Shown one piece after another: positions 1-40,658 of a stretch of 40,658 nucleotides of DNA; position 1 is the first letter of the stretch, and each line of letters opens with the position of its first letter. Position numbers and translations under genes: made by a program. The DNA lies in contig JAFTYG010000005.1 in NCBI GenBank assembly GCA_017461365.1, forward strand, positions 1 through 40,658, in the 5' to 3' direction. Origin of the DNA: Clostridia bacterium. Its GTDB lineage: Bacteria; Bacillota; Clostridia; Oscillospirales; CAG-272. Under the pieces are notes generated by a model. That model did not search any database, had not been told where the DNA came from, and saw only the letters and a list, made by a program, of their open reading frames with translations.

Positions 1-315
1 AGTGCAGTAAAGCGACTTCGTCGCAAGATCCTCTACTCCGATACGCCTATTTCGCTGTTAGCGAAATGGCAAGAACAAGTTCTTGCTCGACTCAATGTAC
101 TGATAACCCCATAAGCGGTTCCTTTTGCCAACGGCAAAAATGCTCTGTGATGACAGATTAGTTTGTGTTTGGTAAGTTACATTGCACAAGTACCAAAGTA
201 TAGTGCGACGAATGTACAAACAATTTTCTCCAATCCACATTACGTGTCATCCTGAACGGCTTGCTACCTTGCAAGCCATGTGAAGGATCTTTTTTGCGTC
301 AGCAAAATTTACCTT
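1..315 (-). repeat. Family A intergenic repeat, copy A1 (cut by window start)
   Basis: Reverse-oriented copy of a repeat seen seven times in this window. Shared blocks are an end block (GCAGTAAAGCGACTTCGTCG), a core block (CCGTTGGCAAAAGGAACCGC on the other strand) and an opposite end block (GGTAAATTTTGCTGACGC on the other strand). Small palindromes such as GAACAAGTTCTTG and TTTCGCTGTTAGCGAAA lie between them. Reading frames crossing it are not conserved between copies, so it is treated as non-coding. The rest of the spacer to about 475 holds flanking repeat sequence with AAACTCCAATTT at 459-470 and CAAACTCCAATTT ending at 398. No gene is seen in 1-525. Confidence 0.75.
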
Positions 316-475
316 AGATTTTCTATGATTTGTTTTCTTGTTGTGCCTCATTCAAGCGTAGCAATTTTAAATCCAAACTCCCCAACAAACTCCAATTTAA
401 AAAATAGACTGCACGAACCGCACGAACTCCGTTCGTGCCACGGAGCGTAGCGGAGTAGAAACTCCAATTTGCAAC

Positions 476-520
476 AAAAAACAAGGAGCTATCTCACACA
501 TTTATGAGACAGCCCCTTGT
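476..520 (-). terminator. Terminator hairpin after yigZ
   Basis: Read on the minus strand, a long stem (AAGGGGCTGTCTCA pairing with TGAGATAGCTCCTT, some G-U pairs) is followed by a T-rich run, directly after the yigZ stop. It belongs to a family of near-identical terminators also at 4890-4927, 39295-39331 and 40417-40448. Confidence 0.75.
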
Positions 521-525
521 CAATA

Positions 526-1158
526 TCAACGGTAATCAAACCGTTCTCCTATTATTTTCGGTATATCTCTGCCGTAGCCCGCCTCGGTGATGCGCTTGGC
601 AATGCGCTCGCCCTCGGCTCTCGGAACGGCATAACGAAGAGTCACGCGCTCGGCAAAATCCGAGCTGTCTATGACCGCTCCCTCTTCATTGAGTATAACG
701 TTGTATTTCTGATACTCCGAATATCCACAGATAAGCTCATATTCGGAATACGTCCTGTATGTGATGATGCCCGCCGCATCGAGCGCGATAGACGCCGCGT
801 GAGAATACGCCCTCACAAGTCCGCCCGCGCCGAGAAGAGTGCCGCCAAAATAACGCGTCACCACAACGCAGACGTTCCGCACCCCACTCTTGCGTATCAC
901 GTCAAGAACGGGCATTCCCGCAGTTCCCTGAGGCTCGCCGTCATCTGAATATCTCGCCACCGTCTCGCCCCTCAGCATATAAGCATAGACGTTGTGAGTT
1001 GCATCCTGATATTCCTTTTTCAGCGCCTTGATAAAGGCAAGCGCCTCCTCCTCGCTGTCGGTTCGTATGGCGTGACCGATAAAAAGGGAACGCTTTTCCT
1101 CAAAATCGGCGTGCGCCTCGCCCTTGACGGTAATAAAAAGCTCTTCCTTTTCGCTCAC
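526..1158 (-). CDS. yigZ: YigZ/IMPACT family protein
   Basis: A 210-residue protein of the YigZ (UPF0029/IMPACT) family, the usual bacterial length. The N-terminal domain carries the family signature at about residues 100-118 (VTRYFGGTLLGAGGL) preceded by YSDDGEPQGTAG at 70-81. The C-terminal about 70 residues match the position of the small DUF1949 domain. Bacterial members are conserved but their exact role is unsettled; eukaryotic IMPACT proteins modulate the Gcn2 stress kinase. The start is a GTG with GGAG about 8 bases upstream; no in-frame ATG fits better. It follows the Gfo/Idh gene by 16 bases on the same strand, so the two are probably co-transcribed, and a terminator follows its stop. 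Confidence 0.93.
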   Translation of the reverse strand: MSEKEELFITVKGEAHADFEEKRSLFIGHAIRTDSEEEALAFIKALKKEYQDATHNVYAYMLRGETVARYSDDGEPQGTAGMPVLDVIRKSGVRNVCVVVTRYFGGTLLGAGGLVRAYSHAASIALDAAGIITYRTYSEYELICGYSEYQKYNVILNEEGAVIDSSDFAERVTLRYAVPRAEGERIAKRITEAGYGRDIPKIIGERFDYR

Positions 1159-1174
1159 AGCACAGACTCCGAAA

Positions 1175-2239
1175 TTATACTATCTCGTCGTCAATAGCAA
1201 CGGGAGCTCCGAGCTCGTCGGAGCGGAACGCCGCTTCCATTACCTTCATTACGCGCATTACCTGTGCGTGGGTAACTATCTGTGTTTCCTTGCCGTCGAT
1301 AGCCGCGCATACGTTGCGATAGAAATCGTGAACGTCGGACTCAGGACGCTTGATAACGCTCTCAGTGGTCGTCTTTTCGTCTCTCGGAGCCATAGTTCTC
1401 GTAAGACCTGCCGCGGTAACGACGGGAGTTACGTTATCCTCATCCCACTTGTCACAGCTTATAACGTGGCAGTCGTCCTTCCAGTCGTTGATTATAGCCG
1501 TTCCGCCTCTGCCCGCCATATAGAAACGGGGAAGAGCGATAAAGTTGTACGTGCATACCTCTACGCGAGCTGTAAGCTGATCCTCAAAATAAAGATCGAG
1601 CTTGAATCCGTCGTCTACCTCGTTATTGAGAAGATGGTCGCAGCGGCAGTAGACCTTTTCGAGCTTACGGTCTTTAACTATACCGAGTATCTGGTCGATA
1701 AGATGAACTCCCCAGTCGAGCATCATTCCGCCGCCGTGCTCCTTTTCGGTTCTCCAGTCCCCGGGAATACCGCGCGAGCCGTGGTATCTCGACTCAATGC
1801 AGAATACCTTTCCAATATCTCCCGAATCGTAGAGATCCTTCATCATCAGATAGTCGCAGTCCCATCTGCGGTTCTGGTGAACGGTGAAGAGCTTACCTGT
1901 GCGCTCGGACGCGTCTATCATTCTCTGCAGGCTCTCGGAGGACATAGTAACGGGCTTTTCGGAAATTACGTTCTTTCCCGCCTCCATAGCCGCGATAGCC
2001 ATGGGCTCGTGAAGCTCGTTGGGAACAGCAAGAGTTACAAGCTCTACGCTTTCGTCAGCGAGGACCTCATCGATGCTGTTGTAGACCTTAATGCCTCTCT
2101 CAATAGCCTTAGCCTTTCTTTCTTCCTTGATGTCGCAAACGCCGACAAGCTCGCAAACGTCGCTCTCAAGCAGGTTTCTTGTATGCCATCCGCCCATTCC
2201 GCCGTAGCCTACGACAACAATTTTTTTCTTTTCAGCCAT
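1175..2239 (-). CDS. Gfo/Idh/MocA family NAD(P)-dependent oxidoreductase
   Basis: A 354-residue sugar- or polyol-type dehydrogenase of the Gfo/Idh/MocA family. The N-terminal Rossmann fold starts with VVVGYGGMGGWH (8-19). The family EKP motif is at 94-96, and the GGGMMLDWGVHLIDQ stretch at 169-183 holds the usual Asp/His active-site pair. Length is typical. The substrate cannot be read from sequence; members act on inositols, glucose, scyllo-inosose or amino sugars. An AAAGGA ribosome site lies about 9 bases before the ATG. The gene has its own promoter and a striking dyad in its 5' leader, which suggests substrate-responsive repression, and it heads a two-gene unit with yigZ. Confidence 0.92.
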   Translation of the reverse strand: MAEKKKIVVVGYGGMGGWHTRNLLESDVCELVGVCDIKEERKAKAIERGIKVYNSIDEVLADESVELVTLAVPNELHEPMAIAAMEAGKNVISEKPVTMSSESLQRMIDASERTGKLFTVHQNRRWDCDYLMMKDLYDSGDIGKVFCIESRYHGSRGIPGDWRTEKEHGGGMMLDWGVHLIDQILGIVKDRKLEKVYCRCDHLLNNEVDDGFKLDLYFEDQLTARVEVCTYNFIALPRFYMAGRGGTAIINDWKDDCHVISCDKWDEDNVTPVVTAAGLTRTMAPRDEKTTTESVIKRPESDVHDFYRNVCAAIDGKETQIVTHAQVMRVMKVMEAAFRSDELGAPVAIDDEIV

Positions 2240-2261
2240 AATTATTATCCTTTCAGATCAT

Positions 2262-2294
2262 AATGAAATTTGTTCGAAACAAAGTGATTTCATT
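2262..2294 (-). promoter_or_regulatory. Dyad operator candidate upstream of the Gfo/Idh gene
   Basis: An outer inverted repeat AATGAAAT (2262-2269) / ATTTCATT (2287-2294) encloses an inner one, TTGTT/AACAA (2270-2274, 2278-2282). It sits between the predicted start of transcription and the ribosome site, a classic repressor position. The binding protein is unknown. Confidence 0.5.
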
Positions 2295-2297
2295 CGT

Positions 2298-2326
2298 ATT
2301 ATAAGACAAATCTTTGCTATTTTCAA
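2298..2326 (-). promoter_or_regulatory. Sigma-A promoter for the Gfo/Idh-yigZ unit
   Basis: On the minus strand TTGAAA, a 17-base spacer, then TATAAT (-10 at 2303-2298, -35 at 2326-2321). One mismatch to consensus; transcription would start near 2291. Confidence 0.7.
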
Positions 2327-2439
2327 GTCAAGAATATATTTTTTTAAGACAAATATTGCTCATTTTAAGTTTTTCATTAAAAAATGCAAAATTTTTATGA
2401 TTATTGCCTCTACGGAGAAAAAAATTTTCGGAAATCTAT

Positions 2440-2468
2440 TGAGAAAAAAGCGAAAATATTATATAATA
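2440..2468 (+). promoter_or_regulatory. Sigma-A promoter, probably for lepA
   Basis: TTGAGA (2440-2445), 17-base spacer, TATAAT (2463-2468). It lies about 370 bases upstream of lepA, so the leader would include repeat A2. Confidence 0.6.
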
Positions 2469-2501
2469 TAAGTATGTGAAAATATTTACCGTTCAGATTT
2501 T

Positions 2502-2760
2502 TAGGTAAATTTTGCTAACGCAAAAAAGATCCTTCACTGTGTCTGCAGGGTAGCAAGCCGTCACGTAGCGCAGCGAAGTAGTGACACGTAATACAGTGTG
2601 TACGTATTTGTACATACTATTGTCGCATTACTCTCTGTATCTGTCATCACAGAGCATTTTTGCCGTTGGCAAAAGGAACCGCTTATGGGGGTATCTAAAG
2701 AAACATTCGAAGGATCTTGCGACGAAGTCGCTTTACTGCACTATCTTCATTGGGGATATA
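2502..2760 (+). repeat. Family A intergenic repeat, copy A2
   Basis: Forward copy with both conserved ends and the core block (GTTGGCAAAAGGAACCGC), but a middle section unlike the other copies except A6. Downstream at 2784-2796 is CAAACTCAAATTT, a form of the short sequence that edges many repeats here. The 599-base spacer 2240-2838 otherwise holds only the promoters and dyad listed. Confidence 0.75.
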
Positions 2761-2838
2761 TTTACACATATTAAACACACCGCCAAACTCAAATTTATTT
2801 AAGAAACAAATACAATATTTCATTCACGGAGATAAAGA

Positions 2839-4659
2839 ATGTCAAACACCGAAAAGCAGAAGAATATCAGAAATTTTTCAATAATCGCGCACATAGATCA
2901 CGGCAAATCGACCTTAGCCGACAGAATACTTGAGGCTACCGATACGGTAACGGCGCGTGAGATGGAGGCGCAGCTTCTCGACAATATGGAGCTTGAGCGT
3001 GAGAGAGGTATCACCATCAAGGCGACCGCCGTCCGTCTTACCTACAACGCCCCCGACGGAGAAAGCTATCAGTTTAACCTCATCGACACCCCAGGGCACG
3101 TCGACTTCAACTATGAGGTCTCGCGCTCGCTCAACGCCTGCGACGGAGCGCTCCTCGTTGTCGACGCCACTCAGGGTATTGAGGCGCAAACGCTTGCAAA
3201 CGCTTACCTTGCCGTAGACTCAAATCTTGAAATTATCCCCGTTATCAACAAGATAGACCTCCCCTCGGCTGACGTCGAGCGCGTACGCGGCGAGATCGAG
3301 GACATCATCGGCATCCCTGCGGAGGATTGCCCCGCAGTCTCGGCAAAAACGGGACTTAATATCGAGCAGGTGCTTGAGGCGGTTGTCGAATACGTGCCCG
3401 CACCTAAGGGAGACGCGGACGCGCCCCTGAAGGCTCTTATCTTCGACTCCTACTACGACAGCTATCTCGGCGTTGTGGTAAACATCCGCGTATTTGACGG
3501 CGAGGTCAAGAGCGGCGACAGAATAAGACTTATGAGCAACGGCGCGCTCTTTGACGTCGTTGATGTCGGATATATGACTCCCTTCGGTCTGCAAAAGAGC
3601 GAGTGCCTGTCGGCAGGCGAGGTAGGATACATCACGGCATCGATAAAGAATATCGGAGACACGCGTGTGGGCGACACAATAACCCTTGATGAGCGCCCCA
3701 CGGACAAGGCTCTCCCCGGCTTTAAGGCGGTACAGCCTATGGTCTACGCGGGTATCTACCCCGCTGACGGCGCGCGCTACGGAGACCTCCGCGATGCTCT
3801 TGAAAAGCTCCAGCTCAACGACGCCGCGCTTGTGTTCGAGCCCGAGACGTCGGTCGCGCTTGGCTTCGGCTTCCGTTGCGGCTTCTTGGGGCTTCTCCAT
3901 ATGGAGATCATTGAGGAGCGACTTGAGAGAGAGTTCAATCTCGATCTTATCACCACCGCGCCCTCGGTTATCTATGAGGTAAAGAAACGCGACGGCGAGA
4001 CGGTGCGAATAGACAACCCCTCAAACTTCCCGCCCGCCGACGAGATAGAGGTGGCTTACGAGCCGCTTGTAAAGGCTAATATCATCACGCCCACAGAGTA
4101 CGTCGGAGGTCTTATGGATCTTTGTCAGGACAGACGCGGAAACTTTATCGATATGAAATACATTGACACCACGCGCGTCGAGCTGCACTACGATCTGCCT
4201 CTGAACGAGATAATCTATGACTTTTTCGATGCACTGAAGAGCCGTTCGCGCGGCTACGCGTCGCTTGACTATGAGCTTGGGGAGTACGTGCCCTCAAAGC
4301 TTGTAAAGCTCGATTTTCTTCTCAACGGAGATCAGGTCGATGCGCTGTCCTTTATAGTTCATGAGGAAAAGGCGTACGGACGCGCGCGCAGAATTGCCGA
4401 AAAGCTCAAGGAGAATATACCGCGTCAGCTCTTTGAGATACCGATACAGGCGGCTATCGGCTCGAAGATAATCGCCCGCGAGACGGTAAAGGCGATGCGC
4501 AAGGACGTGCTTGCGAAGTGCTACGGCGGCGATATTACAAGAAAGAAGAAGCTGCTTGAAAAGCAGAAGGAAGGAAAGAAGAAGATGCGTCAGCTCGGCT
4601 CGGTGCAGGTGTCTCCCGAGGCGTTTATGGCGGTGCTTAAGCTTGACGACGACAACTGA
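2839..4659 (+). CDS. lepA: Elongation factor 4 (LepA)
   Basis: A 606-residue translational GTPase of full usual length. EF4 binds the ribosome and affects elongation and subunit maturation, acting in the cytoplasm or at the membrane. GTPase motifs are visible: [15 protein letters not shown] (P-loop), DTPGHVDF (G3) and NKIDLPSAD (G4). The EF-G-like domains and the LepA-specific C-terminal domain, rich in Lys near the end, follow. An SD (CGGAGA) precedes the ATG. It stands alone apart from the small Cys-rich peptide 110 bases downstream, which may be on the same transcript. In many Clostridia lepA neighbours hemN/hrcA; that is not the case here. Confidence 0.98.
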
Positions 4660-4769
4660 CGGAGAGAATAAAAGAGTCACCAAAAGGGAAGCCGCCTCAT
4701 AATATAATACCAAGGGGAGCAAGAGAGCGAGCATTCGCCCTCCCCGACATTATATACGGAGGACTTCTT

Positions 4770-4874
4770 ATGAATAACTGTCTTTGCAATCTTTTCGATA
4801 ACAACAGCAATTGGATCTGGCTCATCATCATAGCTCTTCTCATTATCTTCTGCTGCGGATGCGGCGGCTGCTGA
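4770..4874 (+). CDS. 34-residue Cys-rich single-pass membrane peptide
   Basis: A tiny gene. It has a strong SD (CGGAGGA, 4757-4763) six bases before the ATG. The peptide begins MNNCLCNLFDNN, has one hydrophobic segment at about residues 15-27 (WIWLIIIALLIIF) and ends in a Cys/Gly tail, CCGCGGC. Seven of 34 residues are Cys, two near the N-terminus and five at the other end of the membrane segment. A terminator begins 15 bases after the stop. It may be translated from the lepA transcript, or from its own promoter, which was not found. No function is recognised; metal or redox chemistry at the membrane is possible from the cysteines alone. Confidence 0.72.
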   Translation: MNNCLCNLFDNNSNWIWLIIIALLIIFCCGCGGC

Positions 4875-4889
4875 TTTGAATAATTAACC

Positions 4890-4927
4890 AAAGGGGCTAT
4901 CTCATTGAAAAGTGAGATAGCCCCTTT
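4890..4927 (+). terminator. Terminator after lepA and the small Cys-rich gene
   Basis: A 15-bp perfect stem, AAAGGGGCTATCTCA (4890-4904) with its complement (4913-4927) around an 8-base loop. The T run is only the TTT ending the stem. Confidence 0.8.
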
Positions 4928-4962
4928 GATTTAGATTGAATTTGAGATTATTTTTTCACAGT

Positions 4963-5096
4963 TGGCGAAAAGTTGATATGTTCGCACACACATTGTCGTA
5001 GGGGCGACCATTGGTCGTCCGAACCCGCCACACGGTAATTTTACCACCTAACCTACTACCTTGTTTCAACTAAAACTTAAATTTATTTAAGAAAAT
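4963..5096. repeat. Family E intergenic repeat
   Basis: Contains GGCGAAAAGTTGATATGTTC, also found near 33900-33935 on the other strand, around a different core with the inverted repeat GGGGCGACCATTGGTCGTCC. It ends in AAATTTATTTAAGAAA, shared with 2791-2806. No open frame of interest. With the terminator and promoter this explains the spacer 4875-5171. Confidence 0.55.
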
Positions 5097-5109
5097 AAAA
5101 AGAAGCGTC

Positions 5110-5138
5110 TTGACATAAAGGGCGATTTCTTTTATAAT
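5110..5138 (+). promoter_or_regulatory. Consensus sigma-A promoter of the DUF1858 gene
   Basis: TTGACA (5110-5115), 17-base spacer, TATAAT (5133-5138): a perfect match to the vegetative consensus, 34 bases before the ATG. Confidence 0.85.
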
Positions 5139-5171
5139 AATAACAGTATATCTTTTAAGGAGGTAAATACA

Positions 5172-5372
5172 ATGAAGATAACCAAAGAATCCATAATTGG
5201 TGACGTTCTTGATTTCGATCCCACCACGGCGCAGTTCTTCTTCGAGATAGGTATGCACTGCCTCGGATGCCCTTCGGCAAGAGGTGAGTCTATCGAGGAC
5301 GCTTGCGCTGTTCACGGTACAGACGCTGATGCGCTCATTAAGAAGATCAACGATCATATCGCATCGAAATAA
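5172..5372 (+). CDS. DUF1858 domain protein
   Basis: A 66-residue protein consisting only of a DUF1858 domain. The CLGCPSARGES segment (about residues 31-41) matches the family pattern in which a Cys-x-x-Cys follows a hydrophobic stretch (here FFFEIGMH). The domain occurs alone or near hybrid-cluster, nitroreductase and disulfide-isomerase-like proteins; a redox or metal role is suspected but unproven. SD AAGGAGG lies 8 bases before the ATG. A perfect consensus promoter and its own hairpin make it a strong single-gene unit, so it is probably abundantly expressed. Confidence 0.9.
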   Translation: MKITKESIIGDVLDFDPTTAQFFFEIGMHCLGCPSARGESIEDACAVHGTDADALIKKINDHIASK

Positions 5373-5380
5373 CAAAAGCG

Positions 5381-5412
5381 CAGGGCTCATTTCTTTATGG
5401 GAATGAGCCCTG
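5381..5412. terminator. Hairpin after the DUF1858 gene
   Basis: An 11-bp stem, CAGGGCTCATT with AATGAGCCCTG, around a 10-base loop. The flanks are A-rich on both sides rather than having a clear T tract, so termination would be weak on the plus strand. Confidence 0.55.
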
Positions 5413-5440
5413 AAAACCAAGGAGCAAGAACGAAGTTCTT

Positions 5441-5530
5441 GCAAAAAGAAAGCAAAAATAGCAGAGCGATGCAAGATTTGTTTCAAAAATAATAAACAGG
5501 CAAAAAGAAAACAAAACTATTAACTTCACT
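5441..5530 (+). repeat. Family D intergenic repeat, copy D1
   Basis: An A-rich stretch with TAAACAGGCAAAAAGAAA, closely matched at 7305-7400 (D2). Both copies lie downstream of a gene and before a version of the AAATTGGAG edge sequence (here at 5533). Confidence 0.5.
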
Positions 5531-5595
5531 ATAAATTGGAGTGTAACTATTTAGGCAATATTTAAATTTAAGCTTATCATAGAGTTTATATAAGT

Positions 5596-5768
5596 GGGCG
5601 AACTAACACGAAGGCTCCCTCCGGGAGGGGGCTCCCGCGTAGCGGGTGGAGGAGAACGCGTAAATATTGGTTTATCGTTCTTGATAAAAAGAGTTCAGAT
5701 TGTTCGTTACGCAGGCTCCTTCCACCACTTCGTGGTCCCCCTCCCTCTCGGAGGGAGGCTTTCAGGTG
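5596..5768 (+). repeat. Family C hairpin repeat, copy C1
   Basis: A large imperfect inverted repeat: AGGCTCCCTCCGGGAGGG at one end and CCCTCTCGGAGGGAGGC at the other. It matches the design of C2-C4, preceded by GAACTAAC as they are. No gene is visible in 5373-5826; the spacer is the hairpin, D1 and C1. Confidence 0.65.
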
Positions 5769-5826
5769 CGTTACTTCAACATCTCGACAAGAATAGTGGG
5801 CTGAATAGTTACATTGGAGTTTACCG

Positions 5827-6528
5827 ATGAAAAATATCACACTATCCAAGCGCCTATCTGCGGCGGCAGAGCTTTGCAGAGACGGCAGCTTTATTGCCGA
5901 CGTCGGCACAGATCACGCCTATCTGCCCATATATCTCGCAAAATGCGGCAAAATAAGGGGCGGCGTTGCATCGGATATAAATAAAGGACCTATCGACAGA
6001 GCAAGGGCGCATATAGCCGAAAACGGACTGTCGGACGTTATCGAAACACGGCTATGCGACGGGCTTTCAGAGCTTTCGGTCTATGCTCCCGACGATATTT
6101 TTATCCTCGGAATGGGCGGAGAGCTCATCGCAAGGATAATAGAGAACGCGCCCTTTGTCAAAAATAAGAATATACGCCTCATTCTTCAGCCGATGACACA
6201 TTCCGAGATACTTCGGAAGAGCCTACTTGACGGCGGCTTTTCGATAACGGTCGAGAAGCTTGTTAAGGAAGAAAAGATATACAGAATAATAGTTGCCGAA
6301 TATTCGGGAGAGAGGTCGGACTATACCGACGTCGAGCTTACGTTCGGCAGACAGACTATCGAGGAACGCTCGCCTCTCTTTTTTGAGCTTCTCGACCACA
6401 CCGAGCGCGTGATGAACGAGCGGATATGCGGTAAGCGTATATCGGGCGCGGATACCTCGGAGGAAGAAAAAATGCTCGGAGAGATCGAGAAAATAAGAAG
6501 ATTTGAAGATACGGAGAAGCTGAAATGA
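5827..6528 (+). CDS. trmK: tRNA (adenine(22)-N1)-methyltransferase TrmK
   Basis: A 233-residue SAM-dependent methyltransferase of the TrmK family, which methylates N1 of A22 in tRNA in Gram-positive bacteria. The SAM-binding motif ADVGTDHAYLP is at about 24-34. The diagnostic ILGMGGELIA (93-102) and LQPMTH (120-125) segments follow. Length is typical. The C-terminal half is the helical part specific to TrmK. It overlaps the next gene by four bases (ATGA), so the pair is translationally coupled, an arrangement common in Firmicutes. No clear SD was seen before this ATG. Confidence 0.95.
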   Translation: MKNITLSKRLSAAAELCRDGSFIADVGTDHAYLPIYLAKCGKIRGGVASDINKGPIDRARAHIAENGLSDVIETRLCDGLSELSVYAPDDIFILGMGGELIARIIENAPFVKNKNIRLILQPMTHSEILRKSLLDGGFSITVEKLVKEEKIYRIIVAEYSGERSDYTDVELTFGRQTIEERSPLFFELLDHTERVMNERICGKRISGADTSEEEKMLGEIEKIRRFEDTEKLK

Positions 6529-7292
6529 CGGTAAACAAGCTTTATGAAATACTGAACGAAAAAATTCCCACCTCTCTATCCTGCGAGTGGGACAATGACG
6601 GACTTATGTGCTGTCCCGACGGAGACCGAGAGGTAAAAAAGGTACTTATCGCGCTTGACGTGACGGGGGCTGTTATCGACTACGCCGCAGAGGGAGGATA
6701 TGACCTCATTATCTCCCACCACCCCTTTATTTTCAAGGGATTGAAGGCGATAAACGGGGACAGCCACATTGCAAACGGCGCTATAAAGCTGATAAAAAAC
6801 AATATATCGGTAATGTCCTTCCACACGCGCCTTGACGCCGTTTTGGGCGGCGTGAATGATACGCTCGCGGCTCTTCTCGGGCTTTCGGACGTCGAGGTGT
6901 TCGGAGACAACGGCGAGGAGATAGGACGCGTTGGAACGCTTGCGTCCGAGATGACGCTTGCCGATTTTTGCGAAAAAGTCAAGGAAGTGACGGGCGCGCC
7001 CTTTGTTCTCGCGGCAAGCGCGGGGATCGTTGCTCACCGTGTGGCAATACTCGGCGGCGAGGGCGGCGACGATATTTCTGCCGCTAAAGCGGCGGGAGCG
7101 GATACCTACCTTTCGGGCAGACTCGGCTACCACAATATGGTCGACGCGCCCGAAAAAGGAATGAACCTCGTCGAAGCGGGACATTTTTATACCGAATTCC
7201 TCGTGTGCTTCACGGTTGAAAAAATGCTTGCCGAGATAGACAGCGGAATAAAGACCGAAATTTATTATTCGAACAACTTACTTTTCTTTTGA
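6525..7292 (+). CDS. Nif3-like dinuclear metal-centre protein
   Basis: A 255-residue Nif3/YbgI (DUF34, 'GTP cyclohydrolase 1 type 2 homolog') protein. Ligands of the di-metal site are visible: HHPF (65-68), H100 with D104 in FHTRLDAV, and H220/E224 in EAGHFYTEF. It is the short form, lacking the PII-like insertion that makes Bacillus YqfO about 370 residues. The true reaction is unknown; proposals include metal handling or hydrolysis. It starts inside trmK (ATGA overlap), a conserved pairing. A hairpin rich in TTTTCTTTT overlaps its stop codon at 7276-7306. Confidence 0.94.
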   Translation: MTVNKLYEILNEKIPTSLSCEWDNDGLMCCPDGDREVKKVLIALDVTGAVIDYAAEGGYDLIISHHPFIFKGLKAINGDSHIANGAIKLIKNNISVMSFHTRLDAVLGGVNDTLAALLGLSDVEVFGDNGEEIGRVGTLASEMTLADFCEKVKEVTGAPFVLAASAGIVAHRVAILGGEGGDDISAAKAAGADTYLSGRLGYHNMVDAPEKGMNLVEAGHFYTEFLVCFTVEKMLAEIDSGIKTEIYYSNNLLFF

Positions 7293-7306
7293 AAAAGAAA
7301 AGTAAG
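7276..7306. terminator. Hairpin overlapping the Nif3-like gene stop
   Basis: CTTACTTTTCTTTT pairs with AAGAAAAGTAAG around a short loop. It lacks GC pairs and may belong to repeat D2 that follows rather than being an efficient terminator. Confidence 0.4.
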
Positions 7307-7400
7307 CAAAAGAAAACAGAAAGAAAACAAATATATGAGAGCTATTCAATATTTGTTTCGAATAAGATAAACAGGCAAAAAGAAAGCAAATAATTAAACA
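7305..7400 (+). repeat. Family D intergenic repeat, copy D2
   Basis: Matches D1 over ATTTGTTTC...ATAAACAGGCAAAAAGAAA and is followed by TCAAATTTGAGTTTATCGG (7406-7424), a version of the shared edge sequence. Confidence 0.5.
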
Positions 7401-7470
7401 GTACTTCAAATTTGAGTTTATCGGAAAACGTATTATCCCATTGTATAGAAAAATCTGTTTGTTTTTTTCT

Positions 7471-7790
7471 ATAAGGTAAATTTTGCTTACGCAAAAAAGA
7501 TCCTTCACATAGCTCGCAAGGTAGCGAGCTGTTCAGGATGACAGATAGTGTATGTAGCGCGATGAATGTACGTGCAAATCTGTATATACGTACCACGAAA
7601 TAAACTTTGATTTTCCGTTGTTTACCCAACACAAACTAACTTGTCATCACAGAGCATTTTTGCCGTTGGCAAAAGGAACCGCTTATGGGGACATCTAAAG
7701 AAACAGTCGAGCAAGAACTTGTTCTTGCCATTTCGCTAACAGCGAAATAGGCGTATCGGAGTAGAGGATCTTGCGACGAAGTCGCTTTCA
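7471..7790 (+). repeat. Family A intergenic repeat, copy A3
   Basis: Forward copy with both ends, the GGCAAAAGGAACCGC core and both small palindrome blocks (CAAGAACTTGTTCTTG and TTTCGCTAACAGCGAAA). With D2 it fills the 583-base spacer 7293-7875, where no gene is seen. Confidence 0.75.
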
Positions 7791-7875
7791 AGGCAGAACA
7801 TCGGGAACACCATACGATTTTACTCTCCCAAAAACAAATTTATCTTCCATCATAACGATAGAAAGGAAAAAAATT

Positions 7876-8562
7876 ATGACCTATGTAATCTCCGATATTC
7901 ACGGAAATCTTGAAAAATTCAATGAAATACTCGAAAAAATACACTTCACCGACAACGACGTGATGTACGTCCTCGGTGACATCGTCGACATGGGCGACTC
8001 CCCTATGGAGCTCCTCTGCGACCTCTCGATGCGCTATAACGTCATACCCGTAGTCGGAGATCACGACCTCCTTGCCGCGCGCCTTCTCGGAGAGCTCGAT
8101 AAGGTGCTCAGAGGCGGCGCGACACCCGACAGCGAGATAATGGGCGAGCTCACCGATTGGATACGCAAGGGCGGAGCAAAGACCATCGAGGGCTTTAAGA
8201 ACCTCGACGACGATATGAAGGAGGGTGTGCTCGAATACCTCGAAGAGCTTTCGCTTTACGAGGAGGTCGAGGTAAAGGGTAAAAAGTATCTTCTTCTCCA
8301 CGCGGGAATTGCCGATTTCGATCCCGATACCCCTCTTGAGGACTATATGCCCGAGGATTTCGTGTCCGAGCCTCTTGATCCCAACCGTCCTTATTTCGAC
8401 GGCGTGACGGTCATCGCAGGCCACGTTCCCACCTACAAAATGGGCGGCGAGAAGGGCAAGATACTCTACGGCGACGGCTCGATCTTTATAGATTGCGGCG
8501 CGGCTTACGGCGCGGCTCTCGGATGCTTGCGCCTCGAGGACGGCAAGGAATTTTACGCATAA
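7876..8562 (+). CDS. Calcineurin-like metallophosphoesterase
   Basis: A 228-residue metallophosphoesterase. Motifs in order: SDIHGN (6-11), GDIVDMGD (34-41), GDHD (61-64, replacing the usual GNHD/E), LLLHAG (139-144) and IAGHVPTY (180-187). These are the two-metal phosphoesterase ligands; close relatives are bacterial PPP-type Ser/Thr or diadenosine tetraphosphate phosphatases, so the substrate is open. The frame is open 105 bases further upstream into repeat A3, but the ATG at 7876 has a GAAAGG ribosome site and starts directly at the first beta strand. Its TAA overlaps the next ATG (TAATG), so it is coupled to the rRNA methyltransferase gene. Confidence 0.9.
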   Translation: MTYVISDIHGNLEKFNEILEKIHFTDNDVMYVLGDIVDMGDSPMELLCDLSMRYNVIPVVGDHDLLAARLLGELDKVLRGGATPDSEIMGELTDWIRKGGAKTIEGFKNLDDDMKEGVLEYLEELSLYEEVEVKGKKYLLLHAGIADFDPDTPLEDYMPEDFVSEPLDPNRPYFDGVTVIAGHVPTYKMGGEKGKILYGDGSIFIDCGAAYGAALGCLRLEDGKEFYA

Positions 8563-9917
8563 TGAAAAAGGATCAGATAATTGAGCTTGACGTCACCGAC
8601 CTCAATAACCTCGGCTGCGGCGTTGGCAGATATGAGGGCATGGTCGTATTCGTCAAGGGTGCCGTGGCGGGCGACAGAGTGCGCGCAAAGGTCATAAAGG
8701 TCAACAAGAGCTTCTCTGCGGCAAGGCTTGAAGAAATACTGACATCCTCTCCCGTAAGGCTTGCGGACGATCCGTGCAGAGCTCCGCTTGCCTGCGGTGG
8801 GTGCGTTTATCGGCATATAACCTACGACGAGGAGCTTCGCTTGAAGCGCGAATACGTAAAGAACGCCTTCAAAAAGGCGGGACTTGCCGACGTTTCGGTG
8901 CTCCCCACGCTCTCGACGGGCAGAATTTGCGGATACAGAAATAAAGGGCAGTACCCCGTGACCGCGACAAAGCAAGGGCTTCGGGCGGGCTTTTTCGCGC
9001 AGAAGTCGCACAATATAATCCCTGCCGACGGATGCGCCATACAGAACGCTTCGTTCGCGCCGATCGTCGGATTTGTCTGCGAGTTCGGAAGCACTCACGG
9101 CTGGAGCGCCTATGATGAGGAGACGGGCAAGGGGCTTTTGCGCCATATCTATCTCCGAGTGGGTGAGAAAACGGGTGAGATCATGCTCTGCCTCGTCATA
9201 AACGGCGACGCTCTGCCCGATTCGAAGGAATTTTGCGAGGCTGTACGGATAAAATTTCCCGCCGTCGTCAGTCTTATGATAAACGTAAATAAGAAAAATA
9301 CCAACGTAGTCCTTGGGGAACGCTTTGTCACTCTTTCGGGCAAGAGCTACATAGAGGACGAGCTCTGCTCTCTGCGCTTTAAGATAAGCCCCGACAGCTT
9401 TTATCAGGTCAACCGTGACGGTGCGGAGCTTTTGTATAACGCCGCCCGCGAGAGAGCCGCCCTTACGGGTAAAGAAGTGCTGATGGATCTTTATTGCGGA
9501 ACGGGCACGATAGGGCTTTCTATGGCGAAGAACGCAAAAAAACTTTGCGGCGTTGAGATAGTCGGCGCGGCGGTCGAGTGCGCCCGTGAGAACGCAAGAC
9601 AGAACGGGATAGCTAACGCCGAATTTTTCTGCGACGATGCAGGCGACCGCGATGTTATTCTCAAAGCCGCGGGAGGCATACGCCCCGACGTCGTTGTTAT
9701 AGATCCGCCAAGAAAGGGCTCGACGCGCGCGCTTGCCGAAACGCTTGCCTCGCTCGGAGTGCCGAGGATAGTTTACGTCTCCTGCGACGCCGATACACTT
9801 GCGCGCGATTGCACGTGGTTTGACGAGCTTGGATATGAGATAGGCGAGGTCCTGCCTGTCGATATGTTCCCACGTACGGGACACGTCGAGAGTGTCGTTT
9901 GTCTGACGAGAAAGTAA
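8562..9917 (+). CDS. rlmD: RlmD/RumA-type 23S rRNA (uracil-5)-methyltransferase
   Basis: A 451-residue TRAM-domain RNA uracil-C5 methyltransferase. The N-terminal TRAM domain (1-60) is followed by iron-sulfur cysteines C72, C78, C81 and C158, the SAM motif LMDLYCGTGTIGLS (307-320), IDPPRKGS (380-387) and the catalytic Cys408 in YVSCDADTLARD. The HVES near residues 441-444 supplies the general base. Target (U1939, U747 or a tRNA uracil) is not decided by sequence alone. The ATG at 8562 overlaps the preceding stop by one base; a longer frame to 8493 would overlap the phosphoesterase by 70 bases and adds an Arg-rich leader with no family support. Confidence 0.95.
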   Translation: MKKDQIIELDVTDLNNLGCGVGRYEGMVVFVKGAVAGDRVRAKVIKVNKSFSAARLEEILTSSPVRLADDPCRAPLACGGCVYRHITYDEELRLKREYVKNAFKKAGLADVSVLPTLSTGRICGYRNKGQYPVTATKQGLRAGFFAQKSHNIIPADGCAIQNASFAPIVGFVCEFGSTHGWSAYDEETGKGLLRHIYLRVGEKTGEIMLCLVINGDALPDSKEFCEAVRIKFPAVVSLMINVNKKNTNVVLGERFVTLSGKSYIEDELCSLRFKISPDSFYQVNRDGAELLYNAARERAALTGKEVLMDLYCGTGTIGLSMAKNAKKLCGVEIVGAAVECARENARQNGIANAEFFCDDAGDRDVILKAAGGIRPDVVVIDPPRKGSTRALAETLASLGVPRIVYVSCDADTLARDCTWFDELGYEIGEVLPVDMFPRTGHVESVVCLTRK

Positions 9918-9932
9918 TATAGGGTATATTTT

Positions 9933-10256
9933 ATGAATGATATAGAACTGATTTACGAAAAGGTGAAAGAGTCACAATTTGCTCCTAACTAATAGTTTGC
10001 TCTAAACGAAGGCTTTACGTGGGATGTTCCTGTTATTTGCGGCAAGTCCAAGCAGGGACGATTTTGGTTATACGCAGATGAAGATGTTCCGGATCCACAC
10101 GACTTTGAATTCGTTTTTTCTGTAGAATATGAAAAACAAGCTTTGTTAAGAAAGCAATTGGTTAAGTGTCATACTCATTGGCATCCACAAACTATAGAGC
10201 AAGCCGTTGAAGATATAAATGCTTTTATGATGGGACAACATCCATTTGTAAAATGA
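9933..10256 (+). pseudogene. Small hypothetical gene broken by two adjacent in-frame stops
   Basis: The frame reads MNDIELIYEKVKESQFAPN, then TAA TAG at 9990-9995, then continues uninterrupted for 86 residues (FALNEGFTWDVPVICG onward, to FMMGQHPFVK and a stop). The stop-containing segment looks like an in-frame 18-base duplication: TTTGCTCCTAAC (9978-9989) is repeated as TTTGCTCTAAAC (9996-10007) with the stops between. Removing one unit would restore a continuous protein of about 99-100 residues. There is no good SD before the ATG. The family is not recognised. It begins an AT-richer accessory patch after rlmD. Confidence 0.6.
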
Positions 10257-10313
10257 GACTTTAATGTATTCCCCCCGTTCACAGCAGTAACTTAACATTG
10301 AGAGGAAAGAAAA

Positions 10314-11030
10314 ATGAAAAAAATTATTTCTTCAAAAAAGTGGTTGATAACGTATCTCATCATTTTGCTGTTCTTAACCTGCTTCAATGTGGGGGGAATT
10401 GCTTTGATCATATGCTCGGCTGTCGCAAGCAATACACAAGCGTTAGTCATTGGAATTGTAACGCTGGTATATATGCTCCCAATTACGGGAATTATTTTGT
10501 TTTACCTTAACAGGCGGGCTTGCCTCATTTGGGCAGAGGACGGATGCATTCAAAGAAAGGGCTTGCTTTTCGGCTTCAGAGACAGTATAAAGCCCGAAAA
10601 TATAGACAGCGTTGGAATAACTCGGGATAATAAAAAAATATATGTGATTTTAAATCAAGGCGACTATATTCATGCTAACGGGTACCTTGAAATATCAAAT
10701 AACGCGCATAATATGGCGCTTGTAAAATCTATTTGGACAGGCGATATTTATTCCCCGGAATTGTGTGATGCTTGTAAAAATATTAAAGCCGGACCGCTTG
10801 AATCTCCGGAAGAATATTTGGATGCGCTCGAGCAGATCAAAGATTTGATAGCGAGCGGAAATTATGAAATGGTTGTAAGCGATAATCCAATTGATGCCGT
10901 ACTTGATGAAAATGGACGTTGGGTTGATGATACTATTTCACATATCGTAAAGTGCAAAAAATGCGGAGCATTTGTCCATTGTTATTGCGATACCTACCAT
11001 GGAAAAGGGAATTTAACGGTAAGAAAATAA
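10314..11030 (+). CDS. Hypothetical membrane protein with a C-terminal Cys domain
   Basis: A 238-residue protein of unrecognised function. Two membrane segments lie at about 11-37 and 43-64. A soluble part of beta character follows (about 65-130), possibly a small PH-like fold, as in the next gene. The last about 65 residues look like a separate acidic module ending in ISHIVKCKKCGAFVHCYCDT, with a CxxC and a second pair of Cys that could bind zinc. AGAGGAAAG precedes the ATG. Base composition is more AT-rich than in rlmD. The join of a membrane/PH-like part to the Cys module may be a fusion of two small genes. Three similar unknown proteins are adjacent. Confidence 0.75.
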   Translation: MKKIISSKKWLITYLIILLFLTCFNVGGIALIICSAVASNTQALVIGIVTLVYMLPITGIILFYLNRRACLIWAEDGCIQRKGLLFGFRDSIKPENIDSVGITRDNKKIYVILNQGDYIHANGYLEISNNAHNMALVKSIWTGDIYSPELCDACKNIKAGPLESPEEYLDALEQIKDLIASGNYEMVVSDNPIDAVLDENGRWVDDTISHIVKCKKCGAFVHCYCDTYHGKGNLTVRK

Positions 11031-11052
11031 CTTTACTAAAGGAGGAAAGGCA

Positions 11053-11535
11053 TTGAAAGCTAAAATGACCGTCAGATACGGCAAGGCGTGGCTGTTTGTC
11101 GCGGCGTGTATTTTTCTGCTCGCGGCGCTCGGAGTAATGGCGTTTGTATTTATCGCGGAAGATAAAAATTATGCGTTGGCGGTCGTCTGCCTGCTCCTTG
11201 CCGCTGTCGCTCTTACGGGTACGTTTTTCCGTTTTAATTACGGCATAAGGATCAACAGCAAACGGGTTACGGCTATCGACGGGGGCAGCATAAAGATACT
11301 GCGGTACGATGACGTAAGCTCGATAGTTGTAAAATTTACCGACAGAGACGTACTCGTCCGCATAAAGATGAAAAATCAACAGGAACATATTTTTGTTTGG
11401 GATGCTATTGCTTCGGGAAATACCGCATTTCAGATCAAAAACAAGATAAAGATCGACAGCCGATTTGTCGAAAAAAGCATCGAAAGTCTGTCAAAATGCG
11501 AAAAAGTGAAAATTCAGAATTTTTATACGGTGTGA
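11053..11535 (+). CDS. Hypothetical membrane protein, PH-like
   Basis: A 160-residue protein. It starts at a TTG seven bases after a strong SD (GGAGG, 11041-11045); the first ATG, 12 bases later, is too far from it. Two membrane segments (about 12-35 and 41-57) are followed by a basic soluble domain (about 62-125) whose alternating strands (YGIRINSKRVTAID, VLVRIKMK) resemble small bacterial PH domains. No catalytic motif is seen. It is 22 bases after the preceding unknown gene and probably in the same operon. Membrane-associated regulation or sensing is only a guess from layout. Confidence 0.72.
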   Translation: MKAKMTVRYGKAWLFVAACIFLLAALGVMAFVFIAEDKNYALAVVCLLLAAVALTGTFFRFNYGIRINSKRVTAIDGGSIKILRYDDVSSIVVKFTDRDVLVRIKMKNQQEHIFVWDAIASGNTAFQIKNKIKIDSRFVEKSIESLSKCEKVKIQNFYTV

Positions 11536-11581
11536 TAACATAAGCGTGTACAATTACATCTACATACCGAAAGGAGCAGTA

Positions 11582-12022
11582 ATGAAAAAATCATCTTCAA
11601 TTCCGATGGCTATGGCATTAAAAAAATATTACTGCCATGAATGCGGGGAAATGCTTGTAAAGACGCCGAGAACGAGAGTTATTCGGAGGGGAGATCCCGA
11701 CTACCGCAAGCACAACAGAGTGGGCAATAAACATATAAGCGGTGACGTTGAATTGACGGAATACGATCTTAAATGCCCGTCCTGCGACAGAATAGTTGAT
11801 TTTGACGAGCAGTGCGTTATTGATGAGATCCAGAAGCGTCTCGGCAAACGCGAGCTGTCACAGACCGAGATAGACGACAATAAAAATCAAGCCAACGACA
11901 CTGTGGACAGAAAAAATAAAATAGCGAATACGGTCTTTACCGTGTTCGTTATCGCCGTACTCATTGTCATATTTTATTTGTTCAGTAAGTTCGGAATGTC
12001 CTCGATCAAGTTTTATTTTTAG
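11582..12022 (+). CDS. Zinc-ribbon protein with a C-terminal membrane anchor
   Basis: A 146-residue protein. The start at 11582 follows AAAGGAGCAGTA; the frame extends 36 bases upstream but without a ribosome site. Two CxxC pairs (YYCHECGEM near 16-24 and LKCPSCDR near 65-72) make a probable zinc ribbon. A polar linker and a single membrane segment (about 122-141) near the C-terminus follow. This is a tail-anchored soluble domain facing the cytoplasm if topology is usual. Function is unknown. It follows two other unknown membrane proteins and precedes a GNAT gene by 36 bases. Confidence 0.75.
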   Translation: MKKSSSIPMAMALKKYYCHECGEMLVKTPRTRVIRRGDPDYRKHNRVGNKHISGDVELTEYDLKCPSCDRIVDFDEQCVIDEIQKRLGKRELSQTEIDDNKNQANDTVDRKNKIANTVFTVFVIAVLIVIFYLFSKFGMSSIKFYF

Positions 12023-12058
12023 ATATATTTTGCGGTAAAATAAAGGAGAAACATCATT

Positions 12059-12490
12059 TTGGAGCTTAAAATAAAATTTTTTGAAGAGCTTACCACCCGT
12101 GAGCTTTATGAGATACTCAGAGCGCGCTCGGAGATATTTTTGCTCGAACAGCGCATCGTCTGTCAGGACCTTGACAGGGTGGATTACGACGCTCTGCACT
12201 GCTTTTTGTGGGAGGGCGACGAGGTCTTGGCTTGCCTTCGCGCATACCGCACCGAGGAAAATACCGTGAAGATAGGCAGAGTCCTCTCAATCACTCACGG
12301 AAAGGGGCTTGGCTCGCGCCTTATGAGAGCGGCTCTGCCCGAGATAAAAGGTAAATTCGGCTGTGATACGGTCACGGTCAACGCGCAGACACACGCCGAG
12401 GGATTTTATAAGAGCTTCGGCTTTGTTACGACCTCGGATGAGTTTTTAGAAGAGGGAGTGCCTCACGTTGCGATGAGGTTGGATATTTAA
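12059..12490 (+). CDS. ElaA-family GNAT N-acetyltransferase
   Basis: A 143-residue GNAT protein of the ElaA type. The opening, FFEELTTRELYEILRARSEI, followed by FLLEQ, is the characteristic ElaA start. The acetyl-CoA-binding loop is near RVLSITHGKGLGSRLM (about 79-94), and YKSFGFV (118-124) is the usual GNAT strand after the second helix. The substrate is not known. The start is TTG at 12059 with AAAGGAG upstream; it places the protein start where the family begins. It precedes the PP-loop gene by 22 bases and may be in one transcript with it. Confidence 0.9.
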   Translation: MELKIKFFEELTTRELYEILRARSEIFLLEQRIVCQDLDRVDYDALHCFLWEGDEVLACLRAYRTEENTVKIGRVLSITHGKGLGSRLMRAALPEIKGKFGCDTVTVNAQTHAEGFYKSFGFVTTSDEFLEEGVPHVAMRLDI

Positions 12491-12512
12491 GTTTAAGAAA
12501 CGCGGAAATATT

Positions 12513-13901
12513 ATGTACGACATACAAAACCGATGGAAGCTTGAAAACAACGTACTGAAATATTACGGTCTGAGACGTCAGCCGAACACGTTCAAAAACA
12601 GCGTAAGGCTTACGAAAAAGCAGAGAGCCATTATCGAAAAAATGCCCTGCGCCCTGACGTCCGATGAGACCGACACGCTGAAGGATCTTATCGGCGCGCA
12701 GATAGTAAGGACCGAGGACAGAAAAACGACGCCTGAATCGTTGCGCGAGGCTGTTTTCTGCAAGACCTGCGTTGCCAACGACTTTATGATCCCCGGGATA
12801 GAATTTGATGACGACGGAAGATGCCCGATCTGCGCCTCAGCCGATAATATGCGCGGGCTCAGAAGCGTTCTTCCGGTTATGAATGAGATCCCGAGATCAA
12901 AGACGTCGCGCTTTGATATTGCCCTGTTTTATACGGGCGGCAAGGACTCAACGTATCTGCTCTGGTATCTGTCAGGGGTATTGGGGCTTCGCGTGCTTGC
13001 GCTGACGTGGGAAATTCCCTTTATGTCCGAGTGCGCAAAGAAAAGCATCGAAAACGCCAAGAGCAGACTTGATACGGTAGAGTTTATAAGCAGAAGGATC
13101 GCGGACGGCGACCTGAGAAAAATATACGAAAAGCTCTATTCGCTGAGCGGAAATACCTGCGCCTGCCCGTCCTTGGCATACGTTCTGTTTTACCCCGAGC
13201 TCGTTATAAACAGAGTGCCCTATTTCGTAGCAGGGAACGAGCCCGCGCAGATGATCGGGCTGTATTATAACCATATGGCGCCGAGGATAGCTTACACCTT
13301 TGCCGAAAATAAGATACTGAACGCTCTGCTCAACGTCGGCAGAGTGCTTACGCTCCGCCCGCCCTTGAAAAAGGGGCAATTTCATACCCTGACTACCGTG
13401 AAACAGCTTGCCTACGGTGATAACCCGATAAAAAATCTGACGGGATATTCAAATCAGCTCGTTCACAATGTATGCGAAGCTATAAATGAAGTTCCGAGTA
13501 TCACAAAGCCGCTCAAAAGAGCGATACGCTCGTCCTCGCGCTCGGGTAATATCCCCGCGTTCGTGCAGATCGATCTTGACGAGATCTCGGGAGGCACCTA
13601 CGAATGGGATAAGATAAAGGACGTGATAATAAGAGAGTGCGGATGGGTAGCTCCCGAGCAAAGCGACAAGGGCTTACATACAAGCTGTAAGATAGAAAAA
13701 TGCAAGGAGCATTCTCAGTTTGTCCGATTTTACAATATGGAAAGCACAATGATCCCGTTCAGCGCGCTTGAGATCGCTATTGCAAGCAGAAACCGAAATC
13801 TGTCGCGCGAGGATGCCCTCGCTGAGCTTAACGCGTCGCTCGGATTTTCGCTTGACGAAATTCCCGAATGCTCTATCATGAAGGAGTATCTGAAAAAATG
13901 A
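12513..13901 (+). CDS. PP-loop ATPase, N-acetyl sugar amidotransferase-like
   Basis: A 462-residue ATP pyrophosphatase. A Cys4 element, FCKTCVAND...GRCPICAS (C83, C86, C104, C107), precedes the PP-loop FYTGGKDSTYLLW (139-151). This order resembles WbpG/PseA-type N-acetyl sugar amidotransferases and other PP-loop amidating or thiolating enzymes. Further Cys pairs (C216/C218, and CKIEKCKE near the C-terminus) could bind metal or carry sulfur. Such enzymes activate a substrate as an adenylate and then add ammonia or sulfide. No glycan or capsule genes are nearby, so an O-antigen role is unlikely here. It shares an ATGA overlap with the flavodoxin-ferredoxin gene, pointing to a linked redox job. 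Confidence 0.8.
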   Translation: MYDIQNRWKLENNVLKYYGLRRQPNTFKNSVRLTKKQRAIIEKMPCALTSDETDTLKDLIGAQIVRTEDRKTTPESLREAVFCKTCVANDFMIPGIEFDDDGRCPICASADNMRGLRSVLPVMNEIPRSKTSRFDIALFYTGGKDSTYLLWYLSGVLGLRVLALTWEIPFMSECAKKSIENAKSRLDTVEFISRRIADGDLRKIYEKLYSLSGNTCACPSLAYVLFYPELVINRVPYFVAGNEPAQMIGLYYNHMAPRIAYTFAENKILNALLNVGRVLTLRPPLKKGQFHTLTTVKQLAYGDNPIKNLTGYSNQLVHNVCEAINEVPSITKPLKRAIRSSSRSGNIPAFVQIDLDEISGGTYEWDKIKDVIIRECGWVAPEQSDKGLHTSCKIEKCKEHSQFVRFYNMESTMIPFSALEIAIASRNRNLSREDALAELNASLGFSLDEIPECSIMKEYLKK

Positions 13902-14581
13902 ATGCCGTCGTTTTTTATTCCAATACGGGACAGAGCGAGGCTGTGGCAAAATATCTCGGAGAAGCGCTTGGCTACACGGTCGTGGATATTGAGGGGGCCG
14001 ACAGCGGAGGATATGAGGATCTTGTGCTTGTATTTCCAGTGCACGCTCAGAATATTCCGCGCCCCGTCAGGGAGCTTTTGAAAAAGACGCGGGTAAAAAA
14101 CCTGACAGCTATCGCCACCTACGGGAAAATGTGCTACGGAAACGTGCTGTATGAGATACAAAACGAATTTCATATGAATATCGTGGCGGGAGCGTATATA
14201 CCCGCGAAGCATGCGTATATAGACGGTGACGGAGGACTTCCCGATCTCAGTCTTTTAACGCCGATAATAGAAAAGATCAAAGCCCCGTCAGAGATAGAGC
14301 TCCCGAAATTGTATAAAAACCCCCTTGCCGATCTCTTCCCGAAAACGAGAAGCAGGCTCGGCGTGAAGCTATACAAAAATTCAAATTGCAACGGTTGCGG
14401 AGCTTGCGCCGAGCGCTGTCACTTTCGCGCGATAGACTCGGGCGTTACGAACGGCAGATGCATCAGGTGTCTGCGGTGCGTCAAGGTCTGCCCGAATAAT
14501 GCCCTGGAGTTCAAGGCGAGGCTGCCTATGAGACTCTATCTGAGTAAAAAGAAGGTAAACGAAACTGTAATTTACGTTTGA
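13898..14581 (+). CDS. EFR1-type flavodoxin-ferredoxin protein
   Basis: A 227-residue electron carrier. The N-terminal about 140 residues are flavodoxin-like, with the FMN-binding start VFYSNTGQSEAVAKYL (5-20). The C-terminus has two [4Fe-4S] motifs: CNGCGACAERC (164-174) and CIRCLRCVKVCP (188-199). This arrangement is that of EFR1-family ferrodoxins. The start at 13898 is inside the preceding stop (ATGA); a frame starting at 13868 lies wholly inside the upstream gene. It is followed by a PHP hydrolase gene at a few bases. It may feed electrons to the PP-loop enzyme or to an oxygen-sensitive partner; that link is inferred only from coupling. Confidence 0.9.
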   Translation: MNAVVFYSNTGQSEAVAKYLGEALGYTVVDIEGADSGGYEDLVLVFPVHAQNIPRPVRELLKKTRVKNLTAIATYGKMCYGNVLYEIQNEFHMNIVAGAYIPAKHAYIDGDGGLPDLSLLTPIIEKIKAPSEIELPKLYKNPLADLFPKTRSRLGVKLYKNSNCNGCGACAERCHFRAIDSGVTNGRCIRCLRCVKVCPNNALEFKARLPMRLYLSKKKVNETVIYV

Positions 14582-14598
14582 CAGCGGAAAGGAAAAAG

Positions 14599-15402
14599 AT
14601 GAAATACAAAATAGATCACGACTATCACATCCATTCGCTTTTGTCCTCCTGCTCGCGCGACGCAGAGCAAACGGCAGAGAGGATATTGCAGTACGCAAAG
14701 GATAACTCTCTTTCCCGTATCTGCATCACGGATCACTATTGGGACAGCGCGGTCGAGGGCGCGTCAAAATGGTACGAGCCGCAGAACTTTGAGCATATAA
14801 GCAGAGCCTTGCCGCTTCCGCAGGCGGATGGGATAGAATTTCTTTTCGGATGTGAGACCGATATGGATATGCACAGAACTATCGGCATCCCTCCCGAACG
14901 GTATGACGATTTCGATTTTATCATAATCCCCACTACGCACTTGCATATGAAATGCAACGTAGCCGAGGCGGATCGCGAAAGCAATAAGCGGCGCGCCGAG
15001 CTCTGGGTGGAGAGACTTGAGGGCTTGCTCTCGGAGGAGCTTCCGTTCGGCAAGATAGGTATTGCGCATCTTGCCTGCGGACTTATAAACAATCGCTCGC
15101 GCGAGGATTATCTTGAAACGCTCGGTATGATACCCGACGGGGATATGGAGAGATTGTTTGCCAAGGCGGCGGAGCGCGGCTGCGGCATAGAGCTCAATAT
15201 GAGCGATATGTCCTTTGCCGACAGCGAGGCAGAGACCGTTCTGCGACCGTTCCGTATAGCCAAGAGCTGCGGATGTAAATTTTATCTCGGCAGTGACGCG
15301 CACCACCCCGCGTCGTTTGATAAAGCAAAGGCCGTTTTCGAGCGAGCGATAGATCGGCTGGAGCTTAGCGAGGACGATAAATTTCATATTGTAGGGAAAT
15401 GA
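14599..15402 (+). CDS. PHP-domain phosphoesterase
   Basis: A 267-residue PHP-domain hydrolase. Metal-binding motifs: DYHIHS (8-13), ITDHYW (43-48) and GSDAHH near the C-terminus. Relatives are histidinol-phosphatases (HisK type) and other phosphoesterases; no his genes are near, so the substrate is open. The ATG at 14599 has GGAAAGG upstream; a TTG start at 14578 would overlap the EFR1 gene by four bases but has no better support. Third in a tight set with the PP-loop and EFR1 genes, 13 bases before the LVIVD gene. Confidence 0.87.
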   Translation: MKYKIDHDYHIHSLLSSCSRDAEQTAERILQYAKDNSLSRICITDHYWDSAVEGASKWYEPQNFEHISRALPLPQADGIEFLFGCETDMDMHRTIGIPPERYDDFDFIIIPTTHLHMKCNVAEADRESNKRRAELWVERLEGLLSEELPFGKIGIAHLACGLINNRSREDYLETLGMIPDGDMERLFAKAAERGCGIELNMSDMSFADSEAETVLRPFRIAKSCGCKFYLGSDAHHPASFDKAKAVFERAIDRLELSEDDKFHIVGK

Positions 15403-15415
15403 GTGTGACTTCAAT

Positions 15416-17365
15416 ATGGTTGAATACACGCTAAACAAAAAGGCGGGCATAGGTCCGTGTATGGATGTGCGTGGCTGGAATCGCCGCATTTTCGCCATTC
15501 AACGGCAAAACGGCGGACGGCTTTGCCTTCTTACTCCCGACCTCCGACCGATATATACATATGAGGGCATCGGAAATGTCCGTCAGATAGAAATAAAGAA
15601 CGGTATTGCCGCTATTTCCGCCCGTGAGGACGGGCTATGGCTCTTTGACGTCAGCGGCGATGAGCCACTGCTCTTATCCCATTACCGAACCGTTGAGTTT
15701 GCCACGGGAGTGACCATATACAAAAATCTCGTTTTTATAAGCTGCCGCCAATACGGTGTTGAGATCATCGATATAAAAGAGCCGAAAGAGCCTCGGTATG
15801 TGGGTGTCATACGTGTGGGTGAGGTGCAATCGGCTTGCGTTTATGAGAATATCCTGTATTGCGGGGTATGGGGAAAAATGAAGGTAGTCGCCATAGATAT
15901 ATCGGACATACACGCGCCGAGGACGGTGGCGGAATATCCCCTGTCGGGAAGAGGCGACGGCGTTGTCGTCCGCGACGGTATGCTTTATGCCGCAACGGGG
16001 CAGCACCGCAGAGGCATAAAAAATGTCACTGATGTGAACGATCCCGATTTCGGGATGGGAAACGGAGTTGAGGTATTCGACGTTACCGCTCCCGACTCTC
16101 CGAGGCATATTCTTTGGGAGTTTTTCGGCAAGGGACATTCCCTCGCCTTTGATATGTGGAAGCCTATGCTTTGCGGCGAGCTCCTACTGTGCAACTGCTC
16201 GGTCATGGGCGTATATGGCTACGATTCAAGGACTATGGAGGGGCGCTTTCACATTCTTCCGCCTGACACACGCGACAAAAAAGATCCCGTTACGGGAACG
16301 ACGGTCTTTGAAGGAAGGCTATATGTCACCACGGGGCAGGGCGACCTGTACTGCTTTGATGAGCTCGAATTTAACGACGCCTATCGCTACGATGCAAAGG
16401 GTACCGTAGAGACGGCTGAACCGAATTTTGAATGCACAGACGGCGGCGGTGTCTCTCTCACTCAGGCGTATGCAAGTGAACATCCCGTTTTGTCGGTCTG
16501 CGAGATAGAGGAAGGAAAGACGTTGGCGCTTGCTATGGGCTACGGCGGTATAGGGCTCATTGATCCTCGGAATATGCAAAATACGGCAACACTCAAAACA
16601 CGAGGCTTTTGCTATGACGTAAAATCCCAAGGAGCTCTTCTTTGCGGAGCATTTGGTGAGTGCGGTGTCGCTATATACAGCCTTGACGGAACTGCCTTTA
16701 CAGAGCTATCAAGCATTACCCTTGGGGCATCTGTACAGCAGATAGCTATTTCGGAGAACGGTAGATTTCTTGTAGCTGTCTGCGGCAGCTCCGTGCTGAA
16801 GCTGTTGGATATTTGCGATCCCGCGCGCCCCAAGGTCATATCGACACTTAGCGGAGTACGAGGCCCCTTTTACGGTGAAAACCTTCTTACGCACCCCTAC
16901 GGCGGCAAGGGAATTTCCCTGTTTTGTCACCGCGAGGGCTTAATATACACCGATCCCGAGGGCGGTGACAGAGAATTTCACACACTCTCATGGAGAACCA
17001 AAAAGGGCTTTATGGGCTATTGTCCCGAAAACGGCTGTGACGTTGTCGATGGGCATATCCTCTACGCACGCAAGGGCGGATATGTCATCCTCCCCGCCGA
17101 CGGCGATAGATATGCAGATGAGCTGCCAATTCATTCGGCAAAGGAACAGGTGAGCGGAAAATACTGCGTTGTGGGTAAGAGTCTGATAGCCACCGAGCGT
17201 GCCGAGGGTATCGTTTCGGTGTTAGATGTTTCTGACATTGAGCACCCCGCGCATATTGCCACGTTACGTACAAACGCATCACCCTCAAAGGCAGTAAGCA
17301 CCGATAATGGTATTTATATTGCGGGCAGATATGGGGGATTGCTAAAATGTGATGCGGGAAGGTAA
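15416..17365 (+). CDS. LVIVD-repeat beta-propeller protein
   Basis: A 649-residue protein built of repeated about 40-residue beta units of the LVIVD type. Recurring pieces are GVEIIDIKEPKEPRYVGVI, MKVVAIDISDIHAPRTVAEY, GVEVFDVTAPDSPRHIL, VLKLLDICDPARPKVISTL and VSVLDVSDIEHPAHIATL. Together they would form one or two beta-propellers. There is no signal peptide or membrane segment, so it appears cytoplasmic, unlike many secreted LVIVD proteins. No catalytic motif is known for the family; protein or ligand binding is likely. There is no clear SD; it starts 13 bases after the PHP gene, so translation may depend on coupling. Repeat A4 follows. Confidence 0.85.
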   Translation: MVEYTLNKKAGIGPCMDVRGWNRRIFAIQRQNGGRLCLLTPDLRPIYTYEGIGNVRQIEIKNGIAAISAREDGLWLFDVSGDEPLLLSHYRTVEFATGVTIYKNLVFISCRQYGVEIIDIKEPKEPRYVGVIRVGEVQSACVYENILYCGVWGKMKVVAIDISDIHAPRTVAEYPLSGRGDGVVVRDGMLYAATGQHRRGIKNVTDVNDPDFGMGNGVEVFDVTAPDSPRHILWEFFGKGHSLAFDMWKPMLCGELLLCNCSVMGVYGYDSRTMEGRFHILPPDTRDKKDPVTGTTVFEGRLYVTTGQGDLYCFDELEFNDAYRYDAKGTVETAEPNFECTDGGGVSLTQAYASEHPVLSVCEIEEGKTLALAMGYGGIGLIDPRNMQNTATLKTRGFCYDVKSQGALLCGAFGECGVAIYSLDGTAFTELSSITLGASVQQIAISENGRFLVAVCGSSVLKLLDICDPARPKVISTLSGVRGPFYGENLLTHPYGGKGISLFCHREGLIYTDPEGGDREFHTLSWRTKKGFMGYCPENGCDVVDGHILYARKGGYVILPADGDRYADELPIHSAKEQVSGKYCVVGKSLIATERAEGIVSVLDVSDIEHPAHIATLRTNASPSKAVSTDNGIYIAGRYGGLLKCDAGR

Positions 17366-17403
17366 ATTGGGGGGGTATCGGGGAGTTTGATATATGTAAA
17401 TAT

Positions 17404-17687
17404 ATCCCCAATGAAGATAGTGCAGTAAAGCAACTTCGTCGCAATGATCCTCTACTCCGATACGCCTATTTCGCTGTTAGCGAAATGCAACGGCAAAAAT
17501 GCTTTGTGATGACAAGTTAGTGTATGAGAGGTAAATGGATATATGCTAAAGTTTATTACGGGCACCTTATGTATGGATTTATGCATAGGTTTATCGCCCA
17601 ACATCCACTATCTGTCATCCTGAACGGCTCGCTACCTTGCGAGACACAGTGAAGGATCTTTTTTGCGCAAGCAAAATTTACCTTAGA
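17404..17687 (-). repeat. Family A intergenic repeat, copy A4
   Basis: Reverse copy with both conserved ends but a partly deleted core (the block around GGAACCGCTTATGGGG is missing). Its flank at 17688-17745 is nearly identical, inverted, to 40559-40615 at the window end (ACAGGCTAATACCCGTTTTT on the other strand), so a longer unit was copied. Spacer 17366-17813 holds nothing else. Confidence 0.75.
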
Positions 17688-17813
17688 AAGAAGAACGAAT
17701 GTATTACCACGAAAAACGGGTATTAGCCTGTAAAATGTAACTTCAACTCATACCAAACTTAATTTTGACCTCATATCCATGCACAAAAATACAAAACCAA
17801 AAAGGAGAAAACA

Positions 17814-18992
17814 ATGACCACCATCAACACCTATGACGTCGCCGTCTGCGGCGGGGGCTTTGCAGGCATTTCTGCGGCTCTTGCGGCGGCGCGCGAGGGC
17901 AAGCGCGTAATTCTTTTTGAAAAACAGTATATGCTCGGCGGCTTGGGCACGGCGGGACTCGTTACCATCTATCTTCCCCTCTGCGACGGATACGGACATC
18001 AGGTCTCATTCGGCATTGCCGAGGAGCTGCTCCGTCTCTCGATAACCTACGGCGCGGAGGCGCGATACCCCGAAAATTGGATAGACGGTAAGGGCTCGCG
18101 CACCGAAAAGGACAAGAGATTTATGGTGCAGTACAATCCTCAGCTCTTCGCCATTCTTTCCGAACAGCTCCTTATCGAAAACGGCGTAGACATCCTTTAC
18201 GGAAGCTACGTCGTCGATGCCGAGTGCGAGGACGGAAAAATAAAACGCCTCTTCGTCGAGAATAAATCGGGCAGACTCTCCTATACTGTCCGATCGGTCG
18301 TCGATGCCACAGGCGACTGCGATATAGCCCATTTTGTCGGCGCGCCCACAGAGACCTTCAAGCAGGGCAACGTGCTTGCGGCGTGGTATTATTTTTCGGA
18401 CGGCGAGGGCTATAAGCTCCGTCAGGTGGGCGCTTCGGACATCCCCGACGAGGAACGCACAGGCAAAGAAAAAAAGCCCCTTATCGACCGCCGATTTTCG
18501 GGACTTGACGGCAAGGAGCTCTCGGAGATGGTCTGCCTTTCGCATAAAACAACGCTCGACAATTGGCTGAGACTGCGCGAGAGCGGCAAGGACGCCGTTA
18601 TTTCGACGGTGGCGACGATACCGCAGATACGCATGACAAGAAAGCTTGTGGGCGAATATGAGCTCTCCCACACAGAGGAGCACAAATATTTTGAGGACTC
18701 TGTTGGTATGGTGTCCAATTGGAAGAAGCGCGGGCCTGTCTATGAGGTTCCGTTCCGCACGCTCTACTGCAAGGAAATCAAAAATCTTATTGTCGCAGGG
18801 CGTTGCACGTCGGTGAACGAGACGCTGTGGGACGTTATGCGTGTTATCCCTTGCTGTGCCGTAACGGGGCAGGCGGCAGGCATCGCGGCGGCTATGACCG
18901 ACGATATGACGGCTCTTGATGTAAAGGAATTGCAGGAAAAATTAAAGAAAAACGGCGTGGTGTTACACGAAAATGAAACGAACCTTACTTAA
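17814..18992 (+). CDS. FAD-dependent oxidoreductase (PF12831 type)
   Basis: A 392-residue flavoprotein. The FAD-binding Rossmann motif VAVCGGGFAGISAALAAARE is at 9-28, followed by LFEKQYMLGGLGTAG. A second FAD segment, VVDATGDCDIAHFVGA, is near the middle, and IVAGRCTSV plus a VTGQAAGIAAAM segment near the C-terminus complete the fold. Substrate unknown; members include dehydrogenases of sugars or organic acids found beside carbohydrate genes. AAAGGAG precedes the ATG. It overlaps the kinase gene that follows by 20 bases. Confidence 0.9.
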   Translation: MTTINTYDVAVCGGGFAGISAALAAAREGKRVILFEKQYMLGGLGTAGLVTIYLPLCDGYGHQVSFGIAEELLRLSITYGAEARYPENWIDGKGSRTEKDKRFMVQYNPQLFAILSEQLLIENGVDILYGSYVVDAECEDGKIKRLFVENKSGRLSYTVRSVVDATGDCDIAHFVGAPTETFKQGNVLAAWYYFSDGEGYKLRQVGASDIPDEERTGKEKKPLIDRRFSGLDGKELSEMVCLSHKTTLDNWLRLRESGKDAVISTVATIPQIRMTRKLVGEYELSHTEEHKYFEDSVGMVSNWKKRGPVYEVPFRTLYCKEIKNLIVAGRCTSVNETLWDVMRVIPCCAVTGQAAGIAAAMTDDMTALDVKELQEKLKKNGVVLHENETNLT

Positions 18993-19761
18993 CGCTCTGC
19001 CCCTTGACGTACCGCGCGAAATAGAGAGCTTTGTTTCGGGCGCGAGGATATACGACAGCTCATCCTCACCCGAGGCGAGAGTGTATTTTATAGACAAGGA
19101 CGGCGGATATTTTCTCAAAACGGCGAAGCGCGGCTCTCTCGAAAAAGAAGCGAGACTGACCGAATATTTTCATTCGATCGGTCTCGGTACAGAGGTATTG
19201 TCGTATATCTCGGCAGACTCGGATATCCTTCTCACGGCGAAGATACGAGGCGAGGATTGCACCCACGCAGACTATCTCTGCGCTCCCGAGCGTCTTTGCG
19301 ATACGGTCGCAATAGAGCTGAGGCGCTTGCACGAGCTCGATTTTTCAAGCTGTCCCGTGCCCGACAGAACGGCGGAATATATCGCCACGGTCGAGGAAAA
19401 TTACCGTACGGGAAGATATGACCGTTCGCAGTTTTCCGACGGTAGCTTCGGATACCGCTCCGCGGAGGACGCCATACGGGTATTCGGGGAGGGGAAGAAT
19501 TCTCTCAGATGCGATACTCTTCTTCACGGGGATTATTGCCTGCCGAATATAATGCTTGACGGATGGAAGCTCTCTGGATTTATCGATCTCGGAAACGGCG
19601 GCGTCGGGGACAGACATATAGATATATTCTGGGGAATATGGACGCTTTGGTACAACCTCAAGACCGATAAGTACCGCGACCGTTTTCTTGACGCCTACGG
19701 ACGGGATAAGGCAGATGCCGAAATGCTGAAGATCATCGCCGCGGCGGAGGTCTTTGGGTAA
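18973..19761 (+). CDS. APH-like phosphotransferase
   Basis: A 262-residue kinase of the aminoglycoside/choline phosphotransferase fold, nearest in pattern to APH(3'). The catalytic loop is LHGDYCLPNIMLD (184-196; H185, D187, N192) and the metal-binding segment is FIDLGNGGVGDRHID (203-217; D205). The nucleotide-binding Lys is in YFLKTAKRG (46-54). Whether it phosphorylates aminoglycosides cannot be told; many genomic homologues act on other small molecules. The gene starts inside the end of the FAD enzyme gene, so the pair is co-translated. A hairpin with a T run follows. Confidence 0.85.
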   Translation: MKRTLLNALPLDVPREIESFVSGARIYDSSSSPEARVYFIDKDGGYFLKTAKRGSLEKEARLTEYFHSIGLGTEVLSYISADSDILLTAKIRGEDCTHADYLCAPERLCDTVAIELRRLHELDFSSCPVPDRTAEYIATVEENYRTGRYDRSQFSDGSFGYRSAEDAIRVFGEGKNSLRCDTLLHGDYCLPNIMLDGWKLSGFIDLGNGGVGDRHIDIFWGIWTLWYNLKTDKYRDRFLDAYGRDKADAEMLKIIAAAEVFG

Positions 19762-19788
19762 ATGCAAATTTTAAGATGCAAAATTACT

Positions 19789-19813
19789 AAAAAAACGAAA
19801 CACTTCGTTTTTT
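19789..19813 (+). terminator. Terminator after the APH-like gene
   Basis: AAAAACGAA pairs with TTCGTTTTT around ACAC and runs straight into a T tract. The last T of the tract is one base before the -35 region of the next promoter. Confidence 0.6.
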
Positions 19814-19814
19814 G

Positions 19815-19843
19815 TTGACAAAAGTAACCCCGTGTGGTATAAT
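19815..19843 (+). promoter_or_regulatory. Perfect consensus promoter for the small toxin-like mRNA
   Basis: TTGACA (19815-19820), a 17-base spacer and TATAAT (19838-19843). Transcription would start near 19850, just before the small hairpin GGCGAAAGCC. Confidence 0.85.
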
Positions 19844-19849
19844 AACTCT

Positions 19850-19990
19850 TGGCGAAAGCCCGTAGAGGGGTGCTCGGTCTCGATCGAACGCTGAGCCTAC
19901 GTTACAGGCTCCACTGATGCGGCGGTTGCTTCCCGTTTTTCGGGAAAGCAGATTTTCTTTTTGCCTTCCCGATGAGGGGAGGTGATGCTA
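19850..19990 (+). ncRNA. Structured 5' leader of the toxin-like mRNA
   Basis: About 140 bases of predicted structure from the consensus promoter to the 27-codon gene. Visible elements: a GGC-GAAA-GCC hairpin at the 5' end; a stem GCTCGG/CTGAGC; competing pairings CGTAG/CTACG and GAGCCT/AGGCTC; a stem TGCTTCCCG/CGGGAAAGCA (19927-19950) followed by GATTTTCTTTTT, which resembles an attenuator; then CCTTCCC (19964-19970) pairing with GGGGAGG (19976-19982), which buries the SD of the small gene. No known riboswitch was recognised. Confidence 0.65.
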
Positions 19991-20074
19991 ATGTATTTAA
20001 CTCTTGAGGATATACTCCTGATTGCAGGAGTTGTTATTGCGTTGTTAACTTACATTGATCATAAAAAGAAATAA
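19991..20074 (+). CDS. 27-residue membrane peptide, putative type I toxin
   Basis: A 27-codon gene: MYLTLEDILL, then a hydrophobic segment IAGVVIALLTY, ending IDHKKK. A single membrane span with a charged Lys-rich tail is the layout of small 'holin-like' type I toxins of Firmicutes. The SD AGGGGAGG (19975-19982) is eight bases before the ATG; an in-frame ATG at 19985 is too close to it. Features fitting a type I system are a perfect promoter, a long folded leader burying the SD, a terminator directly after the stop and a convergent antisense promoter of equal strength. Toxicity is inferred from design, not from a recognised homologue. Confidence 0.7.
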   Translation: MYLTLEDILLIAGVVIALLTYIDHKKK

Positions 20075-20147
20075 CCGCCTCACTTCCACATAAGGCGGTT
20101 ATTTTTTACAGCTGATTGGGGAAGCGACCGAACATCGGTGCCTCTCT
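20062..20147 (-). ncRNA. Putative antisense antitoxin RNA
   Basis: A predicted minus-strand RNA from the promoter at 20182-20154 to the shared terminator, about 85 bases. It would overlap the 3' end of the toxin mRNA by about 40-45 bases, through the terminator hairpin and its loop. Near its 5' part CGCTTCCCC (20126-20118) can pair with GGGGAGGTG around the toxin SD (19976-19984), nine pairs with two G-U. It has an ACCGA/TCGGT hairpin at the 5' end. It encodes no protein of note. Confidence 0.65.
20069..20107. terminator. Bidirectional terminator shared by toxin mRNA and antisense RNA
   Basis: An 11-bp stem, AAATAACCGCC (20069-20079) with GGCGGTTATTT (20094-20104), and a 14-base loop. T runs follow on both strands (TTTTTT on plus; TTTCTTTTT on minus). 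Loop bases TCACTTCC (20080-20087) can pair with GGAGGTGA of the toxin ribosome site (19978-19985), eight pairs with one G-U. Confidence 0.85.
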
Positions 20148-20153
20148 GCTATT

Positions 20154-20182
20154 ATTATAAACCTCTTTTCTCCATTTGTCAA
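20154..20182 (-). promoter_or_regulatory. Perfect consensus promoter for the antisense RNA
   Basis: On the minus strand TTGACA (20182-20177), a 17-base spacer and TATAAT (20159-20154). It mirrors the toxin promoter on the plus strand. Confidence 0.82.
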
Positions 20183-20199
20183 TAGATTTTATAAAATTT

Positions 20200-20227
20200 G
20201 TCTCCGACGCGCGTCGGGGGCTTTTTA
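20200..20227 (+). terminator. GC-rich hairpin between the antisense promoter and the MFS gene
   Basis: The palindrome CCGACGCGCGTCGG with flanking pairs, followed on the plus strand by CTTTTTATT. It could stop plus-strand read-through; on the minus strand, after the MFS stop, the T run is poor. Confidence 0.5.
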
Positions 20228-20235
20228 TTATCCTA

Positions 20236-21447
20236 TCAGCTCTTTGCCCGCGAAAGCTTCTCGCGTATCTGCTTGTACGGCAGGGAAATTATCACACCGA
20301 CCGAAACTATGCCGAGCCATACAAGTATCAAAGCGCCCCATCCGATGGTGGTCGCCGCATTCGCAAAAATAAGATTTGCCGCGGCTGCCGCCATATAGCT
20401 GAGAAAATCGAGAAATCCCGTCACACCCGATACCATTCCCGTGTCGCGCAAGGATGGGCAATATCTGCTCCAGAGCATCGATGCCGCGCCGTTTGAGCTC
20501 ATTATGGCAAGAATGATAAATATGATATTGAGCACAGGCTGTTTTACGAAATACGTCAGCGCGAAAAATACGACAGAGCTTATGAACATCAGAAGCACCG
20601 TTTTGTTTATGTCGTGCCCGAGACGCTCATAGATGAATACCGCTATAAACGCGGTAAGCGATATGACCAGCGTCGCCGCCGTAAAAATGCTTGCCGAGGT
20701 CTTTGACGAAAATCCGAGATACTGATTAAAATAGGTCGGAAGCCAGAACACCACCGAGGTGCGCACCACTCCCGTAAGTATCGAGATAAGCGAAAATTTT
20801 ATAATATCGCGCTTGATAAGCTCTCCGATACCGCCCATACCCTTCTTTTCAGGCTTGTACTGTCCGTATTTTACAATGTCCTTGCGCTCGAATACCGAAA
20901 ATAATATAACGACCGCCACGGATATGGTAATAAGCGCCGCGCTACTTATCGCAAATACGCTCTGCCATGCGAGAAATGCCGCTAAAACTCCCGCCGCAGG
21001 CGAGCCGAAGAAGGACGCGAACGTGTAGCCGAGAGAGCAACGCGTCGCGTGAAGGGGCTCTGTGTTTTCGGATACCACCTTTGTCATAGGACCGTAGATC
21101 ATCGAGAGAAAAAATCCCGTAAGACCGTAGACGACCATCGCCACCGTGGGCGTGGCTGTTATGAGAGAGAAAACAAAATTAGTCACCGCCGCGCCGAAAA
21201 GACCGACGGACATCATCCATTTTGCCTTTATCTTGTCACCGATAGCGCCGTTTATAAGCTGACCTACCGCGTAAAATCCGAGATAGAGAGAGGAGATGTT
21301 GCCTATGTATTCCTCGGTGTAGCCCCCCTCTACCATCTGAGGAGTTACGGCGCTGAGGATGTTCCGCGCTATGTACACCGCAAAGTATGCGACCGAGCAG
21401 AGTGTTCCTATGTATATTGCGTTTTTCGCTTTTTGACTTATCTTCAT
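20236..21447 (-). CDS. MFS transporter (organophosphate/sugar type)
   Basis: A 403-residue major facilitator with about 12 hydrophobic segments and a central polar loop near residues 190-215. The N-terminal half carries the pattern YFAVYIARNILSAVTPQM and the loop GAIGDKIKAKWMM between helices 2 and 3, which resembles OPA-family carriers (GlpT/UhpT/UhpC) that exchange sugar phosphates or glycerol phosphate for phosphate. The substrate cannot be fixed. It begins three bases after the stop of an RpiR regulator on the same strand, and RpiR proteins sense phosphosugars, which fits import of a sugar or sugar phosphate. Confidence 0.88.
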   Translation of the reverse strand: MKISQKAKNAIYIGTLCSVAYFAVYIARNILSAVTPQMVEGGYTEEYIGNISSLYLGFYAVGQLINGAIGDKIKAKWMMSVGLFGAAVTNFVFSLITATPTVAMVVYGLTGFFLSMIYGPMTKVVSENTEPLHATRCSLGYTFASFFGSPAAGVLAAFLAWQSVFAISSAALITISVAVVILFSVFERKDIVKYGQYKPEKKGMGGIGELIKRDIIKFSLISILTGVVRTSVVFWLPTYFNQYLGFSSKTSASIFTAATLVISLTAFIAVFIYERLGHDINKTVLLMFISSVVFFALTYFVKQPVLNIIFIILAIMSSNGAASMLWSRYCPSLRDTGMVSGVTGFLDFLSYMAAAAANLIFANAATTIGWGALILVWLGIVSVGVIISLPYKQIREKLSRAKS

Positions 21448-21450
21448 TTT

Positions 21451-22305
21451 TTAGTCCCTCACGTTGTGCATTTTGAGTATTTCGTGCATTCTGTAATAGC
21501 TTTTGTTGCCGTCGGCATCGATCTTGCTTATAAGATAGGAGCAGATGGTGTCGGTGAGGGCAAGCTGAGATATGCGCACCTCAGTGGCGCTTGTGGAAAG
21601 GGAATTTCCGCTCGGAGACGCCACAAGGACCTTGTCGGAGAGCTGTGCCAACGGCGAGCTTCTGTAAGACGTGAGAGCGACAACGGGCACTCCGTTCGCC
21701 TTGGCAAGCTTTACCGCATCAATGACGTCCTGCGTCTGTCCCGAGGACGATACGGCGATAACAAGGCTGTCCCTGTCAAGCATCGAAGCAGACACGGCGC
21801 AGGTCAGCACGTCGCTGACAAAGCTTGCGGGGATGCCGAGCTGTAGGAGCTGATAATAAAAGTCGGTCGCAACCACCGCCGAGCGGAAAACGCCGTATAT
21901 CTCTACCTTTTTTGCCGAAAGTATCATTTCGCAGACCTCCCCGAGAGTGTCCGCATCGTTCATCACAGCGGTATTTTTGAGCGCGTCGCAGATATTGTCG
22001 GCGGTCTTGTTGAAAATATCCGCCGCCGTGTCGCTTCCGCTGACGTTTGAAAATGGTTTTTCGTCCTCGACCTCCGAAATAGCCGCAGCGACCTTCATTT
22101 TCAACGAGGGAAATCCGCCGCCCGCGAACTTGTTGGCAAAATTTATTATGCTCCCCTGAGATACGCCTGCCTTCTCGGAAAGCTCGGAGAGAGAGTAGGT
22201 TATAAAGCTTTTCGAGTCGGAAAGAATGACCTCGGATATGCGTTTTTCTACCGCGCTCATATATCCGAGCCCCGACCGTAGTTCGCGCAGAAAGGTTTTT
22301 TTCAT
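21451..22305 (-). CDS. MurR/RpiR family transcriptional regulator
   Basis: A 284-residue regulator. The N-terminal HTH_6 domain (1-77) contains SLSELSEKAGVSQGSIINFA. The C-terminal SIS domain (about 110-250) has VEIYGVFRSAVVATDF and LVIAVSSSGQTQDVIDAVKL, the phosphosugar-binding pattern. It is first in a two-gene unit with the MFS transporter and probably controls it. An SD (GGGGAC) precedes the ATG. A promoter with an inverted repeat lies directly upstream, so autoregulation is likely. Confidence 0.95.
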   Translation of the reverse strand: MKKTFLRELRSGLGYMSAVEKRISEVILSDSKSFITYSLSELSEKAGVSQGSIINFANKFAGGGFPSLKMKVAAAISEVEDEKPFSNVSGSDTAADIFNKTADNICDALKNTAVMNDADTLGEVCEMILSAKKVEIYGVFRSAVVATDFYYQLLQLGIPASFVSDVLTCAVSASMLDRDSLVIAVSSSGQTQDVIDAVKLAKANGVPVVALTSYRSSPLAQLSDKVLVASPSGNSLSTSATEVRISQLALTDTICSYLISKIDADGNKSYYRMHEILKMHNVRD

Positions 22306-22318
22306 TAGATGTCCCCTG

Positions 22319-22335
22319 ATTGAATTTTTCTCAAT
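22319..22335 (-). promoter_or_regulatory. Possible RpiR operator
   Basis: Inverted repeat ATTGA (22319-22323) / TCAAT (22331-22335) in the leader between promoter and start codon. RpiR-type sites often have TTGAA-like half sites; assignment here is inference. Confidence 0.4.
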
Positions 22336-22353
22336 TTTAGATTTGCGAAAATG

Positions 22354-22382
22354 ATTTTATCACAATATGCGGGATTTGTCAA
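22354..22382 (-). promoter_or_regulatory. Sigma-A promoter of the rpiR-MFS unit
   Basis: TTGACA (22382-22377), 17-base spacer, TAAAAT (22359-22354), read on the minus strand. Confidence 0.75.
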
Positions 22383-22402
22383 TAGAGTTTTGAAATTTAC
22401 TG

Positions 22403-22431
22403 TTGATTTTTTTATCGGATTATGTTAAAAT
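22403..22431 (+). promoter_or_regulatory. Promoter of the VbhA-Fic pair
   Basis: TTGATT (22403-22408), 17-base spacer, TAAAAT (22426-22431); divergent from the rpiR promoter, with 20 bases between the two -35 elements. Confidence 0.6.
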
Positions 22432-22461
22432 AAGAATAGATTTTGATCGGAGGTGTTTCAT

Positions 22462-22632
22462 ATGAGCAAATCAACTATCCGAAAAGCTATGGCAAATGCC
22501 GAAGCATCTATTAAAATGGAAGGATTGGTCGTATCTGATAAAAGCAAGGAGCTGTGCCGAAAAATTATGGATAACGAGATCACCTTTGAAGAGTATTTGA
22601 AAGCGATAATCACAGGTGAGGCGTGTAAATGA
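22462..22632 (+). CDS. VbhA-like antitoxin of a Fic toxin
   Basis: A 56-residue helical protein directly before the Fic gene, sharing an ATGA overlap with it. It carries the Fic-inhibition motif [S/T]xxxE[G/N] as SIKMEG (16-21), in which the Glu blocks ATP binding by the partner Fic enzyme. It then has the VbhA-type tail GLVVSDKSKELCRKIM and EEYLKAII. SD CGGAGG lies before the ATG. Small size makes it easy to overlook. It forms a class I Fic toxin-antitoxin pair with the next gene. Confidence 0.88.
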   Translation: MSKSTIRKAMANAEASIKMEGLVVSDKSKELCRKIMDNEITFEEYLKAIITGEACK

Positions 22633-23225
22633 AGTATAGCTTGGATCCGTCATCTGCAAATTGTTATGAAGGTACGACCTGCCTTATCAATAAATTAAAT
22701 ATTCGTGATGAAAAAAGGCTTTCGGCGATAGAGGCGCAGATTACCTTTGCAAAGGCGGTAATGCTTGAAGAAAATCCGATTGAAGGAAATTTTGATTTTG
22801 AGCATTTCAAAAAAATTCATAGATTTTTATTTTCTGATCTGTACAGTTGGGCGGGAGAGATAAGAACGGTAAATATATCAAAAAAACGAACAAGGTTTAC
22901 AGATTACAGAGATATTGAAGTTGTAGGGACAGCCTGCTTTCAAAAAATTGCGGACGGATATATGGAAGGTCTGTCTTTTGATGAATTTGTGTACCGTATT
23001 GCAGAGCTGTATAATGATATAAATCACTGTCATCCATTCAGAGAAGGAAACGGACGTGTCGAACGTATTTATTTTACCCAACTTATTCGGCACTGCGGAT
23101 ATGATATAAATCTTTCCGACGTGGATACGGATGAGCTTATGATGGCAACGATCCACGCATCTATGGGAGTTATGGATTTTTTGATTGAATTTTTTAGAAA
23201 TGCTATAACAAAACCGATTGAATAA
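22629..23225 (+). CDS. fic: Fic-domain AMP-transferase toxin
   Basis: A 198-residue Fic protein of VbhT/cell-filamentation type. The active-site motif HPFREGNGRVER (135-146) has the catalytic His, the acidic metal ligand and both Arg residues, so it should be active. The usual upstream hairpin that positions the target strand includes VNISKKRTRFTDY (81-93). Fic toxins of this class AMPylate gyrase subunits or other proteins when the antitoxin is lost. No conjugation or secretion domain is attached, so it acts inside the cell. A perfect inverted-repeat terminator overlaps the stop codon. Confidence 0.94.
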   Translation: MKYSLDPSSANCYEGTTCLINKLNIRDEKRLSAIEAQITFAKAVMLEENPIEGNFDFEHFKKIHRFLFSDLYSWAGEIRTVNISKKRTRFTDYRDIEVVGTACFQKIADGYMEGLSFDEFVYRIAELYNDINHCHPFREGNGRVERIYFTQLIRHCGYDINLSDVDTDELMMATIHASMGVMDFLIEFFRNAITKPIE

Positions 23226-23264
23226 AATAAGTCGGCTCTCAATTGAGAGCCGACTTATTTTATT
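23221..23264. terminator. Bidirectional terminator between fic and ispH-S1
   Basis: A perfect 22-bp inverted repeat centred at 23242/23243 (arm AAATAAGTCGGCTCTCAA). T-rich tails on both strands serve the convergent genes; it overlaps the fic stop codon. Confidence 0.9.
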
Positions 23265-23274
23265 AGACCTTAAA

Positions 23275-25284
23275 TTACTCAGCCGTTTCTTCAGCCGTTT
23301 CCTCGGAATACTCCTCGGGCATAGCCTCAGCCTGAGCCTGAGCCTCGTCAAGAAGCGCGCGGATGGAAAGGCTTACCTTCTGGTTCTCCTCGTCGATAGC
23401 GATGATCTTAGCGTCAACTACCTGACCGAGCTCAAGAACGTCAGCGGGCTTAGCAATTCTCTGCTGCGCGATCTGAGAGATGTGAATGAGTCCGTCAACA
23501 CCCTCAACGATCTCAGCGAATGCGCCGAAGGGCATAAGGTTAACGATCTTTACAGATGCAACGTCGCCTACTGCGTACTTGCCCGTAAAGATGTACCAGG
23601 GATTTGTGTCGTCGGTCTTGTAGCCGAGAGAAATTCTCTTCTTCTCAGCGTCAAAGCTCTTAACGAATACGGTAAGCTCGTCGCCAACAGAAACAACGTC
23701 TGCGGGAGTAGCGATGGGTGTCCAAGACAGCTCTGTCTTATGTACCATACCGTCTACACCGCCAAGGTCAACGAATGCGCCGTAAGCCGTAAGGCTCTTG
23801 ACAACGCCGGTGAATACCTTGCCCTCTTCCATCGAAGCCCAGAACGCCTCTTCCTTGGCGCGTCTTTCGTCGCGGAGAACGAGACGGATAGAGCCGATAG
23901 CGCGGTTGCCCTTGATCTCAATGATCTTGACCTTTACGTCATTACCCTTGATAGAAGCAAGATCGCCGTCCTTCGGTACGCCCGTGTGGGACGCGGGAAC
24001 GAATACGCGGTTAGAGTTTACGCTGACGGTAACTCCGCCCTTAACAACGTCTGTTACCTTGCCCTCAAGAACGTCGCCGTTCTCGCAAGCGTCAACGATT
24101 TTCTGCCAGTTCTTGGCAGCGTCAACCGACTTCTTCGACAGTTCAGCAATTCCGTCAACGTCTGAAAGACGTGTAACGCGGGCTTCGATCTCGTCGCCCT
24201 TTTTGAACATATCGGTGAGCTTAACGGATGTGTCATCGGTGATCTGTTCTGCCTTGATATATCCGGTAACTTGCGCGCCGAGATCGAGAGTAAGCTCTGT
24301 ATCACTGACGTTGGTTACGCTTCCGGTTACGATGTCTCCTTGTTTTATAGTTTTGAACGATGTTTCGAGCAGTTCTTCAAAAAGTTCACTCATGGTTTTA
24401 TATACCTCCTGAATTACGCCTGACGGGGTAGATGCTCCCGCGGCAATACCCACTTTTGTGTGGGCTGACATTATAAATTTCAGCTCCCGTATCTCCTCGG
24501 GCCGTTCAATCCTGAAAGAGAGGGGGCAAAATTTCTTACAGATCTCGTACAGCTTCGAAGTATTCGAGCTGTCCGCTCCGCCTATGACGATCATTACGTC
24601 GCTTTCGGCGGCGAGTGCTTCGGCTTCGGTCTGTCTCGAGTCCGTAACACTACATATTGTATCAAAAATTAACGCATTTGTATATAGTTTTTTCAAAATT
24701 TTTTGACTTTTTTTCCATTCGAACAAATTTTGTGTAGTTTGAGCCGCCATAATTGGCGTTTTTTTCTCATATTTTCCAAAAAATCCGTTCTCGACCGCCG
24801 CTGACAGATCGTCGGCAGTTTCAAATGTCACCTTGTCAAAGTCAAAATAGCTCATAATACCCACGACCTCGGGGTGGCTCGCTTTGCCTATGAGGATGAA
24901 TAAATTATCCTCCTTTGAGTTCTCGGCGGCTATTTTGTGTATTTTTTTTACATAAGGACAGGTGCAGTCAACGTAATTGAAATACTCGTTTTTTTCGCTT
25001 TCGCTTCTGAGTGTCGCCTCGTCCTCACGGGGAATTCCGTGAGCGCGCACGAATACGCGGACGGGGGAAATTTCAGTCGCGCTTGCGGCAAGCTCGGGAA
25101 TATCCTCTATCGAAACAACGCACACGCCCGCATCCTCAAGCTGCTTGTTGTAGACGTTGTTGTGGATAAGCGCGCCGAGCGTGTAGAGACGCTCGCCGTT
25201 CTTTTTTGCAAGCTCTACCTCAAGCGCATCGGTAGCGCGCTTTACGCCAAAGCAAAAGCCCGCACCCTTGGCTATTTTTATCAT
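23275..25284 (-). CDS. ispH: IspH - ribosomal protein S1 fusion
   Basis: A 669-residue bifunctional protein typical of Clostridia. Residues 1 to about 300 are IspH (HMBPP reductase, last step of the MEP isoprenoid pathway) with cluster cysteines C11 (GAGFCFGVKRA), C109 (VDCTCPYV) and C211 (FDTICSVT), and TTQNL at about 183-187. Residues from about 316 hold four S1 RNA-binding repeats (starts near GDIVTGSV, GDVLEGKV, GKVFTGVV, GDVASVKI), followed by an acidic tail EEYSEETAEETAE. The S1 part may act on the ribosome or mRNA. SD GAGGT precedes the ATG. It ends the conserved cluster with plsC and cmk, here separated by repeat C2. Confidence 0.96.
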   Translation of the reverse strand: MIKIAKGAGFCFGVKRATDALEVELAKKNGERLYTLGALIHNNVYNKQLEDAGVCVVSIEDIPELAASATEISPVRVFVRAHGIPREDEATLRSESEKNEYFNYVDCTCPYVKKIHKIAAENSKEDNLFILIGKASHPEVVGIMSYFDFDKVTFETADDLSAAVENGFFGKYEKKTPIMAAQTTQNLFEWKKSQKILKKLYTNALIFDTICSVTDSRQTEAEALAAESDVMIVIGGADSSNTSKLYEICKKFCPLSFRIERPEEIRELKFIMSAHTKVGIAAGASTPSGVIQEVYKTMSELFEELLETSFKTIKQGDIVTGSVTNVSDTELTLDLGAQVTGYIKAEQITDDTSVKLTDMFKKGDEIEARVTRLSDVDGIAELSKKSVDAAKNWQKIVDACENGDVLEGKVTDVVKGGVTVSVNSNRVFVPASHTGVPKDGDLASIKGNDVKVKIIEIKGNRAIGSIRLVLRDERRAKEEAFWASMEEGKVFTGVVKSLTAYGAFVDLGGVDGMVHKTELSWTPIATPADVVSVGDELTVFVKSFDAEKKRISLGYKTDDTNPWYIFTGKYAVGDVASVKIVNLMPFGAFAEIVEGVDGLIHISQIAQQRIAKPADVLELGQVVDAKIIAIDEENQKVSLSIRALLDEAQAQAEAMPEEYSEETAEETAE

Positions 25285-25367
25285 AGGTTACCTCACGTAA
25301 TTTTTTGGGGAATGTTGGATATTCTGTGCTTCAAATTTGAGTTTGTAGGTGTGTTGTATAGGTGATA

Positions 25368-25500
25368 AACTAACCTAAAGCCTTCTCCCGTGGAGAAGGG
25401 GGACCACGTTAGTGGTGGATGAGGAGAACGAGGCTTGTACAAATGGCGATCTCCTCATCCGCCTCGCAAGCTCGGCACCTTCTCCACGGGAGAAGGCTTT
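25368..25500. repeat. Family C hairpin repeat, copy C2
   Basis: Ends AGCCTTCTCCCGTGGAGAAGG and its inverted form pair over more than 20 bases; between them GAGGAGAACGAG and CTCCTCATCCGCC also pair. It is edged by CAAATTTGAGTTTGTAG (25332-25348) and GATAAACTTCAATTT (25548-25562). Fills the 295-base gap between ispH-S1 and plsC. Confidence 0.8.
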
Positions 25501-25580
25501 TTGTTACTTTGTCACCGTTTGGAGTATGCGAACATAGCAAACACATCGATAAACTTCAATTTACAAACAATCCGAAATAA

Positions 25581-26264
25581 TTATTTCGCCTTTTTCATTT
25601 CCTTTATGCGCTTTTTCGCTTCTTCCTCTGAGAAATTCTCGCCGAGAGTGCAGATGCGGTCAAAGACGAGGTCGGTGATACGCGCGTATTCACCTGCGGC
25701 ATCCTTGTCAAAATTGAGCTCGGAGAAGGGGATCGGCTCACCGATGATAACCCACGTTCTCCTGAAGAGCTTGTGAGTGTTGTTCTTTCTGGCGATATAC
25801 ACGGGGACGATATTTGCCTCAGCCTTTGTGCAGATCAGAGCCGCACCGTTCTTAGTTGGCGTTGTACGGGGATCGACCGCAGGGTATCTGTGACCTTGCG
25901 GAAAGATGCCCATGCACTGACCTTCCTTGAGCATAGTCACCGATTTTTTGATAGCGCCGACGTCACTGCCGCCGCGATCCACGGGATACGCGCCCATGAG
26001 ACTTACGAGCCAATTGACAACGGGAACCTTAAAGAGCTCCTTTTTTGCCATATAGCGTACCTGATGCTTGCGGAAGGCATAGCATACGACAACGGGATCG
26101 GTAGCCGAGGTGTGGTTGGCGCAGACCATAAAGCCGCCCTCGTCAGGCTCGTTTTCTCTGCCTATTACCTTTACTCTGAAAATTCTGCCGACAATGCCCG
26201 CGGCAATGGCGTAGACTACGCGGTAAAGGGCAGAACCGCTTTTCTTGGGTTTGGAATTGCTCAT
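25581..26264 (-). CDS. plsC: 1-acyl-sn-glycerol-3-phosphate acyltransferase
   Basis: A 227-residue membrane-associated acyltransferase that makes phosphatidic acid from lysophosphatidic acid. Catalytic motif NHTSATDP (50-57; H51, D56) is present. The substrate-binding motif is FPQGHRYP (121-128), with Gln where FPEG is usual, a common variant in Firmicutes. An N-terminal hydrophobic helix (about 12-28) anchors it; the C-terminus is Lys-rich (KKRIKEMKKAK). SD CGGAGG precedes the ATG. In related genomes plsC directly follows cmk; here repeat B1 and an S23-like gene lie between. Confidence 0.94.
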   Translation of the reverse strand: MSNSKPKKSGSALYRVVYAIAAGIVGRIFRVKVIGRENEPDEGGFMVCANHTSATDPVVVCYAFRKHQVRYMAKKELFKVPVVNWLVSLMGAYPVDRGGSDVGAIKKSVTMLKEGQCMGIFPQGHRYPAVDPRTTPTKNGAALICTKAEANIVPVYIARKNNTHKLFRRTWVIIGEPIPFSELNFDKDAAGEYARITDLVFDRICTLGENFSEEEAKKRIKEMKKAK

Positions 26265-26282
26265 AAAAACCTCCGTTTTTTA

Positions 26283-26514
26283 AATGCACAATGCACAGTG
26301 CACAATGCACAATTTAGGAAGCTTTTTGCTTTTTGCTGAAGCAAAAGGCAAAAAGCGAGAAATTTTTAAATCTGATGTAATAACCTTGCAATTTGCTTTA
26401 AGCGCAATTTGATTTGTTTTAATTTTTGTATAACCGTATATTTTAATAAATTGCTTTTCGCAAAGCGAAAAGCTACCACAATTGTGCATTGTGCATTGTA
26501 CATTGTGCATTTAT
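26283..26514. repeat. Family B repeat, copy B1 (complete)
   Basis: About 230 bases bounded by inverted tandem repeats: ATGCACAATGCACAGTGCAC at the left and GTGCATTGTGCATTGTACA at the right. Inside the ends are hairpins (GCTTTTTGC...GCAAAAAGC; GCTTTTCGC-AAA-GCGAAAAGC). The right end overlaps the stop codon of the S23-like gene; the left end is 19 bases before plsC. Confidence 0.8.
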
Positions 26515-26861
26515 TTATGGTTCGTAGCTTTACATATCGCTGTCAATATCCGTATAATTTCTTTTATATCAGGATATATGCTGTTAAATTCGATGTCGGT
26601 TATATATTCGGTTTTATGCATAAGTCGAAGCCAATAGTACGTTTCTTCCGCTTCTTTTAAGGCAATATTCATTTTTGCATTAAAATCTGCTTTGCTCTGC
26701 CCGTGCTGCGCCTCTGACACATTTGCTCCTATACTGGTTCCGCTTCTCAAAAGCTGCTTGGATAAAACAAATTCCTTTTTTGTCTTGGTGAGATGCTCGT
26801 ATAGCTTAACAATTCTTATCGCAAAATCGAAGCTTTTTATTTCTATAGCATTACTATTCAT
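26511..26861 (-). CDS. Four-helix-bundle protein (S23 / 23S rRNA intervening-sequence type)
   Basis: A 116-residue helical protein of the S23/IVS four-helix-bundle family. Typical features are LLRSGTSIGANVSEAQHGQS near the centre and ALKEAEETYYWLRLM after it. Family members are encoded in intervening sequences of 23S rRNA genes or stand alone; a pentameric nucleic-acid-binding role like diversity-retroelement Avd has been proposed, but this family's function is unclear. The start at 26861 has GAGGAG upstream; a frame from 26885 extends toward repeat B3. It breaks the conserved cmk-plsC pair and lies between B repeats on both sides, so it looks inserted. Confidence 0.88.
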   Translation of the reverse strand: MNSNAIEIKSFDFAIRIVKLYEHLTKTKKEFVLSKQLLRSGTSIGANVSEAQHGQSKADFNAKMNIALKEAEETYYWLRLMHKTEYITDIEFNSIYPDIKEIIRILTAICKATNHK

Positions 26862-26885
26862 TCTAAGATCTCCTCGATTTAGCAT

Positions 26886-26963
26886 TAAAAAATTTAATAA
26901 ATTGCTTTTCGTTCACGAAAAGCTACCACAATTGTGCATTGTACATTGTGCATTGTGCATTTA
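26886..26963. repeat. Family B repeat, half copy B3
   Basis: Only the right half of the element: TTAATAAATTGCTTTTCG, a hairpin GCTTTTCG-TTCA-CGAAAAGC, then ACAATTGTGCATTGTACATTG and so on. It ends exactly at the cmk stop codon and begins just upstream of the S23-like gene. Confidence 0.8.
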
Positions 26964-27635
26964 TATCGTTCGCTCAACGAGCGAAACGATATAATCCACC
27001 GTCTCCTCCAGCCCCATTCCCGTATTATCGAACAGAATGGCGTCCTTTGCGGCGACCGCAGGCGCTGCTTCGCGCGTGCTGTCGTTCTCGTCGCGCTCGT
27101 TCATCTCGCGGAGCACGTCCGAAAACTCCACCTTCTGCCCCTTTGCCACAAGCTCGTCGTAGCGGCGGCGAGCTCTGCACTCGGCAGAGGCGGTGAGATA
27201 TATTTTCAGATCGGCATTCGGAAGAATGACCGTTCCTATGTCGCGCCCGTCCATTATCACGCTGTTTTTGTTTGCGATGTCCTTTTGCGTGTCGAGCAGA
27301 AAGGCGCGCACCGCAGGGATGGCGGAGACGGCGGAGGCGTACATGGACATCTCGGGCGTGCGTATCTTATCTCCGAGATCCTCTCCGTTGAGAAAGACCT
27401 TTTGAGCGCCGTCGATGTATTTTACTTCAATATTTATATTCGGCAGAAGAGACGCGACCGCCTCTCTGTCCTTGGGATCGGTGTTTTGAGAGCGGACGTA
27501 ATAGCCCACTGTTCGGTAGAGCGCGCCCGTGTCGACGTAAACGATGCCGAGACGCGCGGCGACAGCCTTTGATACGGTGCTTTTTCCCGCACCGCCGGGC
27601 CCGTCGATGGCGATCTGAATCTTTCTGTCTTGCAT
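26961..27635 (-). CDS. cmk: Cytidylate kinase
   Basis: A 224-residue (d)CMP kinase, usual length. P-loop IDGPGGAGKST (10-20), followed by VYVDTGALYRTVG, the CMP-binding segment, and MDGRDIGTVILPNADLKIYL in the middle; the LID region is RARRRYDELVAKGQ. It phosphorylates CMP/dCMP for nucleic acid synthesis. The ATG at 27635 has CGGAGG upstream; a frame open to 27818 runs back through repeat C3 and is not credible. In the conserved cluster with the FAD enzyme, plsC and ispH-S1. Confidence 0.96.
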   Translation of the reverse strand: MQDRKIQIAIDGPGGAGKSTVSKAVAARLGIVYVDTGALYRTVGYYVRSQNTDPKDREAVASLLPNINIEVKYIDGAQKVFLNGEDLGDKIRTPEMSMYASAVSAIPAVRAFLLDTQKDIANKNSVIMDGRDIGTVILPNADLKIYLTASAECRARRRYDELVAKGQKVEFSDVLREMNERDENDSTREAAPAVAAKDAILFDNTGMGLEETVDYIVSLVERTI

Positions 27636-27727
27636 TTTGAATTTTAACCTCCGAGAGGATTTTTTATTTATAGTAGTGGTGATTTCAAATTGGAGTTTGT
27701 CGGCGGTGTTGTTTTTTCTGTGGGGAG

Positions 27728-27908
27728 AACTAACATTTAGCCTTCTCCCGTGGAGAAGGTGCCGAGCTTGCGAGGCGGATGAGGAGATCGCCATTTGTAC
27801 AAGCCTTGTTCTCCTCATTCGTCACTCCTTCGTCGTGCCACCTAAAGTTTGCTTGCAAACTTTACACGAAGCAACGCGAAGTAGTTCCCCCACTGGGGAA
27901 GGCTTTCC
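27728..27908. repeat. Family C hairpin repeat, copy C3
   Basis: Starts with CAAATTGGAGTTTGTCG (27686-27702) and GAACTAACATTTAGCC, and has the same GGCGGATGAGGAGATCGCC core as C2 on the other strand, plus an extra palindrome AAAGTTTGCTTGCAAACTTT absent from other copies. The downstream flank runs directly into the last codons of the FAD enzyme gene, ending its coding region at 27927. Confidence 0.75.
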
Positions 27909-27926
27909 TTCGTATCTGCGAACATA

Positions 27927-29168
27927 TCATCCTTGTGTTGCTGCCGAATTTCCTGCGATCGCACCTGTAGAGAACGCGATCTGCAAATTAAATCCGCCCG
28001 TATAAGCGTCAACATCGAGGACCTCGCCCGCAAAATAGAGCCCCGAGACTATCTTCGACTCCATCGTTTTCGGATTTATCTCCTTGACGTTCACGCCGCC
28101 CTTGGTAACTATCGCCTCGTCGATCGGACGAAAGCCGTCAAGCGAGACGGGAAGGGAACGAATGAGAGAGACGAGCCGTGAGCGCTCCTCCTTCGTTATC
28201 GAATTTATCTTCTTTCGCTCGGATATGCCCGACAGCTCGATGATAACGGGTATCATCTTCTGAGGCAGAAGATCTCCGAGAGCATTTACAAAATCCTTGT
28301 TCTGATACTTCGCAAAGTCCGAAAGTATCCGCGCGTCAAGCGTCTTTTCGTCAAGAGCCGGCTTCAGGTTTATCCGAGCCTCGTATCTGCCCGACGCGAT
28401 ATTTCCAAGATGCGCCGACGCCGAGAGTACCATGGGGCCCGTCACGCCGAAATGCGTGAACATCATCTCCCCAAAATCCTCAAAAACGACCTTGCCCGAG
28501 GTCTTGTCCACAACCGTCATAGATACGTTTTTGAGCGAAAGTCCCTGCATCCGTCCGCATATCCTCGAGCGGCTGACTATCGGAACAAGCGAGGGAATAA
28601 GAGGCGTTACCGAATGTCCTGCTTGCGCGGCAAATCGGTAGCCGTCGCCGTCCGAGCCCGTCCTCGGATATGACTTTCCGCCCGTGGCAACTATCACTCT
28701 GTCAAAGAAAAGCTCCTCGTCCGAGACACGAACGCCCCGTACAGCGCCGTCGGATATGATGAGCCCCTCGGCTCTGCCCGTGTAAAATTTTACGCCGCGT
28801 TTTCTGCAAGCTCCGACAAGAGCGCGTACAATGTCCTCGGCTTTGTCGGATACGGGAAAGACACGCCTGCCTCTCTCGACCTTCAAGGGCACACCCTCGT
28901 CCTCGAAAAAGCGCTGTGTGTCCTCGGTTGAGAGAAAATTCAACGCCCCGTAGAGAAAGCGCGGATTTGTGGGCACGTTTTGCAGAAATTCGTTCAGAGC
29001 GCAGTCGTTCGTGACGTTGCAACGCCCCTTGCCCGTAATTCTTACCTTCCGTCCGCAAGCGCTGTTGCGTTCGATGACGGTAACGTCCGCGCCCGCGTCT
29101 GCGGCGTAAACGGACGCCATAAGCCCTGCCGCTCCGCCGCCGATAATTCCTATCTTTATTTTTTCCAT
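27927..29168 (-). CDS. HI0933-family NAD(P)/FAD-dependent oxidoreductase
   Basis: A 413-residue flavoprotein of the HI0933 (YhiN/BaiN-like) family. FAD-binding start GIIGGGAAGLMASV (7-20), the family hallmark GRKVRITGKGRCNVTN (39-54), VIVATGGKSYPRTGSDGDGY in the middle and the C-terminal GLYFAGEVLDVDAYTGG, then GAIAGNSAA. Function in Firmicutes is uncertain; annotations include aminoacetone oxidase-like, bile-acid reductase (BaiN) and flavoprotein. The start at 29168 is one base after the RpiR stop. It commonly neighbours cmk in Clostridia, as here. Repeat C3 abuts its last codons. Confidence 0.94.
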   Translation of the reverse strand: MEKIKIGIIGGGAAGLMASVYAADAGADVTVIERNSACGRKVRITGKGRCNVTNDCALNEFLQNVPTNPRFLYGALNFLSTEDTQRFFEDEGVPLKVERGRRVFPVSDKAEDIVRALVGACRKRGVKFYTGRAEGLIISDGAVRGVRVSDEELFFDRVIVATGGKSYPRTGSDGDGYRFAAQAGHSVTPLIPSLVPIVSRSRICGRMQGLSLKNVSMTVVDKTSGKVVFEDFGEMMFTHFGVTGPMVLSASAHLGNIASGRYEARINLKPALDEKTLDARILSDFAKYQNKDFVNALGDLLPQKMIPVIIELSGISERKKINSITKEERSRLVSLIRSLPVSLDGFRPIDEAIVTKGGVNVKEINPKTMESKIVSGLYFAGEVLDVDAYTGGFNLQIAFSTGAIAGNSAATQG

Positions 29169-29169
29169 A

Positions 29170-30030
29170 TCAACCCTGATTTTTGTCGTAAACGTCGTAT
29201 TCGTCCCATATCTCCTCAAGCTGGCGCAAACGTACGCGAAGCTCGTCCTGCTTGTGACGGGAGAGCGCGACTATCAGCGCGTTTATGATGCTGAGGGGAG
29301 CGACGAGCGAGTCGGCAAAGGATGCCATGTCGCTCTTTGCAAGCAAAAGCTGATCTGCGGCGGGAGCTATAGGCGACGCCGTGCTGTCGGTAATGGCGAT
29401 AACGTCCGCGCCCGCGTGCTTTGCAAAGTTTACGGCGTTTATCATTCTCTTTGAATAACGGGGAAAGCTTATGGCGACCATAACGTCGTCCTCGCCTATG
29501 CTCATTATCTGCTCGAACATTTCACTGCCCGAGGTGGTCTGAATGAACCTCACGTTGTCCGAGATCATCCGCAGACCGTGGGCGAGAAAGCCCGCAAGAG
29601 ATGACGAAGCGCGGAAGCCGAGAATGTAGATGTTTTTCGCGTTTGCAAGCCGCTTTACCGCCGTGTCAAAGGCGTCTCTGTCGATCTCGTCAAGCGTGCG
29701 CTTGATCTTCTCCGCATCGCCTATGAGTATCTTTGAGAGAATGTCACCGTCACCGATGAGCGTGTTCGTGACCTCCATGCGCTGAGCGGCGGTAAGCTTT
29801 GTGCGGACTATCTCCTGGAGCGCATGCTGAAATTCGGGGTATCCCGCAAAGCCGAGCTCAATGGCAAAGCGCACGACGGTCGACTCGGAGACGTGAACTA
29901 TCTTGCCGAGCTTCGAGGCGGTCATATACGCCGCCTTGTCGTAGTTCTCTAAAATGTAATTGGATATAAGCTTTTGCCCCTTTGAAAAGGTGGGCATCCT
30001 TGCTTCTATGTCGCTCAAAAGATTACGCAT
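29170..30030 (-). CDS. MurR/RpiR family transcriptional regulator
   Basis: A 286-residue regulator with an N-terminal HTH_6 domain (1-77; MTASKLGKIVHVSESTVVRF) and a SIS domain (about 120-250; KNIYILGFRASSSLAGFLAH; VMVAISFPRYSKRMINAVNF). Ligand unknown, probably a phosphosugar. The start at 30030 has GAGGTAATT upstream; the frame runs further into repeat B2 (its Cys/His-rich peptide LLNCALCIVHC is repeat-encoded), which is rejected. Its stop is one base from the next ATG, so it is translated with the FAD enzyme; controlling that gene is not established. Confidence 0.94.
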   Translation of the reverse strand: MRNLLSDIEARMPTFSKGQKLISNYILENYDKAAYMTASKLGKIVHVSESTVVRFAIELGFAGYPEFQHALQEIVRTKLTAAQRMEVTNTLIGDGDILSKILIGDAEKIKRTLDEIDRDAFDTAVKRLANAKNIYILGFRASSSLAGFLAHGLRMISDNVRFIQTTSGSEMFEQIMSIGEDDVMVAISFPRYSKRMINAVNFAKHAGADVIAITDSTASPIAPAADQLLLAKSDMASFADSLVAPLSIINALIVALSRHKQDELRVRLRQLEEIWDEYDVYDKNQG

Positions 30031-30049
30031 AATTACCTCGATGAAAATA

Positions 30050-30243
30050 CATAATGCACAATGCACAATGCACAGTGCACAATTCAGTAAGCTTTTTGCT
30101 TTTTGCGGATGCAAAAGCAAAAAGCGAGAATTTCTGAAAAATTGGTGCAATTATCCCATTTTTATACAATAATTATATTTTAATAAATTGCTTTTCGCAA
30201 AGCGGAAAGCTACCACAATTGTGTATTGTGCATTGTGCATTTA
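30050..30243. repeat. Family B repeat, copy B2 (complete)
   Basis: About 195 bases, close to B1: tandem AATGCACAATGCACAATG at the left, hairpin GCTTTTTGC...GCAAAAAGC, a variable middle, hairpin GCTTTTCGC-AAA-GCGGAAAGC, then CACAATTGTGTATTGTGC. The right end coincides with the stop codon of the RNHCP gene. It separates that gene from rpiR. Confidence 0.8.
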
Positions 30244-30582
30244 TATCTCCGCCACCGTCAGTTTGATCAGCAACGACCTATTGTCATCCGCCGCCGCCTT
30301 GTTTCTCCGTATCTCGCCGCACCTCTCGCAGCGGTGTATGACCACAAAGCCCTTCTTCGGATCGGGCTCGGAGCGCACAGGTCGGAGAGCGCCGCGGCAG
30401 GTGTTTGCTCTGTCCCCGGGGTTTACGTCGACGTGTATAGACCACAGACAGTGCGGACAGTGATTTCTCGACGTGTAGCCGAGGGGCGATACCTCCTTGC
30501 CGCAATGGAGACAGATAAAGCCGTCGTCGTTCTTTGAAAATCTCTTTTGTTCAAGAGAGTCGTTTCTTTGTGAGTCGTTCAT
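30241..30582 (-). CDS. RNHCP-domain zinc protein
   Basis: A 113-residue protein of the RNHCP family, named after the motif seen here at 39-43 (SRNHCPHCLWSIHVD). Seven Cys fit zinc binding: C24/C27 (FICLHCG), C42/C45, C62 and C85/C88 (RCERCGE). Function is unknown; RNA binding has been supposed for zinc ribbons of this sort. It starts three bases after the upstream stop, so it is coupled to the unknown membrane protein. Its stop is in the end of repeat B2. Confidence 0.9.
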   Translation of the reverse strand: MNDSQRNDSLEQKRFSKNDDGFICLHCGKEVSPLGYTSRNHCPHCLWSIHVDVNPGDRANTCRGALRPVRSEPDPKKGFVVIHRCERCGEIRRNKAAADDNRSLLIKLTVAEI

Positions 30583-30585
30583 ATT

Positions 30586-31341
30586 TTAATCCACCGACGT
30601 ATCCTTGTATTCTTCTATGGCGCGCCTGTCTTTTGAGGTGAGCTTCTTCTTTACGATGTCGGTCTCGTAGTCGTAAAGGAAGAGCGTACCGTAGGCGGTC
30701 TCGTCGTAGTTTATGTCCTCGTTGTAGTATATGTCGGCGTAGACAGCAAGCAGCTCGCCGCTCTCAAGCAGCTCGGAAAGCGAAAGCTCTGCCGAGTCGA
30801 ATTCAAAAACGTATCTGAAATAATTGTAAAGATTGCTCTGCTCGCGCCTTACCGACGAGGGGAATATTCTTGTGTAAGATACCGCCTCGGGGACGTTTCC
30901 GCCGTTGTCGCTGTCGTTATCGGGTGTCAGATCGGTCTGCACCACAAGGCTCACGTCGTAGAGCTCGGCGTTTCTGTCGGGAACAGCCTCAAGCGAGTAG
31001 TCCTCGGCAAGCGCGCGGATGGTGCTGTTGTTGTATCTGAAAACGAGCTGTATCTGATTTGCATCGGGAATGATATAATATTCGGTGATGCCGAAATAAC
31101 CGCGGTTGCGGTCGGCGGTCGTGACGGGATAATGATCCTGATTAAAGACGTACAGTTCCTTGCCGTACTCCTCGTAAGCCGACACAAGAGCGTCGTTCGG
31201 AGTCATAGCCTTAAGCTCCTTGGGCGTGCCCGCAGAGAATATTCTTACAAGCAACAGAGCGATAACGCCCGCTACGATGGCGGCGGCAGCGAATTTTATT
31301 AAATTACCCGCAATTCTAAATCCTTTTGAAGCTCTTGACAT
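30586..31341 (-). CDS. Hypothetical membrane-anchored protein
   Basis: A 251-residue protein with one N-terminal membrane segment (about 11-35, LIKFAAAAIVAGVIALLLVR) and an extracytoplasmic part without known catalytic motifs. The soluble part is rich in Tyr and acidic residues and alternates short strands, with a low-complexity DNDSDNGGN loop near the middle. No lipobox. GAGGG precedes the ATG and a near-consensus promoter lies about 60 bases upstream. It heads the long minus-strand run through RNHCP, rpiR and the FAD enzyme. No function is recognised. Confidence 0.8.
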   Translation of the reverse strand: MSRASKGFRIAGNLIKFAAAAIVAGVIALLLVRIFSAGTPKELKAMTPNDALVSAYEEYGKELYVFNQDHYPVTTADRNRGYFGITEYYIIPDANQIQLVFRYNNSTIRALAEDYSLEAVPDRNAELYDVSLVVQTDLTPDNDSDNGGNVPEAVSYTRIFPSSVRREQSNLYNYFRYVFEFDSAELSLSELLESGELLAVYADIYYNEDINYDETAYGTLFLYDYETDIVKKKLTSKDRRAIEEYKDTSVD

Positions 31342-31400
31342 TTTGCCCTCTTTTCGGTATAATGTAGTTGTATGTCTAAGACTTTCACAGCACTCTTAAC

Positions 31401-31429
31401 ATTATATCATATAATTGTGAATTTTTCAA
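31401..31429 (-). promoter_or_regulatory. Sigma-A promoter of the hypothetical membrane protein gene
   Basis: TTGAAA (31429-31424), 17-base spacer, TATAAT (31406-31401), read on the minus strand. Confidence 0.75.
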
Positions 31430-31517
31430 GGGGTTTATAAGGTAATTTTGCATACTGATATGCGGAATTTTTCGACAAAAAACGAAAAACGAAAAACGCG
31501 AGGGGACTGGAGGAGCA

Positions 31518-32021
31518 ATGTACGAATTAAGACCTGCAAAAACGAACAATAAGGCGCAAAGGATCATTTTTCTCTTTTTCGCGGGAGCGGCGGCGCTTCT
31601 GTTTGTAACGGTACCGCTCAAGGGTATGCCCTTTATTTGGGTGATACAGCTTTTGGCGATACTTTTGCTTGTGGCGGCGGTATTTCTTGTGACGCGTTAC
31701 GTGACAAAGGGATACGTCTATACCGTTGCAGACGCCGACGGAAACGGCGCCCCCGACCTGACGGTGACCGAGGTGTCCGCGGGAGGCAAGAAACAGCTTA
31801 CCGTCTGCCGTGTGTCGCTTTCAAGCATTGAAAAGGCGATCGCGATCGGTGCGAACGACGGAACGCTGAAGGATCTGCGCAAGGAGAAAAAACGGATATT
31901 CGATTACCGCCCCGACATCGAGCCCGAGAAGAGCATCCTTGCCTTTTCAAACGAGGGCGGGGAGGAGATAGTCCTACTGCTTGCGTTTGATGAGGGATTG
32001 TTGAGAACTCTACGGGGATGA
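31518..32021 (+). CDS. Hypothetical membrane protein
   Basis: A 167-residue protein with two membrane segments (about 14-33 and 38-59) and a cytoplasmic domain of about 105 residues. The soluble part has VYTVADADGNGAPDLTVTEV and VCRVSLSSIEKAIAI, suggesting a small beta-sheet fold, possibly PH-like as in other two-helix bacterial membrane proteins. GGAGGAGC gives a strong ribosome site. Function unknown. It is divergent from the preceding membrane-protein gene. Confidence 0.78.
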   Translation: MYELRPAKTNNKAQRIIFLFFAGAAALLFVTVPLKGMPFIWVIQLLAILLLVAAVFLVTRYVTKGYVYTVADADGNGAPDLTVTEVSAGGKKQLTVCRVSLSSIEKAIAIGANDGTLKDLRKEKKRIFDYRPDIEPEKSILAFSNEGGEEIVLLLAFDEGLLRTLRG

Positions 32022-32049
32022 GTTTTACAAATATTTGAACTGTGTAGGA

Positions 32050-32319
32050 ATATCCCCAATGAAGATAGTGCAGTAAAGCGGCTGCGCCGCAAGATCCCTC
32101 GAATGTTTCCAAGGATACCCCCATAAACGGTTCGGGCTCGGGATGACAAGTTAGTGTATGAGAGATAAATGGATATATGCCAAAGTTTATTACGGGCACT
32201 TTATTATAGGTTTATGCATATGTTCGTCGCAGAGCATCCACTATCTGTCATCCTGAACGGCTTGCTACCTTGCAAGCCATGTGAAGGATCTTTTTTGCGT
32301 CAGCAAAATTTACCTTAAA
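32050..32319 (-). repeat. Family A intergenic repeat, copy A5
   Basis: Reverse copy; its middle (AGTTAGTGTATGAGAG, then TTTATTACGGGCAC) closely matches A4, while its end block has changes (CGGCTGCGCCG instead of CGACTTCGTCG) that keep the small hairpin. Nothing else is seen in 32022-32399. Confidence 0.75.
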
Positions 32320-32399
32320 TTTACAAGGTTTATTTTTTTGACGTATGTTAAATTTTAATTTTCAAACAAAACCAAATCAAAAAATTATTTCGGAGAACT

Positions 32400-33122
32400 A
32401 TGGAAAACAGATTTGAACGTGAAGAATGGCTCATCGGCGCGGATGCTGTTGAGAAATTGAAAAACGCCCGTGTCGCTCTCTTCGGAGTCGGCGGAGTCGG
32501 AAGCTACGCCGCCGAGGCGCTCGCAAGAAGCGGCGTCGGATATATCGAGCTTATCGATAACGACACGGTAAGCGTTACAAATATCAACCGACAGCTCTGC
32601 GCCCTCACGAGCACCGTGGGCAGACCGAAGGTCGAGGTCGTATCCGAGCGAATAAAAGATATAAACCCCTCAGCCACGGTCGTGCCCCGTCGCGAATTCT
32701 TTCTGCCCGAGACGAAGGACACATTTGATTTTTCAAAATACGATTTCGTCATCGATGCGATAGATACCGTGTCGGGCAAGCTCGCTATCGTCGAGTGCTG
32801 TCACACCGTAGGCACGCCCGTCATAAGCTGTATGGGAACGGGAAATAAGCTCGATCCCACAGCATTCAAGGTAACAGATATTTCAAAGACCTCGGTCTGC
32901 CCCTTGGCGAGAGTTATGCGCCGAGAGCTCAAAAAAAGAGGTATAACACACCTCAAGGTCGTCTATTCCGAGGAGATCGCCAAAAAGAGCGTAGGTGTCG
33001 GAGAGAACGGCAAGCCTCTGCCCGCAAGCATCGCGTTCGTGCCCCCGATCGCGGGGCTGATTGCCGCTTCTGAGGCGGTAAAGACCATCATCGGATGCGA
33101 CGGATATAAAAAGGAGAATTAA
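32400..33122 (+). CDS. tcdA: tRNA threonylcarbamoyladenosine dehydratase TcdA
   Basis: A 240-residue E1-like ATP-binding enzyme that cyclises t6A37 of tRNA to ct6A. Adenylation motifs: FGVGGVGSYAAEALARSG (28-45), LIDNDTVSVTNINRQL (50-65) and VIDAIDTVSGK (120-130). The family ACMGTGNKLDP segment appears as SCMGTGNKLDP. Length is slightly below E. coli TcdA, as usual for Firmicutes. SD CGGAGAA is six bases before the ATG. Next gene starts two bases after its stop. Confidence 0.95.
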   Translation: MENRFEREEWLIGADAVEKLKNARVALFGVGGVGSYAAEALARSGVGYIELIDNDTVSVTNINRQLCALTSTVGRPKVEVVSERIKDINPSATVVPRREFFLPETKDTFDFSKYDFVIDAIDTVSGKLAIVECCHTVGTPVISCMGTGNKLDPTAFKVTDISKTSVCPLARVMRRELKKRGITHLKVVYSEEIAKKSVGVGENGKPLPASIAFVPPIAGLIAASEAVKTIIGCDGYKKEN

Positions 33123-33123
33123 A

Positions 33124-33702
33124 ATGGCTAAACAGAAATGGAAAGGCGGCGCGCTCACCGCTCCCGTTCCGCCTTGTATGGTAACTTGCGGAGAGGGCGA
33201 GAACGCCAATATCATAACCATCGCGTGGACGGGTATTATCAACACAGTGCCGCCTAAGACCTATATATCGGTGCGCCCGTCGAGACATTCCTACGGACTT
33301 ATAAAGGAGAGCGGAGAGTTTTGCGTGAATCTCACTCCCGCCTCACTCATAAAGGCGGCGGATTTTTGCGGTATCTATACAGGCAAAAAGGTCAATAAAT
33401 TCGAAAAATGCGGTCTTACAAAGGAGGAGGCAAGCGAGGTCTCCTGCCCGATCATCGGGGAAAGCCCTCTGAGCCTTGAATGTAAGGTGACCGACGTCAT
33501 AGAGCTCGGAAGTCACCATATGTTCCTTGCCGATATTGTCGCAGTCGACGTTGATGAGGCTCTGCTTGATAAGGACGGAAAGCTCCACCTTGAGCGCGCC
33601 GACCTCGCCGCATTTGCCCACGGAGAGTATTTCGAGCTGGGCAAGAAGATAGGTACGTTTGGATTTTCGGCGAAGAAGAAAAAAGCAAAAAGAAAACATT
33701 GA
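33124..33702 (+). CDS. Flavin reductase family protein
   Basis: A 192-residue flavin reductase-like (DIM6/NTAB) FMN-binding protein. The split-barrel pattern is visible: VTCGEGENANIITIAWTG near the N-terminus, PKTYISVRPSRHSYGLIKES, and FCVNLTPASL after it, then the HHMFLADIVAVDVD strand. FMN would be bound and reduced by NAD(P)H or used in electron transfer; partner unknown. An SD (AAGGAG) lies inside the end of tcdA, so the two are coupled. The Lys-rich tail KKKKAKRKH may be unstructured. Confidence 0.92.
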   Translation: MAKQKWKGGALTAPVPPCMVTCGEGENANIITIAWTGIINTVPPKTYISVRPSRHSYGLIKESGEFCVNLTPASLIKAADFCGIYTGKKVNKFEKCGLTKEEASEVSCPIIGESPLSLECKVTDVIELGSHHMFLADIVAVDVDEALLDKDGKLHLERADLAAFAHGEYFELGKKIGTFGFSAKKKKAKRKH

Positions 33703-33752
33703 ATTGGGGTTGTATTGCAAATTGGAGTTTGTCGAGCGGTTTGTATAGGTGG

Positions 33753-33892
33753 CAAACTAACATTTAGCCTTCCCCCGTGGGGAAGGGGGACCGCTTGCGG
33801 TGGATGAGGAGATCGCCATTTGTACAGACTCCGATCTCCTCATCCGTCACTCCTTCGTCGTGCCACCTTCTCCACAGGAGAAGGCTTTCCTT
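33753..33892. repeat. Family C hairpin repeat, copy C4
   Basis: Preceded by CAAATTGGAGTTTGTCG (33718-33734) and followed by AAATTGGAGTTTGTCG (33936-33951), which also edges A6. The core GGATGAGGAGATCGCC and ends AGCCTTCCCCCGTGGGGAAGG match C2/C3. Confidence 0.8.
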
Positions 33893-34017
33893 TGTATGTG
33901 CGAACATATCAACTTTTCACCAACGGCGAAAAGTTAAATTGGAGTTTGTCGTGGGGTAGGATTTTAAAATACTACGTTTAAATGTGGTACAACAAGAAAA
34001 CAACCCATAGCAAATCT

Positions 34018-34342
34018 AAGGTAAATTTTGCTGACGCAAAAAAGATCCTTCACTGTGTCTGCAGGGTAGCAAGCCGTCACGTAGCACAGCGAAGTAGTGA
34101 CACGAAATGAGAAATGGCGAAGGTTGTTTATACGTTCGTCGCACTGTAATATAGTGCTTTATACAATTACTTCTCACAAACTAACTTGTCATCACAGAGC
34201 ATTTTTGCCGTTGGCAAAAGGAACCGCTTATGGGGGCATCCTCGGAAACATTCGAGCAAGAACTTGTTCTTGCCACGGAGCACAGCGGAGTAGAGGATCT
34301 TGCGACGAAGTCGCTTTACTGTACTGTGTTTATTGGGAATAA
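34018..34342 (+). repeat. Family A intergenic repeat, copy A6
   Basis: Complete forward copy, near-identical to A2 in its first 85 bases and to A3 in its core and end. Edged by AAATTGGAGTTTGTCG (33936-33951) and GATAAACTCCAATT (34402-34415), giving a unit of about 480 bases. With C4 it fills most of the 910-base gene-free stretch 33703-34612. Confidence 0.8.
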
Positions 34343-34525
34343 TTTACACATATCAAACTCCCCGCACGAACTCGTTCGTACCTTTTCGCGTAAGCGAAAA
34401 AGATAAACTCCAATTCAGCGCACAAACCCATTCTTTGCTTCCTTTTTCTTCCGCGGAAGAAAAAGGAAATTCAAAAATATATCACAAAATTTTACCCAAT
34501 TTTTCATTTAATTTTGCCAAATCAC

Positions 34526-34554
34526 TTGACAGAGCGGAAAATATGTGTTATTAT
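34526..34554 (+). promoter_or_regulatory. Sigma-A promoter of the liv operon
   Basis: TTGACA (34526-34531), 17-base spacer, TATTAT (34549-34554), about 60 bases before the livJ start. Confidence 0.8.
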
Positions 34555-34612
34555 ACAATGTATGAAAGGTTGTAACTGTTCCTTTCAAAAAATTTTTATG
34601 AGGTATTTCAAA

Positions 34613-35761
34613 ATGAAAAAGACAGTTTTAAAGCTCATTTCAATCAGCTTGTGTCTTATTTTCGCTCTCGGCGTATTCTCCGCCTGCGGAAACGATAAAA
34701 AAGACACATATGTTATCGGACTTTCGGGCCCTCTTACCGGTGGCGCGGCAGTTTACGGAAACGCAGTTAAGAACTCCGCTGAGCTCGCGATCAAGGAGAT
34801 CAACGAGGCAGGCGGACTTGACGGCGTTAAGTTTGAGCTCGTTGCTCTTGACGACCAGCACGATCCCGCAAAGGTCGAGGCAAACTACGCTTCGATGATG
34901 GATAAGGGTATGCACGTATCTCTCGGATGCGTTACCACAAACCCCTGCCTTGAGTTTGCAGAGCTTTCTGAGGCAGACAACGTATTCTTCCTCACTCCCT
35001 CCGCTTCCGCGAACAGCGTCGTTGACGGCGACAACGCATATCAGATGTGCTTCGCAGACGGAAACCAGGGTACCGTTGCGGCTGACTACGTAAACAGCCT
35101 CGGTCTTGAGACCATCGGTATCTTCTACAAGTCCGACGATAACTACTCCAAGGGTATCTACGATCAGTTCAAGGCTAACCTTGACAGCTCTATCGACACA
35201 GTCGAGGCTTCCTTCATGGGCGAGGCTACAGACTTTACGACTCAGGTAGATAAGCTCAAGGATTGCGAGTTCATCTTCATGCCCATCTACTACACCCCCG
35301 CATCCAACTTCATGCTTGCCGCTAAGGGTAAGGTCGCTGACGACGCTACCTACTACGGCTGCGACGGATTTGACGGTATCGAGTCCGCAGAGGGCTTCGA
35401 CATCACCACTATCCCCCAGAAGATCAGTATGCTCTCTCACTTCAACTCCAAGGCAACAGAGGGAGTTGCAGGCGACTTCGTTAAGAAGTACACAGAGACC
35501 TACGGCGCAGACACTCTCAACCAGTTCGGCGCATCGGCATATGACTGCGTTTACGCTATCTACAACGCAATGAAGGCTGCAAAGGAGGCAGGCGCTGACA
35601 TATCTCCCGATATGACCGCATCCGAGCTTTGCGACATTCTCAAGGCGCAGTTCAACGGCGGCTTCACCTACAGCGGAGCTACAGGTACAAACATCAAGTG
35701 GCAGTCCACAGGCTACGTTGATAAGTCCGCTATTGCTTTCGTTATCAAGGAATCTGACTAA
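34613..35761 (+). CDS. livJ: Branched-chain amino acid ABC transporter, substrate-binding lipoprotein
   Basis: A 382-residue LivJ/LivK-type binding protein. An N-terminal lipoprotein signal (MKKTVLKLISISLCLIFALG, then VFSAC with Cys as lipidation site) exports it and tethers it to the membrane. The mature part begins with YVIGLSGPLTGGAAVYGNAV, the family start. It captures Leu/Ile/Val or related amphipathic ligands for the permease. ATG at 34613 has GAGGT upstream; the frame open to 34514 is rejected because it crosses the promoter. First gene of a five-gene operon. Confidence 0.95.
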   Translation: MKKTVLKLISISLCLIFALGVFSACGNDKKDTYVIGLSGPLTGGAAVYGNAVKNSAELAIKEINEAGGLDGVKFELVALDDQHDPAKVEANYASMMDKGMHVSLGCVTTNPCLEFAELSEADNVFFLTPSASANSVVDGDNAYQMCFADGNQGTVAADYVNSLGLETIGIFYKSDDNYSKGIYDQFKANLDSSIDTVEASFMGEATDFTTQVDKLKDCEFIFMPIYYTPASNFMLAAKGKVADDATYYGCDGFDGIESAEGFDITTIPQKISMLSHFNSKATEGVAGDFVKKYTETYGADTLNQFGASAYDCVYAIYNAMKAAKEAGADISPDMTASELCDILKAQFNGGFTYSGATGTNIKWQSTGYVDKSAIAFVIKESD

Positions 35762-35846
35762 TAAAAACAGTTGTTTATTCTTACGGTTTGCTGACGCGTT
35801 TTCCCGCGTCAGCAAATTGTCATAATTCACAAAATAAGGAAATGTT

Positions 35847-36722
35847 ATGGGATTTTTAACAGCACTCATAAACGGGTTGAGCTCAGGCGGAACGTACGCT
35901 ATAATCGCACTCGGATATACCATGGTCTACGGTATCGCCAAGATGCTTAACTTTGCGCACGGCGATATAATCATGGCGGGCGGATACACGATGTACGTCA
36001 TATTGGCGGCAAGCGGTTATCCTCTGCTCGCTCTTGTAGCGGCTGTTGTGTTCTGCGTCATATTGGGCGTAGTTATCGAAAAGCTCGCGTACAAGCCGCT
36101 CCGAGGCGCGCCCTCGCTTGCGGTGCTCATCACCGCTATCGGAATGAGCTATCTGCTCCAGAGCCTTGCTCAGATCATATTCGGCTCATCCCCCAAGATA
36201 CTTTCGGCTGTTCAGATCGTCGGAGGTATCACAGTAAAGAATATCACCATCGACTATTCGACTATAATCACCATAGGCGTTACCGTTGTAGTCATGACGG
36301 TACTCAGCCTGTTTGTAAAATTGTCTAAAACAGGACGGGCAATGGTCGCTGTCTCCGAGGACAGAGACGCAGCGATACTTATGGGTATCAACACCAACCG
36401 TATCATAACCATAACCTTTGCAATAGGCTCGGCGCTTGCCGCACTGGCAGGCTACCTGATGCTCTGCAAAGCCCCCGGACTTTCAAATACTCTCGGCGCT
36501 ATGCCTGGAATTAAGGCGTTCACAGCCGCGGTCATCGGCGGAATAGGCTCTATTCCCGGCGCGATGATCGGAGGCATACTGCTCGGAATTGTTGAGAGCG
36601 TGTGTAACACTATCCCTGCGCTTGCGCCTTATACCGACGCGGTCGAGTTCGCGATACTTATCGTGCTTCTCCTTGTAAGGCCCTCGGGAATTCTCGGAAA
36701 GAAGAGGAGGGAAAAGGTATGA
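35847..36722 (+). CDS. livH: Branched-chain amino acid ABC transporter permease LivH
   Basis: A 291-residue inner-membrane permease with about eight hydrophobic segments. Typical LivH start GFLTALINGLSSGGTYAIIA, then ALGYTMVYGIAKMLNFAHGD. The EAA-like loop lies near LAALAGYLMLCKAPG, followed by GIKAFTAAVIGGIGSIPGAM. It pairs with LivM to form the channel. SD AAGGAAA precedes the ATG; overlaps livM by four bases (ATGA). Confidence 0.96.
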   Translation: MGFLTALINGLSSGGTYAIIALGYTMVYGIAKMLNFAHGDIIMAGGYTMYVILAASGYPLLALVAAVVFCVILGVVIEKLAYKPLRGAPSLAVLITAIGMSYLLQSLAQIIFGSSPKILSAVQIVGGITVKNITIDYSTIITIGVTVVVMTVLSLFVKLSKTGRAMVAVSEDRDAAILMGINTNRIITITFAIGSALAALAGYLMLCKAPGLSNTLGAMPGIKAFTAAVIGGIGSIPGAMIGGILLGIVESVCNTIPALAPYTDAVEFAILIVLLLVRPSGILGKKRREKV

Positions 36723-37762
36723 GCGAACGTAAGAATATCTTCAAGAGCGTGCAGTGGAAGCACTATATCAACTATATCGTCATCGCCGCTGTCGTTATCG
36801 TCTTTGCCATACAGTCGCTTACGGGTACGATAGCGCGCTCGAATACCGTCATCCTCGAAAAGGTGGCTATCGCCATAATACTTGCTACCTCGCTCGGAAT
36901 GGTCGTCGGACACCTCGGCGAGCTCTCGCTCGGTCATGCGGGATTTATGTGTATCGGCGCGTATATCGGAGGAAAGATAGCAAATATGCTCGAGCCCTCG
37001 CTCGGTAACGGCATAATAACGCTTATTGTCGCAGTGCTCGTTGGCGGAGCTTGCGCGGCGCTCTTCGGAATGATCATCGGACTTCCCGCACTGCGCCTGC
37101 GCGGAGACTATCTTGCGATAGTTACGCTCGCGTTCGGTGAGATCACAAGAACGGTCATTATGAATATGCCCGAGTCGCTCTTCGGAGGTACTACGGGACT
37201 CAAGACTCCGAGATATGACAATAAATATCTCTTCATCATCGCGTTTGTTTTCGTGCTCATCTGCCTTGCGGTAATTCAGAACCTTATGCGCAGTAAGCAC
37301 GGAAGAGCTATCATGGCTATCCGCGATAACGAGATCGCGGCAAAGGCTATGGGTATCGACGTTACAAGATATAAGCTCCTTGTGTTTACAATATCCTCCT
37401 TCTTCGCGGGCATCGCGGGCGTGCTTTACAGCTATACGCAGTCCCGTGTTCAGAGCGCAAGCTTCGACTATAACTACTCTATCGAGATACTCGTTATGGT
37501 CGTCCTCGGAGGTATCGGAAGCATAAACGGCTCTATCATCGCCGCGTCGCTTATCACGTTCTTGAATATCAAGCTCCAGACGGTGCTCACGGGAGACCTC
37601 GCAGTATTGCAGAACCTCGTTTACGCCGTGATACTCATACTCACCGTCATATACAGCAACGCGCCCGCGCTCAAATCCTTCCGCGAGAGATATAACCCCA
37701 AGGCCGTGGTAGCTAAGATCTTCAAAAAGAAAAAGGATAAGGGGGAGGCAGAGGCGAAATGA
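36719..37762 (+). CDS. livM: Branched-chain amino acid ABC transporter permease LivM
   Basis: A 347-residue permease with about ten hydrophobic segments. Characteristic stretches are LGMVVGHLGELSLGHAGFM near the first third, LRLRGDYLAIVTLAFGEI in the middle, and MVVLGGIGSINGSIIAA near the end. The Lys-rich tail (FKKKKDKGEAEAK) is cytoplasmic. Coupled by ATGA overlaps to livH upstream and livG downstream. Confidence 0.96.
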   Translation: MSERKNIFKSVQWKHYINYIVIAAVVIVFAIQSLTGTIARSNTVILEKVAIAIILATSLGMVVGHLGELSLGHAGFMCIGAYIGGKIANMLEPSLGNGIITLIVAVLVGGACAALFGMIIGLPALRLRGDYLAIVTLAFGEITRTVIMNMPESLFGGTTGLKTPRYDNKYLFIIAFVFVLICLAVIQNLMRSKHGRAIMAIRDNEIAAKAMGIDVTRYKLLVFTISSFFAGIAGVLYSYTQSRVQSASFDYNYSIEILVMVVLGGIGSINGSIIAASLITFLNIKLQTVLTGDLAVLQNLVYAVILILTVIYSNAPALKSFRERYNPKAVVAKIFKKKKDKGEAEAK

Positions 37763-38559
37763 AAAAGACTGAAATAAAGGATAACGTTCAGATAGACAGC
37801 GACGTCGTGCTCAAGGCCGACCACCTGTCAATACACTTCGGCGGACTCCGCGCGGTAGACGACGTAAATCTCACCATCAAAAAGGGCGAGCTTTACGGAC
37901 TTATCGGCCCTAACGGCGCGGGAAAAACTACAATGTTCAATCTGCTGACGGGCGTGTATAAGCCCACGTTTGGACGCTTCTACCTTTGCGGAAAGGATCT
38001 TACGGGCAAGGCTCCGAGAGAGATCAACCGCGCGGGTATTGCCCGTACCTTCCAGAATATCAGACTTTTCGGCAACCTTACCGTTCTTGAAAACGTAATG
38101 GTAGGGCTCGGAAATCAGATAAATTGCTCGCTTTTCGAGTCGGTGGTCAGACTTCCGAGACACTTCAAGGCGGAGGCAGAGTATAAGAGACGCGCGATGG
38201 AGCTGCTCGAGGTGTTCGGACTCTCCGAGTTTGCCGATTACCTTGCCTGCAATCTGCCCTACGGTAAGCAGAGAAAGCTCGAGATAGCGAGAGCTATGGC
38301 GACAAATCCTACCCTCCTGCTCCTTGACGAGCCCGCGGCGGGAATGAACCCCAACGAGACGCAGGAGCTTATGAACGACATCACCTTTATCCGCGAAAAA
38401 TTCGGGATAACGATACTGCTCATCGAGCACGATATGAAGCTCGTTTCGGGTATCTGCGAGAAGCTGACGGTGCTCAATTTCGGTACCGAGCTTGCGCAGG
38501 GCGAGACCTCCGAGGTGCTCAATAACCCCGAGGTCATCAAGGCTTATATCGGTGAGTAA
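37759..38559 (+). CDS. livG: Branched-chain amino acid ABC transporter ATP-binding protein LivG
   Basis: A 266-residue ABC ATPase. Walker A GPNGAGKTT (about 51-59), the LivG-typical FQNIRLFGNLTVLENVMVG, a signature region replaced by NLPYGKQRKLEIARAMA (as usual in LivG), Walker B LLLLDEPAAGMN and the H-loop LIEHDM. It powers LivHM together with LivF. An N-terminal extension of about 15 residues is present. Overlaps livM by four bases. Confidence 0.96.
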   Translation: MKKTEIKDNVQIDSDVVLKADHLSIHFGGLRAVDDVNLTIKKGELYGLIGPNGAGKTTMFNLLTGVYKPTFGRFYLCGKDLTGKAPREINRAGIARTFQNIRLFGNLTVLENVMVGLGNQINCSLFESVVRLPRHFKAEAEYKRRAMELLEVFGLSEFADYLACNLPYGKQRKLEIARAMATNPTLLLLDEPAAGMNPNETQELMNDITFIREKFGITILLIEHDMKLVSGICEKLTVLNFGTELAQGETSEVLNNPEVIKAYIGE

Positions 38560-38570
38560 AGGAGGTAAAT

Positions 38571-39287
38571 ATGTCAGAACCCCTACTTAAAGTAGAAAAC
38601 TTAGAGGTATATTACGGCGTTATCAAGGCGCTCAAGGGTATTTCCTTCCACGTAAATAAGGGAGAGATAGTTTCGCTTATCGGCGCTAACGGCGCGGGAA
38701 AGACGACTACGCTCCACACCGTGACGGGACTTATCCGTCCGAAGCACGGAAGCGTTATATACGACGGACACGAGCTTACAAAGGTCGCGCCGCATAAGAT
38801 AGTTTCCTTGGGACTTTCGCACGTTCCCGAGGGAAGAAGAATATTTCAGGACCTGAGTGTTTACGATAATCTTCGCCTCGGAGCATATACGCAGAAGGAT
38901 AAAAAGAAGATCGAAGCGGATATGGAAAAGGTCTTTGAGCAGTTCCCGAGACTTAAAGAGCGCCGCCGACAGATGGCGGGAACTCTTTCGGGAGGCGAGC
39001 AGCAGATGCTTGCGATGGGAAGAGCGCTTCTGTCCGATCCTGAGATGATAGTAATGGATGAGCCCTCAATGGGACTCTCGCCGTTGCTTGTGTCCGAGAT
39101 ATTTGAGATAATCAAATCCTTCCGCGATGCGGGCAAGACGGTACTGCTTGTCGAGCAGAACGCGAAGAAGGCAATGACGGTGTCCGACCGTGTGTACGTG
39201 CTTGAAACGGGTACGATCACGACCGAGGGCAACGCCGCAGACCTTATCAACGACGAACGTATCAAGAAAGCATATCTTGGTGAATAA
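38571..39287 (+). CDS. livF: Branched-chain amino acid ABC transporter ATP-binding protein LivF
   Basis: A 238-residue ABC ATPase. Walker A GANGAGKTT (about 37-45), signature TLSGGEQQMLAMGRAL, Walker B MIVMDEPSMGLSP and the H-loop region LLVEQNAKKA, in which Gln replaces the H-loop His as normal for LivF. SD AAAGGAGG is at 38558-38565. Last gene of the operon, followed by a strong terminator. Confidence 0.97.
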   Translation: MSEPLLKVENLEVYYGVIKALKGISFHVNKGEIVSLIGANGAGKTTTLHTVTGLIRPKHGSVIYDGHELTKVAPHKIVSLGLSHVPEGRRIFQDLSVYDNLRLGAYTQKDKKKIEADMEKVFEQFPRLKERRRQMAGTLSGGEQQMLAMGRALLSDPEMIVMDEPSMGLSPLLVSEIFEIIKSFRDAGKTVLLVEQNAKKAMTVSDRVYVLETGTITTEGNAADLINDERIKKAYLGE

Positions 39288-39294
39288 AACCCTT

Positions 39295-39331
39295 GGGGCT
39301 GTCTCATTTTTACGAGACAGCCCCGTTTTTT
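39295..39331 (+). terminator. Terminator of the liv operon
   Basis: An 11-bp stem GGGGCTGTCTC / GAGACAGCCCC (39295-39305, 39314-39324), then GTTTTTTATT. One of four related terminators in the window. Confidence 0.92.
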
Positions 39332-39364
39332 ATTCTCAAAATTTACATAAATAATTTTGAATTT

Positions 39365-39397
39365 TGTATTGCAATACGCTATACAATGTGATATAAT
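39365..39397 (+). promoter_or_regulatory. Promoter and palindromic operator of the RelB/RelE pair
   Basis: TTGCAA (39369-39374), 17-base spacer, TATAAT (39392-39397). The palindrome GTATTGCAATAC (39366-39377) covers the -35, and TTGTAT / ATACAA (39365-39370, 39381-39386) form a second dyad: a good site for autorepression by the antitoxin. Confidence 0.7.
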
Positions 39398-39421
39398 AAT
39401 AGCGGAAAGGTGGTGCATATT

Positions 39422-39718
39422 ATGGCAACGAAGACCGCAAACGTAACCGCGCGTGTTCATCCCGAAATCAAACAGCAGGCAGAAGAGGTGTTGGAGCAGC
39501 TCGGTATTCCCGTATCGGTACTGATCGATTCTCTTTACCGTCAGATCATTATGACCAACAGTATTCCGTATTCGTTCAGTATTCCGTCTTTACAGACTCG
39601 CGATACTATGACCGATGCACAGTTTAATTCAATGATGTCGAAAGGACTCACGCAAGCAAAAGCAGGACAAGGCTTGGATATTGACGATGCTTTTGCCGAG
39701 ATAAATAAAAGTATCTGA
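39422..39718 (+). CDS. RelB/DinJ family antitoxin
   Basis: A 98-residue antitoxin. The N-terminal ribbon-helix-helix DNA-binding part matches RelB/DinJ: MATKTANVTARVHPEIKQQA, then ILEQLGIP-like EEVLEQLGIPVSVLIDSLYR. The C-terminal part (about 60-98) would wrap the toxin. ATG at 39422 has AAAGGTGG upstream; a GTG at 39410 in the same frame is inside that site and is not used. It ends two bases before the toxin ATG. Confidence 0.9.
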   Translation: MATKTANVTARVHPEIKQQAEEVLEQLGIPVSVLIDSLYRQIIMTNSIPYSFSIPSLQTRDTMTDAQFNSMMSKGLTQAKAGQGLDIDDAFAEINKSI

Positions 39719-39720
39719 CA

Positions 39721-40050
39721 ATGACGTATAAAGTAAAGCTGACAAGTAACGCGCTCGATCATTTGAAGGATGCTATCGGATATATCTCTAAGGCGTTGCT
39801 CGAACCCGAGATATCGCGGCGGTGGTCCGATCGGATCAGAAAGGATATTTCGTCCCTAAGTCATATGCCGTTTCGTTATCCGCTTGTCGAAGAAGAGCCT
39901 TGGCATACAGAAAATATCCGCAAAATGAATGTGGAGAATTTTATCGTTTACTATTGGGTAGACGACACCGATCTTACTGTTTGGGTTATCGCCGTCGTTT
40001 ACGGAAGACGTGATCAAATATCCGTTCTGAGAAATCTGTCAAAAGAATAG
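39721..40050 (+). CDS. RelE/ParE family toxin
   Basis: A 109-residue toxin of the RelE/ParE superfamily. Starts YKVKLTSNALDHLKDAIGYI, the typical strand-helix-helix, then MPFRYPLV and a C-terminal sheet NFIVYYWVDD, VWVIAVVYGRRD. The conserved Arg and Tyr residues in the C-terminal strand (VYGRRDQ) are compatible with mRNA cleavage (RelE) or gyrase inhibition (ParE); sequence alone does not decide, though pairing with a RelB/DinJ antitoxin favours RelE/YafQ. Terminator follows five bases after the stop. Confidence 0.9.
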   Translation: MTYKVKLTSNALDHLKDAIGYISKALLEPEISRRWSDRIRKDISSLSHMPFRYPLVEEEPWHTENIRKMNVENFIVYYWVDDTDLTVWVIAVVYGRRDQISVLRNLSKE

Positions 40051-40055
40051 ATGAT

Positions 40056-40084
40056 AAAACACCACGGAAAATCCGTGGTGTTTT
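40056..40084 (+). terminator. Terminator of the RelB/RelE pair
   Basis: A 13-bp stem AAAACACCACGGA / TCCGTGGTGTTTT around AAA, with T residues at the end. Confidence 0.9.
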
Positions 40085-40190
40085 ATTCGTAGGATACGGA
40101 ACGAAGCTGAGTAATACGCCCGATCTGCCCCCGTTTTATCCCAAAAATCCCGCCTTTTTCGACTTTTTTAGTCATTTTGGATAACCCCGA

Positions 40191-40268
40191 GTTTTCCATA
40201 GGTTTTTCCATAACTGCTATGGAAAACAAGGGAAAACCTATGGAAAACCCTGTTGATAATGTGGAAAA
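40191..40268. repeat. Cluster of TTTTCCATA-type 9-mers
   Basis: TTTTCCATA at 40192-40200 and 40204-40212; reverse form TATGGAAAA at 40218-40226 and 40239-40247; TGTGGAAAA at 40260-40268 beside TGTTGATAA. They resemble degenerate DnaA boxes or a protein-binding array. No gene is seen in 40051-40658; other content is a hairpin at 40417 and repeat A7. Confidence 0.55.
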
Positions 40269-40416
40269 CCTTGTGTTTGCAGGCTTTCCCATTTATTTTT
40301 TTTGTCCCAAGCTATGGGAAACTTTCGCGAAAGCCTTGTCAATACCTTTTTGAAAATAAATCATTTTCCACGTTTTGCACAAAGCGTCTTTTTTGAATGT
40401 CACCATCGCAAAAAAC

Positions 40417-40448
40417 GGGGCTGTTTCATAAAAAAGTGAGATAGCTCC
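40417..40448. terminator. Imperfect terminator-family hairpin
   Basis: GGGGCTGTTTCA pairs with TGAGATAGCTCC through several G-U pairs. Same family as the terminators at 476, 4890 and 39295, but with no adjacent gene on either side in the window. Confidence 0.55.
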
Positions 40449-40535
40449 TTGCTTTTGTTAATTTGAGTTTCTACTCCGCTACGCCTATTTCGCTGTTAGC
40501 GAAATGGCACGAACATAGTTCGTGCGGTTATTTTT

Positions 40536-40658
40536 CAAATTGGAATTTGTCGGGGAGTTGAAGTTACATTTTACAGGCTAATACCCGTTTTTCGTGGTAA
40601 TCCATTCGTTCTTTTTTCTAAGGTAAATTTTGCTGACGCAAAAAAGATCCTTCACATG
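40536..40658 (+). repeat. Family A repeat with flank, copy A7 (cut by window end)
   Basis: Begins with CAAATTGGAATTTGTCGGGG (edge), then a flank matching 17688-17745 inverted, then the A end block GGTAAATTTTGCTGACGC from about 40616. The rest lies outside the window. Confidence 0.7.

Follow-up and report, generated by a model that had tools for sequence, protein, structure and literature searches.

A candidate chromosomal type I toxin-antitoxin unit with a Hol_Tox-like peptide and par/Fst-like RNA control in gut Clostridia

The locus and its peptide gene

The locus described here lies in a 40,658-nt stretch of DNA (the window, meaning the whole stretch analysed) from the genome of a Clostridia bacterium, G000, where it is flanked by genes for an APH-family phosphotransferase and an MFS transporter. 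Its features are listed in Table 1. An initial annotation had described two perfect facing promoters, a folded leader of about 140 bases, a 27-codon gene for one hydrophobic span with a KKK tail, and a terminator with T runs on both strands. All of these parts were recovered: both promoters score 12/12 with a spacer of 17, the ORF was found, positions 19850-20112 fold at -96.6 kcal/mol (z -5.0), better than all 200 shuffles, and the T runs are borne out by direct reading, the terminator scan giving the minus-strand reading only.

Table 1. Features of the locus, in coordinates of the window
Feature	Position	Strand	Remarks
Toxin mRNA promoter	19815..19843	+	TTGACA-17-TATAAT, 12/12; TG precedes the -10
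Toxin mRNA (inferred ends)	19850..20108	+	from promoter and terminator; leader ~141 nt
Leader anti-SD element 1 (aSD1)	19924..19934	+	GGTTGCTTCCC; SD partner in MFE fold; inverted repeat I3 with antisense 5' element
Anti-anti-SD element (anti-aSD)	19941..19950	+	CGGGAAAGCA; partner aSD1 (two-hairpin fold) or aSD2 (nested fold)
Anti-SD element 2 (aSD2)	19962..19971	+	TGCCTTCCCG; local hairpin with SD
Shine-Dalgarno (SD) region	19976..19984	+	GGGGAGGTG; paired in both predicted folds at 71/72 family leaders
Hydrophobic peptide gene, putative Hol_Tox-like toxin	19991..20074	+	ORF, 27 codons; 27-aa peptide MYLTLEDILLIAGVVIALLTYIDHKKK
Antisense RNA, putative antitoxin (inferred ends)	20060..20147	-	from promoter and terminator; ~88 nt
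Bidirectional terminator hairpin	20066..20107	both	inverted repeat I1, spans stop codon; minus-strand terminator call; direct reading
Antisense 5' element	20118..20128	-	GUCGCUUCCCC; complementary to GGGGAGGUGAU at 19976-19986, 8 Watson-Crick + 3 G-U pairs
Antisense promoter	20154..20182	-	TTGACA-17-TATAAT, 12/12, read 20182-20154

The gene encodes a short hydrophobic peptide with a charged C-terminus, as is looked for in a type I toxin. Its sole Pfam match is Hol_Tox (PF16935), at 15.1 bits and so short of the gathering cut-off of 23.3, which is passed by two of ten scanned relatives (29.5 and 35.2 bits), both of the same architecture; an NCBIfam scan gave no match. Hol_Tox matches 21 of 42 family peptides at E<=0.1, and a Hol_Tox peptide from another family (ending VALLTYIDKK) aligns with the profile of the window's paralogues at 94.6% probability. 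By these profile comparisons the window peptide is a divergent relative of Hol_Tox, so that the earlier statement that it could not be named is overtaken as regards its kinship and stands in that the window peptide itself stays under the cut-off. Hol_Tox is present in 23 of 199 genomes of the phylum and, of 14 control genomes, in those of B. subtilis and Lactococcus lactis only; the genes it matches in B. subtilis are presumably TxpA and BsrG. Hol_Tox genes of other Bacillota share the peptide kinship, but the downstream facing promoter scores only 8-11 of 12 at the 27 Hol_Tox loci analysed (of 30, three being incomplete), G000's own copy on contig C45 among them.

Within the family the peptides vary widely: over 42 aligned peptides the majority pattern starts MYxTxE, and the sole column reaching at least 90% is a Lys near the end. 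The frame is nonetheless kept: with the start and the last four codons omitted, 134 related pairs, which are not independent, give dN/dS ~0.12 and pN/pS 0.21, and pN is lower than pS in 134/134; purifying selection on the frame across family copies is shown by these ratios.

Facing promoters, shared terminator and the distribution of copies

The initial annotation held two perfect facing promoters to be very unlikely by chance, which is too strong for one pair. A single facing pair is not improbable because G000 carries 84 + 108 (192 in total) perfect TTGACA-16/18-TATAAT sites, versus 1 + 3 (four) for a reversed control, and the number of facing pairs expected within this distance, with sites assumed evenly spread, is 84 x 108 x 339 / 2,375,177, or ~1.3 per genome. 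The promoter pair alone is weak evidence, and the case is carried by conservation.

At 23 loci recovered by DNA similarity, the antisense promoter scores 12/12 in 20, a count that is not wholly blind because the blastn query contained that promoter; its -10 sits 76-82 nt past the stop codon in 20 of the 23, and the toxin promoter scores at least 11/12 in 18, against a mean of 7.3-8.9 in control windows elsewhere, where a 12 occurs somewhere in two loci. These loci comprise 21 of 28 blastn places in family genomes and the C16 and C45 copies from blastn of G000 (omitted were L052, L054, L057 and L063, where no ORF was seen, L061 and L067, on the contig of L050, and L064, the same locus as L042); L046 and L062 have identical downstream promoter sequence and are not independent. 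In a larger set of 86 family loci (43 + 73, minus L048, whose start is missing, C29, which has in-frame stops, 15 loci without recognisable SD and 13 duplicates), the toxin promoter scores at least 11/12 at 70: at 14/18 DNA-similarity loci, and at 19/19 and 37/49 loci from two pattern searches, source of 68 of the 86, neither of which asked for this promoter. In the 49-locus pattern set the search itself requires an antisense promoter of 12/12, and in the 19-locus set it presets the -35; of the 18 DNA-similarity loci, 16 have an antisense promoter of 12/12.

The terminator shared by the two genes is likewise kept among copies, and in it the Lys codons, read in reverse, form the antisense U-tract: in the window the codons AAA AAG AAA TAA become TTATTTCTTTTT on the minus strand. 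Toxin Lys codons thus double as antitoxin terminator, which would couple the two genes within a few bases. From the inferred ends, toxin mRNA and antisense RNA would overlap by ~49 nt, last codons included, and the antisense RNA, read 20147-20060, folds better than 199 of 200 shuffles (z -4.6). What is predicted at sequence level is therefore an overlapping antisense RNA gene with its own promoter and terminator.

Blastn of the region against G000 found paralogues on contigs C14, C29, C41, C16 and C45 and antisense-side fragments on C72 and C68; a peptide profile search found these five paralogues and a weak match on C61 (E 0.198), which the architecture pattern matches too. In all, G000 has five copies with intact frame, one with two in-frame stops, one with a doubtful start and two antisense-only remnants. 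The in-frame stops lie near the start of the C29 paralogue (L065/L033 1601-1687), whose promoters both still score 12/12; the C45 copy has a toxin promoter of 9/12 and an antisense promoter of 11/12, and the C61 copy has a start without a normal SD. On C68 and C72 (L038; L037 1509-1725), contigs identical across the aligned stretch, an antisense promoter of 11/12 and the terminator are kept, the toxin gene is absent by reading, and an insertion of ~100 nt with CGGTC at either end lies inside the antisense RNA. The own-genome copies keep the unit, those on C29, C45 and C61 being partly decayed or doubtful.

Two side observations concern these copies. Beside that on C45 (L036 1114-1296) lie near-repeated ORFs with starts 37 bp apart, suggesting a short tandem array. 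The C61 copy (L168), with L062, L171, L180 and L202, forms a branch with VTYEAL/VTFE-type peptides and a start without SD, in which an SD and ATG ~30-35 nt upstream, in another frame, read over the toxin gene; this upstream start may be a decoy, or reflect coupling or frameshift.

The neighbours of the C14, C29, C41 and C16 copies include genes for a VTC domain, a response regulator, an AraC regulator, GDPD, SAICAR synthetase, a Cthe_2159 domain and an ABC-3 transporter; in the Pfam scan one C41 neighbour and the one neighbour scanned for C45 had no match, and none of the neighbours scanned for these five copies is phage-like. One antisense pattern had no match in viral contigs, and the 29-aa peptide of one relative had no tblastn match in phages and plasmids, negatives that are weak because the queries were short. 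Elsewhere in the window, all on the plus strand, Pfam identifies a type II toxin-antitoxin pair (RelB-like and ParE-like, 39410-40050) and a Fic/DOC family protein (22629-23225), and a 649-aa ORF (15416-17365) has no Pfam match at E<=0.001.

With G000 counted, blastn finds homologues in 17 of 146 genomes from the taxonomic family, in 12 of 71 genera. An antisense pattern run against a species-genome collection gave 27 matches in 24 stretches, all from metagenome-assembled genomes titled Clostridia, Ruminococcus or Oscillospiraceae, the source, where the title gives one, being animal gut (goat, sheep, deer, cattle, and "Lapin", rabbit); a toxin-like ORF is present at 23 of the 27 (the exceptions are L084, L093, L098 and one of two in L092). 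When the terminator arm and the antisense promoter were combined into one pattern, it matched in 93 of 395 family genomes and, at the level of the order, in 44 of 197 (among them G000, G003 and G022 of the window's family), with up to eight matches per genome, and the reversed-control pattern had zero among the matches listed for family and order genomes. Inspected by eye, these places include many that are no members (they have no antisense motif and resemble chance or other sequence) and others that clearly are. An ORF passing the hydrophobicity filter lies just upstream in 73 of the 80 family places fetched, which is not an unbiased rate because an ACCG-like antisense motif was the criterion by which the places were picked by eye; the other seven have no toxin-like ORF, 11 of the 73 have no recognisable SD, a few of the 73 ORFs are doubtful (e.g. 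L167), and at least three similar places (G346, G028, G177) lie outside the 80. Variants occur, as judged from the 20 places fetched (17 used), in other families of the order. A stricter pattern matched only G000 over 147 order genomes and is uninformative on range because it missed G003, which was in the sample and is matched by the broader pattern.

Leader folding and the antisense element

The leader of the toxin mRNA is predicted to have two mutually exclusive folds, each hiding the SD. In the MFE fold of the window, aSD1 pairs with the SD and anti-aSD with aSD2 nested inside, at probability near 1; in the alternative, aSD1 pairs with anti-aSD and aSD2 with the SD. Among the 72 of 86 family leaders covered by the comparison, the MFE fold has the long pairing in 48 and the local pairing in 24. 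In the two-hairpin fold at least 60% of the SD is paired in 72/72 leaders; its pairing probability exceeds 0.8 in 66, and in 71/72 it is at least 80% paired in both folds, versus 57% of 720 shuffles. A leader stem sequestering the SD, as looked for in a par/Fst-like system, is thus predicted.

Covariation was assessed in an alignment of 48 class-I leaders (A4), filtered for length and identity; a first alignment of 64 leaders had yielded one consensus helix only. For hairpin B, the local one of aSD2 with the SD, 24 cells are changed on both sides (shuffle mean 12.6, 0/500 as high), of which 16 (16/48 sequences) fall at one pair with CG/UA compensation; pairs with double changes are no more numerous than in shuffles (482/500 reach their number). 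RNAalifold chooses the nested fold for the leader alignment, in which 18 sequences carry compensatory changes at the same SD base and further ones lie inside; covariation is present there at the anti-aSD element as well. A register shifted by one is 98% paired and has no covariation.

The 5' part of the antisense RNA consists of an ACCG..CGGT arm pair followed by GGTTGCTTCC or a variant. The 5' element is also present in the toxin leader (inverted repeat I3), where it repeats the leader's anti-SD element, and by direct reading the GUCGCUUCCCC-GGGGAGGUGAU pairing spans 11 nt of the SD region. The DNA copies at 19976-19986 and 20118-20128 differ by three transitions with G-U pairing kept, and are direct repeats giving antisense-SD complementarity, as in par/Fst. 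The element changes with the SD: loci with SD GGAGGGCGATG have antisense element GGTTAGCCCTC or GGTCGCCCT, and those with SD AAAGGAGGTGA have GGTCACCTCCTT.

When cognate antisense-SD pairing is compared with permuted partners (kinship being handled by a distinct-pair filter only), 0/20,000 permutations are as good for 103 loci, and likewise for 86 loci and for 61 distinct pairs; before narrowing to the core element the figure was 3/20,000. For 17 of the 20 loci of other families it is 118/20,000, L259 (no ORF) and L260 (implausible ORF) being out and L257 left out by choice, its peptide having no basic tail and its antisense-SD pairing looking weak. Duplex energies of single loci against composition-matched shuffles are weak: the window stands at 7/200, barely beating shuffles because its SD is G-rich, and only 14 of 43 loci are at or below 10/200 (omitting L084, L093 and L098, with ORFs that are not toxin-like, and three duplicates). 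Judged by the permutations, the antisense-SD complementarity across loci is not chance.

Interpretation and relation to known systems

We consider it quite probable that the locus is a chromosomal type I toxin-antitoxin unit, with a Hol_Tox-like putative toxin and RNA control like that of par/Fst. The type I reading offered by the initial annotation is supported by the conserved frame, the opposing promoter, the shared terminator and the SD-complementary antisense element, and it is based on sequence anatomy, conservation, purifying selection and covariation. That annotation had named loss of the frame or of the opposing promoter in relatives as what would speak against it; neither was found, because both are conserved, the frame at the dN/dS given above and the promoter at 20 of 23 DNA-similarity loci. 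Counting against the reading are the window peptide's score under the Hol_Tox cut-off, the weak duplex energies at single loci, the shifted register without covariation, the pair count of hairpin B, the fetched places with no toxin-like ORF or no recognisable SD, and the SD hidden in both predicted folds, which leaves toxin production unaccounted for.

In the mechanism we propose, the plus strand would give the mRNA for a membrane peptide of 27 aa with one span and a Lys tail; when made, this peptide would probably disturb the membrane of its own cell. The leader would act as a four-part ladder (aSD1, anti-aSD, aSD2, SD) forming either two local hairpins, plausibly during transcription, or one long nested stem, the SD being hidden either way. 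The minus strand would supply, presumably constitutively, an RNA of ~88 nt, whose terminator is complementary to the mRNA 3' end and last codons and whose 5' element, a copy of aSD1, can pair with the SD. A likely order of events would be contact of the terminator loops, growth of the duplex, blockade of the SD and possibly cleavage by RNase III. A drop in antisense RNA or processing of the mRNA might then allow the peptide to be made.

The RNA control, as predicted, resembles par/Fst of pAD1 more than TxpA/RatA. PMC7472228 describes par with convergent promoters, a shared bidirectional terminator, a leader stem hiding the SD, and an antisense RNA that blocks the toxin SD and start via DNA direct repeats; the general plan, an mRNA silenced by its leader and by an antisense RNA that pairs first at the terminator and then at the SD, is given for par there and in PMC4147584. 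Convergent promoters and a shared bidirectional terminator are found here too; the differences are that the toxin is Hol_Tox-like, not Fst (its only Pfam match is Hol_Tox, and it has no proline and so no PXXXG, the Fst motif in the legend of PMC7472228), and that the leader is a two-state ladder. The likeness to TxpA/RatA or BsrG/SR4 seen by the initial annotation survives for the convergent 3' overlap, with TxpA/RatA also for the small hydrophobic peptide and Hol_Tox; it fails for the antisense element. RatA, as PMC4147584 presents it, has no complementarity to the translation initiation region and acts mainly by mRNA decay, and TxpA has 59 aa versus 27 aa here; the antisense element here is complementary to the SD and covaries with it. 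SR4 overlaps BsrG by ~120 nt and, acting at a distance, makes the RBS stem longer (PMC4147584), unlike the present antisense RNA, which itself carries an anti-SD. The leader recalls the metastable SD hairpins of AapA3/IsoA3, for which PMC6733600 proposes successive SD-hiding structures during and after transcription and a third anti-SD that traps the full-length mRNA; the difference is that all elements here lie in the 5' leader, one being repeated in the antisense RNA. C. difficile CD2517.1-RCd8 and its kin are likewise clostridial convergent type I pairs; their complementary overlap is long, and their toxins, of 50-53 aa, are unlike other known type I toxins (PMC6563280).

These comparisons bear on the alternatives. 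The pair might be of type I and work as RatA does, by a duplex at the 3' ends followed by RNase III decay, the SD-like repeat being incidental or serving the leader only. The ~49-nt overlap, the Hol_Tox kind of toxin and the decay mechanism described for TxpA/RatA (PMC4147584) agree with this; we think it unlikely, as the antisense 5' element lies outside the overlap, recurs in family groups and covaries with its own SD. Slightly less likely again is an antisense-repressed peptide that is no self-toxin and is regulatory, signalling or outward-acting (holin-like or antibacterial). Such a role would fit a peptide whose toxicity is putative, a neighbourhood in which 14 of 17 scanned genes have a Pfam match and are not phage-like, with a type II toxin-antitoxin pair and a Fic gene near in the window, and the PF16935 "holtox" genes of streptococcal prophages, given as of unknown function in PMC11357604, which cites a holin-like homologue thought antibacterial and able to complement a lysis-defective phage. 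Against it stand the many copies with fast-diverging peptides that keep little except hydrophobicity and a basic tail, and the in-frame-stop copy and antisense-only remnants of the same genome, which look like toxin decay. That the promoters face each other by chance over a meaningless ORF has next to no credit, even with ~1.3 perfect pairs expected per genome: chance is excluded because the facing pair recurs at homologous copies, the architecture being conserved at many loci and the frame under purifying selection.

Beyond the type I reading, we put forward tentatively, as a possibility we would not yet favour over its opposite, that the locus belongs to an undescribed order-wide lineage in which the antitoxin RNA bears an inverted copy of the leader's SD-masking switch and so mimics the mRNA's own lock; lock and key would diverge together at each locus, and parallel copies would form partly insulated sets. 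According to a 2019 review (PMC6563280), most clostridial species yielded no homologs of known type I toxins when searched in silico on a large scale, the exceptions being TxpA-like and Fst-like sequences in two species. We found no account of the present family among the matches listed in the open-access type I, Hol_Tox and clostridial literature, main texts being the scope and the absence not proven, nor in passages of PMC6563280, PMC8309996, PMC10903887, PMC11264685 and PMC11357604. Rfam likewise gave no match in the window at gathering thresholds; its 16 low-threshold matches, each under its family's cut-off, offered no credible RNA identity and were set aside. With this family, which is reachable by a short DNA pattern, such units would be densely represented among uncultured gut Clostridia, and Hol_Tox-like peptides would be tied to par-like RNA control; the family's co-varying antisense/SD pairs would form a natural series for direct tests of specificity between parallel antitoxins.

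As a separate observation, the unit recurs on single contigs of four genomes (G026 C47, G109 C57, G362 C34 and G733 C18), over distances from a few hundred bases up to a few kilobases, and some of these repeated copies have identical peptides.
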